From Chloroflexota bacterium (lineage in GTDB: Bacteria; Chloroflexota; Anaerolineae; Promineifilales; Promineifilaceae): a stretch of DNA of 46,086 nucleotides. The stretch spans positions 1,374 through 47,459 of the forward strand of contig JAGNBF010000058.1 in the NCBI GenBank assembly GCA_018004935.1. The letters run 5' to 3'. A program made the position numbers and the translations under genes. Numbering within the stretch: the first letter of the stretch is position 1; the number at the start of each line of letters is the position of its first letter. Of the stretch, positions 1 through 46,086 are shown in pieces. A model generated the notes under the pieces. The model saw only the letters and a program-made list of their open reading frames with translations, had not been told where the DNA came from and did not search any database.

Positions 1-125
1 CCAAGTTATGTGACTGTTTTTTAACCAAGAGGGAAGGGGAGCAACTTACCGGTGCGGTTTGGGGGGCAGACGCCCCCCAAACCGCACCAAAAAAGTTCCC
101 CGCCCCTGGGGGCGGGGTTAGGGGT
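1..125. repeat. 131-bp hairpin repeat, window-edge copy
   Basis: Bases 1-28 match the tail of the repeat unit seen at 3507-3770, and a new unit begins at 29. The unit holds hairpin 1 at 51-88 (17-bp perfect stem, loop AGAC) and then a GC-rich hairpin with the CCCCGCCCC / GGGGCGGGG arms. Compared with the copies near 3.5 kb, the stem has a C-to-T change in one arm compensated by G-to-A in the other. It lies upstream of the secreted protein gene at 353. The rest of the 1-352 spacer holds only a short leader hairpin near 277-297. Confidence 0.85.
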
Positions 126-276
126 GGAGGCTATGAACATACCCGACGCGGCGATAAAGCGATACGGCAACAGGGCAAAAAAATGTCGGATTATACCTTT
201 GGCAATATACATTCAAGAAAAACCAAAAGTAAATCAGTTGTAAGAAATTTCACAAAAAACCCATAGTTTTAAGTAA

Positions 277-297
277 GAGTATTTTGCAAAAATACTC
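277..297 (+). promoter_or_regulatory. Small leader hairpin upstream of the secreted protein gene
   Basis: GAGTATTTT (277-285) and AAAATACTC (289-297) are perfect 9-bp arms around a GCA loop, about 55 bases before the start codon. It could be a transcript-end or leader structure; nothing identifies its role. The Shine-Dalgarno GGAGG lies at 342-346. Confidence 0.4.
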
Positions 298-352
298 CGT
301 ACTCCTTGATGTCTGCTTTTCAAGTTTACATAAGAGTGAATGGAGGTAAAAA

Positions 353-3301
353 ATGTTACGCAAGTTTCTGGTTCCCTTTGCTTTACTCTGGCTACTACTT
401 GTTTTGCTGATAGGTTTGCCAGCTTCTGCGGCTAATCTAGAAAATGGAAGTTCTCATCAACAAGTTATCGCCACAACTGAATATATCTTAGGCTTACCGT
501 TGCCAACGGTTGATTTTGAGAGTGTGCCGACTGGCGCACTCCCAGAACAAGGAAAGGCGTATGCGTATCAATTGATAGAACAACAAGCCCAACCGCTTTT
601 GCATGAGTTAGCCCAATTGCGGGAGCAGGGGCACATTACCGATTTTGCCGTTCAACCGGAGAAAATGGGTATTGTGGTGCAGGTGAAGAAGGAAGAAGAG
701 AGTTTACAGGCGGTTTCTGAGTTGATGGGAATAGCGTATATCGCGGCCGCGGACACTACCCCCTCCGCCTGTACCCAGGGAGCCAGCGAAGCCCTTATCG
801 AACAGGTGGATGCCTTAAGGCAAATAAAACTCAGCCGCGAGCACACAATCAACGCTCGGACTACAACTACTAATCCCAGTATCCTTATTTACCATTCCCC
901 CGATTCCACCTATGGGTACATTTCTGGATCAACGGACGCTTACGTCTATGTCACTGTGAATATCATTCGTAATGGGAGGGTAATCACCACACAAATAGAT
1001 TATAGCGATTCAACCGGTTACTACTATCTTTACCCTTCTTATCAAACCTGTCCAAGTCAAGGTTACAACTGGACAATCAAAGCAGGAGACATAGTAGAAG
1101 TAACCGCTAATGGCAACACTGCCAGCACGGTAGTCGTGGACATTTCTGCATCGGTAGACCCGGTGACAAATGTGGTAGCCGGTACGACGGCATCCGACCG
1201 CCTGGTAGAGATAGAGGTTGGTAAATATCAAGAGGATCTCTGTTATGGAAATTACTTTTCCCAACTGGTTGGGACTAATGGCGGTAACTTCAGTGCTGAT
1301 TTTACCAATCAGGTAGATTTTGATCGGATGTCCTGGGCTTATATTTATGCCTGGGATGCCAACGGTAACGGCACATACACCAATTTTTACGCTTATCGCA
1401 TTAGCAGCTATTTCAACACCTCTACCTTTTGGGGGTATCTGAAACCAAACACGGCCTTCACGGCTTCCCTCATTCGTGGGGGTAACACTTTGAGTACAGT
1501 AAGCGGTACAGCAAGTGCGACGAACTATTACTTTGGTAACTTTAGCCAAACTATCCAGAATGGTGACATGATAGAGGTAGATGGCGGGGGAGTTCATATC
1601 AGCTACACGGCTACCAGTTTAAGCGTGAATTTCAATACGGCCACAGATCAAGTCACCGGTATTACCGGAGCTAATCGGCGGGTGTGGGCTAATTTTAACA
1701 AACGCAGTTCGGGTAATGTTGTGAACGGGTGCTCTTCTGGCTATGCCTGTGACAGTACAACCGCTAATGGAGCCGGGGCCTATACCCTTTATAGTACGGG
1801 TATGGACTTCACCCGGGGTGATTATGCTTATTTCTATGTGGTAGATAGTAGTGGCAACTACCAGTATGCTTATTCGATAAGCGCGGCCGCGATTGTGGTA
1901 AATTTGACCTACGGCGAGGTAAGGGGTTACTGGCAAACGAATGGTATCTCTGGTGTTTATCTTACCATCGTTCACAAAGAGAGCGACGGCACAATATTAA
2001 ACACATACACCAATGTGTATGCCAGTAATAATGGTAGTTTTTCTCGCTACCTCTCTACATGGCCGATTGCTACCGACAAAATAGAAGTCACCGATGGGGT
2101 GACAACTCAGATTATGACGGTGCAAAATGTTACGGGGCGGTTAGATGGGGGTAGTCAATCCGTGTCAGGTACGGCTTATAACGGGAAGTTACTGGCCTAT
2201 TTGTATGATTTCCAACGCACCTACGGCAATACCAGTACCTATTGCCAGGAAATGAACGTCAGTGGTGGTGCCTACAATATGAGTTTTTCTGGAGCGCAGA
2301 TTGGCCCCCAAGATGGCAGTGAAATCTACAATACTGGTCCTGACGGCCATTATACAGTGCGTTTCTCCGAGGCTTTCACGATTAATGTGAATAAGAATAA
2401 TGATTTTGTCACTGGTGTGAGCGAAACACCCTATGCTCAAGTGACCATTACGTTATGGCGTGGTGGTAGCCCAATTGACAGTGCAGTGGTGAACGCATCC
2501 GTGGGTGGTTACTTTTATGTCTTCTTAGGGACAACGATTCTGCAAGGCGACGTGGTTCAGGTACAGACGAATGATGGTGACACGGGAACGGTTACTGTGC
2601 CAACGTTGACGGTAACGGCTGATGTCGGTAGTAATGCTGTTACTGGACAATCTCCCGCCAATCAACCCATTCGTATAGAAGCCAGACGACATTACTATGC
2701 TGGATATTATGATTACTGGTATAGCACCAGAACGGCTGATGGCAATGGGTTGTTCTCATTTCCCCTGGATGGGTTGACCTGGTGGAATGACTGTTCGGCC
2801 GTTGCGGCCGGACATGTGTGCTTCCAGCCAGCGGTGCGCTATTTTGATGCGAACAGTCACCAGATATGGTTTGACGGAAATTATCCGGCGACGGTTCCGG
2901 CTGATGGGTATGAAAGTGATAACAGTTATGCAACTGCCATACCCTATATCGGTCCACAGACCCATTCCTTCCATATAGATAGTGACGAAGATTGGGTTTC
3001 TTTTACTGTTTATGCGGACACAGTAGGCCAGCCTTACTACATTGATACGCTTAACCTGGGTTGGGAGATGGGAACAAGGGTGCAATTATATGCCTCTAAT
3101 GGAACTACTCTATTAACTGAGAGCACGGGTTATTCCAATGGGGGTTATGGTGGCCGACTGATTTGGACGCCGGGAGCGGTAGGCACTTATTATGTTCGTG
3201 TGGTACCGCCTTCCAGCTATGACGCGGGGAATTGTGATTCTGTCTATGATTTGCGGATAGCAACGAGGCGGCTGTATTTACCGCTTTTGCCCCGATCGTA
3301 A
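353..3301 (+). CDS. Secreted multi-repeat surface protein with C-terminal PPC-like domain
   Basis: A 982-residue exported protein of unknown specific role. The start has a strong GGAGG site seven bases upstream, and residues 1-27 form a signal peptide (basic start, Leu-rich core, ASA cleavage region). The middle holds at least four beta-rich modules that each contain a G-D-x-[IV]-E/Q-V turn followed by Thr/Val-rich strands ending in V(T)G, resembling Ig-like or carboxypeptidase-regulatory repeats. Residues about 865-970 (DGYESDNSY, then IDSDEDWVSFTV) fit a bacterial pre-peptidase C-terminal (PPC) domain. The protein ends LYLPLLPRS, a tail shared with other secreted proteins here. No catalytic domain is visible, so an adhesin or sheath protein is the likeliest reading. 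It carries only two GCGGCCGC sites and is richer in A/T than its neighbours. Confidence 0.8.
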   Translation: MLRKFLVPFALLWLLLVLLIGLPASAANLENGSSHQQVIATTEYILGLPLPTVDFESVPTGALPEQGKAYAYQLIEQQAQPLLHELAQLREQGHITDFAVQPEKMGIVVQVKKEEESLQAVSELMGIAYIAAADTTPSACTQGASEALIEQVDALRQIKLSREHTINARTTTTNPSILIYHSPDSTYGYISGSTDAYVYVTVNIIRNGRVITTQIDYSDSTGYYYLYPSYQTCPSQGYNWTIKAGDIVEVTANGNTASTVVVDISASVDPVTNVVAGTTASDRLVEIEVGKYQEDLCYGNYFSQLVGTNGGNFSADFTNQVDFDRMSWAYIYAWDANGNGTYTNFYAYRISSYFNTSTFWGYLKPNTAFTASLIRGGNTLSTVSGTASATNYYFGNFSQTIQNGDMIEVDGGGVHISYTATSLSVNFNTATDQVTGITGANRRVWANFNKRSSGNVVNGCSSGYACDSTTANGAGAYTLYSTGMDFTRGDYAYFYVVDSSGNYQYAYSISAAAIVVNLTYGEVRGYWQTNGISGVYLTIVHKESDGTILNTYTNVYASNNGSFSRYLSTWPIATDKIEVTDGVTTQIMTVQNVTGRLDGGSQSVSGTAYNGKLLAYLYDFQRTYGNTSTYCQEMNVSGGAYNMSFSGAQIGPQDGSEIYNTGPDGHYTVRFSEAFTINVNKNNDFVTGVSETPYAQVTITLWRGGSPIDSAVVNASVGGYFYVFLGTTILQGDVVQVQTNDGDTGTVTVPTLTVTADVGSNAVTGQSPANQPIRIEARRHYYAGYYDYWYSTRTADGNGLFSFPLDGLTWWNDCSAVAAGHVCFQPAVRYFDANSHQIWFDGNYPATVPADGYESDNSYATAIPYIGPQTHSFHIDSDEDWVSFTVYADTVGQPYYIDTLNLGWEMGTRVQLYASNGTTLLTESTGYSNGGYGGRLIWTPGAVGTYYVRVVPPSSYDAGNCDSVYDLRIATRRLYLPLLPRS

Positions 3302-3334
3302 ATATATAGCTTTCAAGAAAAAGATTTTGGGTTC

Positions 3335-3384
3335 GTAGTAACCGCTTTAGCGGTCCCACGCTGGACGGCTAAAGCCGTTACTAC
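3335..3384. terminator. Double-palindromic hairpin after the secreted protein gene
   Basis: Arms 3335-3356 and 3363-3384 pair over 22 bp with two mismatches around a CACGCT loop. Each arm is also palindromic on its own (CCGCTTTAGCGG in the left arm, CGGCTTTAGCCG in the right), so the two mismatches preserve both smaller hairpins. It lies 34 bases after the stop and may end transcription, but there is no clear T run; it looks more like a dispersed REP-type palindrome. Confidence 0.5.
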
Positions 3385-3506
3385 CAACCAAAACCCCAAA
3401 TGATTTTCTGAACATCTATATTTACTACGGTCATAAAGTGACATTTTGTGTGCGGCAACTGCTGGGATAAGCCTGGGCTGAAGACCCATCCCCCTACCCC
3501 TTCCCA

Positions 3507-3770
3507 GAGGGAAGGGGAGCAACCCACTGGCGCGGTTTGGGGGCAGACGCCCCCAAACCGCGCCAAGAGAAGTTCCCGCCCCTGGGCGGGGTTAGGGGTG
3601 GGGGGAACCAAGTTATGTGACTGTTTTTTAACGACAAGAGGGAAAGGGAGCAACCCACTGGCGCGGTTTGGGGGGCAGACGCCCCCCAAACCGCGCCAAG
3701 AGAAGTTCCCGCCCCCGGGCGGGGTTAGGGGTGGGGGGAACCAAGTTATGTGACTGTTTTTTAACGACAA
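3507..3770. repeat. Two tandem copies of the 131-bp hairpin repeat
   Basis: Units begin at 3507 and 3638, and a truncated third begins at 3771 and runs into the end of the regulator gene. Each holds hairpin 1 (3529-3564, 16-bp stem; 3660-3697, 17-bp stem; loop AGAC in both), a GC-rich second hairpin, and the tail AAGTTATGTGACTG. The first has five G and five C in the stem centre and the second has six and six, so both arms changed together. Upstream sequence at about 3425-3500 is an inverted copy of 13240-13315. This fills the 480-base convergent spacer. Confidence 0.88.
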
Positions 3771-3782
3771 GAGGGAAGGGGT

Positions 3783-6605
3783 CTATTTTTGGGCTAATAA
3801 ATCCAGGCTGGCTTGCAATTCGGTGCGTTCGGCGAGGGTGAGGTGAGGGGCGTAGGCCAGGATCACTTCGTAAGTTGCTTTAGCCCGTTTGTGATCGTGT
3901 TGGGCGTAAGTCATTTGTGCCGTTTCAATAAGCATCGCGGCCGCAGATTGGGTTTGCCCTAACTGTTGCGACAGTAACTCGATATCCTGCATCAACTGTT
4001 TGGCCTTATCCCCATCACCCTGCAACCAGCGCAATACCATCAAATGAGTCAATAACTCCAATATATCATGCCTATCTTCGATCTCGTGGGATAGATGAAG
4101 GGCTTCGGTATAGAGCGCGGCCGCACGCTCATTGTCACCCAGCGCCAGGGCCACATGACCTAACTGTGTCAGGGTAACGCTTGTGGTGAAGCGTGCCTGC
4201 AACCCTTTTACCGTCATCAGACTCTCTTGCAACAGCGCCTCGGCTCGTTTGTAATCTCCTTTAACCCGGGCAATTGTGCCCAATAAATCCAACGCGGCCG
4301 CGACCCCCACTTTCACCCCAATCTTGCGCCGCAGGTGCAAGCATTGCAACGCAATCGCTTCAGCCTGGTCATAATCCCGTTGAAAAAACGCCTTCCAACC
4401 CCACAGATTTAAGACCAGAGCAATGCCCCATTCGTTGCCCGTTTGTTGGAACAGAGTATAACTTTGCCGATACAGTTGCTCGGCACGGGCATAATTCTGT
4501 TGTGAGCGGGCCACATTACCCAATACAAAATAGGCAATCGCCTGCCCGTCAAACTCCCCATAATGTTCACACAGGGGAATTGCCTGCTCGGCCAGATGGG
4601 TAGCCTGATGCCAACGGTGGGCAAAATAATTCAGACAACTGGCTCGCCATACTGTCTGACAATACGCCAGTGACAGATTCCCCCCTTCCTGGTTAATGCG
4701 GTCAAGAAAACTATGCAACCAGTTAATCGCTTCGTTCAGGTAACCATTCAGAAACCAGAACCACCACAACGCGCCCGCTAACTGAACACCCCGTTCTGTG
4801 CGTTGATGTTCCTGAGGCAACCAGGGAGAATTACTGTGTTCCTGCTGTTCCGCCCACTGCATTGCCGCCCGCAAATTGTCTAATTCTCGTTCCAGCCAGT
4901 GCCACCAGAGGATCTGCCCCCTACCCTTTAGTTGGGGTTCGGCCTCTTGGGCCTTGTGCAGAAAATAGGTGAGATGCTGTTCGCGGATGATGTCCATCTC
5001 GCCGGATTCGATCAATTTTTCCCGCGCATATTGGCGAATCGTGTCTAAAAACAGGTAGCGAGGCGTTTTATCTTGTTCCTGTATCAGGATAATGAGCGAT
5101 TTGTTTACTAGCCGGTCCAGTCCATCCAGCACCTCTTCGGCGGGAAATAGGGTTTCATCAGCAACTACAGATTCGGCTGATTCGAGCGACCAGCCGCCGA
5201 CAAATACGGAGAGCCGCCGGAAGAGAATTCGCTCTTGTTCGCTGAGCAGGTCGTAGCTCCAATCAATGAGGGCACGAAGTGTCTTTTGCCGGGGGACAGC
5301 TCGCTGATTATTGCCTGCGAGCAGGCGGAAGCGATCATCGAGCCGGTCAGCAATCAGGTTGATGGGTAAGGTTTTGACACGTGCGGCCGCAAGTTCAATC
5401 GCCAATGGTATACCATCTAACCGGTAACAGATGTGGGCAATGGCTGGAGCATTGCCCTTGGTGACGACAAAACCGGGTAAGACAGACTCGGCTCGCTCAA
5501 TGAAGAGGCGCACAGCCTCGTATTGTGTCAGGGTTTCCAGGGGGAGAAGATGGCGCGAACCGGTGGGGGGCATGGAGAGGGTAGGCACGGCATAAGCACG
5601 TTCGCCAGTGACGCTGAGGGCTTCCCGGCTACTGGCCAGGATTTTAAGCTGGGAGCAATGGGTGAGTAAATGATGGGCCAGGTTCGCGGCCGCGTCTACC
5701 AGATGTTCACAATTATCCAACACCAACAGCATCGTTTTATGGCGCAGATGGTCGCTCAGGGTCTTCAGGATACTGTTGCCTGGCTCCTCGCGTAAACCTA
5801 ACACCCCTGCCACCGTTTGGGGCAAGAGTGCCGGATCCGCTACCGGGGCCAATTCGACAAAACGGACGCCATCGCTAAATGAGTTCACAAGATCTGAGGC
5901 CACACGAATCGCCAGACGGGTTTTGCCCGTTCCGCCCGGGCCGGTCAATGTTACGAGCCGGTAATGGCCTAACCAACGATTGATCTCCTGGCTTTCTTTT
6001 TCGCGGCCAATGAAGCTGGTGAGCGGCAAAGGTAGATTATGGACAAACAATTCCAGAGAACGGGGGGCAGGAAAATCTGAAGGTAGTTCCGGGATGATGA
6101 TCTGGTAGAGTCGCTCTGGGCGGTCTAAATCCTTTAGCCGGTGATTCCCTAAATCACGCAAACTGATGCCAAATGGCAAATCGGCCAGTACCAGGTTGCA
6201 GGTGGCTTGGGTGAGGAGAACCTGCCCCCCGTGCCCTGCCGTACAAACACGGGCCGCCCGGTGAATATCTAACCCCACATAGTAGCCATCGTTGGTCATG
6301 GCTGGTTCACCGGTGTGTAGACCCATGCGTACTCGCACGTGTAAACCTGCGGGCCAGGAGTGTTGGGCAAGGGCGCGTTGGCTGGCGATTGCGGCCGCGA
6401 GTGCATCTTGGGCGTGGGCAAACACGGCAAAAAAGGCGTCCCCCTGTGTATCCACCACCAGGCCATCCCAGGCGCCAATGGCCTGACGTAAAATGGCATG
6501 GTGTTCGGCTAACAAGTCCTGGTAACGTTCACCCAAGAGCTGTACCAGCCGGGTGCTGGCTTCGATATCGGTAAAAAGGAGAGTGATAATGCCGGTAGGG
6601 AACAT
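3783..6605 (-). CDS. Class III cyclase / NB-ARC ATPase / TPR regulator
   Basis: A large signal-transduction protein of the AfsR/MalT-like STAND type. Counting from an upstream TTG at 6701, a class III nucleotide cyclase domain spans residues about 36-200 with metal aspartates D44 (FTDIEAS) and D88 (TQGDAF). The substrate-side Asn usual in cyclases is His (LDIHRAAR), as in many members fused to ATPases, so activity is uncertain. The ATPase follows with Walker A GPGGTGKT (about 254-261) and Walker B LLVLDNCEH (about 325-333). Residues about 680-960 are tetratricopeptide repeats. No DNA-binding domain is visible. I prefer the ATG at 6605, which gives the family-typical start just before the cyclase; the TTG at 6701 has an AAGGA site and would add 32 residues. 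It contains six GCGGCCGC sites, each encoding an Ala-Ala-Ala. Confidence 0.85.
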   Translation of the reverse strand: MFPTGIITLLFTDIEASTRLVQLLGERYQDLLAEHHAILRQAIGAWDGLVVDTQGDAFFAVFAHAQDALAAAIASQRALAQHSWPAGLHVRVRMGLHTGEPAMTNDGYYVGLDIHRAARVCTAGHGGQVLLTQATCNLVLADLPFGISLRDLGNHRLKDLDRPERLYQIIIPELPSDFPAPRSLELFVHNLPLPLTSFIGREKESQEINRWLGHYRLVTLTGPGGTGKTRLAIRVASDLVNSFSDGVRFVELAPVADPALLPQTVAGVLGLREEPGNSILKTLSDHLRHKTMLLVLDNCEHLVDAAANLAHHLLTHCSQLKILASSREALSVTGERAYAVPTLSMPPTGSRHLLPLETLTQYEAVRLFIERAESVLPGFVVTKGNAPAIAHICYRLDGIPLAIELAAARVKTLPINLIADRLDDRFRLLAGNNQRAVPRQKTLRALIDWSYDLLSEQERILFRRLSVFVGGWSLESAESVVADETLFPAEEVLDGLDRLVNKSLIILIQEQDKTPRYLFLDTIRQYAREKLIESGEMDIIREQHLTYFLHKAQEAEPQLKGRGQILWWHWLERELDNLRAAMQWAEQQEHSNSPWLPQEHQRTERGVQLAGALWWFWFLNGYLNEAINWLHSFLDRINQEGGNLSLAYCQTVWRASCLNYFAHRWHQATHLAEQAIPLCEHYGEFDGQAIAYFVLGNVARSQQNYARAEQLYRQSYTLFQQTGNEWGIALVLNLWGWKAFFQRDYDQAEAIALQCLHLRRKIGVKVGVAAALDLLGTIARVKGDYKRAEALLQESLMTVKGLQARFTTSVTLTQLGHVALALGDNERAAALYTEALHLSHEIEDRHDILELLTHLMVLRWLQGDGDKAKQLMQDIELLSQQLGQTQSAAAMLIETAQMTYAQHDHKRAKATYEVILAYAPHLTLAERTELQASLDLLAQK

Positions 6606-6735
6606 GAGTGAGTCTACTGTAAAAAGTCCGGCTTCTGACTTATTTAACCAACGCTTCCAGAGAGAAAGAAACTGAACTTTTAACTGTTTTGGATTTACCA
6701 AATCGTCCTTAATCTAACTTTGTGCCCTCTTTGGC

Positions 6736-6755
6736 TTTCTTTTTGGTTCTGGCTT
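6736..6755 (-). repeat. Gene-end repeat motif, copy 1
   Basis: The 20-mer is identical to 23910-23929 and, read in the sense of the upstream gene, begins AAGCCAGAACC. It lies just after the stop of the fusion gene at 6763. A third, near-identical copy follows the plus-strand TPR gene at 14593-14610. All three sit at gene 3' ends in the same orientation relative to the gene. Confidence 0.7.
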
Positions 6756-6762
6756 GCCCGGT

Positions 6763-9700
6763 TTAGGGAACAGTGACTTCGTAGGCGTAAAAGAGTGGAT
6801 CGGCAAAGGTACCTGAGAAGGTTTGGAGATTGCCACCGGGGAAGCGAGCTACCACCTGGCTATGTTCAGCATACCGTTCGGGCAGGTAGATGAAGACGAG
6901 ATCGTGCGCGGCCGCGTTGAGAATGACCTCACCTTCGGCTACATCCACAAAATCTACCCCTGGGTAAACATCTTGCAGTAAAAAGGGAAACGTGGGGAAG
7001 CTGGTATACACATTCGGTGGCCCATACAAATAGACAAACTTGCCCTCATCTAGATCATTTAGATAAGTGGAAACCACATACGCCAGTTCGGTGTTGCGAT
7101 CCCCAAATCGGTTCTCATTGCGGTAGCCGCTAAAATAGTACAAGGTATCACTCAGGCTAAAAACGAAACCGATGAGGACGAGGATGATGAATGTTGCGGC
7201 CGCAGGGGTAAGGCGAGGAGAGGGCGATAAGGGGAGTGTGGGGTCGGTAGGCTGATCATCCACTACTGACAGCTCACGCGCAGATGTTGGTGACGTATTG
7301 TTCACGGCGGACTGTTCATTCTCATCCTTGTTGCTGTGCCATATTTTGTTAACCTGCTCTACTACCCAGGTGAGAGCCAGGGCGGTCAGCAGGACGACGG
7401 CAGGTGTGGCCACAAGGATGCGGTGACTGGCTGGTGGACTGTCCATCAGCGCGGCCGCGAACAGGAGCGTCACACCCAACCAGACCAGCAAAATCTGGTA
7501 TTTCACCTCACGCCATTTCAACAACGCCAGCCCAATTCCCAACAGATAAAAAGCCGCCCAAAAAGAACGAATGAAGGGTGTAGTAACACCATAAAGATTG
7601 CTGGTATCCAGCCCCGCGTTAAAGGCCACCGCGCCGCGCCACACCTGACCCCAAAGAATTGCCAGCGGGTTTTGCCCAGTATTAGCCGCCTGATTGGTCA
7701 GCCAGTTATTTTGTACAATGCCATACTGGTTGACCCGCTCCATAAAGACTGCCGGGGTAGCCCGATAATACAGATATTGGGGCAATAAAATAACGAGGGC
7801 CAACGCGGCCGCGATCAGTAAACCCTGTCCTCTTGTCCACAACTCAGCCCGGTTGCCCAATAACCAGACAACCACCAACCCCAGCACCATCAAAGGTAGT
7901 AGATGGGAACTGGTATAAAAATAAGCACACAATCCCAACGCGCCCCCCGCCACCAACCAGAGGGGGCGGCGGTTTTCTTGCCACGCCAGCGCCAACAGCC
8001 CTAACGCCAGCCACACAAGCAACGGATCCCAGATGTTAGTGACGCCCAGGCGACTGTAATGCAAATGAAGATGCCAGCCGGTGAGCAACGCGGCCGCGAC
8101 CAACCCCACCGTCGCCCCATACAAACGTCGCCCCAACAAAGCCACCGCCAACACTGTACCCGTCCCCACCAACACCGAGAGCAGGCGGAGCGATAACAAG
8201 GATGGCCCTAACAGGCTGAGGGGAATCGCCAGCAGAAAAGCGGGTAAGGTCGGGTTACTAATCCAACTCGTGGCAAAAGGAGAACGCAACGTTCCCTGCG
8301 TTACCGACAGGGCATCCAGACCAATATTGGCCTCTGTGCCATTCATGATGAAGGGATGGTTGGTCAAATCCACCAGACGAAAGAGCAGGGCGAAGAAGGT
8401 CAGGGCAATGATGAGGGCAAGCTCTAAACGATTGAGAGAGCGTACGACTGAGAAGCTGGAGGCAGGAGAATGATTATTGCCTGGGGCTGACTCATCACTT
8501 AGAGCATAAAGAGCAACGCCCGCGGCCGCGAACCAGAAAAGCAAAGCCAGCAGTGGTTTTTGTGTTCCCGTGCCACTTACCTGCCCTTGGGCCAACAACG
8601 ACAGAGCCAACGCAAAGCCATACAGCCAGCGGCGCGAGGGAATATCCGCCAGCCGAGGCCAACGCCATTCCGGTGAGGCTACCCGTTGTTGCCGCCACAA
8701 GACAACTCCTGCTGACACCAACGACAGCCCCCACCAGAATAATCCTGCCCCTGGTACACCGGGATCACGGCTCATCACCCCTTGCCCCACCAACGCCGCC
8801 ATCACGGCCAGCGCGACAAACCCCAGGGTGATAAGCGGGGATTGGGCCATTGGTGGATGGGTGGATGGGGTATTGACTATTGTTGGAGAGGGAGAGACCG
8901 GAGAGTGAAGATTTGCGAATGGTGAACTACCCTGTTCTCTATCAACTATCAACTGTTCACTATCAACTATCAACTGCTCACTGTCAACTATCAACTGTTC
9001 ATGAACCGGCTCCGGTTCGCACAATTCATCTAGAGTAAAGCGGCGCTCTTCGGGCAAGTGAATAGCGATGGGGCCATTTTTGATCTTTTGCGCCACAAAG
9101 AAGATGTACGCCCCTTGTTCGGGAAATGGCTCTTCGTACAGCGGCCGCAACCATTGTTCCGTTACCTGCAAACTCCGTTGGTAGGGAGCCACAATCCAGT
9201 GACCGGTTAGCGCATGAAGCACCGCTGATGGAACCCCCTGGGCGTGCCCCACTTCCAATGCCCTTAGCGCATCTTGGGAGAAATATTGTTGCCAGCGCAC
9301 AATGGCAAACCCTGCCTGGGCTAACCGTTCGGCCCACACTTGAGGTGCATCTGTGTGGGCGTGGCGCGAAATGCCGTTAAAGAAGTTGCGGTAAGAATCA
9401 GCCATACCGTCCAAACCAACACGTTCGAACGCGGCCGCGCCACCTAACATCTTAGTGAAATTATCGCTGGGCATGGTGATGACCAGCTTGCCGCCCGTTT
9501 TCAGCACCCGGCTGGCCTCATTCAGCACCGGCTGAATATCCGGGATATGCTCCAGCACCGAATTGCTGATCACACTGGCAAACGATTCATCGGGGAAAGG
9601 CATTTTGTCGCCCATGGCTTGCAAGAGTAGACGATAATTGCCCCCACGCCGCGACTTTTGCAGGGGGTTCCACCAGGGATCAATCCCGGCGGTAATCGGT

Positions 9701-9897
9701 TCATCAAAAATCACCCCGGTAAAATCGCCATCACCACACCCCAGGTCGAGGATAGGTTCAGGAATATCTGTGGCGCGATAAAAGCGGGCTTCAACGGCGC
9801 GAAGCAGAGCACGAAAAGCAGGCAAGGTTTTGAGTTGCCGCCAGAGAAGATCATCTGTATTGGGGGTTGTGTATGGCGTATTATTTCCGTTTACCAT
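6763..9897 (-). CDS. SAM methyltransferase fused to GT-C membrane glycosyltransferase
   Basis: A 1044-residue two-domain protein. Residues about 20-280 form a class I SAM-dependent methyltransferase (motif I ILDLGCGDGDF at 49-59, post-motif SVLEHIPD near 115). Residues about 300-350 are a low-complexity linker containing three copies of a seven-residue EQLIVDS repeat. From about 355 there are many hydrophobic segments of a PMT/ArnT-type GT-C glycosyltransferase, with the acidic loop NGTEANIG near 520 as the probable catalytic carboxylate. A second polar linker lies at about 855-900, before the last membrane segments. The likely role is transfer of a sugar from a polyprenyl-phosphate donor outside the membrane. 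It is followed closely by GT4 and flippase genes on the same strand. Seven Ala-Ala-Ala sites carry GCGGCCGC. Confidence 0.82.
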   Translation of the reverse strand: MVNGNNTPYTTPNTDDLLWRQLKTLPAFRALLRAVEARFYRATDIPEPILDLGCGDGDFTGVIFDEPITAGIDPWWNPLQKSRRGGNYRLLLQAMGDKMPFPDESFASVISNSVLEHIPDIQPVLNEASRVLKTGGKLVITMPSDNFTKMLGGAAAFERVGLDGMADSYRNFFNGISRHAHTDAPQVWAERLAQAGFAIVRWQQYFSQDALRALEVGHAQGVPSAVLHALTGHWIVAPYQRSLQVTEQWLRPLYEEPFPEQGAYIFFVAQKIKNGPIAIHLPEERRFTLDELCEPEPVHEQLIVDSEQLIVDSEQLIVDREQGSSPFANLHSPVSPSPTIVNTPSTHPPMAQSPLITLGFVALAVMAALVGQGVMSRDPGVPGAGLFWWGLSLVSAGVVLWRQQRVASPEWRWPRLADIPSRRWLYGFALALSLLAQGQVSGTGTQKPLLALLFWFAAAGVALYALSDESAPGNNHSPASSFSVVRSLNRLELALIIALTFFALLFRLVDLTNHPFIMNGTEANIGLDALSVTQGTLRSPFATSWISNPTLPAFLLAIPLSLLGPSLLSLRLLSVLVGTGTVLAVALLGRRLYGATVGLVAAALLTGWHLHLHYSRLGVTNIWDPLLVWLALGLLALAWQENRRPLWLVAGGALGLCAYFYTSSHLLPLMVLGLVVVWLLGNRAELWTRGQGLLIAAALALVILLPQYLYYRATPAVFMERVNQYGIVQNNWLTNQAANTGQNPLAILWGQVWRGAVAFNAGLDTSNLYGVTTPFIRSFWAAFYLLGIGLALLKWREVKYQILLVWLGVTLLFAAALMDSPPASHRILVATPAVVLLTALALTWVVEQVNKIWHSNKDENEQSAVNNTSPTSARELSVVDDQPTDPTLPLSPSPRLTPAAATFIILVLIGFVFSLSDTLYYFSGYRNENRFGDRNTELAYVVSTYLNDLDEGKFVYLYGPPNVYTSFPTFPFLLQDVYPGVDFVDVAEGEVILNAAAHDLVFIYLPERYAEHSQVVARFPGGNLQTFSGTFADPLFYAYEVTVP
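8935..9003 (-). repeat. In-frame 21-bp tandem repeat inside the fusion gene
   Basis: Three units of about 21 bp built from the submotif CAGTTGATAGTTGA encode the repeated peptide EQLIVDS. Related GTGAACAGTGAACAG sequence appears in the non-coding spacer at 12200-12240. It looks like an intergenic repeat that entered a tolerant linker without breaking the frame. Confidence 0.8.
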
Positions 9898-9915
9898 GAA
9901 TATCGCTCGTTAGGC

Positions 9916-11121
9916 TTATTTGCGCATATCGCGCAGGCGTTGGTAGGCGGGGGGTTCAGGGAGTGAAGGGTCAAACTGACCGGCGATTAATCCTTCAAAT
10001 AAGCGGGTGTACGCGGCCGCGTTCTCATCAGGACTAAACGCCTGAGCAATCACCGCCGGGTCTGCCTGGTACTGTTCTGGGTGACGTAGCACCTGGATCA
10101 CCTTTTGGGCCAATGCCTCATGGTCCCCGATGGGGGCGATTTCCCCCATACCCGTCAGTGTGACCGGTTGGCGCACCCCTGGCAAATCGCTGGCAATGCA
10201 GGGCACACCGTTCATCATGGCTTCAATTTGCACCAGCCCGAATGTTTCTGTGTTATTTAAACTACACAGTACCAGGCAATTCAGATTTTTATAGAAGGCC
10301 GTCAAATCGGCCCCGTGTAGGGTTCCCAGTCGTTGATAATGGTTGCCACTTTGTTGGAACAATGGCTCTAACATAGCGGCATAGGCTTCTTCTCCCAGGC
10401 CGGGGGGGCAGGCATGGAGTACCAGCACTTCAGGGAACGCTTTGGCAATGGTGGGCAAGGCACGGAGCAGAACCTCAATTCCTTTTTCGGCGGCCAGGCG
10501 GGCCGAGATACCAATGACTTTGCGGCCGCGTAATCCATGATTGTCTGCAAATTCGGCCGCGTGGGTTTCCGTGCAGGGGGTCAACTCTACCGGGGGTGGG
10601 ATGATGTGCAACTTTTTCCCGGCATAGCTAGACAGGTAGGGGGAGTGGGTTCCAAAATCACGGGTGTAGGTGACAATGGCGTGAGCCAGAGAGCCAGCCA
10701 TGCGGTTGGCTGTATGGACGACTGTGTCGGCCAGCCGATTGAACAGGCCAGATGGGAGTTGCAGGTCAGAATGGTAAGAGATGACGACGGGTTTGCCGAA
10801 GATGCGGCCGCGTAACGCCAGCCCGGGGGCATCAAATTGGGGCAAATGCAGGTGTATCACATCAGCATTCCATCCCAGCAAGGTCGCATAATGCCCAAAT
10901 GTCGGCATAATGACCCCCTTGCTGATACGAAAAGCTACGGGAATCCGCTTCACCCGCACCCCATCCATCAGCTCTTCACGCGGCCAATGTTTCTCCGCGT
11001 GTGAGGTAAGAATTGTCACCTCGTGCCCCATCCGCACCAGGGCACGACTCATCCGTTCCACGTAAATCGTTAAACCGCTTACATGCGGTCGGTAGTAGGT
11101 TAAGACTTCTAATATTTTCAT
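9916..11121 (-). CDS. Glycosyltransferase family 4
   Basis: A cytoplasmic retaining GT-B enzyme using a nucleotide-sugar donor. The N-terminal acceptor half begins MKILEVLTYYRPHVSGL, with a glycine-containing loop typical of GT4. The C-terminal half has the donor-binding EX7E motif (ETFGLVQIE) followed by MMNGVPCIASD. I chose the internal ATG at 11121 because the upstream alternative is a TTG four codons earlier and the GT4 family start fits here. No good ribosome site is seen for either. It lies 38 bases after the flippase-like gene and 18 bases before the methyltransferase/GT-C fusion, so these three form an operon for a membrane-linked glycan or glycolipid. Substrate unknown. Confidence 0.85.
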   Translation of the reverse strand: MKILEVLTYYRPHVSGLTIYVERMSRALVRMGHEVTILTSHAEKHWPREELMDGVRVKRIPVAFRISKGVIMPTFGHYATLLGWNADVIHLHLPQFDAPGLALRGRIFGKPVVISYHSDLQLPSGLFNRLADTVVHTANRMAGSLAHAIVTYTRDFGTHSPYLSSYAGKKLHIIPPPVELTPCTETHAAEFADNHGLRGRKVIGISARLAAEKGIEVLLRALPTIAKAFPEVLVLHACPPGLGEEAYAAMLEPLFQQSGNHYQRLGTLHGADLTAFYKNLNCLVLCSLNNTETFGLVQIEAMMNGVPCIASDLPGVRQPVTLTGMGEIAPIGDHEALAQKVIQVLRHPEQYQADPAVIAQAFSPDENAAAYTRLFEGLIAGQFDPSLPEPPAYQRLRDMRK

Positions 11122-11159
11122 CAGCGTTTGCAATGTTTTCGGTAAACGTTAATAGATAC

Positions 11160-12170
11160 CTATTTGCTACGAAATGAGCGAGCCATCGTGACGACATTTT
11201 GCCAGGTGGAACCAATACCGCGTAAGCCAATGACACCGAGGATATTCATCGTAATAAAGTTGATGGCGTGATACAAAAAAGCAAAAGCGGTGGCTTTGTC
11301 TTCCGGTTGCCCGATGAGGACCATGGTAGCGATAACGGCCCCCTCGAAAACGCCTACCTGCCCCGGGGAAGAGGGGGCGGCAATACCCAATGCCGCCCCA
11401 CAAACGGTCACGGCGGCCACTGACCAGGATGGCTCTAACCCCACGCCTAACATGCCAAAGTAGTAAGCGATGATGATCGGGAGCCAGGTAACGACGCTTA
11501 GAACAAGCAAAATGGCACCATCACGCAGGCGGGTCAGACTGCTGAGACCGGCCAACAGATCGTCAATAATTTTGACCCAGGTTTCGGTTTTGAGGAAGGG
11601 AATTTTGGTGAGGATGAAGGTAGCGATACGACGGGCCTGCGGCCGCATATTGGCCGCAATAATCATGACGATAATGGCTAACACAGCCACATAGCCGACC
11701 AACCGGGCCGCGTCTTGTGCGCCTCGTGCTCCTTCAGGCAAATTTTCTACAGAAGCAAAAGCAAATGGGAGTAAGGTGACGATGAAGAGCAAATCCAAAA
11801 TCCGCTCCATCACCATGGTTGAAACACCTTGGGCCAGTGTTACCGGGGGCACATTGCCGATGAGAACTCCCCGGGCCACATCTCCCAAACGGAAGGGTAG
11901 AATATTGGTTAGCATATAGCCAATATTCTGGATGTGGAAAATCTGGCTGTAGGGTACGGCATTGTTGAGCATAAACCGCCACCGAATTGCCCGTAAAAGG
12001 AGGAAACCGATGATGGATAGGGTGGTAATGCCCAGATAGGCAAAATTGGCGGTGCGCAAAGCCGCCAGCACATCTTTGATGGGGATAAAAACAAAAATGG
12101 CAACCAGGCAGAAGAGGCTTACCAGGATGCCGATGATTAATTGGATTTTTTGTTGTTTGGTGGCGTTCAT
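11160..12170 (-). CDS. LPG-synthase-type transmembrane (UPF0104) flippase-like protein
   Basis: A 336-residue integral membrane protein with about eight hydrophobic helices, matching the lysylphosphatidylglycerol synthase TM family (UPF0104, PF03706). Typical parts are the RAIRWRFML stretch after helix 2, the VLIGNVPPVTLAQGVSTMVMERILD segment (split here for length: residues about 110-130) and the GAALGIAAPSSPGQVGVFEGA region. Stand-alone members often sit in glycan loci and are thought to move or display lipid-linked intermediates. It heads the three-gene group with a GT4 and a GT-C enzyme, which supports that role. No aminoacyl-transfer domain is present, so lipid lysylation is unlikely. 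No clear ribosome site is seen; a C-run precedes the ATG. Confidence 0.8.
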   Translation of the reverse strand: MNATKQQKIQLIIGILVSLFCLVAIFVFIPIKDVLAALRTANFAYLGITTLSIIGFLLLRAIRWRFMLNNAVPYSQIFHIQNIGYMLTNILPFRLGDVARGVLIGNVPPVTLAQGVSTMVMERILDLLFIVTLLPFAFASVENLPEGARGAQDAARLVGYVAVLAIIVMIIAANMRPQARRIATFILTKIPFLKTETWVKIIDDLLAGLSSLTRLRDGAILLVLSVVTWLPIIIAYYFGMLGVGLEPSWSVAAVTVCGAALGIAAPSSPGQVGVFEGAVIATMVLIGQPEDKATAFAFLYHAINFITMNILGVIGLRGIGSTWQNVVTMARSFRSK

Positions 12171-12254
12171 GGGGGGGGATTATAGCAGTGAAGGGAGAAT
12201 AGTGAACAGTGAACAGTTTTCCATCCCGGTTCACTGTTGACCCGTTACTTTGCC

Positions 12255-13064
12255 TTACTCTGCCAGTTCAATGCCCGCTTCGCTTAGTTTTTCTTGTACG
12301 AGTGCGAGGAGCCGCGGCCGCATTTCTGCCGCTTTACCAAAACGGGCTTTGGCCACCAGGGTCAGTTCTGTATGTTGCCCAATAAGGCCTGTCTGGCTGA
12401 TCACCTGCCAGGGTTCCAACAAATTGGGCAGAAGCTCCATTGCCTCTTTGCCCATTGTTTCCAAAAGCGGTAACACCTGGCTCAGGTCATCAGAGTTAAT
12501 TTTGATGGCGATATCGGCCATTGAGAAGCGGCCGCGACTAAAATTACGCACCACCCGTATTTCACCGTTGGGGATAGAAAAAAGCTCCCCTGTAGGGGCG
12601 CGTAGTTGGGTGGAACGCAGATTTACCTGCTCCACAACCCCTTCAATTTGCCCCCCGGTGAGGCCATGGAGTTCAATCTTTTCCCCCACATCAAATGGGT
12701 CCTCAAAGAGCAAATTCATGCCGCTTAGATAATCGCTAACCAGCGGCCGCGCGCCCAGGCCAAATGCCGCACTGAATAAACCTACCATCCAGATAAGCGT
12801 ATCGGTATTCACGAATAGCGAGAAGGCAAAAATAGTGGCAATGAGAAAGGCCAAAAAGCTGATACTGCCAGCGACCAATCCCTGTAAAGTGTGGATACGT
12901 TCCGGGCGCAGGCGAGTTGGTTCGCGGCTAAGCCGGTTCAGGTTCATCAGGCGCAGGGTAATCCGCCCGGATAACCGGTGTATGATCCAACTCACCATAT
13001 AGCCAATGAAAATGGAGATGAAGTTTTGCCAGAAGGTAGGGAGAGAGGTAAACCAGGTAATCAT
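12255..13064 (-). CDS. Small mechanosensitive channel (MscS family)
   Basis: A 269-residue membrane protein. The first 110 residues give two or three hydrophobic helices; a pore-lining segment rich in Gly/Ala (SAAFGLGARPLVSDYLSG) follows. The beta-domain has the family pattern DPFDVGEKIELHG, then VEQVNLRSTQLRAPTGELFSIPNGEI, and a C-terminal alpha/beta domain. It opens under membrane tension to release solutes. The gene is 84 bases downstream-facing from the flippase gene on the same strand. Three GCGGCCGC sites are all in the Arg-Pro or Gly-Arg frames, not Ala-Ala-Ala. Confidence 0.87.
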   Translation of the reverse strand: MITWFTSLPTFWQNFISIFIGYMVSWIIHRLSGRITLRLMNLNRLSREPTRLRPERIHTLQGLVAGSISFLAFLIATIFAFSLFVNTDTLIWMVGLFSAAFGLGARPLVSDYLSGMNLLFEDPFDVGEKIELHGLTGGQIEGVVEQVNLRSTQLRAPTGELFSIPNGEIRVVRNFSRGRFSMADIAIKINSDDLSQVLPLLETMGKEAMELLPNLLEPWQVISQTGLIGQHTELTLVAKARFGKAAEMRPRLLALVQEKLSEAGIELAE

Positions 13065-13142
13065 GATGATAATTATAGACCGTGCTATGCTGTGGAAAAC
13101 AGCCTCTTTTGTTTATATGAATATTGCTATGTTGGTTGTTGG

Positions 13143-13312
13143 GGAATGGGGTAAGCGTTTAGTTACCCCACCCCTAACCCTGCCCGCAGGGGCGGGGAAC
13201 TATTTTCGGCGCGGTTTCCCCCCTTCCCTCTGGGATCGAAGGGGGATGGGTCTTCTGCCCAGGCTTACTCAACAGTTGCCGCCAACAAAATGTCATTTTA
13301 TGACCGTGGTAA
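13143..13312. repeat. Truncated copy of hairpin repeat, inverted relative to 3.4 kb copy
   Basis: Contains the GC-rich second hairpin (CCCGCAGGGGCGGGG region), then half of hairpin 1 (GGCGCGGTTTCCCC, right arm missing), then sequence matching the reverse complement of 3425-3500 (GGGATGGGTCTTC, AAAATGTCATTTTATGACC). The left edge begins GTAAGCGTTTAGTT (13151), like the copy at 22288. It fills the spacer before the TPR gene together with the next element. Confidence 0.75.
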
Positions 13313-13326
13313 GTATAGTTACGAAG

Positions 13327-13461
13327 TAACCGTTCAGTTCAGAGATGGTTTTAGGCCGTTTTGGATGACTTCAGCGGATTTAGAGAGGAACGGATTTAAG
13401 GCGACCTCTGGAAAATCCGTTTGTTTCTTAATTTGTTGATGTAACTTAACTGAACGCTTAC
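13327..13461. mobile_element. Non-autonomous mobile repeat (TIR GTAAGCGTTCAGTT family), 9-bp target duplication
   Basis: The ends are GTAACCGTTCAGTT (13326-13339) and AACTGAACGCTTAC (13448-13461), inverted repeats of 14 bp. The 9-mer GTTACGAAG lies on both sides (13318-13326 and 13462-13470) as a target duplication. The 135-bp interior is A/T-rich and has no open frame. It stops 15 bases before the TPR gene start, so it probably replaced that gene's native leader. Confidence 0.85.
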
Positions 13462-13475
13462 GTTACGAAGATGAT

Positions 13476-14585
13476 ATGATTAGCGGCATGTCTCAAATAA
13501 CTGCCCAGAAACAAAGAATTGAACAGGCTCTCGCGGCCGCGACCCAAAGTGGTCAACAAATCGTCGTTTGCCAGCTCCTTCTGCAATTAAGCCTCATTCA
13601 TTTGTCAGCGGGGGAGATGTCCCAGGTGGAGCAATATAGCCAGCGTGGGTTGCCTTTGGCCCGGCAATTGCGCCAGTCTCGGTTAGAGCTAGGTTTTCTT
13701 ACCTGCCTGGGCAACGCGGCCGCCACACATGGCGATTACCAGACGGCCCAAAATTGGTTTGCGGCCGCGCTTGTTCTGGCACAACAGCAAAACGATGAGG
13801 AATTAATTGGACAACTTCAACTCAATCTGGGAGCCATCGCCGCTAATCAGGGGGCTTATCACCAGGCGGTGGGGTATTTTTCCGCCAGCCTGGAACTGGC
13901 CCAACGTCATCAACAACAACAGCGCATCTGTTTGTTGTGGCTTCACCTGGGGGCTATTCAGGTGGAGTTAGGGGCCTTTACCGAAGCTGAGACGACCTTC
14001 CGGGCGGCCCTGGCGTTAGCGCAACAGTCTGACAACCTGGAACGAATGGCTCAAGCCCGATTGAACCTGGGACTGTTGGCCCAGGAGCAGGAGCAATACC
14101 ATGAAGCGGAGACCTATTTCCAGGAAACAATCGCTCTGGCGCAGGTTTTGCGTGATCGTGAATTGCTGACGGCCAGTCTGATTGGTCTGGGTGCGGCCGC
14201 ACGGGAACAGGGGCAATGGTCTAAAGCGAATACCATGTTGGGAGAGGCGCTGGCGCTGGCGCGAACGGTGGGGCATCAGTGGCATATTGCGGGGGCGTTG
14301 TTGGAGTGGGGGGAGTTGTACCGGGAGCAGGGAATTGAGGACGCGGCCGCAACGGCTTTGACTGAAGCGCTCTCGCTGGCGCAAATGGGAGATAGGCAGG
14401 TGCAGGTGGCGTCTGCCTTATTTGGTCTGGCGCAACTGGCCCAGGTTCGTAATAACCAGGCCGAAGCCCTTCATCAGGCCGAGGCCAGTTTGGCTATCTG
14501 GCAACGACTAAATCATCATCGCGGCCGCAAGGTGCAAGCATTCATTGCCACCTACCTGTCCTCAGAGTCGCCATCCTCATCCTGA
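13476..14585 (+). CDS. Tetratricopeptide repeat protein
   Basis: A 369-residue soluble protein made almost entirely of TPR units of about 40 residues, each with Gly/Ala at helix-packing positions and recurring LG.IA..QG.Y..A patterns. It resembles the TPR tail of the STAND regulator at 3783-6605 but has no ATPase or DNA-binding domain, so it is probably an interaction scaffold or a shortened regulator relative. The start is uncertain (ATG at 13476 or 13488); neither has a clear ribosome site, because the mobile repeat ending at 13461 and its duplicated target occupy that position. Six GCGGCCGC sites occur, five encoding Ala-Ala-Ala. Confidence 0.78.
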   Translation: MISGMSQITAQKQRIEQALAAATQSGQQIVVCQLLLQLSLIHLSAGEMSQVEQYSQRGLPLARQLRQSRLELGFLTCLGNAAATHGDYQTAQNWFAAALVLAQQQNDEELIGQLQLNLGAIAANQGAYHQAVGYFSASLELAQRHQQQQRICLLWLHLGAIQVELGAFTEAETTFRAALALAQQSDNLERMAQARLNLGLLAQEQEQYHEAETYFQETIALAQVLRDRELLTASLIGLGAAAREQGQWSKANTMLGEALALARTVGHQWHIAGALLEWGELYREQGIEDAAATALTEALSLAQMGDRQVQVASALFGLAQLAQVRNNQAEALHQAEASLAIWQRLNHHRGRKVQAFIATYLSSESPSSS

Positions 14586-14592
14586 TAGGGAC

Positions 14593-14610
14593 AAGCCAGA
14601 ACCAATAAGA
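14593..14610 (+). repeat. Gene-end repeat motif, copy 3
   Basis: AAGCCAGAACCAATAAGAA-like sequence directly follows the TPR gene stop and matches (one or two changes) the copies beyond the stops of the genes at 6763 and 23928, in the same orientation relative to the gene. Confidence 0.6.
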
Positions 14611-14636
14611 ATGCCCAGCCCGGAAAGGCTGGGCAT
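14611..14636. terminator. Hairpin terminator between convergent genes
   Basis: ATGCCCAGCC (14611-14620) pairs perfectly with GGCTGGGCAT (14627-14636) around loop CGGAAA, followed by CGTTTGCCAATTTTT. It sits between the TPR gene (ends 14585) and the PQQ gene (ends 14695) and can serve the plus strand; the minus-strand side has a poorer T run. Confidence 0.75.
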
Positions 14637-14694
14637 CGTTTGCCAATTTTTGAACCACGCCGTAACGACAAAATTGACGCGCACTCCTTAACCC

Positions 14695-16359
14695 CTACGG
14701 CCACATCTTTGTCACCGTCATGTTAGCCAAATCGATGGAGTAAATTTGTCGTTCGATGAGCATCCAGTGGATTCCCCGGTATTCACCTAAATCGGTAAAT
14801 ATTGTCGAGCCAGCGATTTCATTCAGGGTGGTGGTGCTGGTACTCAGGATGGTGCCATCGGCGATATTGAGCTGATCTAAAATCACTTCGTCTGGTTCAG
14901 ACCGCAGTCGGAAAATTAATACGGTTGTTTCAGTGGTAGATTGTTCTGGCCATAGCAGGAACCAACTTCCTTCATTGCTAGAAACCGATGAATATTCTCC
15001 CTGTTCCAAAAAATCGTCGGCGGTGGGGATGTGTTGCCATAATAGTGCCCCAGAAGTGGCATTCATGGCCCACAGTTCATAGCGACGGGTGCCCCGGGTG
15101 CGTTCGGCCAGGACGAGCAAAATATCATTTTGTACGGTTAGGGGGCGCAGTTCGTAATCGGCACTGGTGGTTAATAGCTGGAATGAGGTTGTGGCTTCAT
15201 CTATGACGCTGAGGTTATGACCATTCCCCATATAGATGCGTCCATTGGCGAAAACGGGTGGTTCGTCTGATCCGGGGTGTATTTCATCAATGGGGCCGGT
15301 AACTTCCCAGAGCAATTCGCCAGTAGCGCCATCCCATTTTTGTGCGGTGCCCGGTTCAAAAAAGCCCATGAAGAAATAAAGGGGGGAACCAGGGGCGGAT
15401 TGGTAAACGGGGTCATAAATGGAAGGCCATTGGGGGTCATCCTCGCCAAAGGGTTCATTGTGACCGCGCGGGTGTAAGTCTGGAGCGGGCAAACCGGTCG
15501 CGGCCGCAAAAACACGCACAAAAGTCACTGCTTCCACTTCATCCAGGACGGCTACCTTATCCCCAACCATATACAAACCCCGAGGCGTCGCCTCTAGCAC
15601 CGTTTCCCACACTAACTCGCCTGTAGTCGTAGAAAATGCCTGAAGACGGCCATCATTAGTGAGGACAACCAATGTGGTAGGGAAGAGTTGCCAACATTGG
15701 TCACAAGGTGAAGAAAGGGAATCGCTCATGGTGGCCTGCCAGGTTACTGTGCCATCAGCCCGATTAAAGGCTTGCAGTTTGTTTTCCTGGGCCACGTAGA
15801 CAAACTGATCATTGGCCATAACGTCTAGTAATGAGGGGTATTCATCATAAGGTTCACTCTCCCAACGTACCGATTCGCTGGTATTGTCCAGGTAGGTGAG
15901 GGCGTATTTTTCCCCACCATAGGTAACGGCCAGAATATCGGCTTTGTTGGTGTCGCGGCCGCTTTCGGGGGCCAAAATATAACCATCTGAACCCAGGGCG
16001 ATGAAAGCTTTCAGCACATCGGTGAGTGGGTTGGGAATGCCTTGTTGGCCCTGGAAATACATGACGGCCACGGCAACCCCTCCCAGGAAAAGGAAAAAGA
16101 CGAGAAAAAGGGAGCAACCACTGCTACTACTGTTTTTTTGTACGGAGGGTTGGTAGGGTTTAGGGGGGCGAGGGGTAGGGACATGGACGGGTCGCGGCTG
16201 TGATGGCCGTTTTTCTTTGGGCACATCCCGTAAGGTGATAGGCACCTCAACCATTGAGCCACAATAATCACATTTGACCAGAGGTTGGGTTACATCAACT
16301 TCTAATGGTGCATGGCAAGAAGGGCAATTCAGTGTACGAAGTGAAGATGATTTACTCAT
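14695..16359 (-). CDS. Zinc-ribbon, membrane-anchored PQQ-type beta-propeller protein
   Basis: A 554-residue protein. Residues 12-42 form a zinc ribbon (CPSCHAPL then CDYCGSMVEV), followed by a Pro/Lys-rich linker and a single membrane helix at about 82-103. The outer part from about 120 has repeats with W-x2-x-x-G-E-L/V and G-D-K-V-x-V strands typical of PQQ-like/WD-type propellers (for example TTGELVWE, ATGELLWE, TSGALLWQ). The zinc ribbon inside and the propeller outside suggest a sensor or assembly role, not an enzyme; residues for PQQ binding cannot be judged. The closest general pattern is DUF-type zinc-ribbon membrane proteins of Chloroflexota. It has two GCGGCCGC sites. Confidence 0.75.
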   Translation of the reverse strand: MSKSSSLRTLNCPSCHAPLEVDVTQPLVKCDYCGSMVEVPITLRDVPKEKRPSQPRPVHVPTPRPPKPYQPSVQKNSSSSGCSLFLVFFLFLGGVAVAVMYFQGQQGIPNPLTDVLKAFIALGSDGYILAPESGRDTNKADILAVTYGGEKYALTYLDNTSESVRWESEPYDEYPSLLDVMANDQFVYVAQENKLQAFNRADGTVTWQATMSDSLSSPCDQCWQLFPTTLVVLTNDGRLQAFSTTTGELVWETVLEATPRGLYMVGDKVAVLDEVEAVTFVRVFAAATGLPAPDLHPRGHNEPFGEDDPQWPSIYDPVYQSAPGSPLYFFMGFFEPGTAQKWDGATGELLWEVTGPIDEIHPGSDEPPVFANGRIYMGNGHNLSVIDEATTSFQLLTTSADYELRPLTVQNDILLVLAERTRGTRRYELWAMNATSGALLWQHIPTADDFLEQGEYSSVSSNEGSWFLLWPEQSTTETTVLIFRLRSEPDEVILDQLNIADGTILSTSTTTLNEIAGSTIFTDLGEYRGIHWMLIERQIYSIDLANMTVTKMWP

Positions 16360-16454
16360 GTTATTTACTGTTTAGAGTTCCGGAAAGGCACAAAGATCTT
16401 GAGGGGGCATTCTATTGTTGGTTGTGTTCTCTGTCAAGAGAGGCGTAGGTAACA

Positions 16455-16739
16455 CAGTAATTCTCATTTTGAACGGTAAGCGTTCCGTTGAGTCAACTGG
16501 GGTAGCACAGCCTTTCCCGGCTGTGCGTTCTCTATACAGTTTGTTTTCACGAGAGGGCGAACAGCCTGAAAGGCTGTTCTACGGCTGGGGCCATTTTTCG
16601 AGTGTGCTTTTGGCGGGCAACGGTTTTAACTTGAGTTTGGAGTTCAGAGCCAGAGCTAGAGGGTTTTCCAGAGTAATTTCCTCTCGCTCTCTCCTATCGC
16701 TCTAAACTCCAGTTTTAACGGTTGGTTAAATTGAGAATG
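16455..16739. mobile_element. Non-autonomous repeat with CAGTAATTCTCA ends
   Basis: The left end CAGTAATTCTCATTTTGAAC (16455-16474) is the inverted counterpart of TTAAATTGAGAATGG (16726-16740) and is shared with the element at 29639-29817. Inside, GCACAGCC and CGGCTGTGC form a hairpin, and GAACAGCC / GGCTGTTC another. I see no clear target duplication. It fills much of the 734-base gap before the V4R gene. Confidence 0.6.
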
Positions 16740-16753
16740 GCCGGGGGCATGGC

Positions 16754-16931
16754 AGGGCGATTGCCTACTCACCCCAATGAACCCAACACCCTAACAATTC
16801 CTGGCCAGAAGGGGAAAAAAACAATTTGAGCCGTTTTTCGCGGGCATTCGCCCGCGAAAAACGGCTCTTAAAAAATTCCCCGCCTCTGGGGGTGGGGTTA
16901 GGGGTGGGAAATCCGAGTATGCAATCGCCCT
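16754..16931. mobile_element. Non-autonomous hairpin element (TIR AGGGCGATTGC), 10-bp target duplication
   Basis: The ends are AGGGCGATTGCCTACTC (16754-16770) and GAGTATGCAATCGCCCT (16915-16931). GGGGGCATGG lies on each side (16743-16752 and 16933-16942). Inside is an 18-bp perfect hairpin with loop ATTC near 16833-16872 and the GC-rich second hairpin. The same ends bound the element at 41582-41752, whose central hairpin has an unrelated sequence. The remaining spacer to 17093 shows nothing recognisable. Confidence 0.85.
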
Positions 16932-17093
16932 AGGGGGCATGGTAATCTTCTTGCCCCCACATCTACCGTGCTTTACAATCTGAGCCTTCCGCTGTCGCGT
17001 GTTATATGGTCCGCAACCACACCGTGATGAGGGTTTTACACCTTACCACCAGCCACCGTGTCAGGTAGTTTCTCTCAACCAAAGGAATTAACC

Positions 17094-17732
17094 ATGAACG
17101 AGCGCATTAACCTGCCCCCTGATACTCCTTATGTCAATGCTTTATTACTTCAAGCTCTGACGGGCATTGAAGAGGTGCTGGGTACCAATGGTCTAAATGC
17201 TGTTTTGCAGAGTAGTGGTTTACAACGATATGTCGGGAACCCCCCACCTAATGATTTGGGGCAGGGGGTGTTAGTTCGGGAATATGCTTTACTCAACCAG
17301 GCTGTACAAGAATTTACGGGCCGGGCGGGTAAGGGAATGCTTCAACGGGTGGGGCGGGCATCTTTTCGCTGGGCTATCAAGGAGCAACAGGCGGTGATGG
17401 GATTAGCCGGGATTGCTCTTAAGGCGTTGCCGCAAAATCTACGCAAAAAGGCGATTCTCCTGGCGGTACGCAAAGGGTTGACTGATACCCTCAATTATGC
17501 CCGCATCAAGGTAGAAAATGACGGCACCGATCTGGTTTTTACTGATTACACCTGCCCTATTTGTGAGGGGCGAACCAGTAAGGAAACTACCTGTCATATT
17601 TATTTGGGTTCTTTGGGTGAGGCAATGGCTTTTGCGACCGGGCGCGATTTTCGGGAGTTTGAAATTATCGAAACACACTGCAAAGCTAAAGGGGACGCCT
17701 TTTGTCGCTTTGTCATTCGGGATCGGGTTTAG
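17094..17732 (+). CDS. V4R-domain protein
   Basis: A 212-residue protein starting at the ATG after AAAGGA. Residues about 120-210 fit the V4R (4-vinyl reductase-like) fold: the conserved end FEIIETHCKAKGDAFCRFVIR is the diagnostic part (written across residues 188-208), with a C-x2-C pair (TCPICEG) and another Cys (ETTCHIYLG) before it. V4R domains bind small hydrophobic ligands or metals and occur in methanogenesis regulators, phenol regulators and bacteriochlorophyll enzymes (BchJ). The N-terminal half matches the helical part seen in Chloroflexota members. The stop is five bases before the next gene, so the two are co-transcribed. No GCGGCCGC site lies within it. Confidence 0.75.
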   Translation: MNERINLPPDTPYVNALLLQALTGIEEVLGTNGLNAVLQSSGLQRYVGNPPPNDLGQGVLVREYALLNQAVQEFTGRAGKGMLQRVGRASFRWAIKEQQAVMGLAGIALKALPQNLRKKAILLAVRKGLTDTLNYARIKVENDGTDLVFTDYTCPICEGRTSKETTCHIYLGSLGEAMAFATGRDFREFEIIETHCKAKGDAFCRFVIRDRV

Positions 17733-17737
17733 TAACG

Positions 17738-18286
17738 ATGAAACAACCAATTATTTCTGTATTTGGCAGTTCTGGACCACTACCGGGCAGTTTGGCGTAT
17801 GAGGAGGCGCGGGCGGTGGGGCGACTCCTGGCCGAGGCGGGTTATGCGGTGGCAACCGGTGGCTATGGGGGGGTAATGAGTGCCGTCAGCCAGGGAGCGG
17901 CGGAAGCGGGTGGGCATGTCATCGGTGTGACCTGTGCTCAGATTGAGCAGTTTCGCCCTTTGGGGCGGAACCAATGGGTGCAGGAAGAGATTAAGTACCA
18001 GACTTTGCAGGATCGGGTGTTGCACCTGGTGAAGCATAATGATGGGGTGATCACGATGCCGGGGGGAATTGGTACTCTTTCGGAGATGGCCCTGGTTTGG
18101 AGTTTTACGCAGGTGGGAGAGATTTCGCCGCGGCCGCATGTTCTCTTTGGTGAATTGTGGCGTGCTACCTTGCAAACCTTTATCACTCCCGAATATGTGC
18201 GGGAATCCCATTGGCAACTATTACATTTTGCCCACACACCAGAAGAGGCAGTGGCTTACATTAAGAACGCCGTCTGTTTTGCATAA
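17738..18286 (+). CDS. LOG-family / TIGR00725-type Rossmann protein
   Basis: A 182-residue soluble protein. The start ATG lies five bases after the V4R stop. The LOG/lysine-decarboxylase-like signature PGGIGTLSE occurs at about residue 108-116, with the N-terminal loop VFGSSGP and YAVATGGYGGVM. LOG enzymes cleave cytokinin ribotides to free base plus ribose 5-phosphate; many bacterial relatives are nucleotide-binding proteins of unknown role, and this one is shorter than plant-type LOGs and closer to TIGR00725. The activity is therefore only a family guess. One GCGGCCGC (18130) is in the Arg-Pro frame. Confidence 0.8.
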   Translation: MKQPIISVFGSSGPLPGSLAYEEARAVGRLLAEAGYAVATGGYGGVMSAVSQGAAEAGGHVIGVTCAQIEQFRPLGRNQWVQEEIKYQTLQDRVLHLVKHNDGVITMPGGIGTLSEMALVWSFTQVGEISPRPHVLFGELWRATLQTFITPEYVRESHWQLLHFAHTPEEAVAYIKNAVCFA

Positions 18287-18317
18287 GGTGTGAGGGGCAA
18301 TGTAGGCTAGGTAACGT

Positions 18318-19127
18318 ATGATCAATCAGCTACGTTTTCTTAAACTCGGCGGCTCACTGCTCACCGATAAAACGGGTGTGGAGCAGACGCGGCCGCAGGT
18401 GATCGGCCGCATTGCTCAGGAAATTGCCCAGGCACGACAACAGCAACCCGATTTGGCCTTGTTGTTAGGGCATGGCAGTGGTTCCTTTGGCCATGTCGCG
18501 GCCGCGAAGTATGGCACCCGCCAGGGGGTATACACGACTGAGCAATGGTTTGGTTTTGCCGAAGTGAGTGCGGCCGCGGCCCGGCTCAATAAAATTATCA
18601 CCGACGCCCTGGTATTGGCTGGCGTTCCGGCCATCAGCTTTCAGCCTTCGGCCTCGGCTTTATGCGCTAATGGCTTACTCGAATCCTTAGCCATCAAATC
18701 CATCCTGCGTGCTTTGCGTAATGGCCTTGTGCCTCTGGTTTATGGAGATGTTGCTTTTGATTTAGTGCGTGGGGGCACCATTATTTCTACCGAAGAGATA
18801 TTCAGCTATCTGGTGGCAGATTGCCCCCCCACCTGGTTGCTATTGGCGGGAGAAACCGACGGTGTTTATGATTTACAGGGAGACACCATTCCCCTCATCA
18901 CCCCGGCCAATTTTGCGGACATCCGCGAGGCTCTGGGGGGTTCACGCGGAACGGATGTCACTGGGGGCATGGCTGGCAAAGTCAGGGAAATGTTGGACCT
19001 GGTACAAGATCAGCCTGCACTGTCTATTTGCATCTTCTCGGGCCTCATCCCCGGCAACATTTCCCAGGCTCTGCTTGATCCCACCACTGTTCGTGGCACT
19101 ATTTTGCACCACGACACGATTGCCTGA
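18318..19127 (+). CDS. Isopentenyl phosphate kinase
   Basis: A 269-residue amino-acid-kinase-fold enzyme phosphorylating isopentenyl phosphate to isopentenyl diphosphate with ATP. Motifs: LKLGGSLLTDK at 8-18 (phosphate-binding Lys9), GHGSGSFGH at 51-59 with the substrate-phosphate His, YGDVAFD near 141-147, and GTDVTGGMAGK near 211-221. These separate it from aspartokinase and acetylglutamate kinase. IPK completes the alternative mevalonate route via phosphomevalonate decarboxylase, known in archaea and in Roseiflexus (Chloroflexota), which supports the taxonomic guess. Three GCGGCCGC sites occur, two as Ala-Ala-Ala runs. It lies 31 bases after the LOG gene. Confidence 0.9.
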   Translation: MINQLRFLKLGGSLLTDKTGVEQTRPQVIGRIAQEIAQARQQQPDLALLLGHGSGSFGHVAAAKYGTRQGVYTTEQWFGFAEVSAAAARLNKIITDALVLAGVPAISFQPSASALCANGLLESLAIKSILRALRNGLVPLVYGDVAFDLVRGGTIISTEEIFSYLVADCPPTWLLLAGETDGVYDLQGDTIPLITPANFADIREALGGSRGTDVTGGMAGKVREMLDLVQDQPALSICIFSGLIPGNISQALLDPTTVRGTILHHDTIA

Positions 19128-19179
19128 TCTATCCCAAACCCCTGCTCGCCTTATTCGTTCGTCCATTCCCGGAGTACTC

Positions 19180-19989
19180 ATGAAAGCGTTCTTAGATACT
19201 TTAACTGACCTTACCTTGCGCTATGGCCTGAGCATTGTGGGTGCTTTTATCACGGCCATTGTGGGTTATTTGTTGTCTCGTTTTATTACAGCCCTGGTGA
19301 AGGGCATTTTGGAACGGGCCAGAGTAGATGCAACACTTGTTTCTTTTGCCACGCATCTACTTTATTATTTTCTCCTCATTTTTACGGCGGTTGCGGCGTT
19401 GAACAGGTTGGGAATTGCGACTGCGTCTCTGGTGGCGGTTCTGGGGGCGGCCGGTTTGGCGGTGGGGTTGGCATTGCAGGGCAGTTTATCCAATTTTGCC
19501 GCCGGGGTTTTGATTATATTGTTCCGTCCGTATAAGGTGGGGGATTTTGTCAAGATGAAAGGGGAGACGGGTTATGTTGTTGCGGTGGAGATGTTGTTTA
19601 CGACGTTACGCACATTAGACAACCGGGCGGTGATTATCCCTAACGCGGCCGCGACCGGTGACACCATTATCAATTATTCCGCCAACGACCTGGTGCGCCT
19701 GGATTTAATCTACGGCATCGGTTATAAGGATGATTTGCGTCGCGCCAAACAGATTTTGCTGGATCTGATGCTGGAACATCCCCGGATAGTAAAAGAACCG
19801 AAAGCCTCTGTTGGGGTGTGGGAACTGAGTGATAGTAGTGTTAATCTGGTGGCCCGCCCTTATGTGCATGTAGATGATATGACCCGTGTTAAGCTCGATT
19901 TAAACGAACAGGCCAAATTACAGTTCGATGCTGAAGGGATTACCTTTCCCTTTCCGCAACGGGAAATCCATGTTTATCAGGCGCAATAA
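19180..19989 (+). CDS. mscS: Mechanosensitive channel MscS
   Basis: A 269-residue MscS-type channel. Three N-terminal helices (residues about 12-110), then the pore helix GAAGLAVGLALQGSLSNFAAG and the beta-domain RPYKVGDFVKMKGETGYVVAV, and RTLDNRAVIIPNA, the hallmark of canonical MscS. I chose the ATG at 19180 because GGAG lies five bases upstream; the frame is open further back (to 18769) but overlaps the IPK gene and matches nothing. It is shorter and closer to classical MscS than the channel at 12255-13064. One GCGGCCGC encodes NAAATG. Confidence 0.92.
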   Translation: MKAFLDTLTDLTLRYGLSIVGAFITAIVGYLLSRFITALVKGILERARVDATLVSFATHLLYYFLLIFTAVAALNRLGIATASLVAVLGAAGLAVGLALQGSLSNFAAGVLIILFRPYKVGDFVKMKGETGYVVAVEMLFTTLRTLDNRAVIIPNAAATGDTIINYSANDLVRLDLIYGIGYKDDLRRAKQILLDLMLEHPRIVKEPKASVGVWELSDSSVNLVARPYVHVDDMTRVKLDLNEQAKLQFDAEGITFPFPQREIHVYQAQ

Positions 19990-20057
19990 AGCGTGGTGGA
20001 GTTGGTTGAGCCTGTCGAAAGGCTACAGCAAAACGGAAAGTTATTCCTAGACGGTTA

Positions 20058-20828
20058 CTAAGAGGCGAGACGGACGAGGATGGCGGTGATGTTATCGGTA
20101 CCGCCGTGTTCGTTAGCGGATTGGATGAGTTTACGGGCGGCTTCGTTTGGTGTCGCGGCCGCGTCAATGATCTGCACGATTTCTTCATCAGAAACCATTT
20201 CCCACAACCCATCACTACACAACAAAAGCGTATGTTCCGGTAGCATCGTGCGGCTATAAAGCGCCACTTCCGGGTCTACTTCCTGACCTACAGCATTATA
20301 AATAATGTTGGGAATTTGGAACTTGCGGGCTTCCTCAGCCGTAATCTGTCCGGCCTCGATCATTTTCGCCTTGAGCGAATGATCCTGGGTAAGTTGTTTT
20401 AGATTACCTGTGGTGTGAATATATCCCCGGCTATCGCCCACATGCGCCAGGTACAAATCTTGCCCGATGATGATGGCCATTGTCAGGGTAGACCCGGCTT
20501 TTTCCACCGAGCCAATGACCTGGGTGTTAGCCAACAACACTGCTTCTGTCATTTGCCCGGCAAGCATTTGTAAATCTGGGTGGTGGGTTTCTTTGAAATA
20601 AGGGATGTAGACATGCTCCAGGATGTGGGTGGCTACAGTGCGCACTGTAATGGCGCTGGCGATTTCCCCTCCTGCATGGCCCCCGGTGCCATCGGCAACA
20701 ATAAACAGACCAAAACATTCAACACCATCATTGGTCTGGATAAAAGAGTCGAAGGCATATAATGAATCTTCGTTTTGTTCCCGCCGTTGCCCGATATCCG
20801 TTAGTTTGCCGATTTGTAGCATAGTCAT
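20058..20828 (-). CDS. PP2C-family serine/threonine phosphatase
   Basis: A 256-residue soluble metal-dependent phosphatase (PPM family). It has the motif order of bacterial Stp/PrpC enzymes: D-rich opening GQRREQNEDSL, ADGTGGHAGGEIAS, VGDSRGYIH, QDHSLKAKM, LLCSDGLWEMVSDEEI and TDNITAILV. Metal aspartates in DGTGGH, SDGL and DN are all present. It would reverse Ser/Thr kinase phosphorylation, but no kinase gene is near. It lies two bases after the PDZ/radical-SAM gene, so the pair is co-transcribed. Its stop codon lies within sequence (TAGTAACCGT) like the ends of the mobile repeats. Confidence 0.9.
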   Translation of the reverse strand: MTMLQIGKLTDIGQRREQNEDSLYAFDSFIQTNDGVECFGLFIVADGTGGHAGGEIASAITVRTVATHILEHVYIPYFKETHHPDLQMLAGQMTEAVLLANTQVIGSVEKAGSTLTMAIIIGQDLYLAHVGDSRGYIHTTGNLKQLTQDHSLKAKMIEAGQITAEEARKFQIPNIIYNAVGQEVDPEVALYSRTMLPEHTLLLCSDGLWEMVSDEEIVQIIDAAATPNEAARKLIQSANEHGGTDNITAILVRLAS

Positions 20829-20830
20829 GG

Positions 20831-22243
20831 CTATATTACGCTCAAGGTTAAGTCCGCCCCAGGATTAAAAACAACCTTGGATTGGCCAATGAGGGCGTCC
20901 CAAACATCACCCATACTATCGGCCAGCGCGATGGTGCAGTTGAGTTTTTTTGCCACCTGCATCGGTGTTATATCGTCAAGGCTAATTGTCAGGGGGTGAT
21001 CAAACATGATGCGGGGCAACACGACGAGATCACTATACCCTGTTTCCACTAACTGGGCAATGACATCTTCGGCCATGAGGAGGCCAGACACCGTAATTGT
21101 TTCTCCAAGGCGGTGGTTGATGGCGGGTAGGACATGAACGGGCTGGCCGATCAGATGGGCAAACTCGGTGGCGCTTTTTTGTAGGGTGGGTGCGAAGAGG
21201 GTGGCGGTGACGAGGGTGATGGGTTTGTGGGTGAAGAAAGGATGTTTTTCTAGAAAACCAGGATTTTGCATCGCGGCCGCGATCTCTTGTTTTACGTCTT
21301 GCCAGTCATCCAAAAAGCGGCGCACCATTCCCAGGCCATTTTCGTGTAATTCCTGGTCGTCATAGGCATCCATCGGGGGGATGTCGCGGCCGCTAACCAG
21401 ATACCATTCATCGGTGGGGTAGACAAAACGAATACCAAGCCGTTCCTGATATTGCGGTTGCAAGTTGAGTACATAATCAAGTGTGGTGGCGGCTTCTTGA
21501 GGGGTATGCGGCCGCATACTGTATTTGTGCTGTTTGGTTAATCCCACAGGTACCACACTGATAGATTGTACTGCCGGGTAAAGGCTTTCTAACTCAGCAA
21601 TGGAACGTTTCAGCCAGGGGCCGTCATTAAAACCTGGTACGACTACCAGTTGGGTATGCATCTCGATACCCCGTTCAGCCAACCAGCGTAACTGCACCAT
21701 AATATCGGGAGCCTTGTCATTCCGCAGGAACTTTTTGCGCAACTCCCAATCTGTCACATGTACTGATATATAGAGGGGTGACAGGTTCATGTTTTCAATG
21801 CGCCACCAATCATGTTCGTCCATATTGGTTAGGGTGACAAAATGACCAAACAGGAAGGAGTAGCGGTAATCATCGTCCTTGATGTACAAGGTGCGACGAA
21901 AGCGGGGAGCCATTTGCAGAACGAAACAAAATTCGCACAGGTTATTACAACGGCGAATATCAATATCAAAAGTAGCATGGGCAAATTCAATGCCTAGCTC
22001 CTGACCGTATTCTCGTTCGGCTTCATATAGCAGGTATTCCTCACCCCGCCGGATGAGCAACTCCAGATCTTCTTCGGCGGCGTAGAACTGCACATCAATA
22101 ACATCTTGTACGGCGTTGTCATTAATTGCCAGAAGTTCATCGCCAACCTGCAACCCAATTTCTGCCGCCACACTGCGGGGCGTAATGTGGGCAATTTGTC
22201 CACCTACCCGGGCTGTCCAATCTATCTCACGGAATAGTGTCAT
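20831..22243 (-). CDS. PDZ and radical-SAM (DUF512) protein
   Basis: A 470-residue protein. Residues 11-55 form a PDZ-like domain (HITPRSVAAEIGLQVGDELLAIN). A radical-SAM-like part follows, with the cluster Cys at 99, 103 and 106 (CNNLCEFC, the C-x3-C-x2-C pattern), and a C-terminal DUF512 part (from about 255) including HENGLGMVRRFLDDW and the GTxLAP-like TATLFAP segment. The family (also annotated as an FeS oxidoreductase, TIGR03279) occurs in cyanobacteria and anaerobes; its reaction is not known to me. It is upstream of and translationally close to the PP2C gene. Confidence 0.83.
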   Translation of the reverse strand: MTLFREIDWTARVGGQIAHITPRSVAAEIGLQVGDELLAINDNAVQDVIDVQFYAAEEDLELLIRRGEEYLLYEAEREYGQELGIEFAHATFDIDIRRCNNLCEFCFVLQMAPRFRRTLYIKDDDYRYSFLFGHFVTLTNMDEHDWWRIENMNLSPLYISVHVTDWELRKKFLRNDKAPDIMVQLRWLAERGIEMHTQLVVVPGFNDGPWLKRSIAELESLYPAVQSISVVPVGLTKQHKYSMRPHTPQEAATTLDYVLNLQPQYQERLGIRFVYPTDEWYLVSGRDIPPMDAYDDQELHENGLGMVRRFLDDWQDVKQEIAAAMQNPGFLEKHPFFTHKPITLVTATLFAPTLQKSATEFAHLIGQPVHVLPAINHRLGETITVSGLLMAEDVIAQLVETGYSDLVVLPRIMFDHPLTISLDDITPMQVAKKLNCTIALADSMGDVWDALIGQSKVVFNPGADLTLSVI

Positions 22244-22287
22244 AAGGTTGAGATATTACCACTTGCGGGATATTTGTCACCCTTTTC

Positions 22288-22405
22288 GTAAGCGTTTAGT
22301 TGTGTTAATTCATCCCCCACCCCTAACCCCGCCCCCAGGGGCGGGGAACTTTTCTCGGCGCGGTTTGGGGGCAGACGCCCCCAAACCGCGCCGGTGGGTT
22401 TCTCT
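22288..22405. repeat. Hairpin repeat copy (131-bp family)
   Basis: Begins GTAAGCGTTTAGTT at 22288, like the copy at 13151. The GC-rich second hairpin lies at about 22325-22350 and hairpin 1 at 22357-22392 has a perfect 16-bp stem with loop AGAC, identical in stem sequence to the unit at 3529-3564 although the surrounding bases are inverted in order. Confidence 0.8.
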
Positions 22406-22490
22406 CCTTAACTTGCAAACTCGCCACTCGCCACTTATTTTCTCAGGAGTTCCCCATGGGCCTGCGGCACACCAAGAGGAATGAAAATTT

Positions 22491-22541
22491 GTAGGACGAT
22501 TTTTTAAATCGTCCACTGGGCGATTTACAAAATCGCCCTAC
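22491..22541. repeat. GTAGGACGATTT double-hairpin repeat, copy 1
   Basis: Two adjacent hairpins: GGACGATTT / AAATCGTCC (22494-22514) and GGGCGATTT / AATCGCCC (22518-22538), the whole bounded by GTAGG and CCTAC. A second copy lies at 43709-43760. With the preceding element it fills the 442-base spacer at 22244-22685; the remaining bases show nothing I recognise. Confidence 0.8.
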
Positions 22542-22685
22542 ATTTTCGTAGGAGACACAAAATTTGGACGATTACTGAGTAGGTATACTCATCACGGTCA
22601 CATATTGGTGGCTCGGTCAGGGGATTGGTCACAGTGTAAAAGCGCAGTAATGGACTGCGAACAGGATACAGAGTGTGCTGTCATT

Positions 22686-22955
22686 TTATGAGAAAGTATC
22701 CGCGGCCGCTTCTGGGGTCACATATTTTTGCCCCTGGTGGGCATAAACAACAACCCGTGCCTGTAATGGCTGTACCAGAGCGGGCAACCAGCCGTACCCA
22801 GAAATGGGGGGATGGACGGCACCACATAAAGCATCACCATACAAATGGGGAAATTGCCAGATAACCCAGTTATGCAATTCCACAAAAGTCAGTTCTGTTG
22901 GTTGGTCGAGATGAAAATAAAGTTGATCAATTTGTTTTTTATGATTCGTCGTCAT
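22686..22955 (-). CDS. Small hypothetical protein
   Basis: An 89-residue protein I do not recognise. It starts MTTNHKKQID with an AAGGA site five bases upstream. The middle is aromatic-rich (WVIWQFPHLYGDALC, then ISGYGWLPALV) and has no signal peptide or membrane helix. It lies downstream of the HAD gene on the same strand, 147 bases away. Reality is supported by its ribosome site and an in-frame GCGGCCGC encoding EAAAD. Confidence 0.55.
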   Translation of the reverse strand: MTTNHKKQIDQLYFHLDQPTELTFVELHNWVIWQFPHLYGDALCGAVHPPISGYGWLPALVQPLQARVVVYAHQGQKYVTPEAAADTFS

Positions 22956-23102
22956 GGGCTGTCCTTACGACAGGAATTTAATGTTAATGCCTCAAGTAAC
23001 GACGTTAGACACAGCCGCAACGACTGCCGTCACGTTAGAATGGATGAGGGTTAGGGTGTTTTTGAGTAGCGATATGGGCAAAGGGCATAATCTGACATTT
23101 TC

Positions 23103-23786
23103 TCAGAATAGATCCAGAGCCTCTAATATAGTTGTGGTATCGGTCAGGTCAGCAAACAAAAAATCAGGGTTATATTGGTTTAGCGTGTGGGTGGAATAAC
23201 GACCAGTCGCGACGGCAACTGCTTTAGCGCCCCCGGCCCGGGCGCATTGAATATCTAACGGTGTATCGCCAATAATTAAGGTATCGTGTCCGGCAATAGG
23301 CTGTCGAGCCAGGTGGGTGGCTCGTTGCATTGCCAGTGCCGGTAACTGATCTCGGTCATAATGTTGACAACCATAGGCTCCCACTTGAAACAATGAAGGG
23401 TCTAGTCCCGCGGCCGCAATCTTTAAGGGGGCCATCTGTTCTGTATTCCCTGTCAACAAACCCAACAGTACATCATCTCGCCCTTGTAGAGCCGCCAGTA
23501 AAGGCGTAACCCCTGGACAAAGCGTTACTTTTCCCTCAAGCATTTGACTATAAGTGACCATCTGGGCAAAAACGGTGAGCAATTGGCTTTGAATCTCTGG
23601 AGCGGGAATCGCGGCCGCGCTCATTAAATCCGTAATAATACGTGTATCTGTTTTCCCACCCATATCGTAACTGTCCACAGGGCCAGTTGTGCCAAAAACA
23701 TCCTGTAAGGCCCGGACTAATATCTGGATGCCTGCGCCATTAGCGTGGATAAGGGTACCATCTATGTCAAAGAGAAGTAGTTTCAT
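23103..23786 (-). CDS. HAD-superfamily hydrolase, phosphoglycolate-phosphatase-like
   Basis: A 227-residue soluble phosphatase. Motif I LLFDIDGTLIHANG has nucleophile D7 and acid/base D9; motif II LLGLLTGNTEQMAPLKIAAAG follows with the Thr; the end GDTPLDIQCARAGGAKAVAVATG holds motifs III-IV. The size and the cap of about 75 residues match Gph-like class I HADs. The substrate may be 2-phosphoglycolate, but related proteins act on many sugar phosphates. Two Ala-Ala-Ala runs carry GCGGCCGC. Confidence 0.85.
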   Translation of the reverse strand: MKLLLFDIDGTLIHANGAGIQILVRALQDVFGTTGPVDSYDMGGKTDTRIITDLMSAAAIPAPEIQSQLLTVFAQMVTYSQMLEGKVTLCPGVTPLLAALQGRDDVLLGLLTGNTEQMAPLKIAAAGLDPSLFQVGAYGCQHYDRDQLPALAMQRATHLARQPIAGHDTLIIGDTPLDIQCARAGGAKAVAVATGRYSTHTLNQYNPDFLFADLTDTTTILEALDLF

Positions 23787-23829
23787 AAGGGGAGGTATCT
23801 TTTCAATAAAGCGTGGTGACGTTGGTTGA

Positions 23830-23857
23830 GTAGAGACGCAAAATTTTGCGTCTCTAC
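23830..23857. repeat. Perfect 28-bp palindrome
   Basis: The arms GTAGAGACGCAAAA and TTTTGCGTCTCTAC are perfect reverse complements with no loop. It lies between the HAD gene start (23786) and the DapA-like gene end (23928) with a small remnant of the GTAGGACGATTT family at about 23865-23890. Short REP-type palindrome. Confidence 0.85.
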
Positions 23858-23909
23858 CCTTGGGAAAATCGCCTGAACGATTTACAAATCTCTGTGCCTC
23901 TCTGGGTTC

Positions 23910-23929
23910 TTTCTTTTTGGTTCTGGCTT
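23910..23929 (-). repeat. Gene-end repeat motif, copy 2
   Basis: Identical 20-mer to 6736-6755; here its AAGCCAGAACC end overlaps the stop codon (TAA) of the DapA-like gene. In the sense of the gene it reads TAAGCCAGAACCAAAAAGAA. Confidence 0.7.
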
Positions 23930-24848
23930 AGAGGGATGGGTTTAAAATTCCTTGCGCTTTTTCCCAACCGGACCAATCAGTAGCGGGCATGGGGCGGGGG
24001 GGGACGGCTGGGCCAACGGGAATACCGCGCTGATGGAGCAGGGATTTGATAGCCCCAATGCGTGCCCCAGCGGGTAACAGGGCCAGAAGTTGGTTAATTT
24101 GCCGTTGATAATGGCGTGCGGCCGCGAAGTCACCTCGTTCTATCGCTTGCGTGAGGGCCACATATGGCTCCGGAATGGCCGTAGCCAGACCACTGATTAG
24201 CCCGTGTGCTCCCAATGTCATCAATCCCAACGCCACCGATTCATTACCGGCCAGAATAATGAGCGCTTCTGGGCAGGCATCAATGATCTGACGCACTGCA
24301 TTAGCATCGCCCCGGCTTGTTTTCATACCGGCCAGGGTAGGAATAGCCGCCACTAATTTGGGCACAATGGCCGGTGTGATACCGTTGATGGCCTGTTGGG
24401 GAATGTCATAAATAAAGAAGGGGGTATCGGGCGCGGCCGCGCTCACTTCCTGGAAATAATGCACCATGCCGTCATCGTGCATGGGGTAGAAGTAAGGCGT
24501 GACCGCCACGATTGCCTCTGCCCCCAACGCGGCCGCGTGTTGGGCCAATTGCACCGATTCCCGGGTGTTATTAGTGCCAACATGGAGCAAAACGGGCACG
24601 CGGCCGCGTGCGGCCGCCAGGGTAGTTTCATGGAGCTTGAGCCGCTCTTCCAGGGGGAACAAGACACCTTCACCGGTGGTTCCTCCTACAAACAGCCCCT
24701 TTACCCCTTGGCTGATGAGAAAATTGACAAGCGCAGGAATTGCGGCCGCGTTGACCTGATAACCATCCTCACTGACAGGTGTCGCCATCGCTGGTGAAAC
24801 CCCAAACGCAAGTTTTTCTTTTAACTGGGCAATTTTTGTTTGTGTCAT
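23928..24848 (-). CDS. DapA/N-acetylneuraminate-lyase family aldolase
   Basis: A Schiff-base class I aldolase of the dihydrodipicolinate synthase family, 307 residues from the chosen ATG. GTTGEG (phosphate-site loop), Tyr in FIYDIPQ and catalytic Lys in LAGMKTSRGD are all present. Family members act in lysine synthesis (aspartate semialdehyde plus pyruvate) or split sialic or keto sugars; sequence alone does not decide, and no lysine genes are adjacent. The start is uncertain: an ATG ten codons further out (24878) has no better ribosome site. It holds six GCGGCCGC copies within 632 bases, the densest stretch in the window. Confidence 0.82.
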   Translation of the reverse strand: MTQTKIAQLKEKLAFGVSPAMATPVSEDGYQVNAAAIPALVNFLISQGVKGLFVGGTTGEGVLFPLEERLKLHETTLAAARGRVPVLLHVGTNNTRESVQLAQHAAALGAEAIVAVTPYFYPMHDDGMVHYFQEVSAAAPDTPFFIYDIPQQAINGITPAIVPKLVAAIPTLAGMKTSRGDANAVRQIIDACPEALIILAGNESVALGLMTLGAHGLISGLATAIPEPYVALTQAIERGDFAAARHYQRQINQLLALLPAGARIGAIKSLLHQRGIPVGPAVPPRPMPATDWSGWEKAQGILNPSL

Positions 24849-24907
24849 TAGACAATACGCCTGTATAGATACACCCATATTTTAATGATGTACCAGTGAC
24901 TTCTCAA

Positions 24908-25065
24908 GTAAGTGTTCAGTTATCCCGCCCGGTGGTCAAACCACCGGGCTAAACATACGGAGCTTTGCGGGCTAAAACCCCAGGCCAGCGGCCTTTGTAA
25001 CCATAGCCCGGTCGTTTTACGTCCGGGCGGGTCTGGCGGATGAATTTATATGACTGAACGCTTAC
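24908..25065. mobile_element. Non-autonomous mobile repeat (GTAAGCGTTCAGTT family), 8-bp target duplication
   Basis: Ends are GTAAGTGTTCAGTTAT and TATGACTGAACGCTTAC. CTTCTCAA lies on both sides (24900-24907 and 25066-25073). Inside is a large hairpin-like array with CCGCCCGGTGG / CCACCGGG and a GCCCGG arm pair. An inverted copy of the interior lies within 29639-29817, and another interrupted copy at 43073-43415. The rest of the spacer to 25186 includes a short GCTTGACAAG-type repeat (TTTCGACAAGCTCAACC) only. Confidence 0.85.
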
Positions 25066-25186
25066 CTTCTCAATGAGGACTTACACGTTGTGGCCGGTGT
25101 GCCCACCGAACCACACCCAGCACGGTCAGGAGACCGGCTCGAGCAAGGCGGTTGGTTTCGACAAGCTCAACCAACGTCACCACACG

Positions 25187-26536
25187 TTATTGAGAAGATG
25201 CATGTACCAGATGTTTTTCTTCGGCCTCAGTGAGGGCATTCTCAAAAATGTGTAACCCCTCTTCAACTAAGGAACGCGGAATGTTGAGGGCTGGCGTCAC
25301 CCGAATGGAGTTGGTGCCACAAGGAATCACCAATAACCCATTCATAAAAGCGGTTTGGATGATATGATCGCGTAAGGCAACGGCCCGCTCTTTGGTGTTA
25401 TGGTCTTTAACAAACTCCAGGCCAATCATCAGACCGCGGCCGCGGACATCGCCAATACTTGGATGTCGCCCCATCATCTCTACCAGGGCATCCATAATAT
25501 ATTCGCCTGTTGCCTCAGCCTGGGCCAAAATGCCTTCCCGTTCAATCGTTTGCAGAGTAGCCAGCGCCGAGATAGCCGCCACCGGGTTGCCCCCATAGGT
25601 ACTACCATGAGATCCCGGCTCCCATACATCAATAATCTCATTCTTGGCAATGATGCCACCTATGGGCATCCCACTGCCGACCCCTTTGGCAAAGCAGACA
25701 ATATCCGGCTCCACCTCTTCATGTTCAATTGCCCACCATTTGCCAGTACGACCCGCACCACTCTGAATTTCATCCACCATCAGCAAAATGCCATAACGAT
25801 CACAAATCTCACGCAAGCGGGGAAAAAACCCGGCTTCCGGGATCACATAACCACCTTCTCCCTGGATCGGCTCCACTAAAATCCCGGCAACATCATTCGG
25901 TGAAAGCGTGGTGCGGAAAACCTCATCCTCCAGATAATGTAAAACCGTTTCCGCATACGTCTGGCCGGGTGTGCCCAACAGAATATGGCGATAGGGGTTA
26001 GGGTAAGGGATATGTTGTACCTTCACGCCAGGCAGGTACCCTTCCCGTTGTACCCGTTTGCTGGCTGTAAACGAAAGGGAGCCTAATGTGCGCCCATGAA
26101 ACGCCCCGGTAAAACCGATAAAACGGGAGCGTTCCGTCTTATACATAGCCAATTTAATCGCCGCTTCCACCGCTTCCGTACCGGAATTGCCAAAAAACAC
26201 CTTAGTCCCGTGATTCATAGGGGCAATGCTCTGCAATTTCTCGGCCAACTCCACCGCCTGGGGATAGAAAAAGTCAGACAAACAGATATGCCAGAATTTC
26301 TCCACCTGTTCTTTGACGGCTTCAACTACCGCCGGATGACGATGACCAACGTTCAAAACAGCGACACCGGCCATAAAATCAATATACCGTTTGCCATCTA
26401 CATCCCATAACTCTGAGCCTTCGGCACGGTCAACGACGAGAGCATATTCGCGGGAAAAAGAGGGGGAAAGAGCGGCCTTATCCCGTTTAATAATATCCAG
26501 GCCCAGGGGACCGGCACCATCTAATGAAAACTTCAT
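25187..26536 (-). CDS. Class III aminotransferase (GabT/ArgD-like)
   Basis: A PLP enzyme of 449 residues transferring an omega-amino group. Seen: GNSGTEAVEAAIKLA (cofactor phosphate loop), LMVDEIQSGAGRTGK with the Asp, and VCFAKGVGSGMPIGGI with the Schiff-base Lys. The ATG at 26536 has AGGAG seven bases upstream; the longer reading frame up to 26611 has none. Substrates in the family include acetylornithine, GABA and related amines; the LIGLEF and LVIPCGTNSIR segments resemble GABA or branched-amine members, but I cannot choose. One GCGGCCGC is in the Gly-Arg-Gly frame. Confidence 0.85.
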   Translation of the reverse strand: MKFSLDGAGPLGLDIIKRDKAALSPSFSREYALVVDRAEGSELWDVDGKRYIDFMAGVAVLNVGHRHPAVVEAVKEQVEKFWHICLSDFFYPQAVELAEKLQSIAPMNHGTKVFFGNSGTEAVEAAIKLAMYKTERSRFIGFTGAFHGRTLGSLSFTASKRVQREGYLPGVKVQHIPYPNPYRHILLGTPGQTYAETVLHYLEDEVFRTTLSPNDVAGILVEPIQGEGGYVIPEAGFFPRLREICDRYGILLMVDEIQSGAGRTGKWWAIEHEEVEPDIVCFAKGVGSGMPIGGIIAKNEIIDVWEPGSHGSTYGGNPVAAISALATLQTIEREGILAQAEATGEYIMDALVEMMGRHPSIGDVRGRGLMIGLEFVKDHNTKERAVALRDHIIQTAFMNGLLVIPCGTNSIRVTPALNIPRSLVEEGLHIFENALTEAEEKHLVHASSQ

Positions 26537-26702
26537 GAAATATCTCCTCTTACGTGTGACCGGCGGCGTGAGAGGGCAACCAAGAGTAGCACTCCGTCTC
26601 TGTCGGCACACATTGTTGAATTTGCGCGGTGGTTCTGGAGGAGAAGCCAGGCAGTGAGGATTGCGCTATTAAACCAGCCCGGTTTCTACTCTTACCACCG
26701 GG

Positions 26703-27014
26703 TTACTCTGGTTCAATGGTGAAGGTTAGGGGATAACCTTCGAGGCTGGCGGCAAAATGCGCTCGGCCGACACGCCGTTCCGCCTCTTTTTTAGGCAAAG
26801 AGGTAACATAGGCAATGCCGGTGGTATGGGCCGTCCAGGTGACGAGTTCGGCTTTGGGGCGATCCAGGCCGAAAATGCGGAGGAGAATATCTATAACAAA
26901 AGCATAGGGCGTTTGCTCATCGTTGTGGATGATAATCCGCCACAGTGGCTCCAGCCTGGTATCTTCTTCCGTTTCCTGGCCGATTTCTGGCTCAATCCAA
27001 ATCTCAGGACTCAT
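26703..27014 (-). CDS. clpS: ClpS adaptor protein
   Basis: ClpS hands N-degron substrates to the ClpAP protease. The protein is 103 residues from the internal ATG at 27014, the usual size; an outer TTG at 27053 gives an unlikely extension. LWRIIIHNDEQTPYAFVIDIL has the family's LxNDdxTPxxFV binding loop (LWRIIIHNDEQTPY is its core), followed by helices with VTWTAHTTGIAYVTSLPKKEAERR. An acidic start is typical. No GCGGCCGC is present. No clp protease gene is in view. Confidence 0.88.
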   Translation of the reverse strand: MSPEIWIEPEIGQETEEDTRLEPLWRIIIHNDEQTPYAFVIDILLRIFGLDRPKAELVTWTAHTTGIAYVTSLPKKEAERRVGRAHFAASLEGYPLTFTIEPE

Positions 27015-27064
27015 AAGAATTGGATTATAGCTTGAGCGTAGCTGAGCGGGCAAAGCGGGCAGGA

Positions 27065-28081
27065 CTATGTTGCTACAATATCGAAATGTAACAATCCTGG
27101 GGGTAAAAGTTGTTGCCGGGTGATTTCTTCATCTCGTTTTTGCCAATAGCGAAGTAAATCATCTACTTGGGTAAATATGACATCATCCCCAAAAGGTGTT
27201 AACACCTGAAGCTGATGGTAATAGGTTAATAATTGTTGGGCGTAGATTTCGGCGGCCATGCCTTCAACATCACGCAAACAGCGGGGATTAAACTCTGTGA
27301 CCAGGATGGGCCGATGCCGGTGCAGTAGTTTTTCCATACCTTGCAAGGCAAACGGTTCATGCCCTTCAATATCCATTTTAACGACATCAATTTTGTCCAG
27401 ATGGGCCAGTGCTTCATCTAAAAGCACGGTTTGGGCATAGGCATGATTGGCCTGGTAATCTTTGGTTTGGGTCAGGTAAGTGTTAGATGTGCCACCTTGT
27501 AAGGACAATATTTCACGCCGGTTGGAGGCGGCAAAGGGGAGTACCTGAATATTGGTGAACTTGTTTAAGACAATGCCCGCGTAGAGCAATTGCACATTAT
27601 CGGGGTTGGGTTCCAGAGCTATAACACGCCCTTCTGTTCCCACAAGGGTGCAGGCCAGGAGACTGATACAGCCGATGTTGGCCCCTACATCTACAAAAGT
27701 ATCGCCTGGTTTGAGTATGTTTTTGAGGGCCTGACATACATGGGGTTCGTATTGGCGGGTTTCAATGAGGGACTGGCCGAAATCTTTTTCGGCATACCGC
27801 ACACAGACGGAGTATCCCCCGAGATCAACTTCCTGTATCTCGTGTTCGTTGGCAATGTGGTGCAGGTATTCGTGGGAGTTGGTGAATTCTGAATGGAGTT
27901 GTTCGAGGGTCAACCCTTTGTCTACACGTTGTTGGTAGTGGGCAAAACCCGCGGCATCCGGTTGGCGACGGAGGATGAGACGATAAGCCGCGATGACATC
28001 ATCTACTGTGGCCCGATTATTGAAGGCGGATGAGGAGGGTAAGAGGCGGGTTTTGGCAAATAGCCGTTGGAAAAAGAGCAT
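27065..28081 (-). CDS. DUF4214-like domain plus FkbM-type methyltransferase
   Basis: A 338-residue protein. The first 90 residues (DDVIAAYRLILRRQPDAAGF ... SHEYLHH) fit a DUF4214-like helical domain often found in glycan enzymes. Residues about 120-325 are an FkbM-family SAM-dependent methyltransferase (FVDVGANIGCISLLA as motif I, IALEPNP as motif II, DVVKMDIEGHEPFALQGM as the family end motif). It is likely to O-methylate a sugar in the surface polysaccharide. An AAGGTG site precedes the ATG by five bases. It sits downstream of the GT4 at 28091. No GCGGCCGC site in it. Confidence 0.83.
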   Translation of the reverse strand: MLFFQRLFAKTRLLPSSSAFNNRATVDDVIAAYRLILRRQPDAAGFAHYQQRVDKGLTLEQLHSEFTNSHEYLHHIANEHEIQEVDLGGYSVCVRYAEKDFGQSLIETRQYEPHVCQALKNILKPGDTFVDVGANIGCISLLACTLVGTEGRVIALEPNPDNVQLLYAGIVLNKFTNIQVLPFAASNRREILSLQGGTSNTYLTQTKDYQANHAYAQTVLLDEALAHLDKIDVVKMDIEGHEPFALQGMEKLLHRHRPILVTEFNPRCLRDVEGMAAEIYAQQLLTYYHQLQVLTPFGDDVIFTQVDDLLRYWQKRDEEITRQQLLPPGLLHFDIVAT

Positions 28082-28090
28082 AACTTCACC

Positions 28091-29368
28091 TTAATGTTGT
28101 TTCAGTTGTAGGTGCTGATAAATATCTATGATTTGGCTGGTTTTTTTCTGCCAGGTGTGGTGTTGTAGGGTTTTTGCGCGGCCGCGTTGCCCCATCATTT
28201 TAGCTACCGGCTCATGATCACACAGGTAAGCAATAGAGCGGGCCAGTTCCGCTACATTCCCAAAAGGGATTAACAAACCATCTTCTCCCTGGGTAATGAG
28301 ATCCGCAACACCCCAAGACTGAGCGCCAATAACGGGTTTTTCGTACAGCCATGCTTCCAGGTAGACAATACCAAAAGAATCTGTACGAGAAGGCATACAG
28401 AGTAACGTCGCGGCCGCGAGGGCATCTCGTTTCTCCTTATCATCTAATACCCCAACAACCTTGATTCGTTCCCGCTCCGTTACCGGAATACGAGCCATAT
28501 ACCGTTTATACTCCTCCGTGGGAGTTCCGGCCAAAACAAGTTCTACCTCTCGACCTTCTTGCCACAGACGGCGCACCGCTTCAATGGTGTGAAACGTCCC
28601 TTTATCATATGTCATCGAAGAAAGCGATAAAACTACTGGCCCTTGCAGTTGGTGTTGTTCGCGGAAGCGTGCCCCATTGCCCCCAATGATCGCTTCTGGT
28701 GTGACCCCCGGTCCGGAAACATAAATGCGTTCCGGGGGAATCCCTTTTTGGGTATAAAACTGCTTTTCAGTTTCCGTCTGCGCCATGATGGCATCACTTT
28801 GGCGCACCAGATCAACCTGGTGTTTCATGGTGTAAAAACGGCTTAAGGCGTCTTGTCCTGGTTGGGGACCAGCTCCCAGGTGAGTGAGTGGATAGGCGAC
28901 AAAGGGGATGTGGCGGCCGCGGGCAAAACGCCACCCGGCTTCAAATAACGGTTCGTAACAGATGGTCATACTGGCTACCAGATCGAATGATTCAGCCGTG
29001 GTTTCCAACCAGTGCCACAGCCCGGGAACCCAGGGGGTAAAGCGGGCCAGTCGCCGGGCCAGAGGAATGAAGGCATCCGGCAACCATGAGAGTCCCCAGA
29101 GAAGGCGGCGTATGGCGGCATAAGCGATGGGGCCAGTAGGCAGGTGATGCAGAGGGAAACGTAAAACCCGAACGCCCTGGATGATGGCTTCTGGTTCGGC
29201 CAGACGCTTGTGCCGGGGGTTCCACAGCCGTTCAAACGCCAGGGCATCTGTAGTGAGGATAGTAACAGAATGGTTCGCGGCCGCGAGAGCCGTCGAAATC
29301 TCTTCCAAATGAAACTCTGCTCCCCCCCGTGCTGGACGATATCGTTGGATGATGTGCAAAACCCGCAT
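28091..29368 (-). CDS. Glycosyltransferase family 4
   Basis: A 425-residue GT-B enzyme. The N-terminal half begins MRVLHIIQRYRPARGGAEFHL, the classic GT4 start with the GGAE/GGxE loop. The donor side has RTDSFGIVYLE (DX7E form of the usual EX7E) followed by AWLYEKPVIGA. It is probably the first enzyme of the locus downstream of the FG-GAP gene; nine bases separate it from the methyltransferase. Substrate unknown. Four GCGGCCGC copies occur, at 28178, 28410, 28913 and 29277. Confidence 0.85.
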   Translation of the reverse strand: MRVLHIIQRYRPARGGAEFHLEEISTALAAANHSVTILTTDALAFERLWNPRHKRLAEPEAIIQGVRVLRFPLHHLPTGPIAYAAIRRLLWGLSWLPDAFIPLARRLARFTPWVPGLWHWLETTAESFDLVASMTICYEPLFEAGWRFARGRHIPFVAYPLTHLGAGPQPGQDALSRFYTMKHQVDLVRQSDAIMAQTETEKQFYTQKGIPPERIYVSGPGVTPEAIIGGNGARFREQHQLQGPVVLSLSSMTYDKGTFHTIEAVRRLWQEGREVELVLAGTPTEEYKRYMARIPVTERERIKVVGVLDDKEKRDALAAATLLCMPSRTDSFGIVYLEAWLYEKPVIGAQSWGVADLITQGEDGLLIPFGNVAELARSIAYLCDHEPVAKMMGQRGRAKTLQHHTWQKKTSQIIDIYQHLQLKQH

Positions 29369-29448
29369 AACCCCAATTCTATCGCTGATCCAACAAATGA
29401 TCCCATAGAACTAAGGCACTTCCCCCGGGTGATTGCCTGCTCGGATTT

Positions 29449-29485
29449 CCTCGCCCCTGGGGGCGGGGTTAGGGGTGAGGGCCAT
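29449..29485. repeat. Solitary GC-rich hairpin of the repeat family
   Basis: Only the second (GC-rich) hairpin with GCCCCTGGGGGC and the tail TTAGGGGTGAGG is present; hairpin 1 is absent. Near it at 29540-29575 is a short repeat shared with 43425-43460 (GACAAGCTCA...CCCT...AGGGTTAGTA). These elements plus the mobile repeat and terminator below fill the 528-base spacer. Confidence 0.6.
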
Positions 29486-29638
29486 GGACAAATTGATCCT
29501 GAGCCTGAGATGGGTCACAAAAACAGGGTCCCAGGGCAAACGGGCTTCGACAAGCTCAGCCCTCGGGAGGGTTAGTAGTCACCCTTTGGCAGTATAAACT
29601 TTTTGCACGTATAGCCGCGCCGGTAGCGCCAAAAGAAA

Positions 29639-29817
29639 CAGCAATTCTCAATTTGGCCTGAACCTCCAAAATGGAGAGGCCGCCCGGCCGTGAAACGGGC
29701 CGGGCTATGGTTACGAAGGCCGTTGGCCTGCTGGTTTAGCCCGTAGGGTTTGGTACGGATAGCCCGGCGGTTTGACCGCCGGGCGGATTAACTTACCGTT
29801 CAAAATGAGAATTGTTG
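29639..29817. mobile_element. Non-autonomous mobile repeat with CAGCAATTCTCA ends, 9-bp target duplication
   Basis: Ends CAGCAATTCTCA (29639-29650) and TGAGAATTGTTG (29806-29817) are inverted with one mismatch. CAAAAGAAA lies on both sides (29630-29638, 29818-29826). The inside contains an inverted copy of the interior of the 24908-25065 element (ACGGGCCGGGCTATGGTTACGA region). Related ends are seen at 16455. Confidence 0.8.
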
Positions 29818-29823
29818 CAAAAG

Positions 29824-29862
29824 AAAAAGGGTTGTTGTCTTCCCGCGACAACAACCCTTTTT
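29824..29862. terminator. Bidirectional hairpin terminator after the FG-GAP gene
   Basis: A perfect 16-bp stem (arms ending GTTGTTGTC and GACAACAAC) with loop TTCCCGC, flanked by A and T runs on both sides, 35 bases past the minus-strand FG-GAP stop. Good intrinsic terminator shape in both directions. Confidence 0.9.
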
Positions 29863-29896
29863 CTTTGATATTAGCCCTAACCCGTGCTACGACAGC

Positions 29897-31816
29897 CTAC
29901 TGGCCCAAAGCCAGAGGCAAATAACTGTCATGCAAATTACCGACAAACAAAGTGATGGGGATTTGGGTTGGGCTACCATTGATAACCTGCCCATTATAGT
30001 TGCCATAAATCGTCAGATTGCCTATGTCATACCAGCCATTTGGGCGGTTGGCGTTAATCGTTACCTCCACCCATTGAGTTGTTGACACCGTGCCCGAATT
30101 GGGGGACAAACTCACCCCTGAGGGAGTTGAGGCACTCCAGGTAAAACTGGTTCCATTGGTGGTATTTTCCAGCCAAATATAAGCCTTTGTGCTGTTCCCA
30201 TCATCGGTGTCATGGGCTACCGTGAGCGAAGATGGGTGGATAACCATTGTTGGCAGGGGGGGAACAAAGCCGCTGTGTTGCGCGTCTCGGCGGAACATGG
30301 GCCAATCTATTCCTGTAGCATCATAACTCCCAGCTCCATACTCAAAGTTACGCACATAACCCTGGCCCGGATCATCATAATCAGAATTACCTACGATAAT
30401 ATTGGTTCGTCCATCAGCATCTAGATCGACAATGGCGGGAGAATTAAATACAGACCAGCGGGTTGGCAATGTTTCTTGTGTGGAACCGTTGTGATTAAGG
30501 ACGATAATTGTCCAGCCAATGCAGATCAGAATCTCTTTCTGCCCATCATTGTCCACGTCCCCTACGGTAGGTGAGGAGCGAATAAAACCATTCTTGCCGT
30601 TGGCTTCACGCGGCCACACCGGGAAACCGGATACAGCTTGTCCATTGTGGTGCCAGGCATACACCGCCCCATGACAATCTGGGTCAGAACTGCTGTTAGA
30701 ACAGGCGTTTTCTGGCCCCAATCCTTCATACCCTGAACCAATAACCACTTCCAGATCACCATCATTATCCAGGTCGGCCAGGGCTGGCGAACTGATACCC
30801 GCACGGGCCACCGGACGGGGCCAACCCGGCAGGTCTACCACTTGCCAGGTGCTACCTGAAGTATCTATACGGAAGCCATAGACATAGGGTTGGGTGTAAT
30901 TTCCCTGCATGAAGAAGGCATAACCAGTGCCCACGAAAAACTCTATCTGACCATCGTGGTCTACATCGCCAAAGGCAATAGAAGAGTAGATGGTTTCATT
31001 TATCTGGCGACGGGCCAGTTTTTGCCCATTTTTGTCCAGGACTAGCAAAAAACCGCCATCAGTGGGGGTTGTGCCGTCGGGCAATACCCCGCCCTCAGTA
31101 ATATCGGTGCCGGTGATGATCTCTAGATCACCATCACTATTCAGGTCGTATAATACCGGAGTAGACCAGACAGTATCGGCAACATGGTAGAACCAAACAC
31201 GGTTACCGTTGTGATCTAGCATATAAATGTTGCGATCCAGGGAATTCGCTACAATTTCCATATCGCCGTTGCCATCTACATCGCCAACAACAGGGGCGGC
31301 AAAGTTTCCGGCTGGTGACCAAACGCCATCAGGGAAGGGGGGTTCGCCGGTGGTAGTGTAGGACCATAAGAGGGAACCGGTGTTGCTGTAAGCTCTGATG
31401 GTTCCGGCTGTTCCTGTGGGGGCGTTTACGTCGGAGCCGGTGGAGACGATAATTTCAGGTACGCCATCAGGGGGGTTGCTAATGTCGGCGATGGTGGAGG
31501 CAATGCCGGTGCCATAGGGTATTTCGCGGGACCATTTGATGGTGCCATTGTGTTCCAAAACAGTCAAAGAGCCGGGATTGCCGATATTGCTGGAGCCAAT
31601 GATTATTTCCATGTATTCATCGTTGTCAACATTGGCAATGGTGGGTGAACTGTTGTCAGTAATTTCGCCGCCAGGAATAGAGACGACCCATTCTTCGCTG
31701 GCCGCATCGGTTTCAGCCCTGATGTTAGCACTGTAACCGAGGCCTACAAAGCATAACAGGCTGGCTAAAAAGATGGTTTGGCGCAACAGGTTATGCCATT
31801 TTGATTGTTTTAACAT
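29897..31816 (-). CDS. Secreted FG-GAP/VCBS-repeat protein with BACON-like end
   Basis: A 639-residue exported protein. I start at the ATG at 31816, which follows an AGAGGT site and opens a signal peptide (basic WHNLLRQ, then Leu-rich FLASLLCFVGLGYSANIRA). The body (residues about 60-520) has repeats with the calcium-loop pattern D-x-D-x-D-G-x-x-E (for example DVDGNGDMEIVANS, DLNSDGDLEIITG, DVDHDGQIEFF, DLDNDGDLEVVIG), the FG-GAP/VCBS beta-propeller. The last part (STKAYIWLENT ... WSASTPSGVSLSP) is a BACON-like Ig fold. It ends DSYLPLALGQ, carrying the YLPL tail also on the protein at 353. No GCGGCCGC at all, so composition differs from neighbours. Role: probably cell-surface binding. Confidence 0.85.
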   Translation of the reverse strand: MLKQSKWHNLLRQTIFLASLLCFVGLGYSANIRAETDAASEEWVVSIPGGEITDNSSPTIANVDNDEYMEIIIGSSNIGNPGSLTVLEHNGTIKWSREIPYGTGIASTIADISNPPDGVPEIIVSTGSDVNAPTGTAGTIRAYSNTGSLLWSYTTTGEPPFPDGVWSPAGNFAAPVVGDVDGNGDMEIVANSLDRNIYMLDHNGNRVWFYHVADTVWSTPVLYDLNSDGDLEIITGTDITEGGVLPDGTTPTDGGFLLVLDKNGQKLARRQINETIYSSIAFGDVDHDGQIEFFVGTGYAFFMQGNYTQPYVYGFRIDTSGSTWQVVDLPGWPRPVARAGISSPALADLDNDGDLEVVIGSGYEGLGPENACSNSSSDPDCHGAVYAWHHNGQAVSGFPVWPREANGKNGFIRSSPTVGDVDNDGQKEILICIGWTIIVLNHNGSTQETLPTRWSVFNSPAIVDLDADGRTNIIVGNSDYDDPGQGYVRNFEYGAGSYDATGIDWPMFRRDAQHSGFVPPLPTMVIHPSSLTVAHDTDDGNSTKAYIWLENTTNGTSFTWSASTPSGVSLSPNSGTVSTTQWVEVTINANRPNGWYDIGNLTIYGNYNGQVINGSPTQIPITLFVGNLHDSYLPLALGQ

Positions 31817-31844
31817 AGTTGACCTCTTGTTATTAGGATGGGGT

Positions 31845-31895
31845 TTGCACCTTGTGGTATATTCTGGCGAAATGTTCGGACTCCAGAAGGTGCAA
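31845..31895 (-). promoter_or_regulatory. Structured 5' leader of the FG-GAP gene
   Basis: TTGCACCTT (31845-31853) pairs with AAGGTGCAA (31887-31895), and inside TTCTGG (31862-31867) pairs with CCAGAA (31883-31888), giving a two-stem arm with an internal bulge, 30-80 bases upstream of the start. A second weaker hairpin lies near 31920-31951. No known riboswitch consensus was recognised. Confidence 0.45.
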
Positions 31896-32065
31896 GGGTG
31901 ATGTTGTTGGGCACGTTTCGCTGACAAATAGATCATACCTATTTGTTGTCAGAGACTGTATCCAACAGATGTACTATACAGTTAGGGGGTGGCTCCCGCT
32001 TATCGCTTTCACAAGGGTACAGTATAGATGACCGCGGCCGCAATAGTGTTTATTCCAAGCAAATT

Positions 32066-33715
32066 TTAAGAATAAGCACGATTATAAAACCATTGTCCTT
32101 TGTGGTGTAAACTGATTAACTCTTGGGGTGTGAGCGAATACGCGGCCGCAGATAATTCCGGTTTTTGAAAGTAACGACTTTGGGGCACATAACGCACAAA
32201 AAACTCTCCACCCACCTGCAAGGAGTGGAAATGCACCCCGGCACTGGTTAATTGGTCATGGAGTGTGAAAGGGGTCTCCAGTTGCAGGCGGCGGGTAAAT
32301 GTGGCCGCGACGGGACGTGTGCCCAGCATCAGGTTGCGCCGAATGGCCCCTTTGAGCCAGTGCGAAAGGGTAGGTGACCAACCCACGGTAAGCAGGGCCA
32401 GACGGAAGAGTAAAAACCGGGCTGGCGTAAAGAGCTTGGCTGAAGGTACTTTGTGTAGATGTCCACTGATGCGTAATTCGGTGTCGTTGAGTTCAATTTG
32501 ATAAGCCGGATCTATCCATTGGGAAGTAACCACCGAACCATCCGTAAGTTGGCCTAACCAACCTCCATCGCTGGTGAGACGCTTTTCCTGCTGGCTGTCA
32601 AAGAGAAGGAGTACGCCTCCTTTGGCCGCATTGACAAGTAAGTAGCGGTCATCGGCACTTTTCTGGGCGTAAATTTTGGCTCCAGAGAAATAACGGCGGA
32701 ATGGCTCGCTCTGGTAAGGGAGGGGAGGGAGTGATTCGGGGCGGGGAGTGTAATCCAGATAAGCCTGGAGAAATTCGGGGATGCGGTAAAGAAAGTAGCG
32801 ATCAGCCTGGATTTCGGGAGGAACCAGACCGCCATGGGCTAAAGAACGGAGCAATCGTTGGGCTATCGCGGCCGCGGTGGGCATTTCCCGTGCCATTATT
32901 TCCAGTCCGTGGGGATAAAAATGCACTGTCTGGCGGCTCCCCAACATACCCCCATAATATCCATCGGGATAGACAACATAGCTGACAAACGCTACCGCTT
33001 CTGTCAACACCCGTCGTAACTCTGCCGTGGGATTCTCCTGATAAATCTTGCCCAAAAACGAAATTGTCGCCGAAAGATAACCCGGATCTACTCCATCATA
33101 CTCCAGCGACCAGCCCTCTGGCTGATGATAATGGCGCAAGAACCCTTGCCAGATACGTTCATAACCAGCCAGAATTGTTTTGTCCCCCAGTAAACGGTAT
33201 GCCTTCCAGAGAGCCAGGCAAGCCATGGCATGATGATTCGCCAGTTTATCTTCTTCTTGTTCCCCTTGGGCAATGGCTTGAGCCGCCCGCCGCACTGCCG
33301 CCAGTAGTATCGTTTTAACCGGTTCATCCATTTCCTGGTGTAAAAGCTGAAAGGCTTCACAAACGGCAAAGGTTGTAAAAGCGGTTGGCCCAACCCAGCC
33401 CCGTTCGTAGGGGTAAAACTCATCAAAAGTGCCATCCGGGTGTTGGATGTTGGCCCAATACATCATCCCGGCAATGGCCCAATCGCGCACCCGTGTTTGA
33501 CCCAGGTAGGGGTTGTCGGGAAAGGCATGGCAATACACCAGGGCCAATGAGTGCACCCCAAATTGAGGTAGGGCATCGGGAAAATCGTCAACCTTGTCTA
33601 GCCAGTAACGGCGATGGAAAGAACCATAAGTAGGTGACAAGGGGTTCCGATCCTGCAAGGATAACAGGCGGGGAATCTGGCTCAAGGCTTTTTGGGCATA
33701 AGTGGCACGGAGCAT
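32066..33715 (-). CDS. Predicted alpha/alpha-toroid glycan-active protein
   Basis: A 549-residue protein without a signal peptide. The first 300 residues consist of helical repeats with aromatic turns (GSFHRRYWLDKVDDFPDALPQF, YWANIQHPDGTFDEFYPYERGWVG, LANHHAMACLALW, GWSLEYDGVDPGYLSATI), the look of (alpha/alpha)6 toroid enzymes such as heparinase/alginate lyases or glucuronyl epimerases. The C-terminal 200 residues are beta-rich (ISGHLHKVPSAKLF...). A role in cutting or modifying uronic polymers is a guess from shape and location in the glycan locus; catalytic residues cannot be assigned. An inside-the-cell location would be unusual for a lyase. Confidence 0.6.
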   Translation of the reverse strand: MLRATYAQKALSQIPRLLSLQDRNPLSPTYGSFHRRYWLDKVDDFPDALPQFGVHSLALVYCHAFPDNPYLGQTRVRDWAIAGMMYWANIQHPDGTFDEFYPYERGWVGPTAFTTFAVCEAFQLLHQEMDEPVKTILLAAVRRAAQAIAQGEQEEDKLANHHAMACLALWKAYRLLGDKTILAGYERIWQGFLRHYHQPEGWSLEYDGVDPGYLSATISFLGKIYQENPTAELRRVLTEAVAFVSYVVYPDGYYGGMLGSRQTVHFYPHGLEIMAREMPTAAAIAQRLLRSLAHGGLVPPEIQADRYFLYRIPEFLQAYLDYTPRPESLPPLPYQSEPFRRYFSGAKIYAQKSADDRYLLVNAAKGGVLLLFDSQQEKRLTSDGGWLGQLTDGSVVTSQWIDPAYQIELNDTELRISGHLHKVPSAKLFTPARFLLFRLALLTVGWSPTLSHWLKGAIRRNLMLGTRPVAATFTRRLQLETPFTLHDQLTSAGVHFHSLQVGGEFFVRYVPQSRYFQKPELSAAAYSLTPQELISLHHKGQWFYNRAYS

Positions 33716-33725
33716 AACGTTTTTA

Positions 33726-34604
33726 TTAGAAACGACTGGTGCGTTTGTCTACCATATCGGCCAGTAAACCGGTTAACGCTACCTGGAGTGAGGCCAGCAG
33801 AAGAACGATGGTAGTAATATCCATGATGCGCCCAATGATAAATAAGGTATATAACCCTACTAACAAACCCGCCAGGAAGATGAGAATACTTAAGGGCATG
33901 AACACACGCAAAGGGGCATAGTAAATAGTCGTCCGTAAAATTAGCAGGGTGAAGTTGAGGGTATCGTAAATGGGCCGAATTTTTGATTTGCCCACGCGAT
34001 GGTGGTAGTTGATGGGTACATACTCTACGGTGTACCGATTGGCGAGCATAGCCATGGTGATGGTCGTTGTTAAAGAAAATCCATTGGGTAACACCGGATA
34101 AAATAGTAACATGATGCTTTTACGGAAAACACGCAAACCGGAGTTGAGATCAGGGATTTTACTGCCTGCCCCATAATTGGCGATGGTGTTGATGAACCAT
34201 TTGGCGGGGCGACGCACCAGGGGAATGTGGACATTTTCGCCGGTACGGGCACCGACAACCATGTCGTTGTTGTCCATGAGTGTCAGCAAGTGGGGGATTT
34301 CTTCGTTGGGGTAGGTTCCATCGGCGTCGGTAATGACGATGAGATCATAACGGGCATGACGGATACCGGCTTTGATGGCTCCGCCGTATCCCCGGTTGGT
34401 GGCGTTGCGGAGTAGTTCTACCGTGGGAATAGCCTGAACCGCGGCCGCGGTGTTATCCGTAGACCCATCATCTACCACCAACAATTGATATGGCCTGGTT
34501 GTGGCCGCCATAACCTGTTGAATGTGGGCCAGTACCTCGCCAATGATTTTTTCCTCGTTATAAGCAGGAATCAGAATGGTGCAACCTTCGCTTAACGATG
34601 ACAT
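33726..34604 (-). CDS. Glycosyltransferase family 2, polyprenyl-phosphate type
   Basis: A 292-residue inverting GT-A enzyme. Seen: ILIPAYNEE at the start, VVDDGSTDNTAA (nucleotide site), ITDADGTYP (the DxD metal motif), and GAGSKIPDLNSGLRVFRK. Two C-terminal membrane helices (LSILIFLAGLLVGLYTLFII and IVLLLASLQVALTGLLA) mark the DPM/Ppm-type group that charges polyprenyl phosphate with a sugar, the donor for GT-C enzymes like those here. A GGAG site precedes the ATG. Confidence 0.87.
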   Translation of the reverse strand: MSSLSEGCTILIPAYNEEKIIGEVLAHIQQVMAATTRPYQLLVVDDGSTDNTAAAVQAIPTVELLRNATNRGYGGAIKAGIRHARYDLIVITDADGTYPNEEIPHLLTLMDNNDMVVGARTGENVHIPLVRRPAKWFINTIANYGAGSKIPDLNSGLRVFRKSIMLLFYPVLPNGFSLTTTITMAMLANRYTVEYVPINYHHRVGKSKIRPIYDTLNFTLLILRTTIYYAPLRVFMPLSILIFLAGLLVGLYTLFIIGRIMDITTIVLLLASLQVALTGLLADMVDKRTSRF

Positions 34605-34630
34605 TTTGCGCTCCGGTTCTTAGGGTATTA

Positions 34631-34712
34631 AGTAATCGTTCGTATTTAACTTAGCGGTTTGCTGTGGCCGGTCTCCTGACCGCGCCACCCATCTTATTTC
34701 CGAACGATTACT
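34631..34712. mobile_element. Short repeat with AGTAATCGTTCG ends, abutting a stop codon
   Basis: AGTAATCGTTCG (34631-34642) and CGAACGATTACT (34701-34712) are perfect inverted repeats. The interior holds the GTGGCCGGTC / GACCGCGCCAC hairpin. The right end overlaps the TAG stop of the GT4 gene ending at 34711, so the element edge lies at that gene's last codon. No target duplication is visible. Confidence 0.65.
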
Positions 34713-35793
34713 AATGAAACTCCGGCAACCCGTTTATCAGACAATGCCATAGTTCTTTAACTTCAGCTTCCAGATAAAAGGGCAAACGCTGTCTTTGGCG
34801 TGCCAATAATTTGTGGCGCATTGTCTGATCTTGCAAAAGGATACAGACCAGTTCGGCCAGGGCTTCGAAGTTTTTCTCATGGAACAAGACACCCGCATCC
34901 CCTAATGTGCCGGGTATGCCACTGCTGGCATATGCCATTACCGGTAAATCAAATAACATGCTTTCAATGAAAGGTTTACCAAATCCCTCATGTTCGCTCA
35001 TAGACACATATAGATCTGCCAGTCGGTAATAGGTGATCATGTCCTGGAAGGTGACATGGTTAGCGAAGATAGTCGCCTGGTCGAGGTGTAAGAATTCGTT
35101 CAAATCTTGGAGCCAGCGGGCGTAAGGGGGTGTCCAGGGAGATCCTATCAGCACCAACCGTACGGTTGAGTCTATGCGACGCACATAGTAGAGCAGTTTC
35201 AGGAGATCCTCTTGTTTTTTATTGGGCGATTGCCGTCCTACAAAGAGGAGTAACGGGCCACTGTCTTTATAGGCCTGGAGTAGGGCCGGGTTAGAAGGTG
35301 TTTCCCGGTAGAGTGTATCATTAATACCGATGGGCAAGACATCCGTTTGGGCGAACCCTACAGCTTGCAGTTCCCCGGTATTAAAGGGGGACACGCCCAG
35401 GGCTAACCGGGTGCGTGGCACCAGTAGGGGTAGTTGCTCTCGCCCCCAGATGAGCTGGCGGGTCAGGGCGGGGTCTAACTCGGCAAAGAATTCGGGGGGG
35501 GTGATGTTGTGGTAAATCAGGATGACTTGCTGGTGGGCTGGCAGGTCTAACAAGGTATTTACCACTTCGGAGCCGATACCGTGATGATAGATGACCAGTG
35601 ATTCTTGCGGGGTAGGGTGATAACTGCTGAGGGGTTTGATCTCCTTTTCCAGGTCTGGGTGCATGTGTAGTGTGTAAATATCGGAGATGAAACCCATCTG
35701 GCGTAACCAGCCCTGTATTTGCCGGGCGTGATCGGTCATGGCATCACCGGGTGCGGCCGCTTCTGTGAGTTGGTGTAGAATAGGTTTACTCAT
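34711..35793 (-). CDS. Glycosyltransferase family 4
   Basis: A 360-residue GT-B enzyme. The ATG at 35793 overlaps the TGA stop of the preceding GT4 by ATGA, the sign of coupled translation. The N-terminal half is less typical (ILHQLTEAAAPGDAMTDHARQ), with acceptor-side YHHGIGSE; the C-terminal half has LLFVGRQSPNKKQEDLL and the donor motif EGFGKPFIE. It is likely to extend the same polysaccharide as the gene before it. Its stop codon coincides with the right end of the repeat at 34631-34712. Confidence 0.85.
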   Translation of the reverse strand: MSKPILHQLTEAAAPGDAMTDHARQIQGWLRQMGFISDIYTLHMHPDLEKEIKPLSSYHPTPQESLVIYHHGIGSEVVNTLLDLPAHQQVILIYHNITPPEFFAELDPALTRQLIWGREQLPLLVPRTRLALGVSPFNTGELQAVGFAQTDVLPIGINDTLYRETPSNPALLQAYKDSGPLLLFVGRQSPNKKQEDLLKLLYYVRRIDSTVRLVLIGSPWTPPYARWLQDLNEFLHLDQATIFANHVTFQDMITYYRLADLYVSMSEHEGFGKPFIESMLFDLPVMAYASSGIPGTLGDAGVLFHEKNFEALAELVCILLQDQTMRHKLLARQRQRLPFYLEAEVKELWHCLINGLPEFH

Positions 35794-36944
35794 GTTTGTT
35801 GCCACGCCTGCCACGTTTGCTCAAACTGGTCTACCAGAATGGGCCAGGTGTAATGTTTGAGCACATATTCGCGGCCGCGTAACCCCATAGCCTGGGCTTC
35901 CTCCCGATGTTGGTTGAACCAATCTAACGCGGCCGCAAATTCTTCATAATCCCGAAACCACAGCCCCCCTTCCGAACGGCGGGCATGCCCCCGAGTCACC
36001 GGACTGTAACCATGTACCAGCACGGGGCGTCCGGCAATCCAGGATTCTAATAAGGTAATACCAAAACTCTCAAACACCGATGGCTGGCACATAGCCAGGG
36101 CAGAGGCGCATAACTTGTTTTTTTCCTCTTCGCTAACAAAACCCCGAAAATCAATCCCCGGATGGACTGGGGGTTTGATAGGGCCACTGCCAGTAACAAC
36201 CAGTTTGACGCGGCCGCCATTGTCCCAGTAGCGTTGAGCATATTCATACACCAACAAGACATTTTTCCCCTCTTCCAGGCGGGTGATCAGTAAGATAAAC
36301 GGCGGTTCACCCACTTGTGGGGTGGGTAAAACTTCGGGGATGGGTACACCAACTCCTAAGACGGTGTGGTGGCGGGGCCGAATATGGAGTTTTTGTAAGG
36401 CTAACTCTTCTTCCTCCAGAGTGTTGAAGAGGATGCCCTGCACCGTTTCCAGAATGAGGTGCGTGGGTTCCATGTAGGCGTATGGTTCATTGTGCAGGCA
36501 GGCAATAAAGTGGGTTTTTTCCGGGGCACACCAGGCGGCCAGGTGCATCATGGGATTGGCATAAGGCATGACGATGATGGCCGACATCGCGGCCGCGTTC
36601 TGCAAAATATGCCGATACAGCCCCGGACTATGAGAGCCAATTTCCAACCACTGATATTGTTCCTGACGCGAAAGCCCTCCGCGTGTCCCCAGATAGCTTT
36701 CTAACTCCGCTTTTTTATCAATGTTGACAAATTCTACCGGGAACCGTAGTACCCGAATGCCGTTATCCCAGGATTCTCCGGCCGGGTAGCTGTTTTCCCA
36801 GGTGTAATGGCTGTGGGCACAGGTTGTCCAGGCTTCCACCTGCCAACCGCGTCGGGCCGCTTCCAGGGCAAACCAACGGGCGTGGGTTTCCGCTCCCCCG
36901 CCAATATCAAAACCAAATCGTGGTACAACAATTGCTAATTTCAT
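35790..36944 (-). CDS. Glycosyltransferase family 4
   Basis: A 384-residue GT-B enzyme starting MKLAIVVPRFGFDIGGGAETHAR, the GT4 acceptor loop. The C-terminal half has TRLEEGKNVLLVYEYA, then the donor motif ESFGITLLE and SWIAGRPVLVHG. It overlaps the next GT4 by four bases and lies 15 bases after the small coiled-coil gene at 36960. Five GCGGCCGC copies occur. Confidence 0.87.
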   Translation of the reverse strand: MKLAIVVPRFGFDIGGGAETHARWFALEAARRGWQVEAWTTCAHSHYTWENSYPAGESWDNGIRVLRFPVEFVNIDKKAELESYLGTRGGLSRQEQYQWLEIGSHSPGLYRHILQNAAAMSAIIVMPYANPMMHLAAWCAPEKTHFIACLHNEPYAYMEPTHLILETVQGILFNTLEEEELALQKLHIRPRHHTVLGVGVPIPEVLPTPQVGEPPFILLITRLEEGKNVLLVYEYAQRYWDNGGRVKLVVTGSGPIKPPVHPGIDFRGFVSEEEKNKLCASALAMCQPSVFESFGITLLESWIAGRPVLVHGYSPVTRGHARRSEGGLWFRDYEEFAAALDWFNQHREEAQAMGLRGREYVLKHYTWPILVDQFEQTWQAWQQT

Positions 36945-36959
36945 CTTGGTGCTCTCGTT

Positions 36960-37457
36960 CTAGCGCTGGCTCTCACCCTTCCGCCGCACTTCCTCTTCCA
37001 GGGCCAAAATTTGTCGTTGTTGCTCTTGTAATTGGGCGGTCAGCCGGTTGATGACACTGATCAGATGACGGTTTACGTTTACCTGCTGGGTAATATTGCG
37101 GTTGACATAAAACAATACAAGATTGTGGGCACCCCCACGAATGAGTCGCCATATTCTGCCCAAAACTGGAATACGGGTACTGGGTGAGTCGGTGAGCAGG
37201 GGCTGTGTTTCAACCTGATTGTAGATGCGATTGACCTGGCGTAAGTGGTAATGCAGAAACTCATCATACGGTATATCGTCTGGCTCGCCAGGATAATCAG
37301 TGGTACCAAAAGCCGGGAAACGGCGGTTATCGTAGCCAAGTTCCTGTCGCCGCCGGGTAATGCGGCCGCGAATTTCATTCATTAACGCTTCCCCATCTAT
37401 TTCCGGGTCACGGATTTCGATGAGATCATTGGGGGGTAGGGGAGGGGGAGTACTCAA
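36960..37457 (-). CDS. Small coiled-coil partner protein of glycosyltransferases (copy A)
   Basis: About 165 residues. I take the TTG start at 37457 because GGAGG lies five bases upstream; the ATG at 37487 has no such site. The first part is Pro-rich and acidic (PPPLPPNDLIEIRDPEIDGEAL), then R-rich helices, then an amphipathic segment IPVLGRIWRLIRGG and a Gln-rich coiled coil ending QQRQILALEEEVRRK. The same order, (V/I)PV(V/L)G then IR, QQ, N, LI and a coiled coil, is in the 41132-41518 protein. It is just upstream of a GT4, as is the other copy. Function unknown; a membrane-edge or GT scaffold role is possible. Confidence 0.65.
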   Translation of the reverse strand: MSTPPPLPPNDLIEIRDPEIDGEALMNEIRGRITRRRQELGYDNRRFPAFGTTDYPGEPDDIPYDEFLHYHLRQVNRIYNQVETQPLLTDSPSTRIPVLGRIWRLIRGGAHNLVLFYVNRNITQQVNVNRHLISVINRLTAQLQEQQRQILALEEEVRRKGESQR

Positions 37458-37523
37458 GAATACCTCCGTGGGTAGAATAGTAAACAATAGACATTATTAG
37501 TATTAACGTTATGTCACGCTAAG

Positions 37524-37617
37524 ATAAGTGTTCAGTCTCTCTGGAGAAGTTGAACTTTTAGCCCTGCTGAACGAGACATCACCAAAGAAAAATTCAACTT
37601 CTTGACTGAACGGTTAC
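37524..37617. mobile_element. Short mobile-repeat remnant (GTAAGCGTTCAGTT family)
   Basis: TAAGTGTTCAGT (37525-37536) and ACTGAACGGTTA (37605-37616) are inverted repeats, and GAAGTTGAACTTTT / AAAAATTCAACTTC form an inner pair. No target duplication seen. It lies in the 148-base gap between the GT-C gene and the coiled-coil gene. Confidence 0.65.
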
Positions 37618-37635
37618 TGAGGTTTTATAGCGGTG

Positions 37636-39864
37636 TTATTTTTGTTCCGGTATCAATATCATTTCACCGGCCCAGTGATTGGTCAGGATTGTCGTGGGGC
37701 GACGGTCATACGTACCTTCAAGTAATTGGCTTTCAATTTGATAAGATGTACCTGGCGGTAAAGGTGTATTGGGTAAAGGCCAGGCGTGTCCGCCGGGAAT
37801 CTCTATCCAGTATATTGCTCGACCCTGTCCTTGCCAAAAAATGAGTTGTTGGCGGAATTGGCCCGCATCCAGAAGATCGGGTTCGCGCCAGATCAAGAGG
37901 TCTTGACCAAAAATAAAGTGTAAGGGTGTGCCCAAAAAATCGGCCTGACCCACCGCGGCCGCGTCATTAAAAATGAGAATCGCTCCGGGGGATAATGTTT
38001 GGCTGAAATTATCGAGCTTCATCACCAACCCTGCATGATCCACCTGGCTGATAAAACCCCGTGCTAACCAGGCAAACCCCGCCAACCAGAGCAAAGTCAG
38101 CCCTAGTGTGCCCAGTGTCCAGAGTCGTTGCCGGGTGTTACTACGCCACCAGGAAATGAGAGGGATTTGTTGAGCGCTAAAGTGTGCGAGCAAGTTTGCG
38201 GCCGCGATGATAAAAAAGGGCATGACGGCGGGCATATAACGGCGCATGGTGTAAATCTGGTGTTGGCTGGCCTGGATGCGCCATAGGTAGAGCAGGCTGA
38301 AAAACAGCCCCACGGTGAACCAGGGCAAAGTGCGCCGATCCAGCCGCCACACCAGCCAGGCCATGCCCACAATTCCCAGCCACACCCCCAATGGTGACAA
38401 ATACCAGCCCAGCCGCCAGAAATTCAAGGCGTCGAGAATGGGCATAGCCGCTTCACTGTACCAATCGTTGTACTGCTCGGCCCCGCTAAGAACCGGGCGC
38501 AAAAACCAGCCATAGATTCCCCAGAGCAGGATGAAGACCGCGGCCGCGCCCTTTAGCCGAGTCACCCAACGCGGTGCCACAGTCAACCGGCTCCGTGCGC
38601 CATACCCAATGGCCAGCAGGAGCATCATTCCCCCCATTCCTAGCAACACCGGCATGGGATTACGCTGGGCGTAGCGGATGATATAGCTAAAGGTATCTAC
38701 AAAATAAGGCCGACTCTGCCACCAGGCGTGAATGAGGGTATGCAGACTGAGGAGCAATACGGGCACAAAAAACCAAAGGGCCGAAGCGAGAGGCGCGGGT
38801 GAATGTGGGCCTGGAGCATGGCGCGGCCGCAGGAGAAGCCAGAGAAACGCGGCCGCGGGTAAGGCCAGGATAAAAAACATATCAATCCGTACCAATTGGC
38901 TACTGCCAAACATCAAACCAGCCAGAAGGCCCCATTGCGGCCGCGACTCTCCCGCCAGCATCCCTTCCCACCAAATACCAAAGCCCCACAGCCCCAGCCA
39001 GAGCAAATACTGCGTCAAACTTTCTGTCACCGAATAACGGGCAAACCATATCTGAATCGCATTGAGGCTGACACCCACCAGGGCCAAAAAGGCGGCCCAA
39101 CGGCTGGTTGTCTGGCGCACGGTAAGATAAATCGCCACCGTCCCCAGCAACGCCCACAACCCCGTCAGGTGTAAGGCATTCAGCGTGCCCTGAACCGGTT
39201 TACCTCCCAGAGCATACACCAACGCCTGCCATACCGGATGCAACGGGTAAAACTGGGGGGTAACGTCGCCACTCTCGCCGCTGGCATAAAAACCGGGAAA
39301 AAGGTAAGAAGGCGCGTAATTGGCTTCTGGTAGCGGCCGCAAAAAGGCCGGGCGTAGCGTGGGAGCCATTTCGGCCAGCAGGTCATCATGAATGAGAATC
39401 TGACCGGTGTGGGCAATGTTGGCCGCCAGGCTGACATATACCCCGGCATCTGCTCCCCCTTGCAGACTTTGATGCGGCCGCAAAAAGAGCCAGCTTGCCG
39501 CCACCAGCCACAACAAAAACCACCCTTGCCACCAGTTGCCCGACCAGCGGGGCAGGGACCCCAAAGCCGCCCAGCCTCCCCGGCGAACCGTAAGCCCGAT
39601 CAGCCCCACGACACCCACCCCCCAGGAAAAGGCCAGAATGGATAACCGAAATAATCCCACCTCGGCCAGACAGACGGCCAGCCAGCCCAAAACTGCTACC
39701 CCTAGTCCTATACTCGCCGCGATGAGTGCCAGGCCCCCAGTCTGGGAACGGGGTGAGTCTGATGCGGTGCGGGCAAATGTTTGCGCGTAGTGAAAAAATA
39801 ACCACCCTAAAATCAAGGTGGCGCACAAAATGAGGCTGAGGGCAAAACTGGTGGCAAGATTCAT
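37636..39864 (-). CDS. GT-C family membrane glycosyltransferase
   Basis: A 742-residue protein with about a dozen hydrophobic segments throughout, starting MNLATSFALSLILCATLILG. The first large loop has the acidic motif GGADAGVYVSLAANIA, a plausible catalytic Asp, and a nearby FYPLHPVWQAL segment. The last 150 residues are soluble (SQTLSPGAILIFNDAAAVG). The fold resembles PMT/ArnT/GT83 enzymes that take sugars from polyprenyl-phosphate donors made by the GT2 at 33726. Eight GCGGCCGC sites occur. Confidence 0.8.
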   Translation of the reverse strand: MNLATSFALSLILCATLILGWLFFHYAQTFARTASDSPRSQTGGLALIAASIGLGVAVLGWLAVCLAEVGLFRLSILAFSWGVGVVGLIGLTVRRGGWAALGSLPRWSGNWWQGWFLLWLVAASWLFLRPHQSLQGGADAGVYVSLAANIAHTGQILIHDDLLAEMAPTLRPAFLRPLPEANYAPSYLFPGFYASGESGDVTPQFYPLHPVWQALVYALGGKPVQGTLNALHLTGLWALLGTVAIYLTVRQTTSRWAAFLALVGVSLNAIQIWFARYSVTESLTQYLLWLGLWGFGIWWEGMLAGESRPQWGLLAGLMFGSSQLVRIDMFFILALPAAAFLWLLLRPRHAPGPHSPAPLASALWFFVPVLLLSLHTLIHAWWQSRPYFVDTFSYIIRYAQRNPMPVLLGMGGMMLLLAIGYGARSRLTVAPRWVTRLKGAAAVFILLWGIYGWFLRPVLSGAEQYNDWYSEAAMPILDALNFWRLGWYLSPLGVWLGIVGMAWLVWRLDRRTLPWFTVGLFFSLLYLWRIQASQHQIYTMRRYMPAVMPFFIIAAANLLAHFSAQQIPLISWWRSNTRQRLWTLGTLGLTLLWLAGFAWLARGFISQVDHAGLVMKLDNFSQTLSPGAILIFNDAAAVGQADFLGTPLHFIFGQDLLIWREPDLLDAGQFRQQLIFWQGQGRAIYWIEIPGGHAWPLPNTPLPPGTSYQIESQLLEGTYDRRPTTILTNHWAGEMILIPEQK

Positions 39865-39898
39865 AAGCTGGATGGCGTTAGCCCCCTGGTGGGTATGC

Positions 39899-41122
39899 TC
39901 AGCGGGATGCGGCCGCGACCTGGGGCAAACGTTGCCGGGTCATAGCGATGACCTCAGCCAGAAAGGTGGTAATTTCTTGGGCGATTTTGTCGCGGCCGCA
40001 ATGGGTAAGAATATACTGTGCGGCCGCGTGCCCCATCTTTTGGCGTAAGGTTGGCTCCTCAACCAGAGTCTGCATAGCCTGGTAAAGCGCTTCTTCATCC
40101 ATCACAGGAACTTTCCAGGCAATCTCAGATGGTAACTCGGCATACCATCCCTGATCAAACACGATCACCGGCTTACCCTGAGCCAATGCCCGGAGCGCCG
40201 TACCCGAGGTTTCCCCAGTGGTGGGGTGACGCAGGTTTACGATGAAGTCTGCGGCCGCGATCCAGTTCACAAATTGCGCCAGATCTGGCACAAAGCCAGT
40301 GTAATGAACCACCTCACCCAGCCCTGTTTCCGTCAGTAGCGTGGGTAAATCTAACTCAGCCGGAAAGGCTTCACCCACCAGAAGTAACCGCGTGTGGGGA
40401 AATACCTGGTGTAAACGGCGAAAGACACGGAGCACTACATCTACCCGTTTGGCCCAGGTAATCTGACCCAATACAGCCACGACCACTGCCTCATCGGGCC
40501 AACCTGCCATCTGGCGCAGGGCCTGTGTCATGGAGGCTGGCTCCATCTGATGGTGGATCACCCGCACCGGGCGATCCCGGCGCTGTTTTTGCAGGCGACG
40601 GCGCACGTAATGGCTATGTACCAGCACCCCCAAACTCCGATCCACGAGTCGCTGATTGAGTGGCGTCAAATCGTAAAAGGCGTCTCCTTTTTCTACTGCC
40701 CGGTGCAGTGAGGGATAGCTACCAAAGGGAAAACGATCCTCATCAAAACTGTAGGCTATCTCTTGCAAATAGTGGTATACCCGCCCTTGTCGCCGGGTCA
40801 GGGCTTCAATGAACTGGTGTAGAACAAAATCATGCAAAGTAATTACCCCCGGATACCGTAACGCCATGGGGTAGAGAGCGGTGTGAGTTGCGCTATTACC
40901 CATTTGGTAAAAAGGCAGGTCGTAAGACCAACGTTGGGAGGGGTAATCCTCATGGGGCAAGATGGGGAATTGCGTTTTCAGCGTAGGGGCGACCATTTCT
41001 GGGGTTTCGTGGAATACAGTCAGGTTGGCGTAGCGAGAAAGGGCCGGTAATAGTTCTGCGCTGTAGTCGGCGATACCGGTATGGGACGGGGGAAGAGGGC
41101 TAAAATAAGCCAGATTAAGCAT
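39899..41122 (-). CDS. Glycosyltransferase family 4
   Basis: A 407-residue GT-B enzyme beginning MLNLAYFSPLPPSHTGIADYS. The C-terminal half carries VAVLGQITWAKRVDVVL and the donor motif GETSGTALRALAQGKPVIVFD; the second Glu of EX7E is replaced by Ala, as in some GT4 subgroups that use the Glu-Thr-Ser-Gly form. It is nine bases after the coiled-coil gene at 41132. Four GCGGCCGC copies occur, two just 20 bases apart (39992 and 40020). Confidence 0.85.
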   Translation of the reverse strand: MLNLAYFSPLPPSHTGIADYSAELLPALSRYANLTVFHETPEMVAPTLKTQFPILPHEDYPSQRWSYDLPFYQMGNSATHTALYPMALRYPGVITLHDFVLHQFIEALTRRQGRVYHYLQEIAYSFDEDRFPFGSYPSLHRAVEKGDAFYDLTPLNQRLVDRSLGVLVHSHYVRRRLQKQRRDRPVRVIHHQMEPASMTQALRQMAGWPDEAVVVAVLGQITWAKRVDVVLRVFRRLHQVFPHTRLLLVGEAFPAELDLPTLLTETGLGEVVHYTGFVPDLAQFVNWIAAADFIVNLRHPTTGETSGTALRALAQGKPVIVFDQGWYAELPSEIAWKVPVMDEEALYQAMQTLVEEPTLRQKMGHAAAQYILTHCGRDKIAQEITTFLAEVIAMTRQRLPQVAAASR

Positions 41123-41131
41123 GGGGTAGGG

Positions 41132-41518
41132 TTACTTTTCCAACTGTTGCAAGCGGTTTTCCAGATCAACCAGACGCTTTTGCAGTTGATTTAATTGAGC
41201 CATTACCTCAGCCATGTCATGAACAAGTTCACTTTCCTCTTGTTCCAGGGCGGCATAACGTGTGTGCTGGTAAGCAATAGCAGGCCAAAACTGAGGGAGT
41301 GACTGGGTGATCAGATAATTAAATTCATTTTGTTGCTTCACCAACGGTTTCAGAAGCCAATGGGTGGAGATTTTGCTAATCTGTTGCCGTATGTAGGTTA
41401 TCAGCGGGCCGACAACCGGTACTTGGGAAACTAATTCCCTTTGTTGTAATTGCCAATGTGCTTCTAACTCGGTTTGATGCCGGATAAAAGGCGCCTCTTG
41501 TTCCTCAAAAATGGGCAT
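41132..41518 (-). CDS. Small coiled-coil partner protein of glycosyltransferases (copy B)
   Basis: A 128-residue soluble protein. After an acidic start it has VPVVGPLITYIRQQISK, then HWLLKPLVKQQNEFNYLI, then a long coiled coil (residues about 80-128) with a regular Leu/Glu/Gln heptad ending RLVDLENRLQQLEK. The order of motifs parallels the 36960-37457 protein. GAGGAG lies ten bases before the ATG. It has no recognised domain; the pairing with GT4 genes is the main clue. Confidence 0.7.
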   Translation of the reverse strand: MPIFEEQEAPFIRHQTELEAHWQLQQRELVSQVPVVGPLITYIRQQISKISTHWLLKPLVKQQNEFNYLITQSLPQFWPAIAYQHTRYAALEQEESELVHDMAEVMAQLNQLQKRLVDLENRLQQLEK

Positions 41519-41581
41519 AAAATGAATCTCCTCAGGGCAGGGGATTTTAATCTGGTTTAAACCAAAGGCAACTGGTCAGGT

Positions 41582-41752
41582 AGGGCGATTGCCTACTCGG
41601 GGTTCCCCCCCACCCCCCAGGGGCGGGGAGTTTTCTAAGGCGGGCAAAATCGGGGCTTCAGCCCCCGATTTTGCCCGCCGAGTGGGTTCATCCTTCCCGA
41701 AATCGGGAATTGTCAGGGGATGGGTTCATTCTGGTGAGTATGCAATCGCCCT
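41582..41752. mobile_element. Non-autonomous hairpin element (TIR AGGGCGATTGC) at a stop codon, target duplication GGTCAGG
   Basis: Ends AGGGCGATTGCCTACTC (41582-41598) and GAGTATGCAATCGCCCT (41736-41752) match those of the element at 16754-16931. GGTCAGG lies on both sides (41574-41580, 41757-41763). The inner hairpin (stem ending GGGGC with loop TTCA, arms GGGCAAAATCGGGG-type) differs from that of the sister element. The right duplication overlaps the TGA stop of the GHL10 gene at 41759. Confidence 0.85.
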
Positions 41753-41758
41753 GACGGG

Positions 41759-43045
41759 TCAGGGGTGCCAGGTGATGTCAGGGACGGTGGCGGGTTGGGC
41801 GTAAGGACCGGTGGCCAGGTCATCAAAATAGCCGTTAGTCAGGAGAGCGCCGTAGGAGAATAGGGCATGACCGGCCGTACCAGCCTGCCGTGCGGCCGCG
41901 ATGCGAGCCGCTATTTCCGTGAAGTCACAATATCCTGTACCAATTCCCGGAATCACATAACGGCCATTACTATCAGCCTGATAATCCTGAGTCAATATTT
42001 CCCACCGGCTTAAACTCCAAAAACTATTGTCGGGGCAATTATATGTTCCCGGATAAATCATCGGTGAGATGCTGTCAATGGTGTTGCTGGTTAACCAGGC
42101 TTTGGCATCCTGGTAATAATCATGATACCCCTCAGATGCGCCCCAGCCCCATTCATCTATGTGTACCGGCCACACCGCCGCCGAAAGCCAGATATTCTGG
42201 TGCGTCAACACCACTTCATTATAAAACCGGCTTACCGTGCCATTCACCTGTGTACGTTGCCAATCTTCATACCCTGCAGAGAAACAGGGTGCCCCAAAAC
42301 GGGCCTCGCTGACGGGATCGCAGGATGTATTGGCCCCACCATACCGGATGTTGTCCAGATGCAAACCATCTACGGCATAATTATCTACCAGATAAGTGGC
42401 GACATTGATGAGATGATCATCGGTGAAGATGTCGGCGGGGGTGGCCCGGATGTAAGCGGAACAGTGTACCTGATCATCGGTATCCCACTGGAAGCCGTTG
42501 TTAAGGCCATGTTGTTGGTTGAGCAAGTGGTAGAGGGGTAGGGGGGTGACGATTGGGGGCGGGGTGGTGCAGTTATCCCACACGGGGTAGATGTTCAAAT
42601 AAGCATGTACCTGGATGTTTTGGGCGTGCGCGGCCGCGATGAGATGCGCCAACGGGTCCCATACCGGATCCGGAGCCTGACCCAGAGTGCCCCCACTCAT
42701 GCGGGCCGCCCAGGGTTCAGGGCCGGGTGTGTAGTAGGCATCGGCCACCCCTCGCACCTGAAATAGGATGGCATTAAACCCGGCCAGGCTGACATTTTGC
42801 ACGATTTCATCTATTTTGGCCGGGTTTGCAGGTTGACCATAGAGTGTCCAATCGAAACGTGTTACCCAAACGCCACGGAACTCTACCTGGGTAGGAGGTG
42901 GGGTGGCTGGTTCGGTCTGGAGCAGGGGTAAGTAGAAGGGGAGATCATCATTGGGGTACGCGGCCGCGACGATACCCAGCCCCAAAATAATCGCCAACAG
43001 GATCAATAAAATCGTTAGCCAGCGTTTGTCAAAAATGTTGTTCAT
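41759..43045 (-). CDS. Secreted GHL10-type (PF02638) glycosidase-like protein
   Basis: A 428-residue exported protein. An AAGG site precedes the ATG at 43045. Residues about 6-30 form a membrane or signal segment (LTILLILLAIILGLGIVAAAYP). A short FYLPLL segment follows, then the family start FRGVWVTRFDW and TIM-barrel strands (AGFNAILFQVRGVADAYY, AAAHAQNIQVHAYLNIYPVW, VDGLHLDNIRYG, WLSAAVWPVH, SISPMIYPGTY). The GHL10 family is related to glycoside hydrolases; many members act on peptidoglycan or surface glycans, and activity here is inferred. Three GCGGCCGC sites encode Ala-Ala-Ala. Confidence 0.85.
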   Translation of the reverse strand: MNNIFDKRWLTILLILLAIILGLGIVAAAYPNDDLPFYLPLLQTEPATPPPTQVEFRGVWVTRFDWTLYGQPANPAKIDEIVQNVSLAGFNAILFQVRGVADAYYTPGPEPWAARMSGGTLGQAPDPVWDPLAHLIAAAHAQNIQVHAYLNIYPVWDNCTTPPPIVTPLPLYHLLNQQHGLNNGFQWDTDDQVHCSAYIRATPADIFTDDHLINVATYLVDNYAVDGLHLDNIRYGGANTSCDPVSEARFGAPCFSAGYEDWQRTQVNGTVSRFYNEVVLTHQNIWLSAAVWPVHIDEWGWGASEGYHDYYQDAKAWLTSNTIDSISPMIYPGTYNCPDNSFWSLSRWEILTQDYQADSNGRYVIPGIGTGYCDFTEIAARIAAARQAGTAGHALFSYGALLTNGYFDDLATGPYAQPATVPDITWHP

Positions 43046-43072
43046 GCACACACCTTACAGTAACGTTCACAT

Positions 43073-43415
43073 GTAAGCGTTCAGTTATCCCGCCCGGTGG
43101 TCAACCCACCAAGCTCCATTTACGAAGCCCTGCGGGCTAAAAGCCCAGGCCAGCGGCCATTGTAACTATAGCCCGGTCGTTTTGTCGTTTAAAAAATTAA
43201 TCAGGTAATGGAATCCCCCGCCCCAGGGGCGGGGAACTTTTCTAAGGGGCATTTTTCGGGGCATTCGCCCCGAAAAATGCCCCATGGGAATTCCCCCCTT
43301 CCCTCGGGAATCGGCAGGGGGGATGGGGTCAATGAAGGCGTTACCCGATTAAAAATTTAATGAACAATACGACCGGGCGGGTCTGGCGGATGAATATATG
43401 TGACTGAACGCTTGC
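43073..43415. mobile_element. Mobile repeat (GTAAGCGTTCAGTT family) interrupted by a hairpin element
   Basis: Ends GTAAGCGTTCAGTTAT and TGACTGAACGCTTGC; CGTTCACAT duplicated on both sides (43064-43072 and 43416-43424). The interior matches the element at 24908-25065 up to the GGTCGTTTT stretch near 43180 and resumes with ACCGGGCGG near 43371. Between lie about 190 extra bases (43176-43370) with imperfect inverted ends (GTTTAAAAAATTAAT / ATTTAATGAAC), a GC-rich hairpin and an 18-bp perfect hairpin with loop ATTC (43240-43282). This is a nested insertion. Confidence 0.85.
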
Positions 43416-43708
43416 CGTTCACATCAACTTTGACAAGCTCAACCCTGGAGAGGGTTAGTATAGGCATTATCGGCAATACCATTTGGAAACCTTAACTTTG
43501 GAAAAGCCGTGCCAAAGGGCGGTATAAATTGACGCTCTACATGGCAGGGACTATACTCTTCCTTAGGACATAAACCAATCTCGTCCTGGTGGTTGTTTTG
43601 CCGCAATACCTGCCATTCTAATTATTGACTGTTTTTCGCAGGCATCTGCCCGCAAAAGACAGCCCGAATTGATTTTTTCGGCATGGTTCAGGTCAGATTT
43701 ATAAATTT

Positions 43709-43760
43709 GTAGGACGATTTGGTAAATCGTCCCGTGGGCGATTTACCAAATTGCCCTACA
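43709..43760. repeat. GTAGGACGATTT double-hairpin repeat, copy 2
   Basis: GGACGATTT / AAATCGTCC with loop GGT, then GGGCGATTT / AAATTGCCC with loop ACC. The loops GGT and ACC are complementary, so the two hairpins also form one long palindrome. Flanked by GTAGG and CCTAC as in copy 1 at 22491. A weaker hairpin (CTGTTTTTCGCAGGC...) lies near 43630. The remaining bases up to 43866 show nothing recognised. Confidence 0.8.
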
Positions 43761-43866
43761 AAATGTTAAGCACCGTTTGCCGACTTTTGAACCATGCCAT
43801 GTTTTCCCTTCCCCGGGGGAATTGTTAGGGGGATGAGTTCAAACGAATCCACTTGTATTATCTATA

Positions 43867-45150
43867 ATGACCCTTACGATACCTATGTTTCAACCTGATG
43901 AAGCTTTTGCCTATCAGCTAGATGCGCAGGATGATCTGGCCTCTTTTCGTACCCAATTTGTGGTAGATGACCCAAACCTGATCTACCTGTTGGGGAACTC
44001 ATTAGGCCGATTACCGCACGCGGCCGCGTCGCGGCTCCAAACGTTCGTTAATGAGGAATGGGGTAAGCGGCTCATTCGGGGGTGGAACGAAGGCTGGTTC
44101 AGTCAGCCTAATGAACTAGGGGCTAAAATCGCCCACCTTATTGGTGCTCACCCCGATGAAGTCATCATTGCCGATTCTACCTCAGTCAACTTATTTAAAC
44201 TGGCGCTGGCGGCCGTGCGCGGGCAACACGGCCGCACAACCATCCTCACTGATAACCTCAACTTTCCCTCCGATCTGTACATTCTTAGTGGCGTCGCCCA
44301 ACTGGCCGGGCCAGAATACCATCTCCAACTCATCACTTCCCCAGACGAGATTTATGGCCCGGTTGCGGCTTTGCAAGAAGCCCTCAATGAACGAACTGCC
44401 CTGCTCTCCCTTTCGGCCACGGTATTTAAGAGCAGTTACTCTTATGATATGGCCGCACTCACGGCCAAAGCCCATGAATATGGTGCTCTTGTTTTGTGGG
44501 ATTTAAGCCACGCCACCGGAGCTATACCCTTAAATTTAGCGGCCGCAGAGGTGGATCTGGCTGTTGGGTGTACTTATAAATACCTGTGTGGTGGTCCCGG
44601 TTCCCCCGCTTTCCTCTATGTACGCCGGGCACTACAAGAAAAATTACAGAACCCCATCTCTGGCTGGATTGGACAAAATAACCCGTTTGCGCTTGGCCTG
44701 GCTTACGAACCGGCCCCAGGCATTCAACAATTCCTCACCGGCACACCCTCTATGCTTTCCCTGGTGGCCCTGGAAGCCGGGGTTGATCTACTCTTGCAGG
44801 CTGGCATGGAGCGCGTGCGGGCTAAATCTGTCCGCCAGACGGAATATATTATTTATTTATGGGAGCAATGGTTAGAGCCATTGGGTTTTTGTCTGAAATC
44901 CCCCCGTGAGGCCAGGTGGCGTGGCTCTCATGTGGCGTTGGGTCATCCTGAAGGGCTTCGTATTTCCCGCGCCCTGAAAGAGTCGTTGAACGTCTTGCCT
45001 GATTTTCGTAAACCAGATAATTTGCGTTTTGCGGCCGCGCCCCTTTTTAACTCCTACCATGACATTTATCAGGCGGTTATTCGCCTGCGTCGTGTTATGG
45101 ACGAACAGTTATACACCCACTATCCCACCGAAGCCCCTGTCGTTACCTGA
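43867..45150 (+). CDS. kynU: Kynureninase
   Basis: A PLP enzyme of 427 residues splitting L-kynurenine to anthranilate and alanine (EC 3.7.1.3). Diagnostic parts: NLIYLLGNSLGRLP near the start, DSTSVNLFKLALAA (cofactor site), LVLWDLSHATGAIPLNL, GCTYKYLCGGPGSPAFLY with the Schiff-base Lys, and GWIGQNNPFAL near 265. Length equals the usual enzyme. No other kynurenine-pathway gene is within view; tryptophan breakdown or quorum-like anthranilate supply is possible. The start could be this ATG or the one at codon 7; no clear ribosome site. Three Ala-Ala-Ala runs contain GCGGCCGC. Confidence 0.92.
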   Translation: MTLTIPMFQPDEAFAYQLDAQDDLASFRTQFVVDDPNLIYLLGNSLGRLPHAAASRLQTFVNEEWGKRLIRGWNEGWFSQPNELGAKIAHLIGAHPDEVIIADSTSVNLFKLALAAVRGQHGRTTILTDNLNFPSDLYILSGVAQLAGPEYHLQLITSPDEIYGPVAALQEALNERTALLSLSATVFKSSYSYDMAALTAKAHEYGALVLWDLSHATGAIPLNLAAAEVDLAVGCTYKYLCGGPGSPAFLYVRRALQEKLQNPISGWIGQNNPFALGLAYEPAPGIQQFLTGTPSMLSLVALEAGVDLLLQAGMERVRAKSVRQTEYIIYLWEQWLEPLGFCLKSPREARWRGSHVALGHPEGLRISRALKESLNVLPDFRKPDNLRFAAAPLFNSYHDIYQAVIRLRRVMDEQLYTHYPTEAPVVT

Positions 45151-45209
45151 AAGGCGTGGTTTGTTATGACCATGATATACGACACCCTACCCTGCCCACG
45201 GATACCAAT

Positions 45210-46086
45210 ATGACTACGAATATACAAAAGTATGAGACCGCGGCCGCGCGTCGCATTTATACCTTTCCCGTTCAAGCCTTTTCTACTTTACGGGCCAACA
45301 TCTACATTATCAGCGATGGTCAACACCGGATCCTGGTGGATTGTGGCTCTGGAATGGAGCAATCAAACCAGGATTTGCTCCATGGCCTGGAGGCGATTGG
45401 GCAGACTTATGGCGAACCCATTCATCTGGCCGATATAGATCAAATCATTCTCACCCACGGCCATATAGACCACTTTGGGGGTTTACCTTTTGTACGCCAG
45501 TTTACGCAAGCCCCCGTAGGTATTCATCTGCTTGATTTGCGCGTCATCTCTCATCACGAGGAACGAATGATTGTGGCCGCCCGTCATCTAGAAAATTATC
45601 TGGTAGAAGCGGGTGTTTCCGATCAATATCGGGTTAATCTGATGCAGATGTACACCTTTGCTAAAACGTTTTATCGCTCTACCCCGATTGATTTCCTGCT
45701 GACGGAAGATGAACCACTCAACGGCAATATTCAGGTATACCATGTGCCTGGTCACTGTCCTGGCCTTATTTGTTTGCAGATAGATGACATTCTCCTCACG
45801 ACTGATCACATTCTTTCTAAAACCACCCCCCATCAGGCTCCTGAGCGAATTACGCATAACATGGGGCTGGGACATTACCTGGATTCACTTAAAAAGATTG
45901 AGAAATTAGATGGCGTGCGCCTGGGATTGGGCGGCCATGAAAAACCGATGGAAGATGTACGCGGCCGCATTCAGGCCATTCGTCAGGCGCACCAGGAACG
46001 CCTTAACAAAGTCATGGATATCTGCCACGAACCTAAATCCATCGCTGACATCAGCAAAGAGTTGTTTGGCTCCGTCTCTAGTTACC
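45210..46086 (+). CDS. Metallo-beta-lactamase-fold hydrolase (cut by the window end)
   Basis: An open frame from ATG at 45210 to the last base with no stop, at least 292 residues. The metal motif THGHIDHFGG lies at residues about 80-89, and a second His site VPGHCPG and Asp in LLTTDHIL later, as in glyoxalase II-like/MBL-fold proteins. The final part DVRGRIQAIRQAHQERLNKVMDIC is helical, and a winged-helix-like end (KSIADISKELFG) may follow, typical of MBL hydrolases with a C-terminal extra domain (LACTB2-like). It follows kynureninase by 59 bases on the same strand. No specific substrate can be named. Two GCGGCCGC copies occur. Confidence 0.8.
   Translation, partial: MTTNIQKYETAAARRIYTFPVQAFSTLRANIYIISDGQHRILVDCGSGMEQSNQDLLHGLEAIGQTYGEPIHLADIDQIILTHGHIDHFGGLPFVRQFTQAPVGIHLLDLRVISHHEERMIVAARHLENYLVEAGVSDQYRVNLMQMYTFAKTFYRSTPIDFLLTEDEPLNGNIQVYHVPGHCPGLICLQIDDILLTTDHILSKTTPHQAPERITHNMGLGHYLDSLKKIEKLDGVRLGLGGHEKPMEDVRGRIQAIRQAHQERLNKVMDICHEPKSIADISKELFGSVSSY

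Follow-up and report, generated by a model that had tools for sequence, protein, structure and literature searches.

In the Escherichia coli O9a and Klebsiella pneumoniae O3 pathways, the coiled coil of WbdD has been described as a scaffold, associated with the membrane, that both recruits the polymerase and serves as a length ruler (PMC3482155, PMC11231755). Here, we describe a family of small coiled-coil modules that resembles WbdD in its location in polysaccharide clusters and its fusion to methyltransferases, and that may also resemble it in the membrane-side scaffolding by which WbdD recruits the glycosyltransferase (GT) WbdA (PMC3482155, PMC11231755). The differences are equally apparent: each pathway has a single WbdD, a terminator enzyme whose coil is a long ruler, whereas the module is short, stands alone or is fused to many kinds of enzyme, and is present once per enzyme. 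Moreover, WbdD holds a kinase and/or a terminator methyltransferase in the same protein, while the two standalone modules at the center of this study, CC1 (165 aa) and CC2 (128 aa), have neither, and Pfam searches found no enzyme domain in either of them. The WbdD coiled coil may thus be regarded as the closest working analogue of the module, with a sequence relationship not detected: WbdD was not returned by PDB sequence searches with CC1, the core profiles or a module-fused methyltransferase, although much of the coil may be missing from the WbdD constructs on deposit, and the best PDB match of the module-fused methyltransferase was 3dli rather than WbdD.

Similar considerations apply to the coiled-coil terminators of K. 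pneumoniae O4, O7 and O12 (WbbB and relatives), membrane-associated scaffolds in which a coil is joined to GTs and a methyltransferase in one polypeptide or complex (PMC11231755). As described, these proteins are set apart by the defined-length ruler placed between terminator and polymerase, whereas the module is a small standalone partner encoded ahead of a GT. Another point of comparison is PglH of Campylobacter jejuni, characterized as a membrane-associated GT4-type GT that acts on a lipid-linked acceptor (PMC5792488). The means by which the separate enzymes of bacterial polysaccharide pathways meet have been worked out in few cases other than some O-antigen systems. The membrane-facing helices of PglH are part of the GT fold, as opposed to a separate, portable coiled-coil module.

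CC1 and CC2 are encoded in a 46,086-nucleotide stretch of Chloroflexota DNA, the whole of which we refer to as the window; all window features for which start and end positions are given lie on the minus strand. CC1 (36960-37457) consists of an N-terminal D(P)EID/IR region, a PVLG-R-FYVN-QxxxN core and a C-terminal coiled coil. Its preferred start is a TTG at 37457, which has GGAGG 5 nt upstream, while a longer open reading frame extending to 37487 is without a comparable ribosome-binding site. CC2 (41132-41518) starts at an ATG at 41518 preceded by GAGGAG and is made up of a PVVG-R-W-QQxxFN core followed by the coiled coil. The original prediction located both genes correctly, as well as the GT4 genes that begin 15 nt after CC1 (35790-36944; Pfam Glycos_transf_1, 1.2e-14) and 9 nt after CC2 (39899-41122; Pfam Glyco_trans_1_4, 2e-14), both of which Pfam assigns to Glycos_transf_1. 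Inspection of the sequence upstream of the GT4 gene at 39899-41122 gave no clear ribosome-binding site of its own. The orthologue of the GT4 at 35790-36944 in locus L100 is likewise preceded by a CC1.

The two module-GT4 pairs flank a gene for a 742-aa membrane protein (37636-39864) that we call GT-C-like for its size and hydrophobic sequence only; searches of Pfam and NCBIfam returned zero matches for it, and its relatives adjoin modules in most of the relative clusters that we mapped. The order module-GT4-GT4 is conserved, and in the window its second GT4 (34711-35814; Pfam Glycos_transf_1, 1.6e-23) is without a module of its own, as are the transferases at 28091 and 27065, so that pairing is not universal within the cluster. 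The cluster also encodes a 549-aa protein (32066-33715) with a weak pectate-lyase match alone (NCBIfam E 0.0068, far below the cut-off). Elsewhere in the window, a 1044-aa protein (6763-9897) has an N-terminal methyltransferase-like part and a long hydrophobic GT-C-like part linked by the repeat EQLIVDSEQLIVDSEQLIVD.

On the evidence of sequence comparison, CC1 and CC2 are related standalone copies of one module family. Direct BLAST between them is marginal (22% over 41 aa, E 0.042), and the original prediction had therefore caught a similarity barely visible to pairwise tools. Profiles built from strict homologue sets (26 sequences for CC1 and 14 for CC2, with no member in common) align with an hhalign E of 1.9e-7 and a probability of 93.7, and each recovers members of the opposite set among 2116 open reading frames at E values of about 1e-2 to 1e-7; larger alignments of the two types give a profile-profile E of 8.5e-11. 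The shared core, P(V)(I/L)G - R - (W/F)Y(V/I) - QxxxN followed by a coiled coil, aligns in CC1, CC2 and 73 other sequences, and the feature order proposed from the two proteins alone recurs as conserved columns across these 75 sequences (P 93%, G 92%, R 86%, Y 81%, Q 94%, N 89%). Since none of these columns falls beyond the point at which the coiled coil begins, the likeness between CC1 and CC2 is not a product of coiled-coil convergence. Among 59 relatives, homologues of CC1 were found in 24 and of CC2 in 25, often with both in one cluster.

As the original prediction had supposed, the family is undescribed: none of Pfam, NCBIfam, PHROGs and PADLOC has an entry that covers the module core at curated cut-offs, and the family libraries yielded, below those cut-offs, chance coiled-coil matches and, for the CC2 coil, a weak match to one PHROG whose function is unknown (E 0.0014). 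PDB sequence searches with CC1 and the core profiles gave nothing meaningful, no solved fold in the PDB matched the CC1 model beyond chance, and literature searches of open-licence papers did not find a description of the module. The module family is real, undescribed and widespread, and it is strongly tied in genomes to polysaccharide transferases.

The last of these points is borne out by the genes beside the standalone modules. Across the relatives, a glycosyltransferase or methyltransferase gene comes next on the same strand for 50 of 58 standalone copies, compared with 46 of 246 controls; for loci collected by motif, a same-strand transferase gene follows in 50 of 60 cases, against 38 of 271 controls. 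The corresponding Fisher p values (~4e-22 and ~3e-25) are too small because clustered genes are not independent, but the difference is large. For these counts, duplicates were removed, controls were non-transferase, non-module genes of the same loci, module-fused transferases were counted as transferases, and enzymes were labelled with profiles built from catalytic domains only. Gene maps of ~45 relative loci show GT4, FkbM, GT-C-like or GT2 genes immediately after standalone modules, with up to five modules within one cluster (L089). Exceptions include standalone copies followed by a GSDH-type gene (L069, L076) or an oxidoreductase gene (L194). The commonest junction between module and enzyme is an overlap of exactly 4 nt (35 of 101); ribosome-binding sites showed no overall difference in strength between modules and partner enzymes, so that the case for general translational coupling comes from the gene overlaps only.

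The module occurs not only directly 5' of glycosyl- or methyltransferase genes but also fused to their products. It is found at the C-terminus of GT2 (~30 open reading frames) and of GT4, at the N-terminus of GT4, FkbM and class I methyltransferases, and, in two long proteins, between a GT4 and a methyltransferase. The original proposal of a putative partner or scaffold family for glycosyltransferases is thus supported, in that neither outcome named as speaking against it was seen: profiles do detect the similarity, and the tie to transferase genes recurs elsewhere. It should, however, be widened beyond GT4 to a mobile module, given the GT2, FkbM and class I methyltransferases that adjoin the module or are fused to it, the GT-C-like membrane proteins beside it, and its occurrence outside the window's phylum. 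Both window GT4s have fused counterparts: a homologue of 39899-41122 in L085 (43%, E 2e-87) has an N-terminus that matches CC2 at 9e-11, and a homologue of 35790-36944 in L114 (34%, E 5e-68) bears a module at its C-terminus. Module and FkbM are encoded separately, with a 4-nt overlap, in L098 and as a single polypeptide in L085. The fact that module-enzyme pairs are separate in some genomes and fused in others constitutes classical fusion evidence for a functional link. In locus L130, a GT4-module fusion gene overlaps by 4 nt a following gene for a Wzt-type ABC transporter ATPase with a Wzt_C domain, an arrangement that links the module to transporter-dependent polysaccharide export.

Modules and enzymes have also been inherited together. 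Over 44 pairs drawn from 25 genomes, the more alike two modules are, the more alike their enzymes tend to be (rho 0.221, compared with 0.026 +/- 0.049 when partners are shuffled within genomes; maximum 0.200 in 1000 shuffles), and for GT4 pairs the best module match is also the best enzyme match in 313 of 427 comparisons, where ~206 would be expected. Because conserved cluster order contributes to this signal, it speaks to co-inheritance of the pairs rather than to binding.

The distribution of the family extends well beyond the window. CC2-type core matches are present in 58 of 300 genomes of the window's phylum, and 80 loci came out of a motif scan of named genomes, most of them from Chloroflexota and others from Paenibacillus, Syntrophomonas palmitatica and an Actinomycetota MAG; the scan of the genome collection used the closer core alignment A4, A3 being too variable. 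In the phylum of the Actinomycetota MAG, 18 of 197 genomes match; in several clusters there, the gene of a standalone module and a GT2 gene share 1-4 nt, and two module-methyltransferase fusions occur, so that the module-transferase pattern is seen again in a lineage distant from that of the window. Matches were found in 4 of 199 genomes from the phylum to which the Paenibacillus genome belongs, and a plasmid search with a Paenibacillus member gave zero matches. Chloroflexota-like module genes were also seen in contigs titled Singulisphaera, Gracilibacteria and Woesearchaeota (L154, L184 and L197), the last with a module stretch identical to that of L195 (Thermoflexales). These three are probably mis-binned contigs and were left out of the evidence for spread.

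AlphaFold models of CC1 (helices at 32-49, 76-91 and 111-174 in a 175-aa numbering; mean pLDDT 83) and CC2 (helices at 8-22 and 38-127; mean pLDDT 86) each contain one long helix of 64-90 residues whose first residue comes directly after the conserved Gly. In a family-averaged test, the first part of this helix has a net charge of +2.3 to +3.6 and is moderately amphipathic in two of the three subtypes, the amphipathicity of the CC2 type not being significant; a simple helical-moment test on individual sequences gave a weak signal. The later part is heptad-like, with a periodicity near 100-104 degrees, as expected of a coiled coil. In L135, a standalone form of 249 aa has the RWYINP helix a second time, as a degenerate copy; other Chloroflexota standalone forms, such as those of L159-L163, possibly do as well, and several Chloroflexota genomes have two core matches within one open reading frame.

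With moderate confidence, we favor the view that the module is a portable adaptor that combines coiled-coil oligomerization with the gathering of polysaccharide transferases at the membrane. In such a scheme, an N-cap (PV.G) would lead into a single long helix, predicted to be basic and amphipathic in its first turns and a coiled coil thereafter. The coil would oligomerize, while the conserved R/Y/QxxxN stretch, together with the basic helix, might dock both the cognate transferase and the membrane face. Many polysaccharide transferases would then carry their own adaptor, fused or as a separate subunit, as may be the case in the window, where each of the two module genes immediately precedes a GT4 gene, and the adaptors could bring the enzymes that make one polymer together in a complex on the membrane side. 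Several observations can be held against the adaptor, namely the only moderate amphipathicity, the exceptions in L069, L076 and L194, the transferases without a module, and conserved gene order as an alternative source of co-inheritance.

The presence of one module per enzyme, the overlapping genes, the co-inherited pairs and the fusions would equally be expected if each module were a dedicated obligate subunit that stabilizes or activates its own enzyme only, with a homo-oligomeric coil setting the quaternary state of that enzyme and no complex across enzymes. We consider this rather unlikely, since the same module accompanies unrelated folds (GT2, GT4, FkbM and class I methyltransferases) at either end and is present in several copies per cluster; taken together, its independence of position, its use with unrelated folds, and its presence once per enzyme yet several times per cluster favor an adaptor over an enzyme-specific subunit. 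A role mainly as a membrane anchor, in which the basic amphipathic helix would lie on the membrane and the coil would merely dimerize, would suit the soluble folds of the partner GT4s and methyltransferases as well as the charge and, in two of the three subtypes, the amphipathicity of the first helix part. Nevertheless, CC2-type amphipathicity falls short of significance, and modules also directly precede GT-C-like genes, whose products are already membrane proteins (L061, L063, L066 and L073, where some other gene may nonetheless be the actual partner), making this role improbable.

Given the example of WbdD, a coil adjoining polysaccharide enzymes also raises the question of whether the module could be a chain-length ruler, as do the methyltransferase fusions in which 56-233 residues separate motif and enzyme. 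Such a function appears highly improbable, in that the coil of GT fusions is short and narrow in its spread (interquartile range 42-61 residues) and CC1 and CC2 are without a terminator enzyme. Finally, the marginal BLAST result and a coil rich in Q, L and E might suggest that CC1 and CC2 are unrelated coiled-coil proteins that precede GT4 genes by coincidence. We attach next to no probability to this reading, which is contradicted by the profile-profile alignments, with disjoint and fuller sets alike, by the fact that they span the P, G, R, Y, Q and N columns, which precede the coil, and by the strong neighborhood statistics.

Within the adaptor reading, it is tempting to speculate about a docking code. 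In polyketide synthases, small helical docking domains, sometimes coiled coils, tie the separate enzymes of a pathway together; they serve another pathway and, to our knowledge, are unrelated to the module. By analogy with the way in which docking domains order polyketide synthases, hetero-pairing coils of one cluster might order successive glycosyl- and methyltransferases on the membrane, an idea that we put forward as unlikely on present evidence.

A small portable module that marks many transferases, whether standing alone or fused to them, would provide a sequence handle for finding polysaccharide enzyme complexes, would help predict which enzymes work together, and would give a name to many hypothetical proteins and unannotated enzyme termini.
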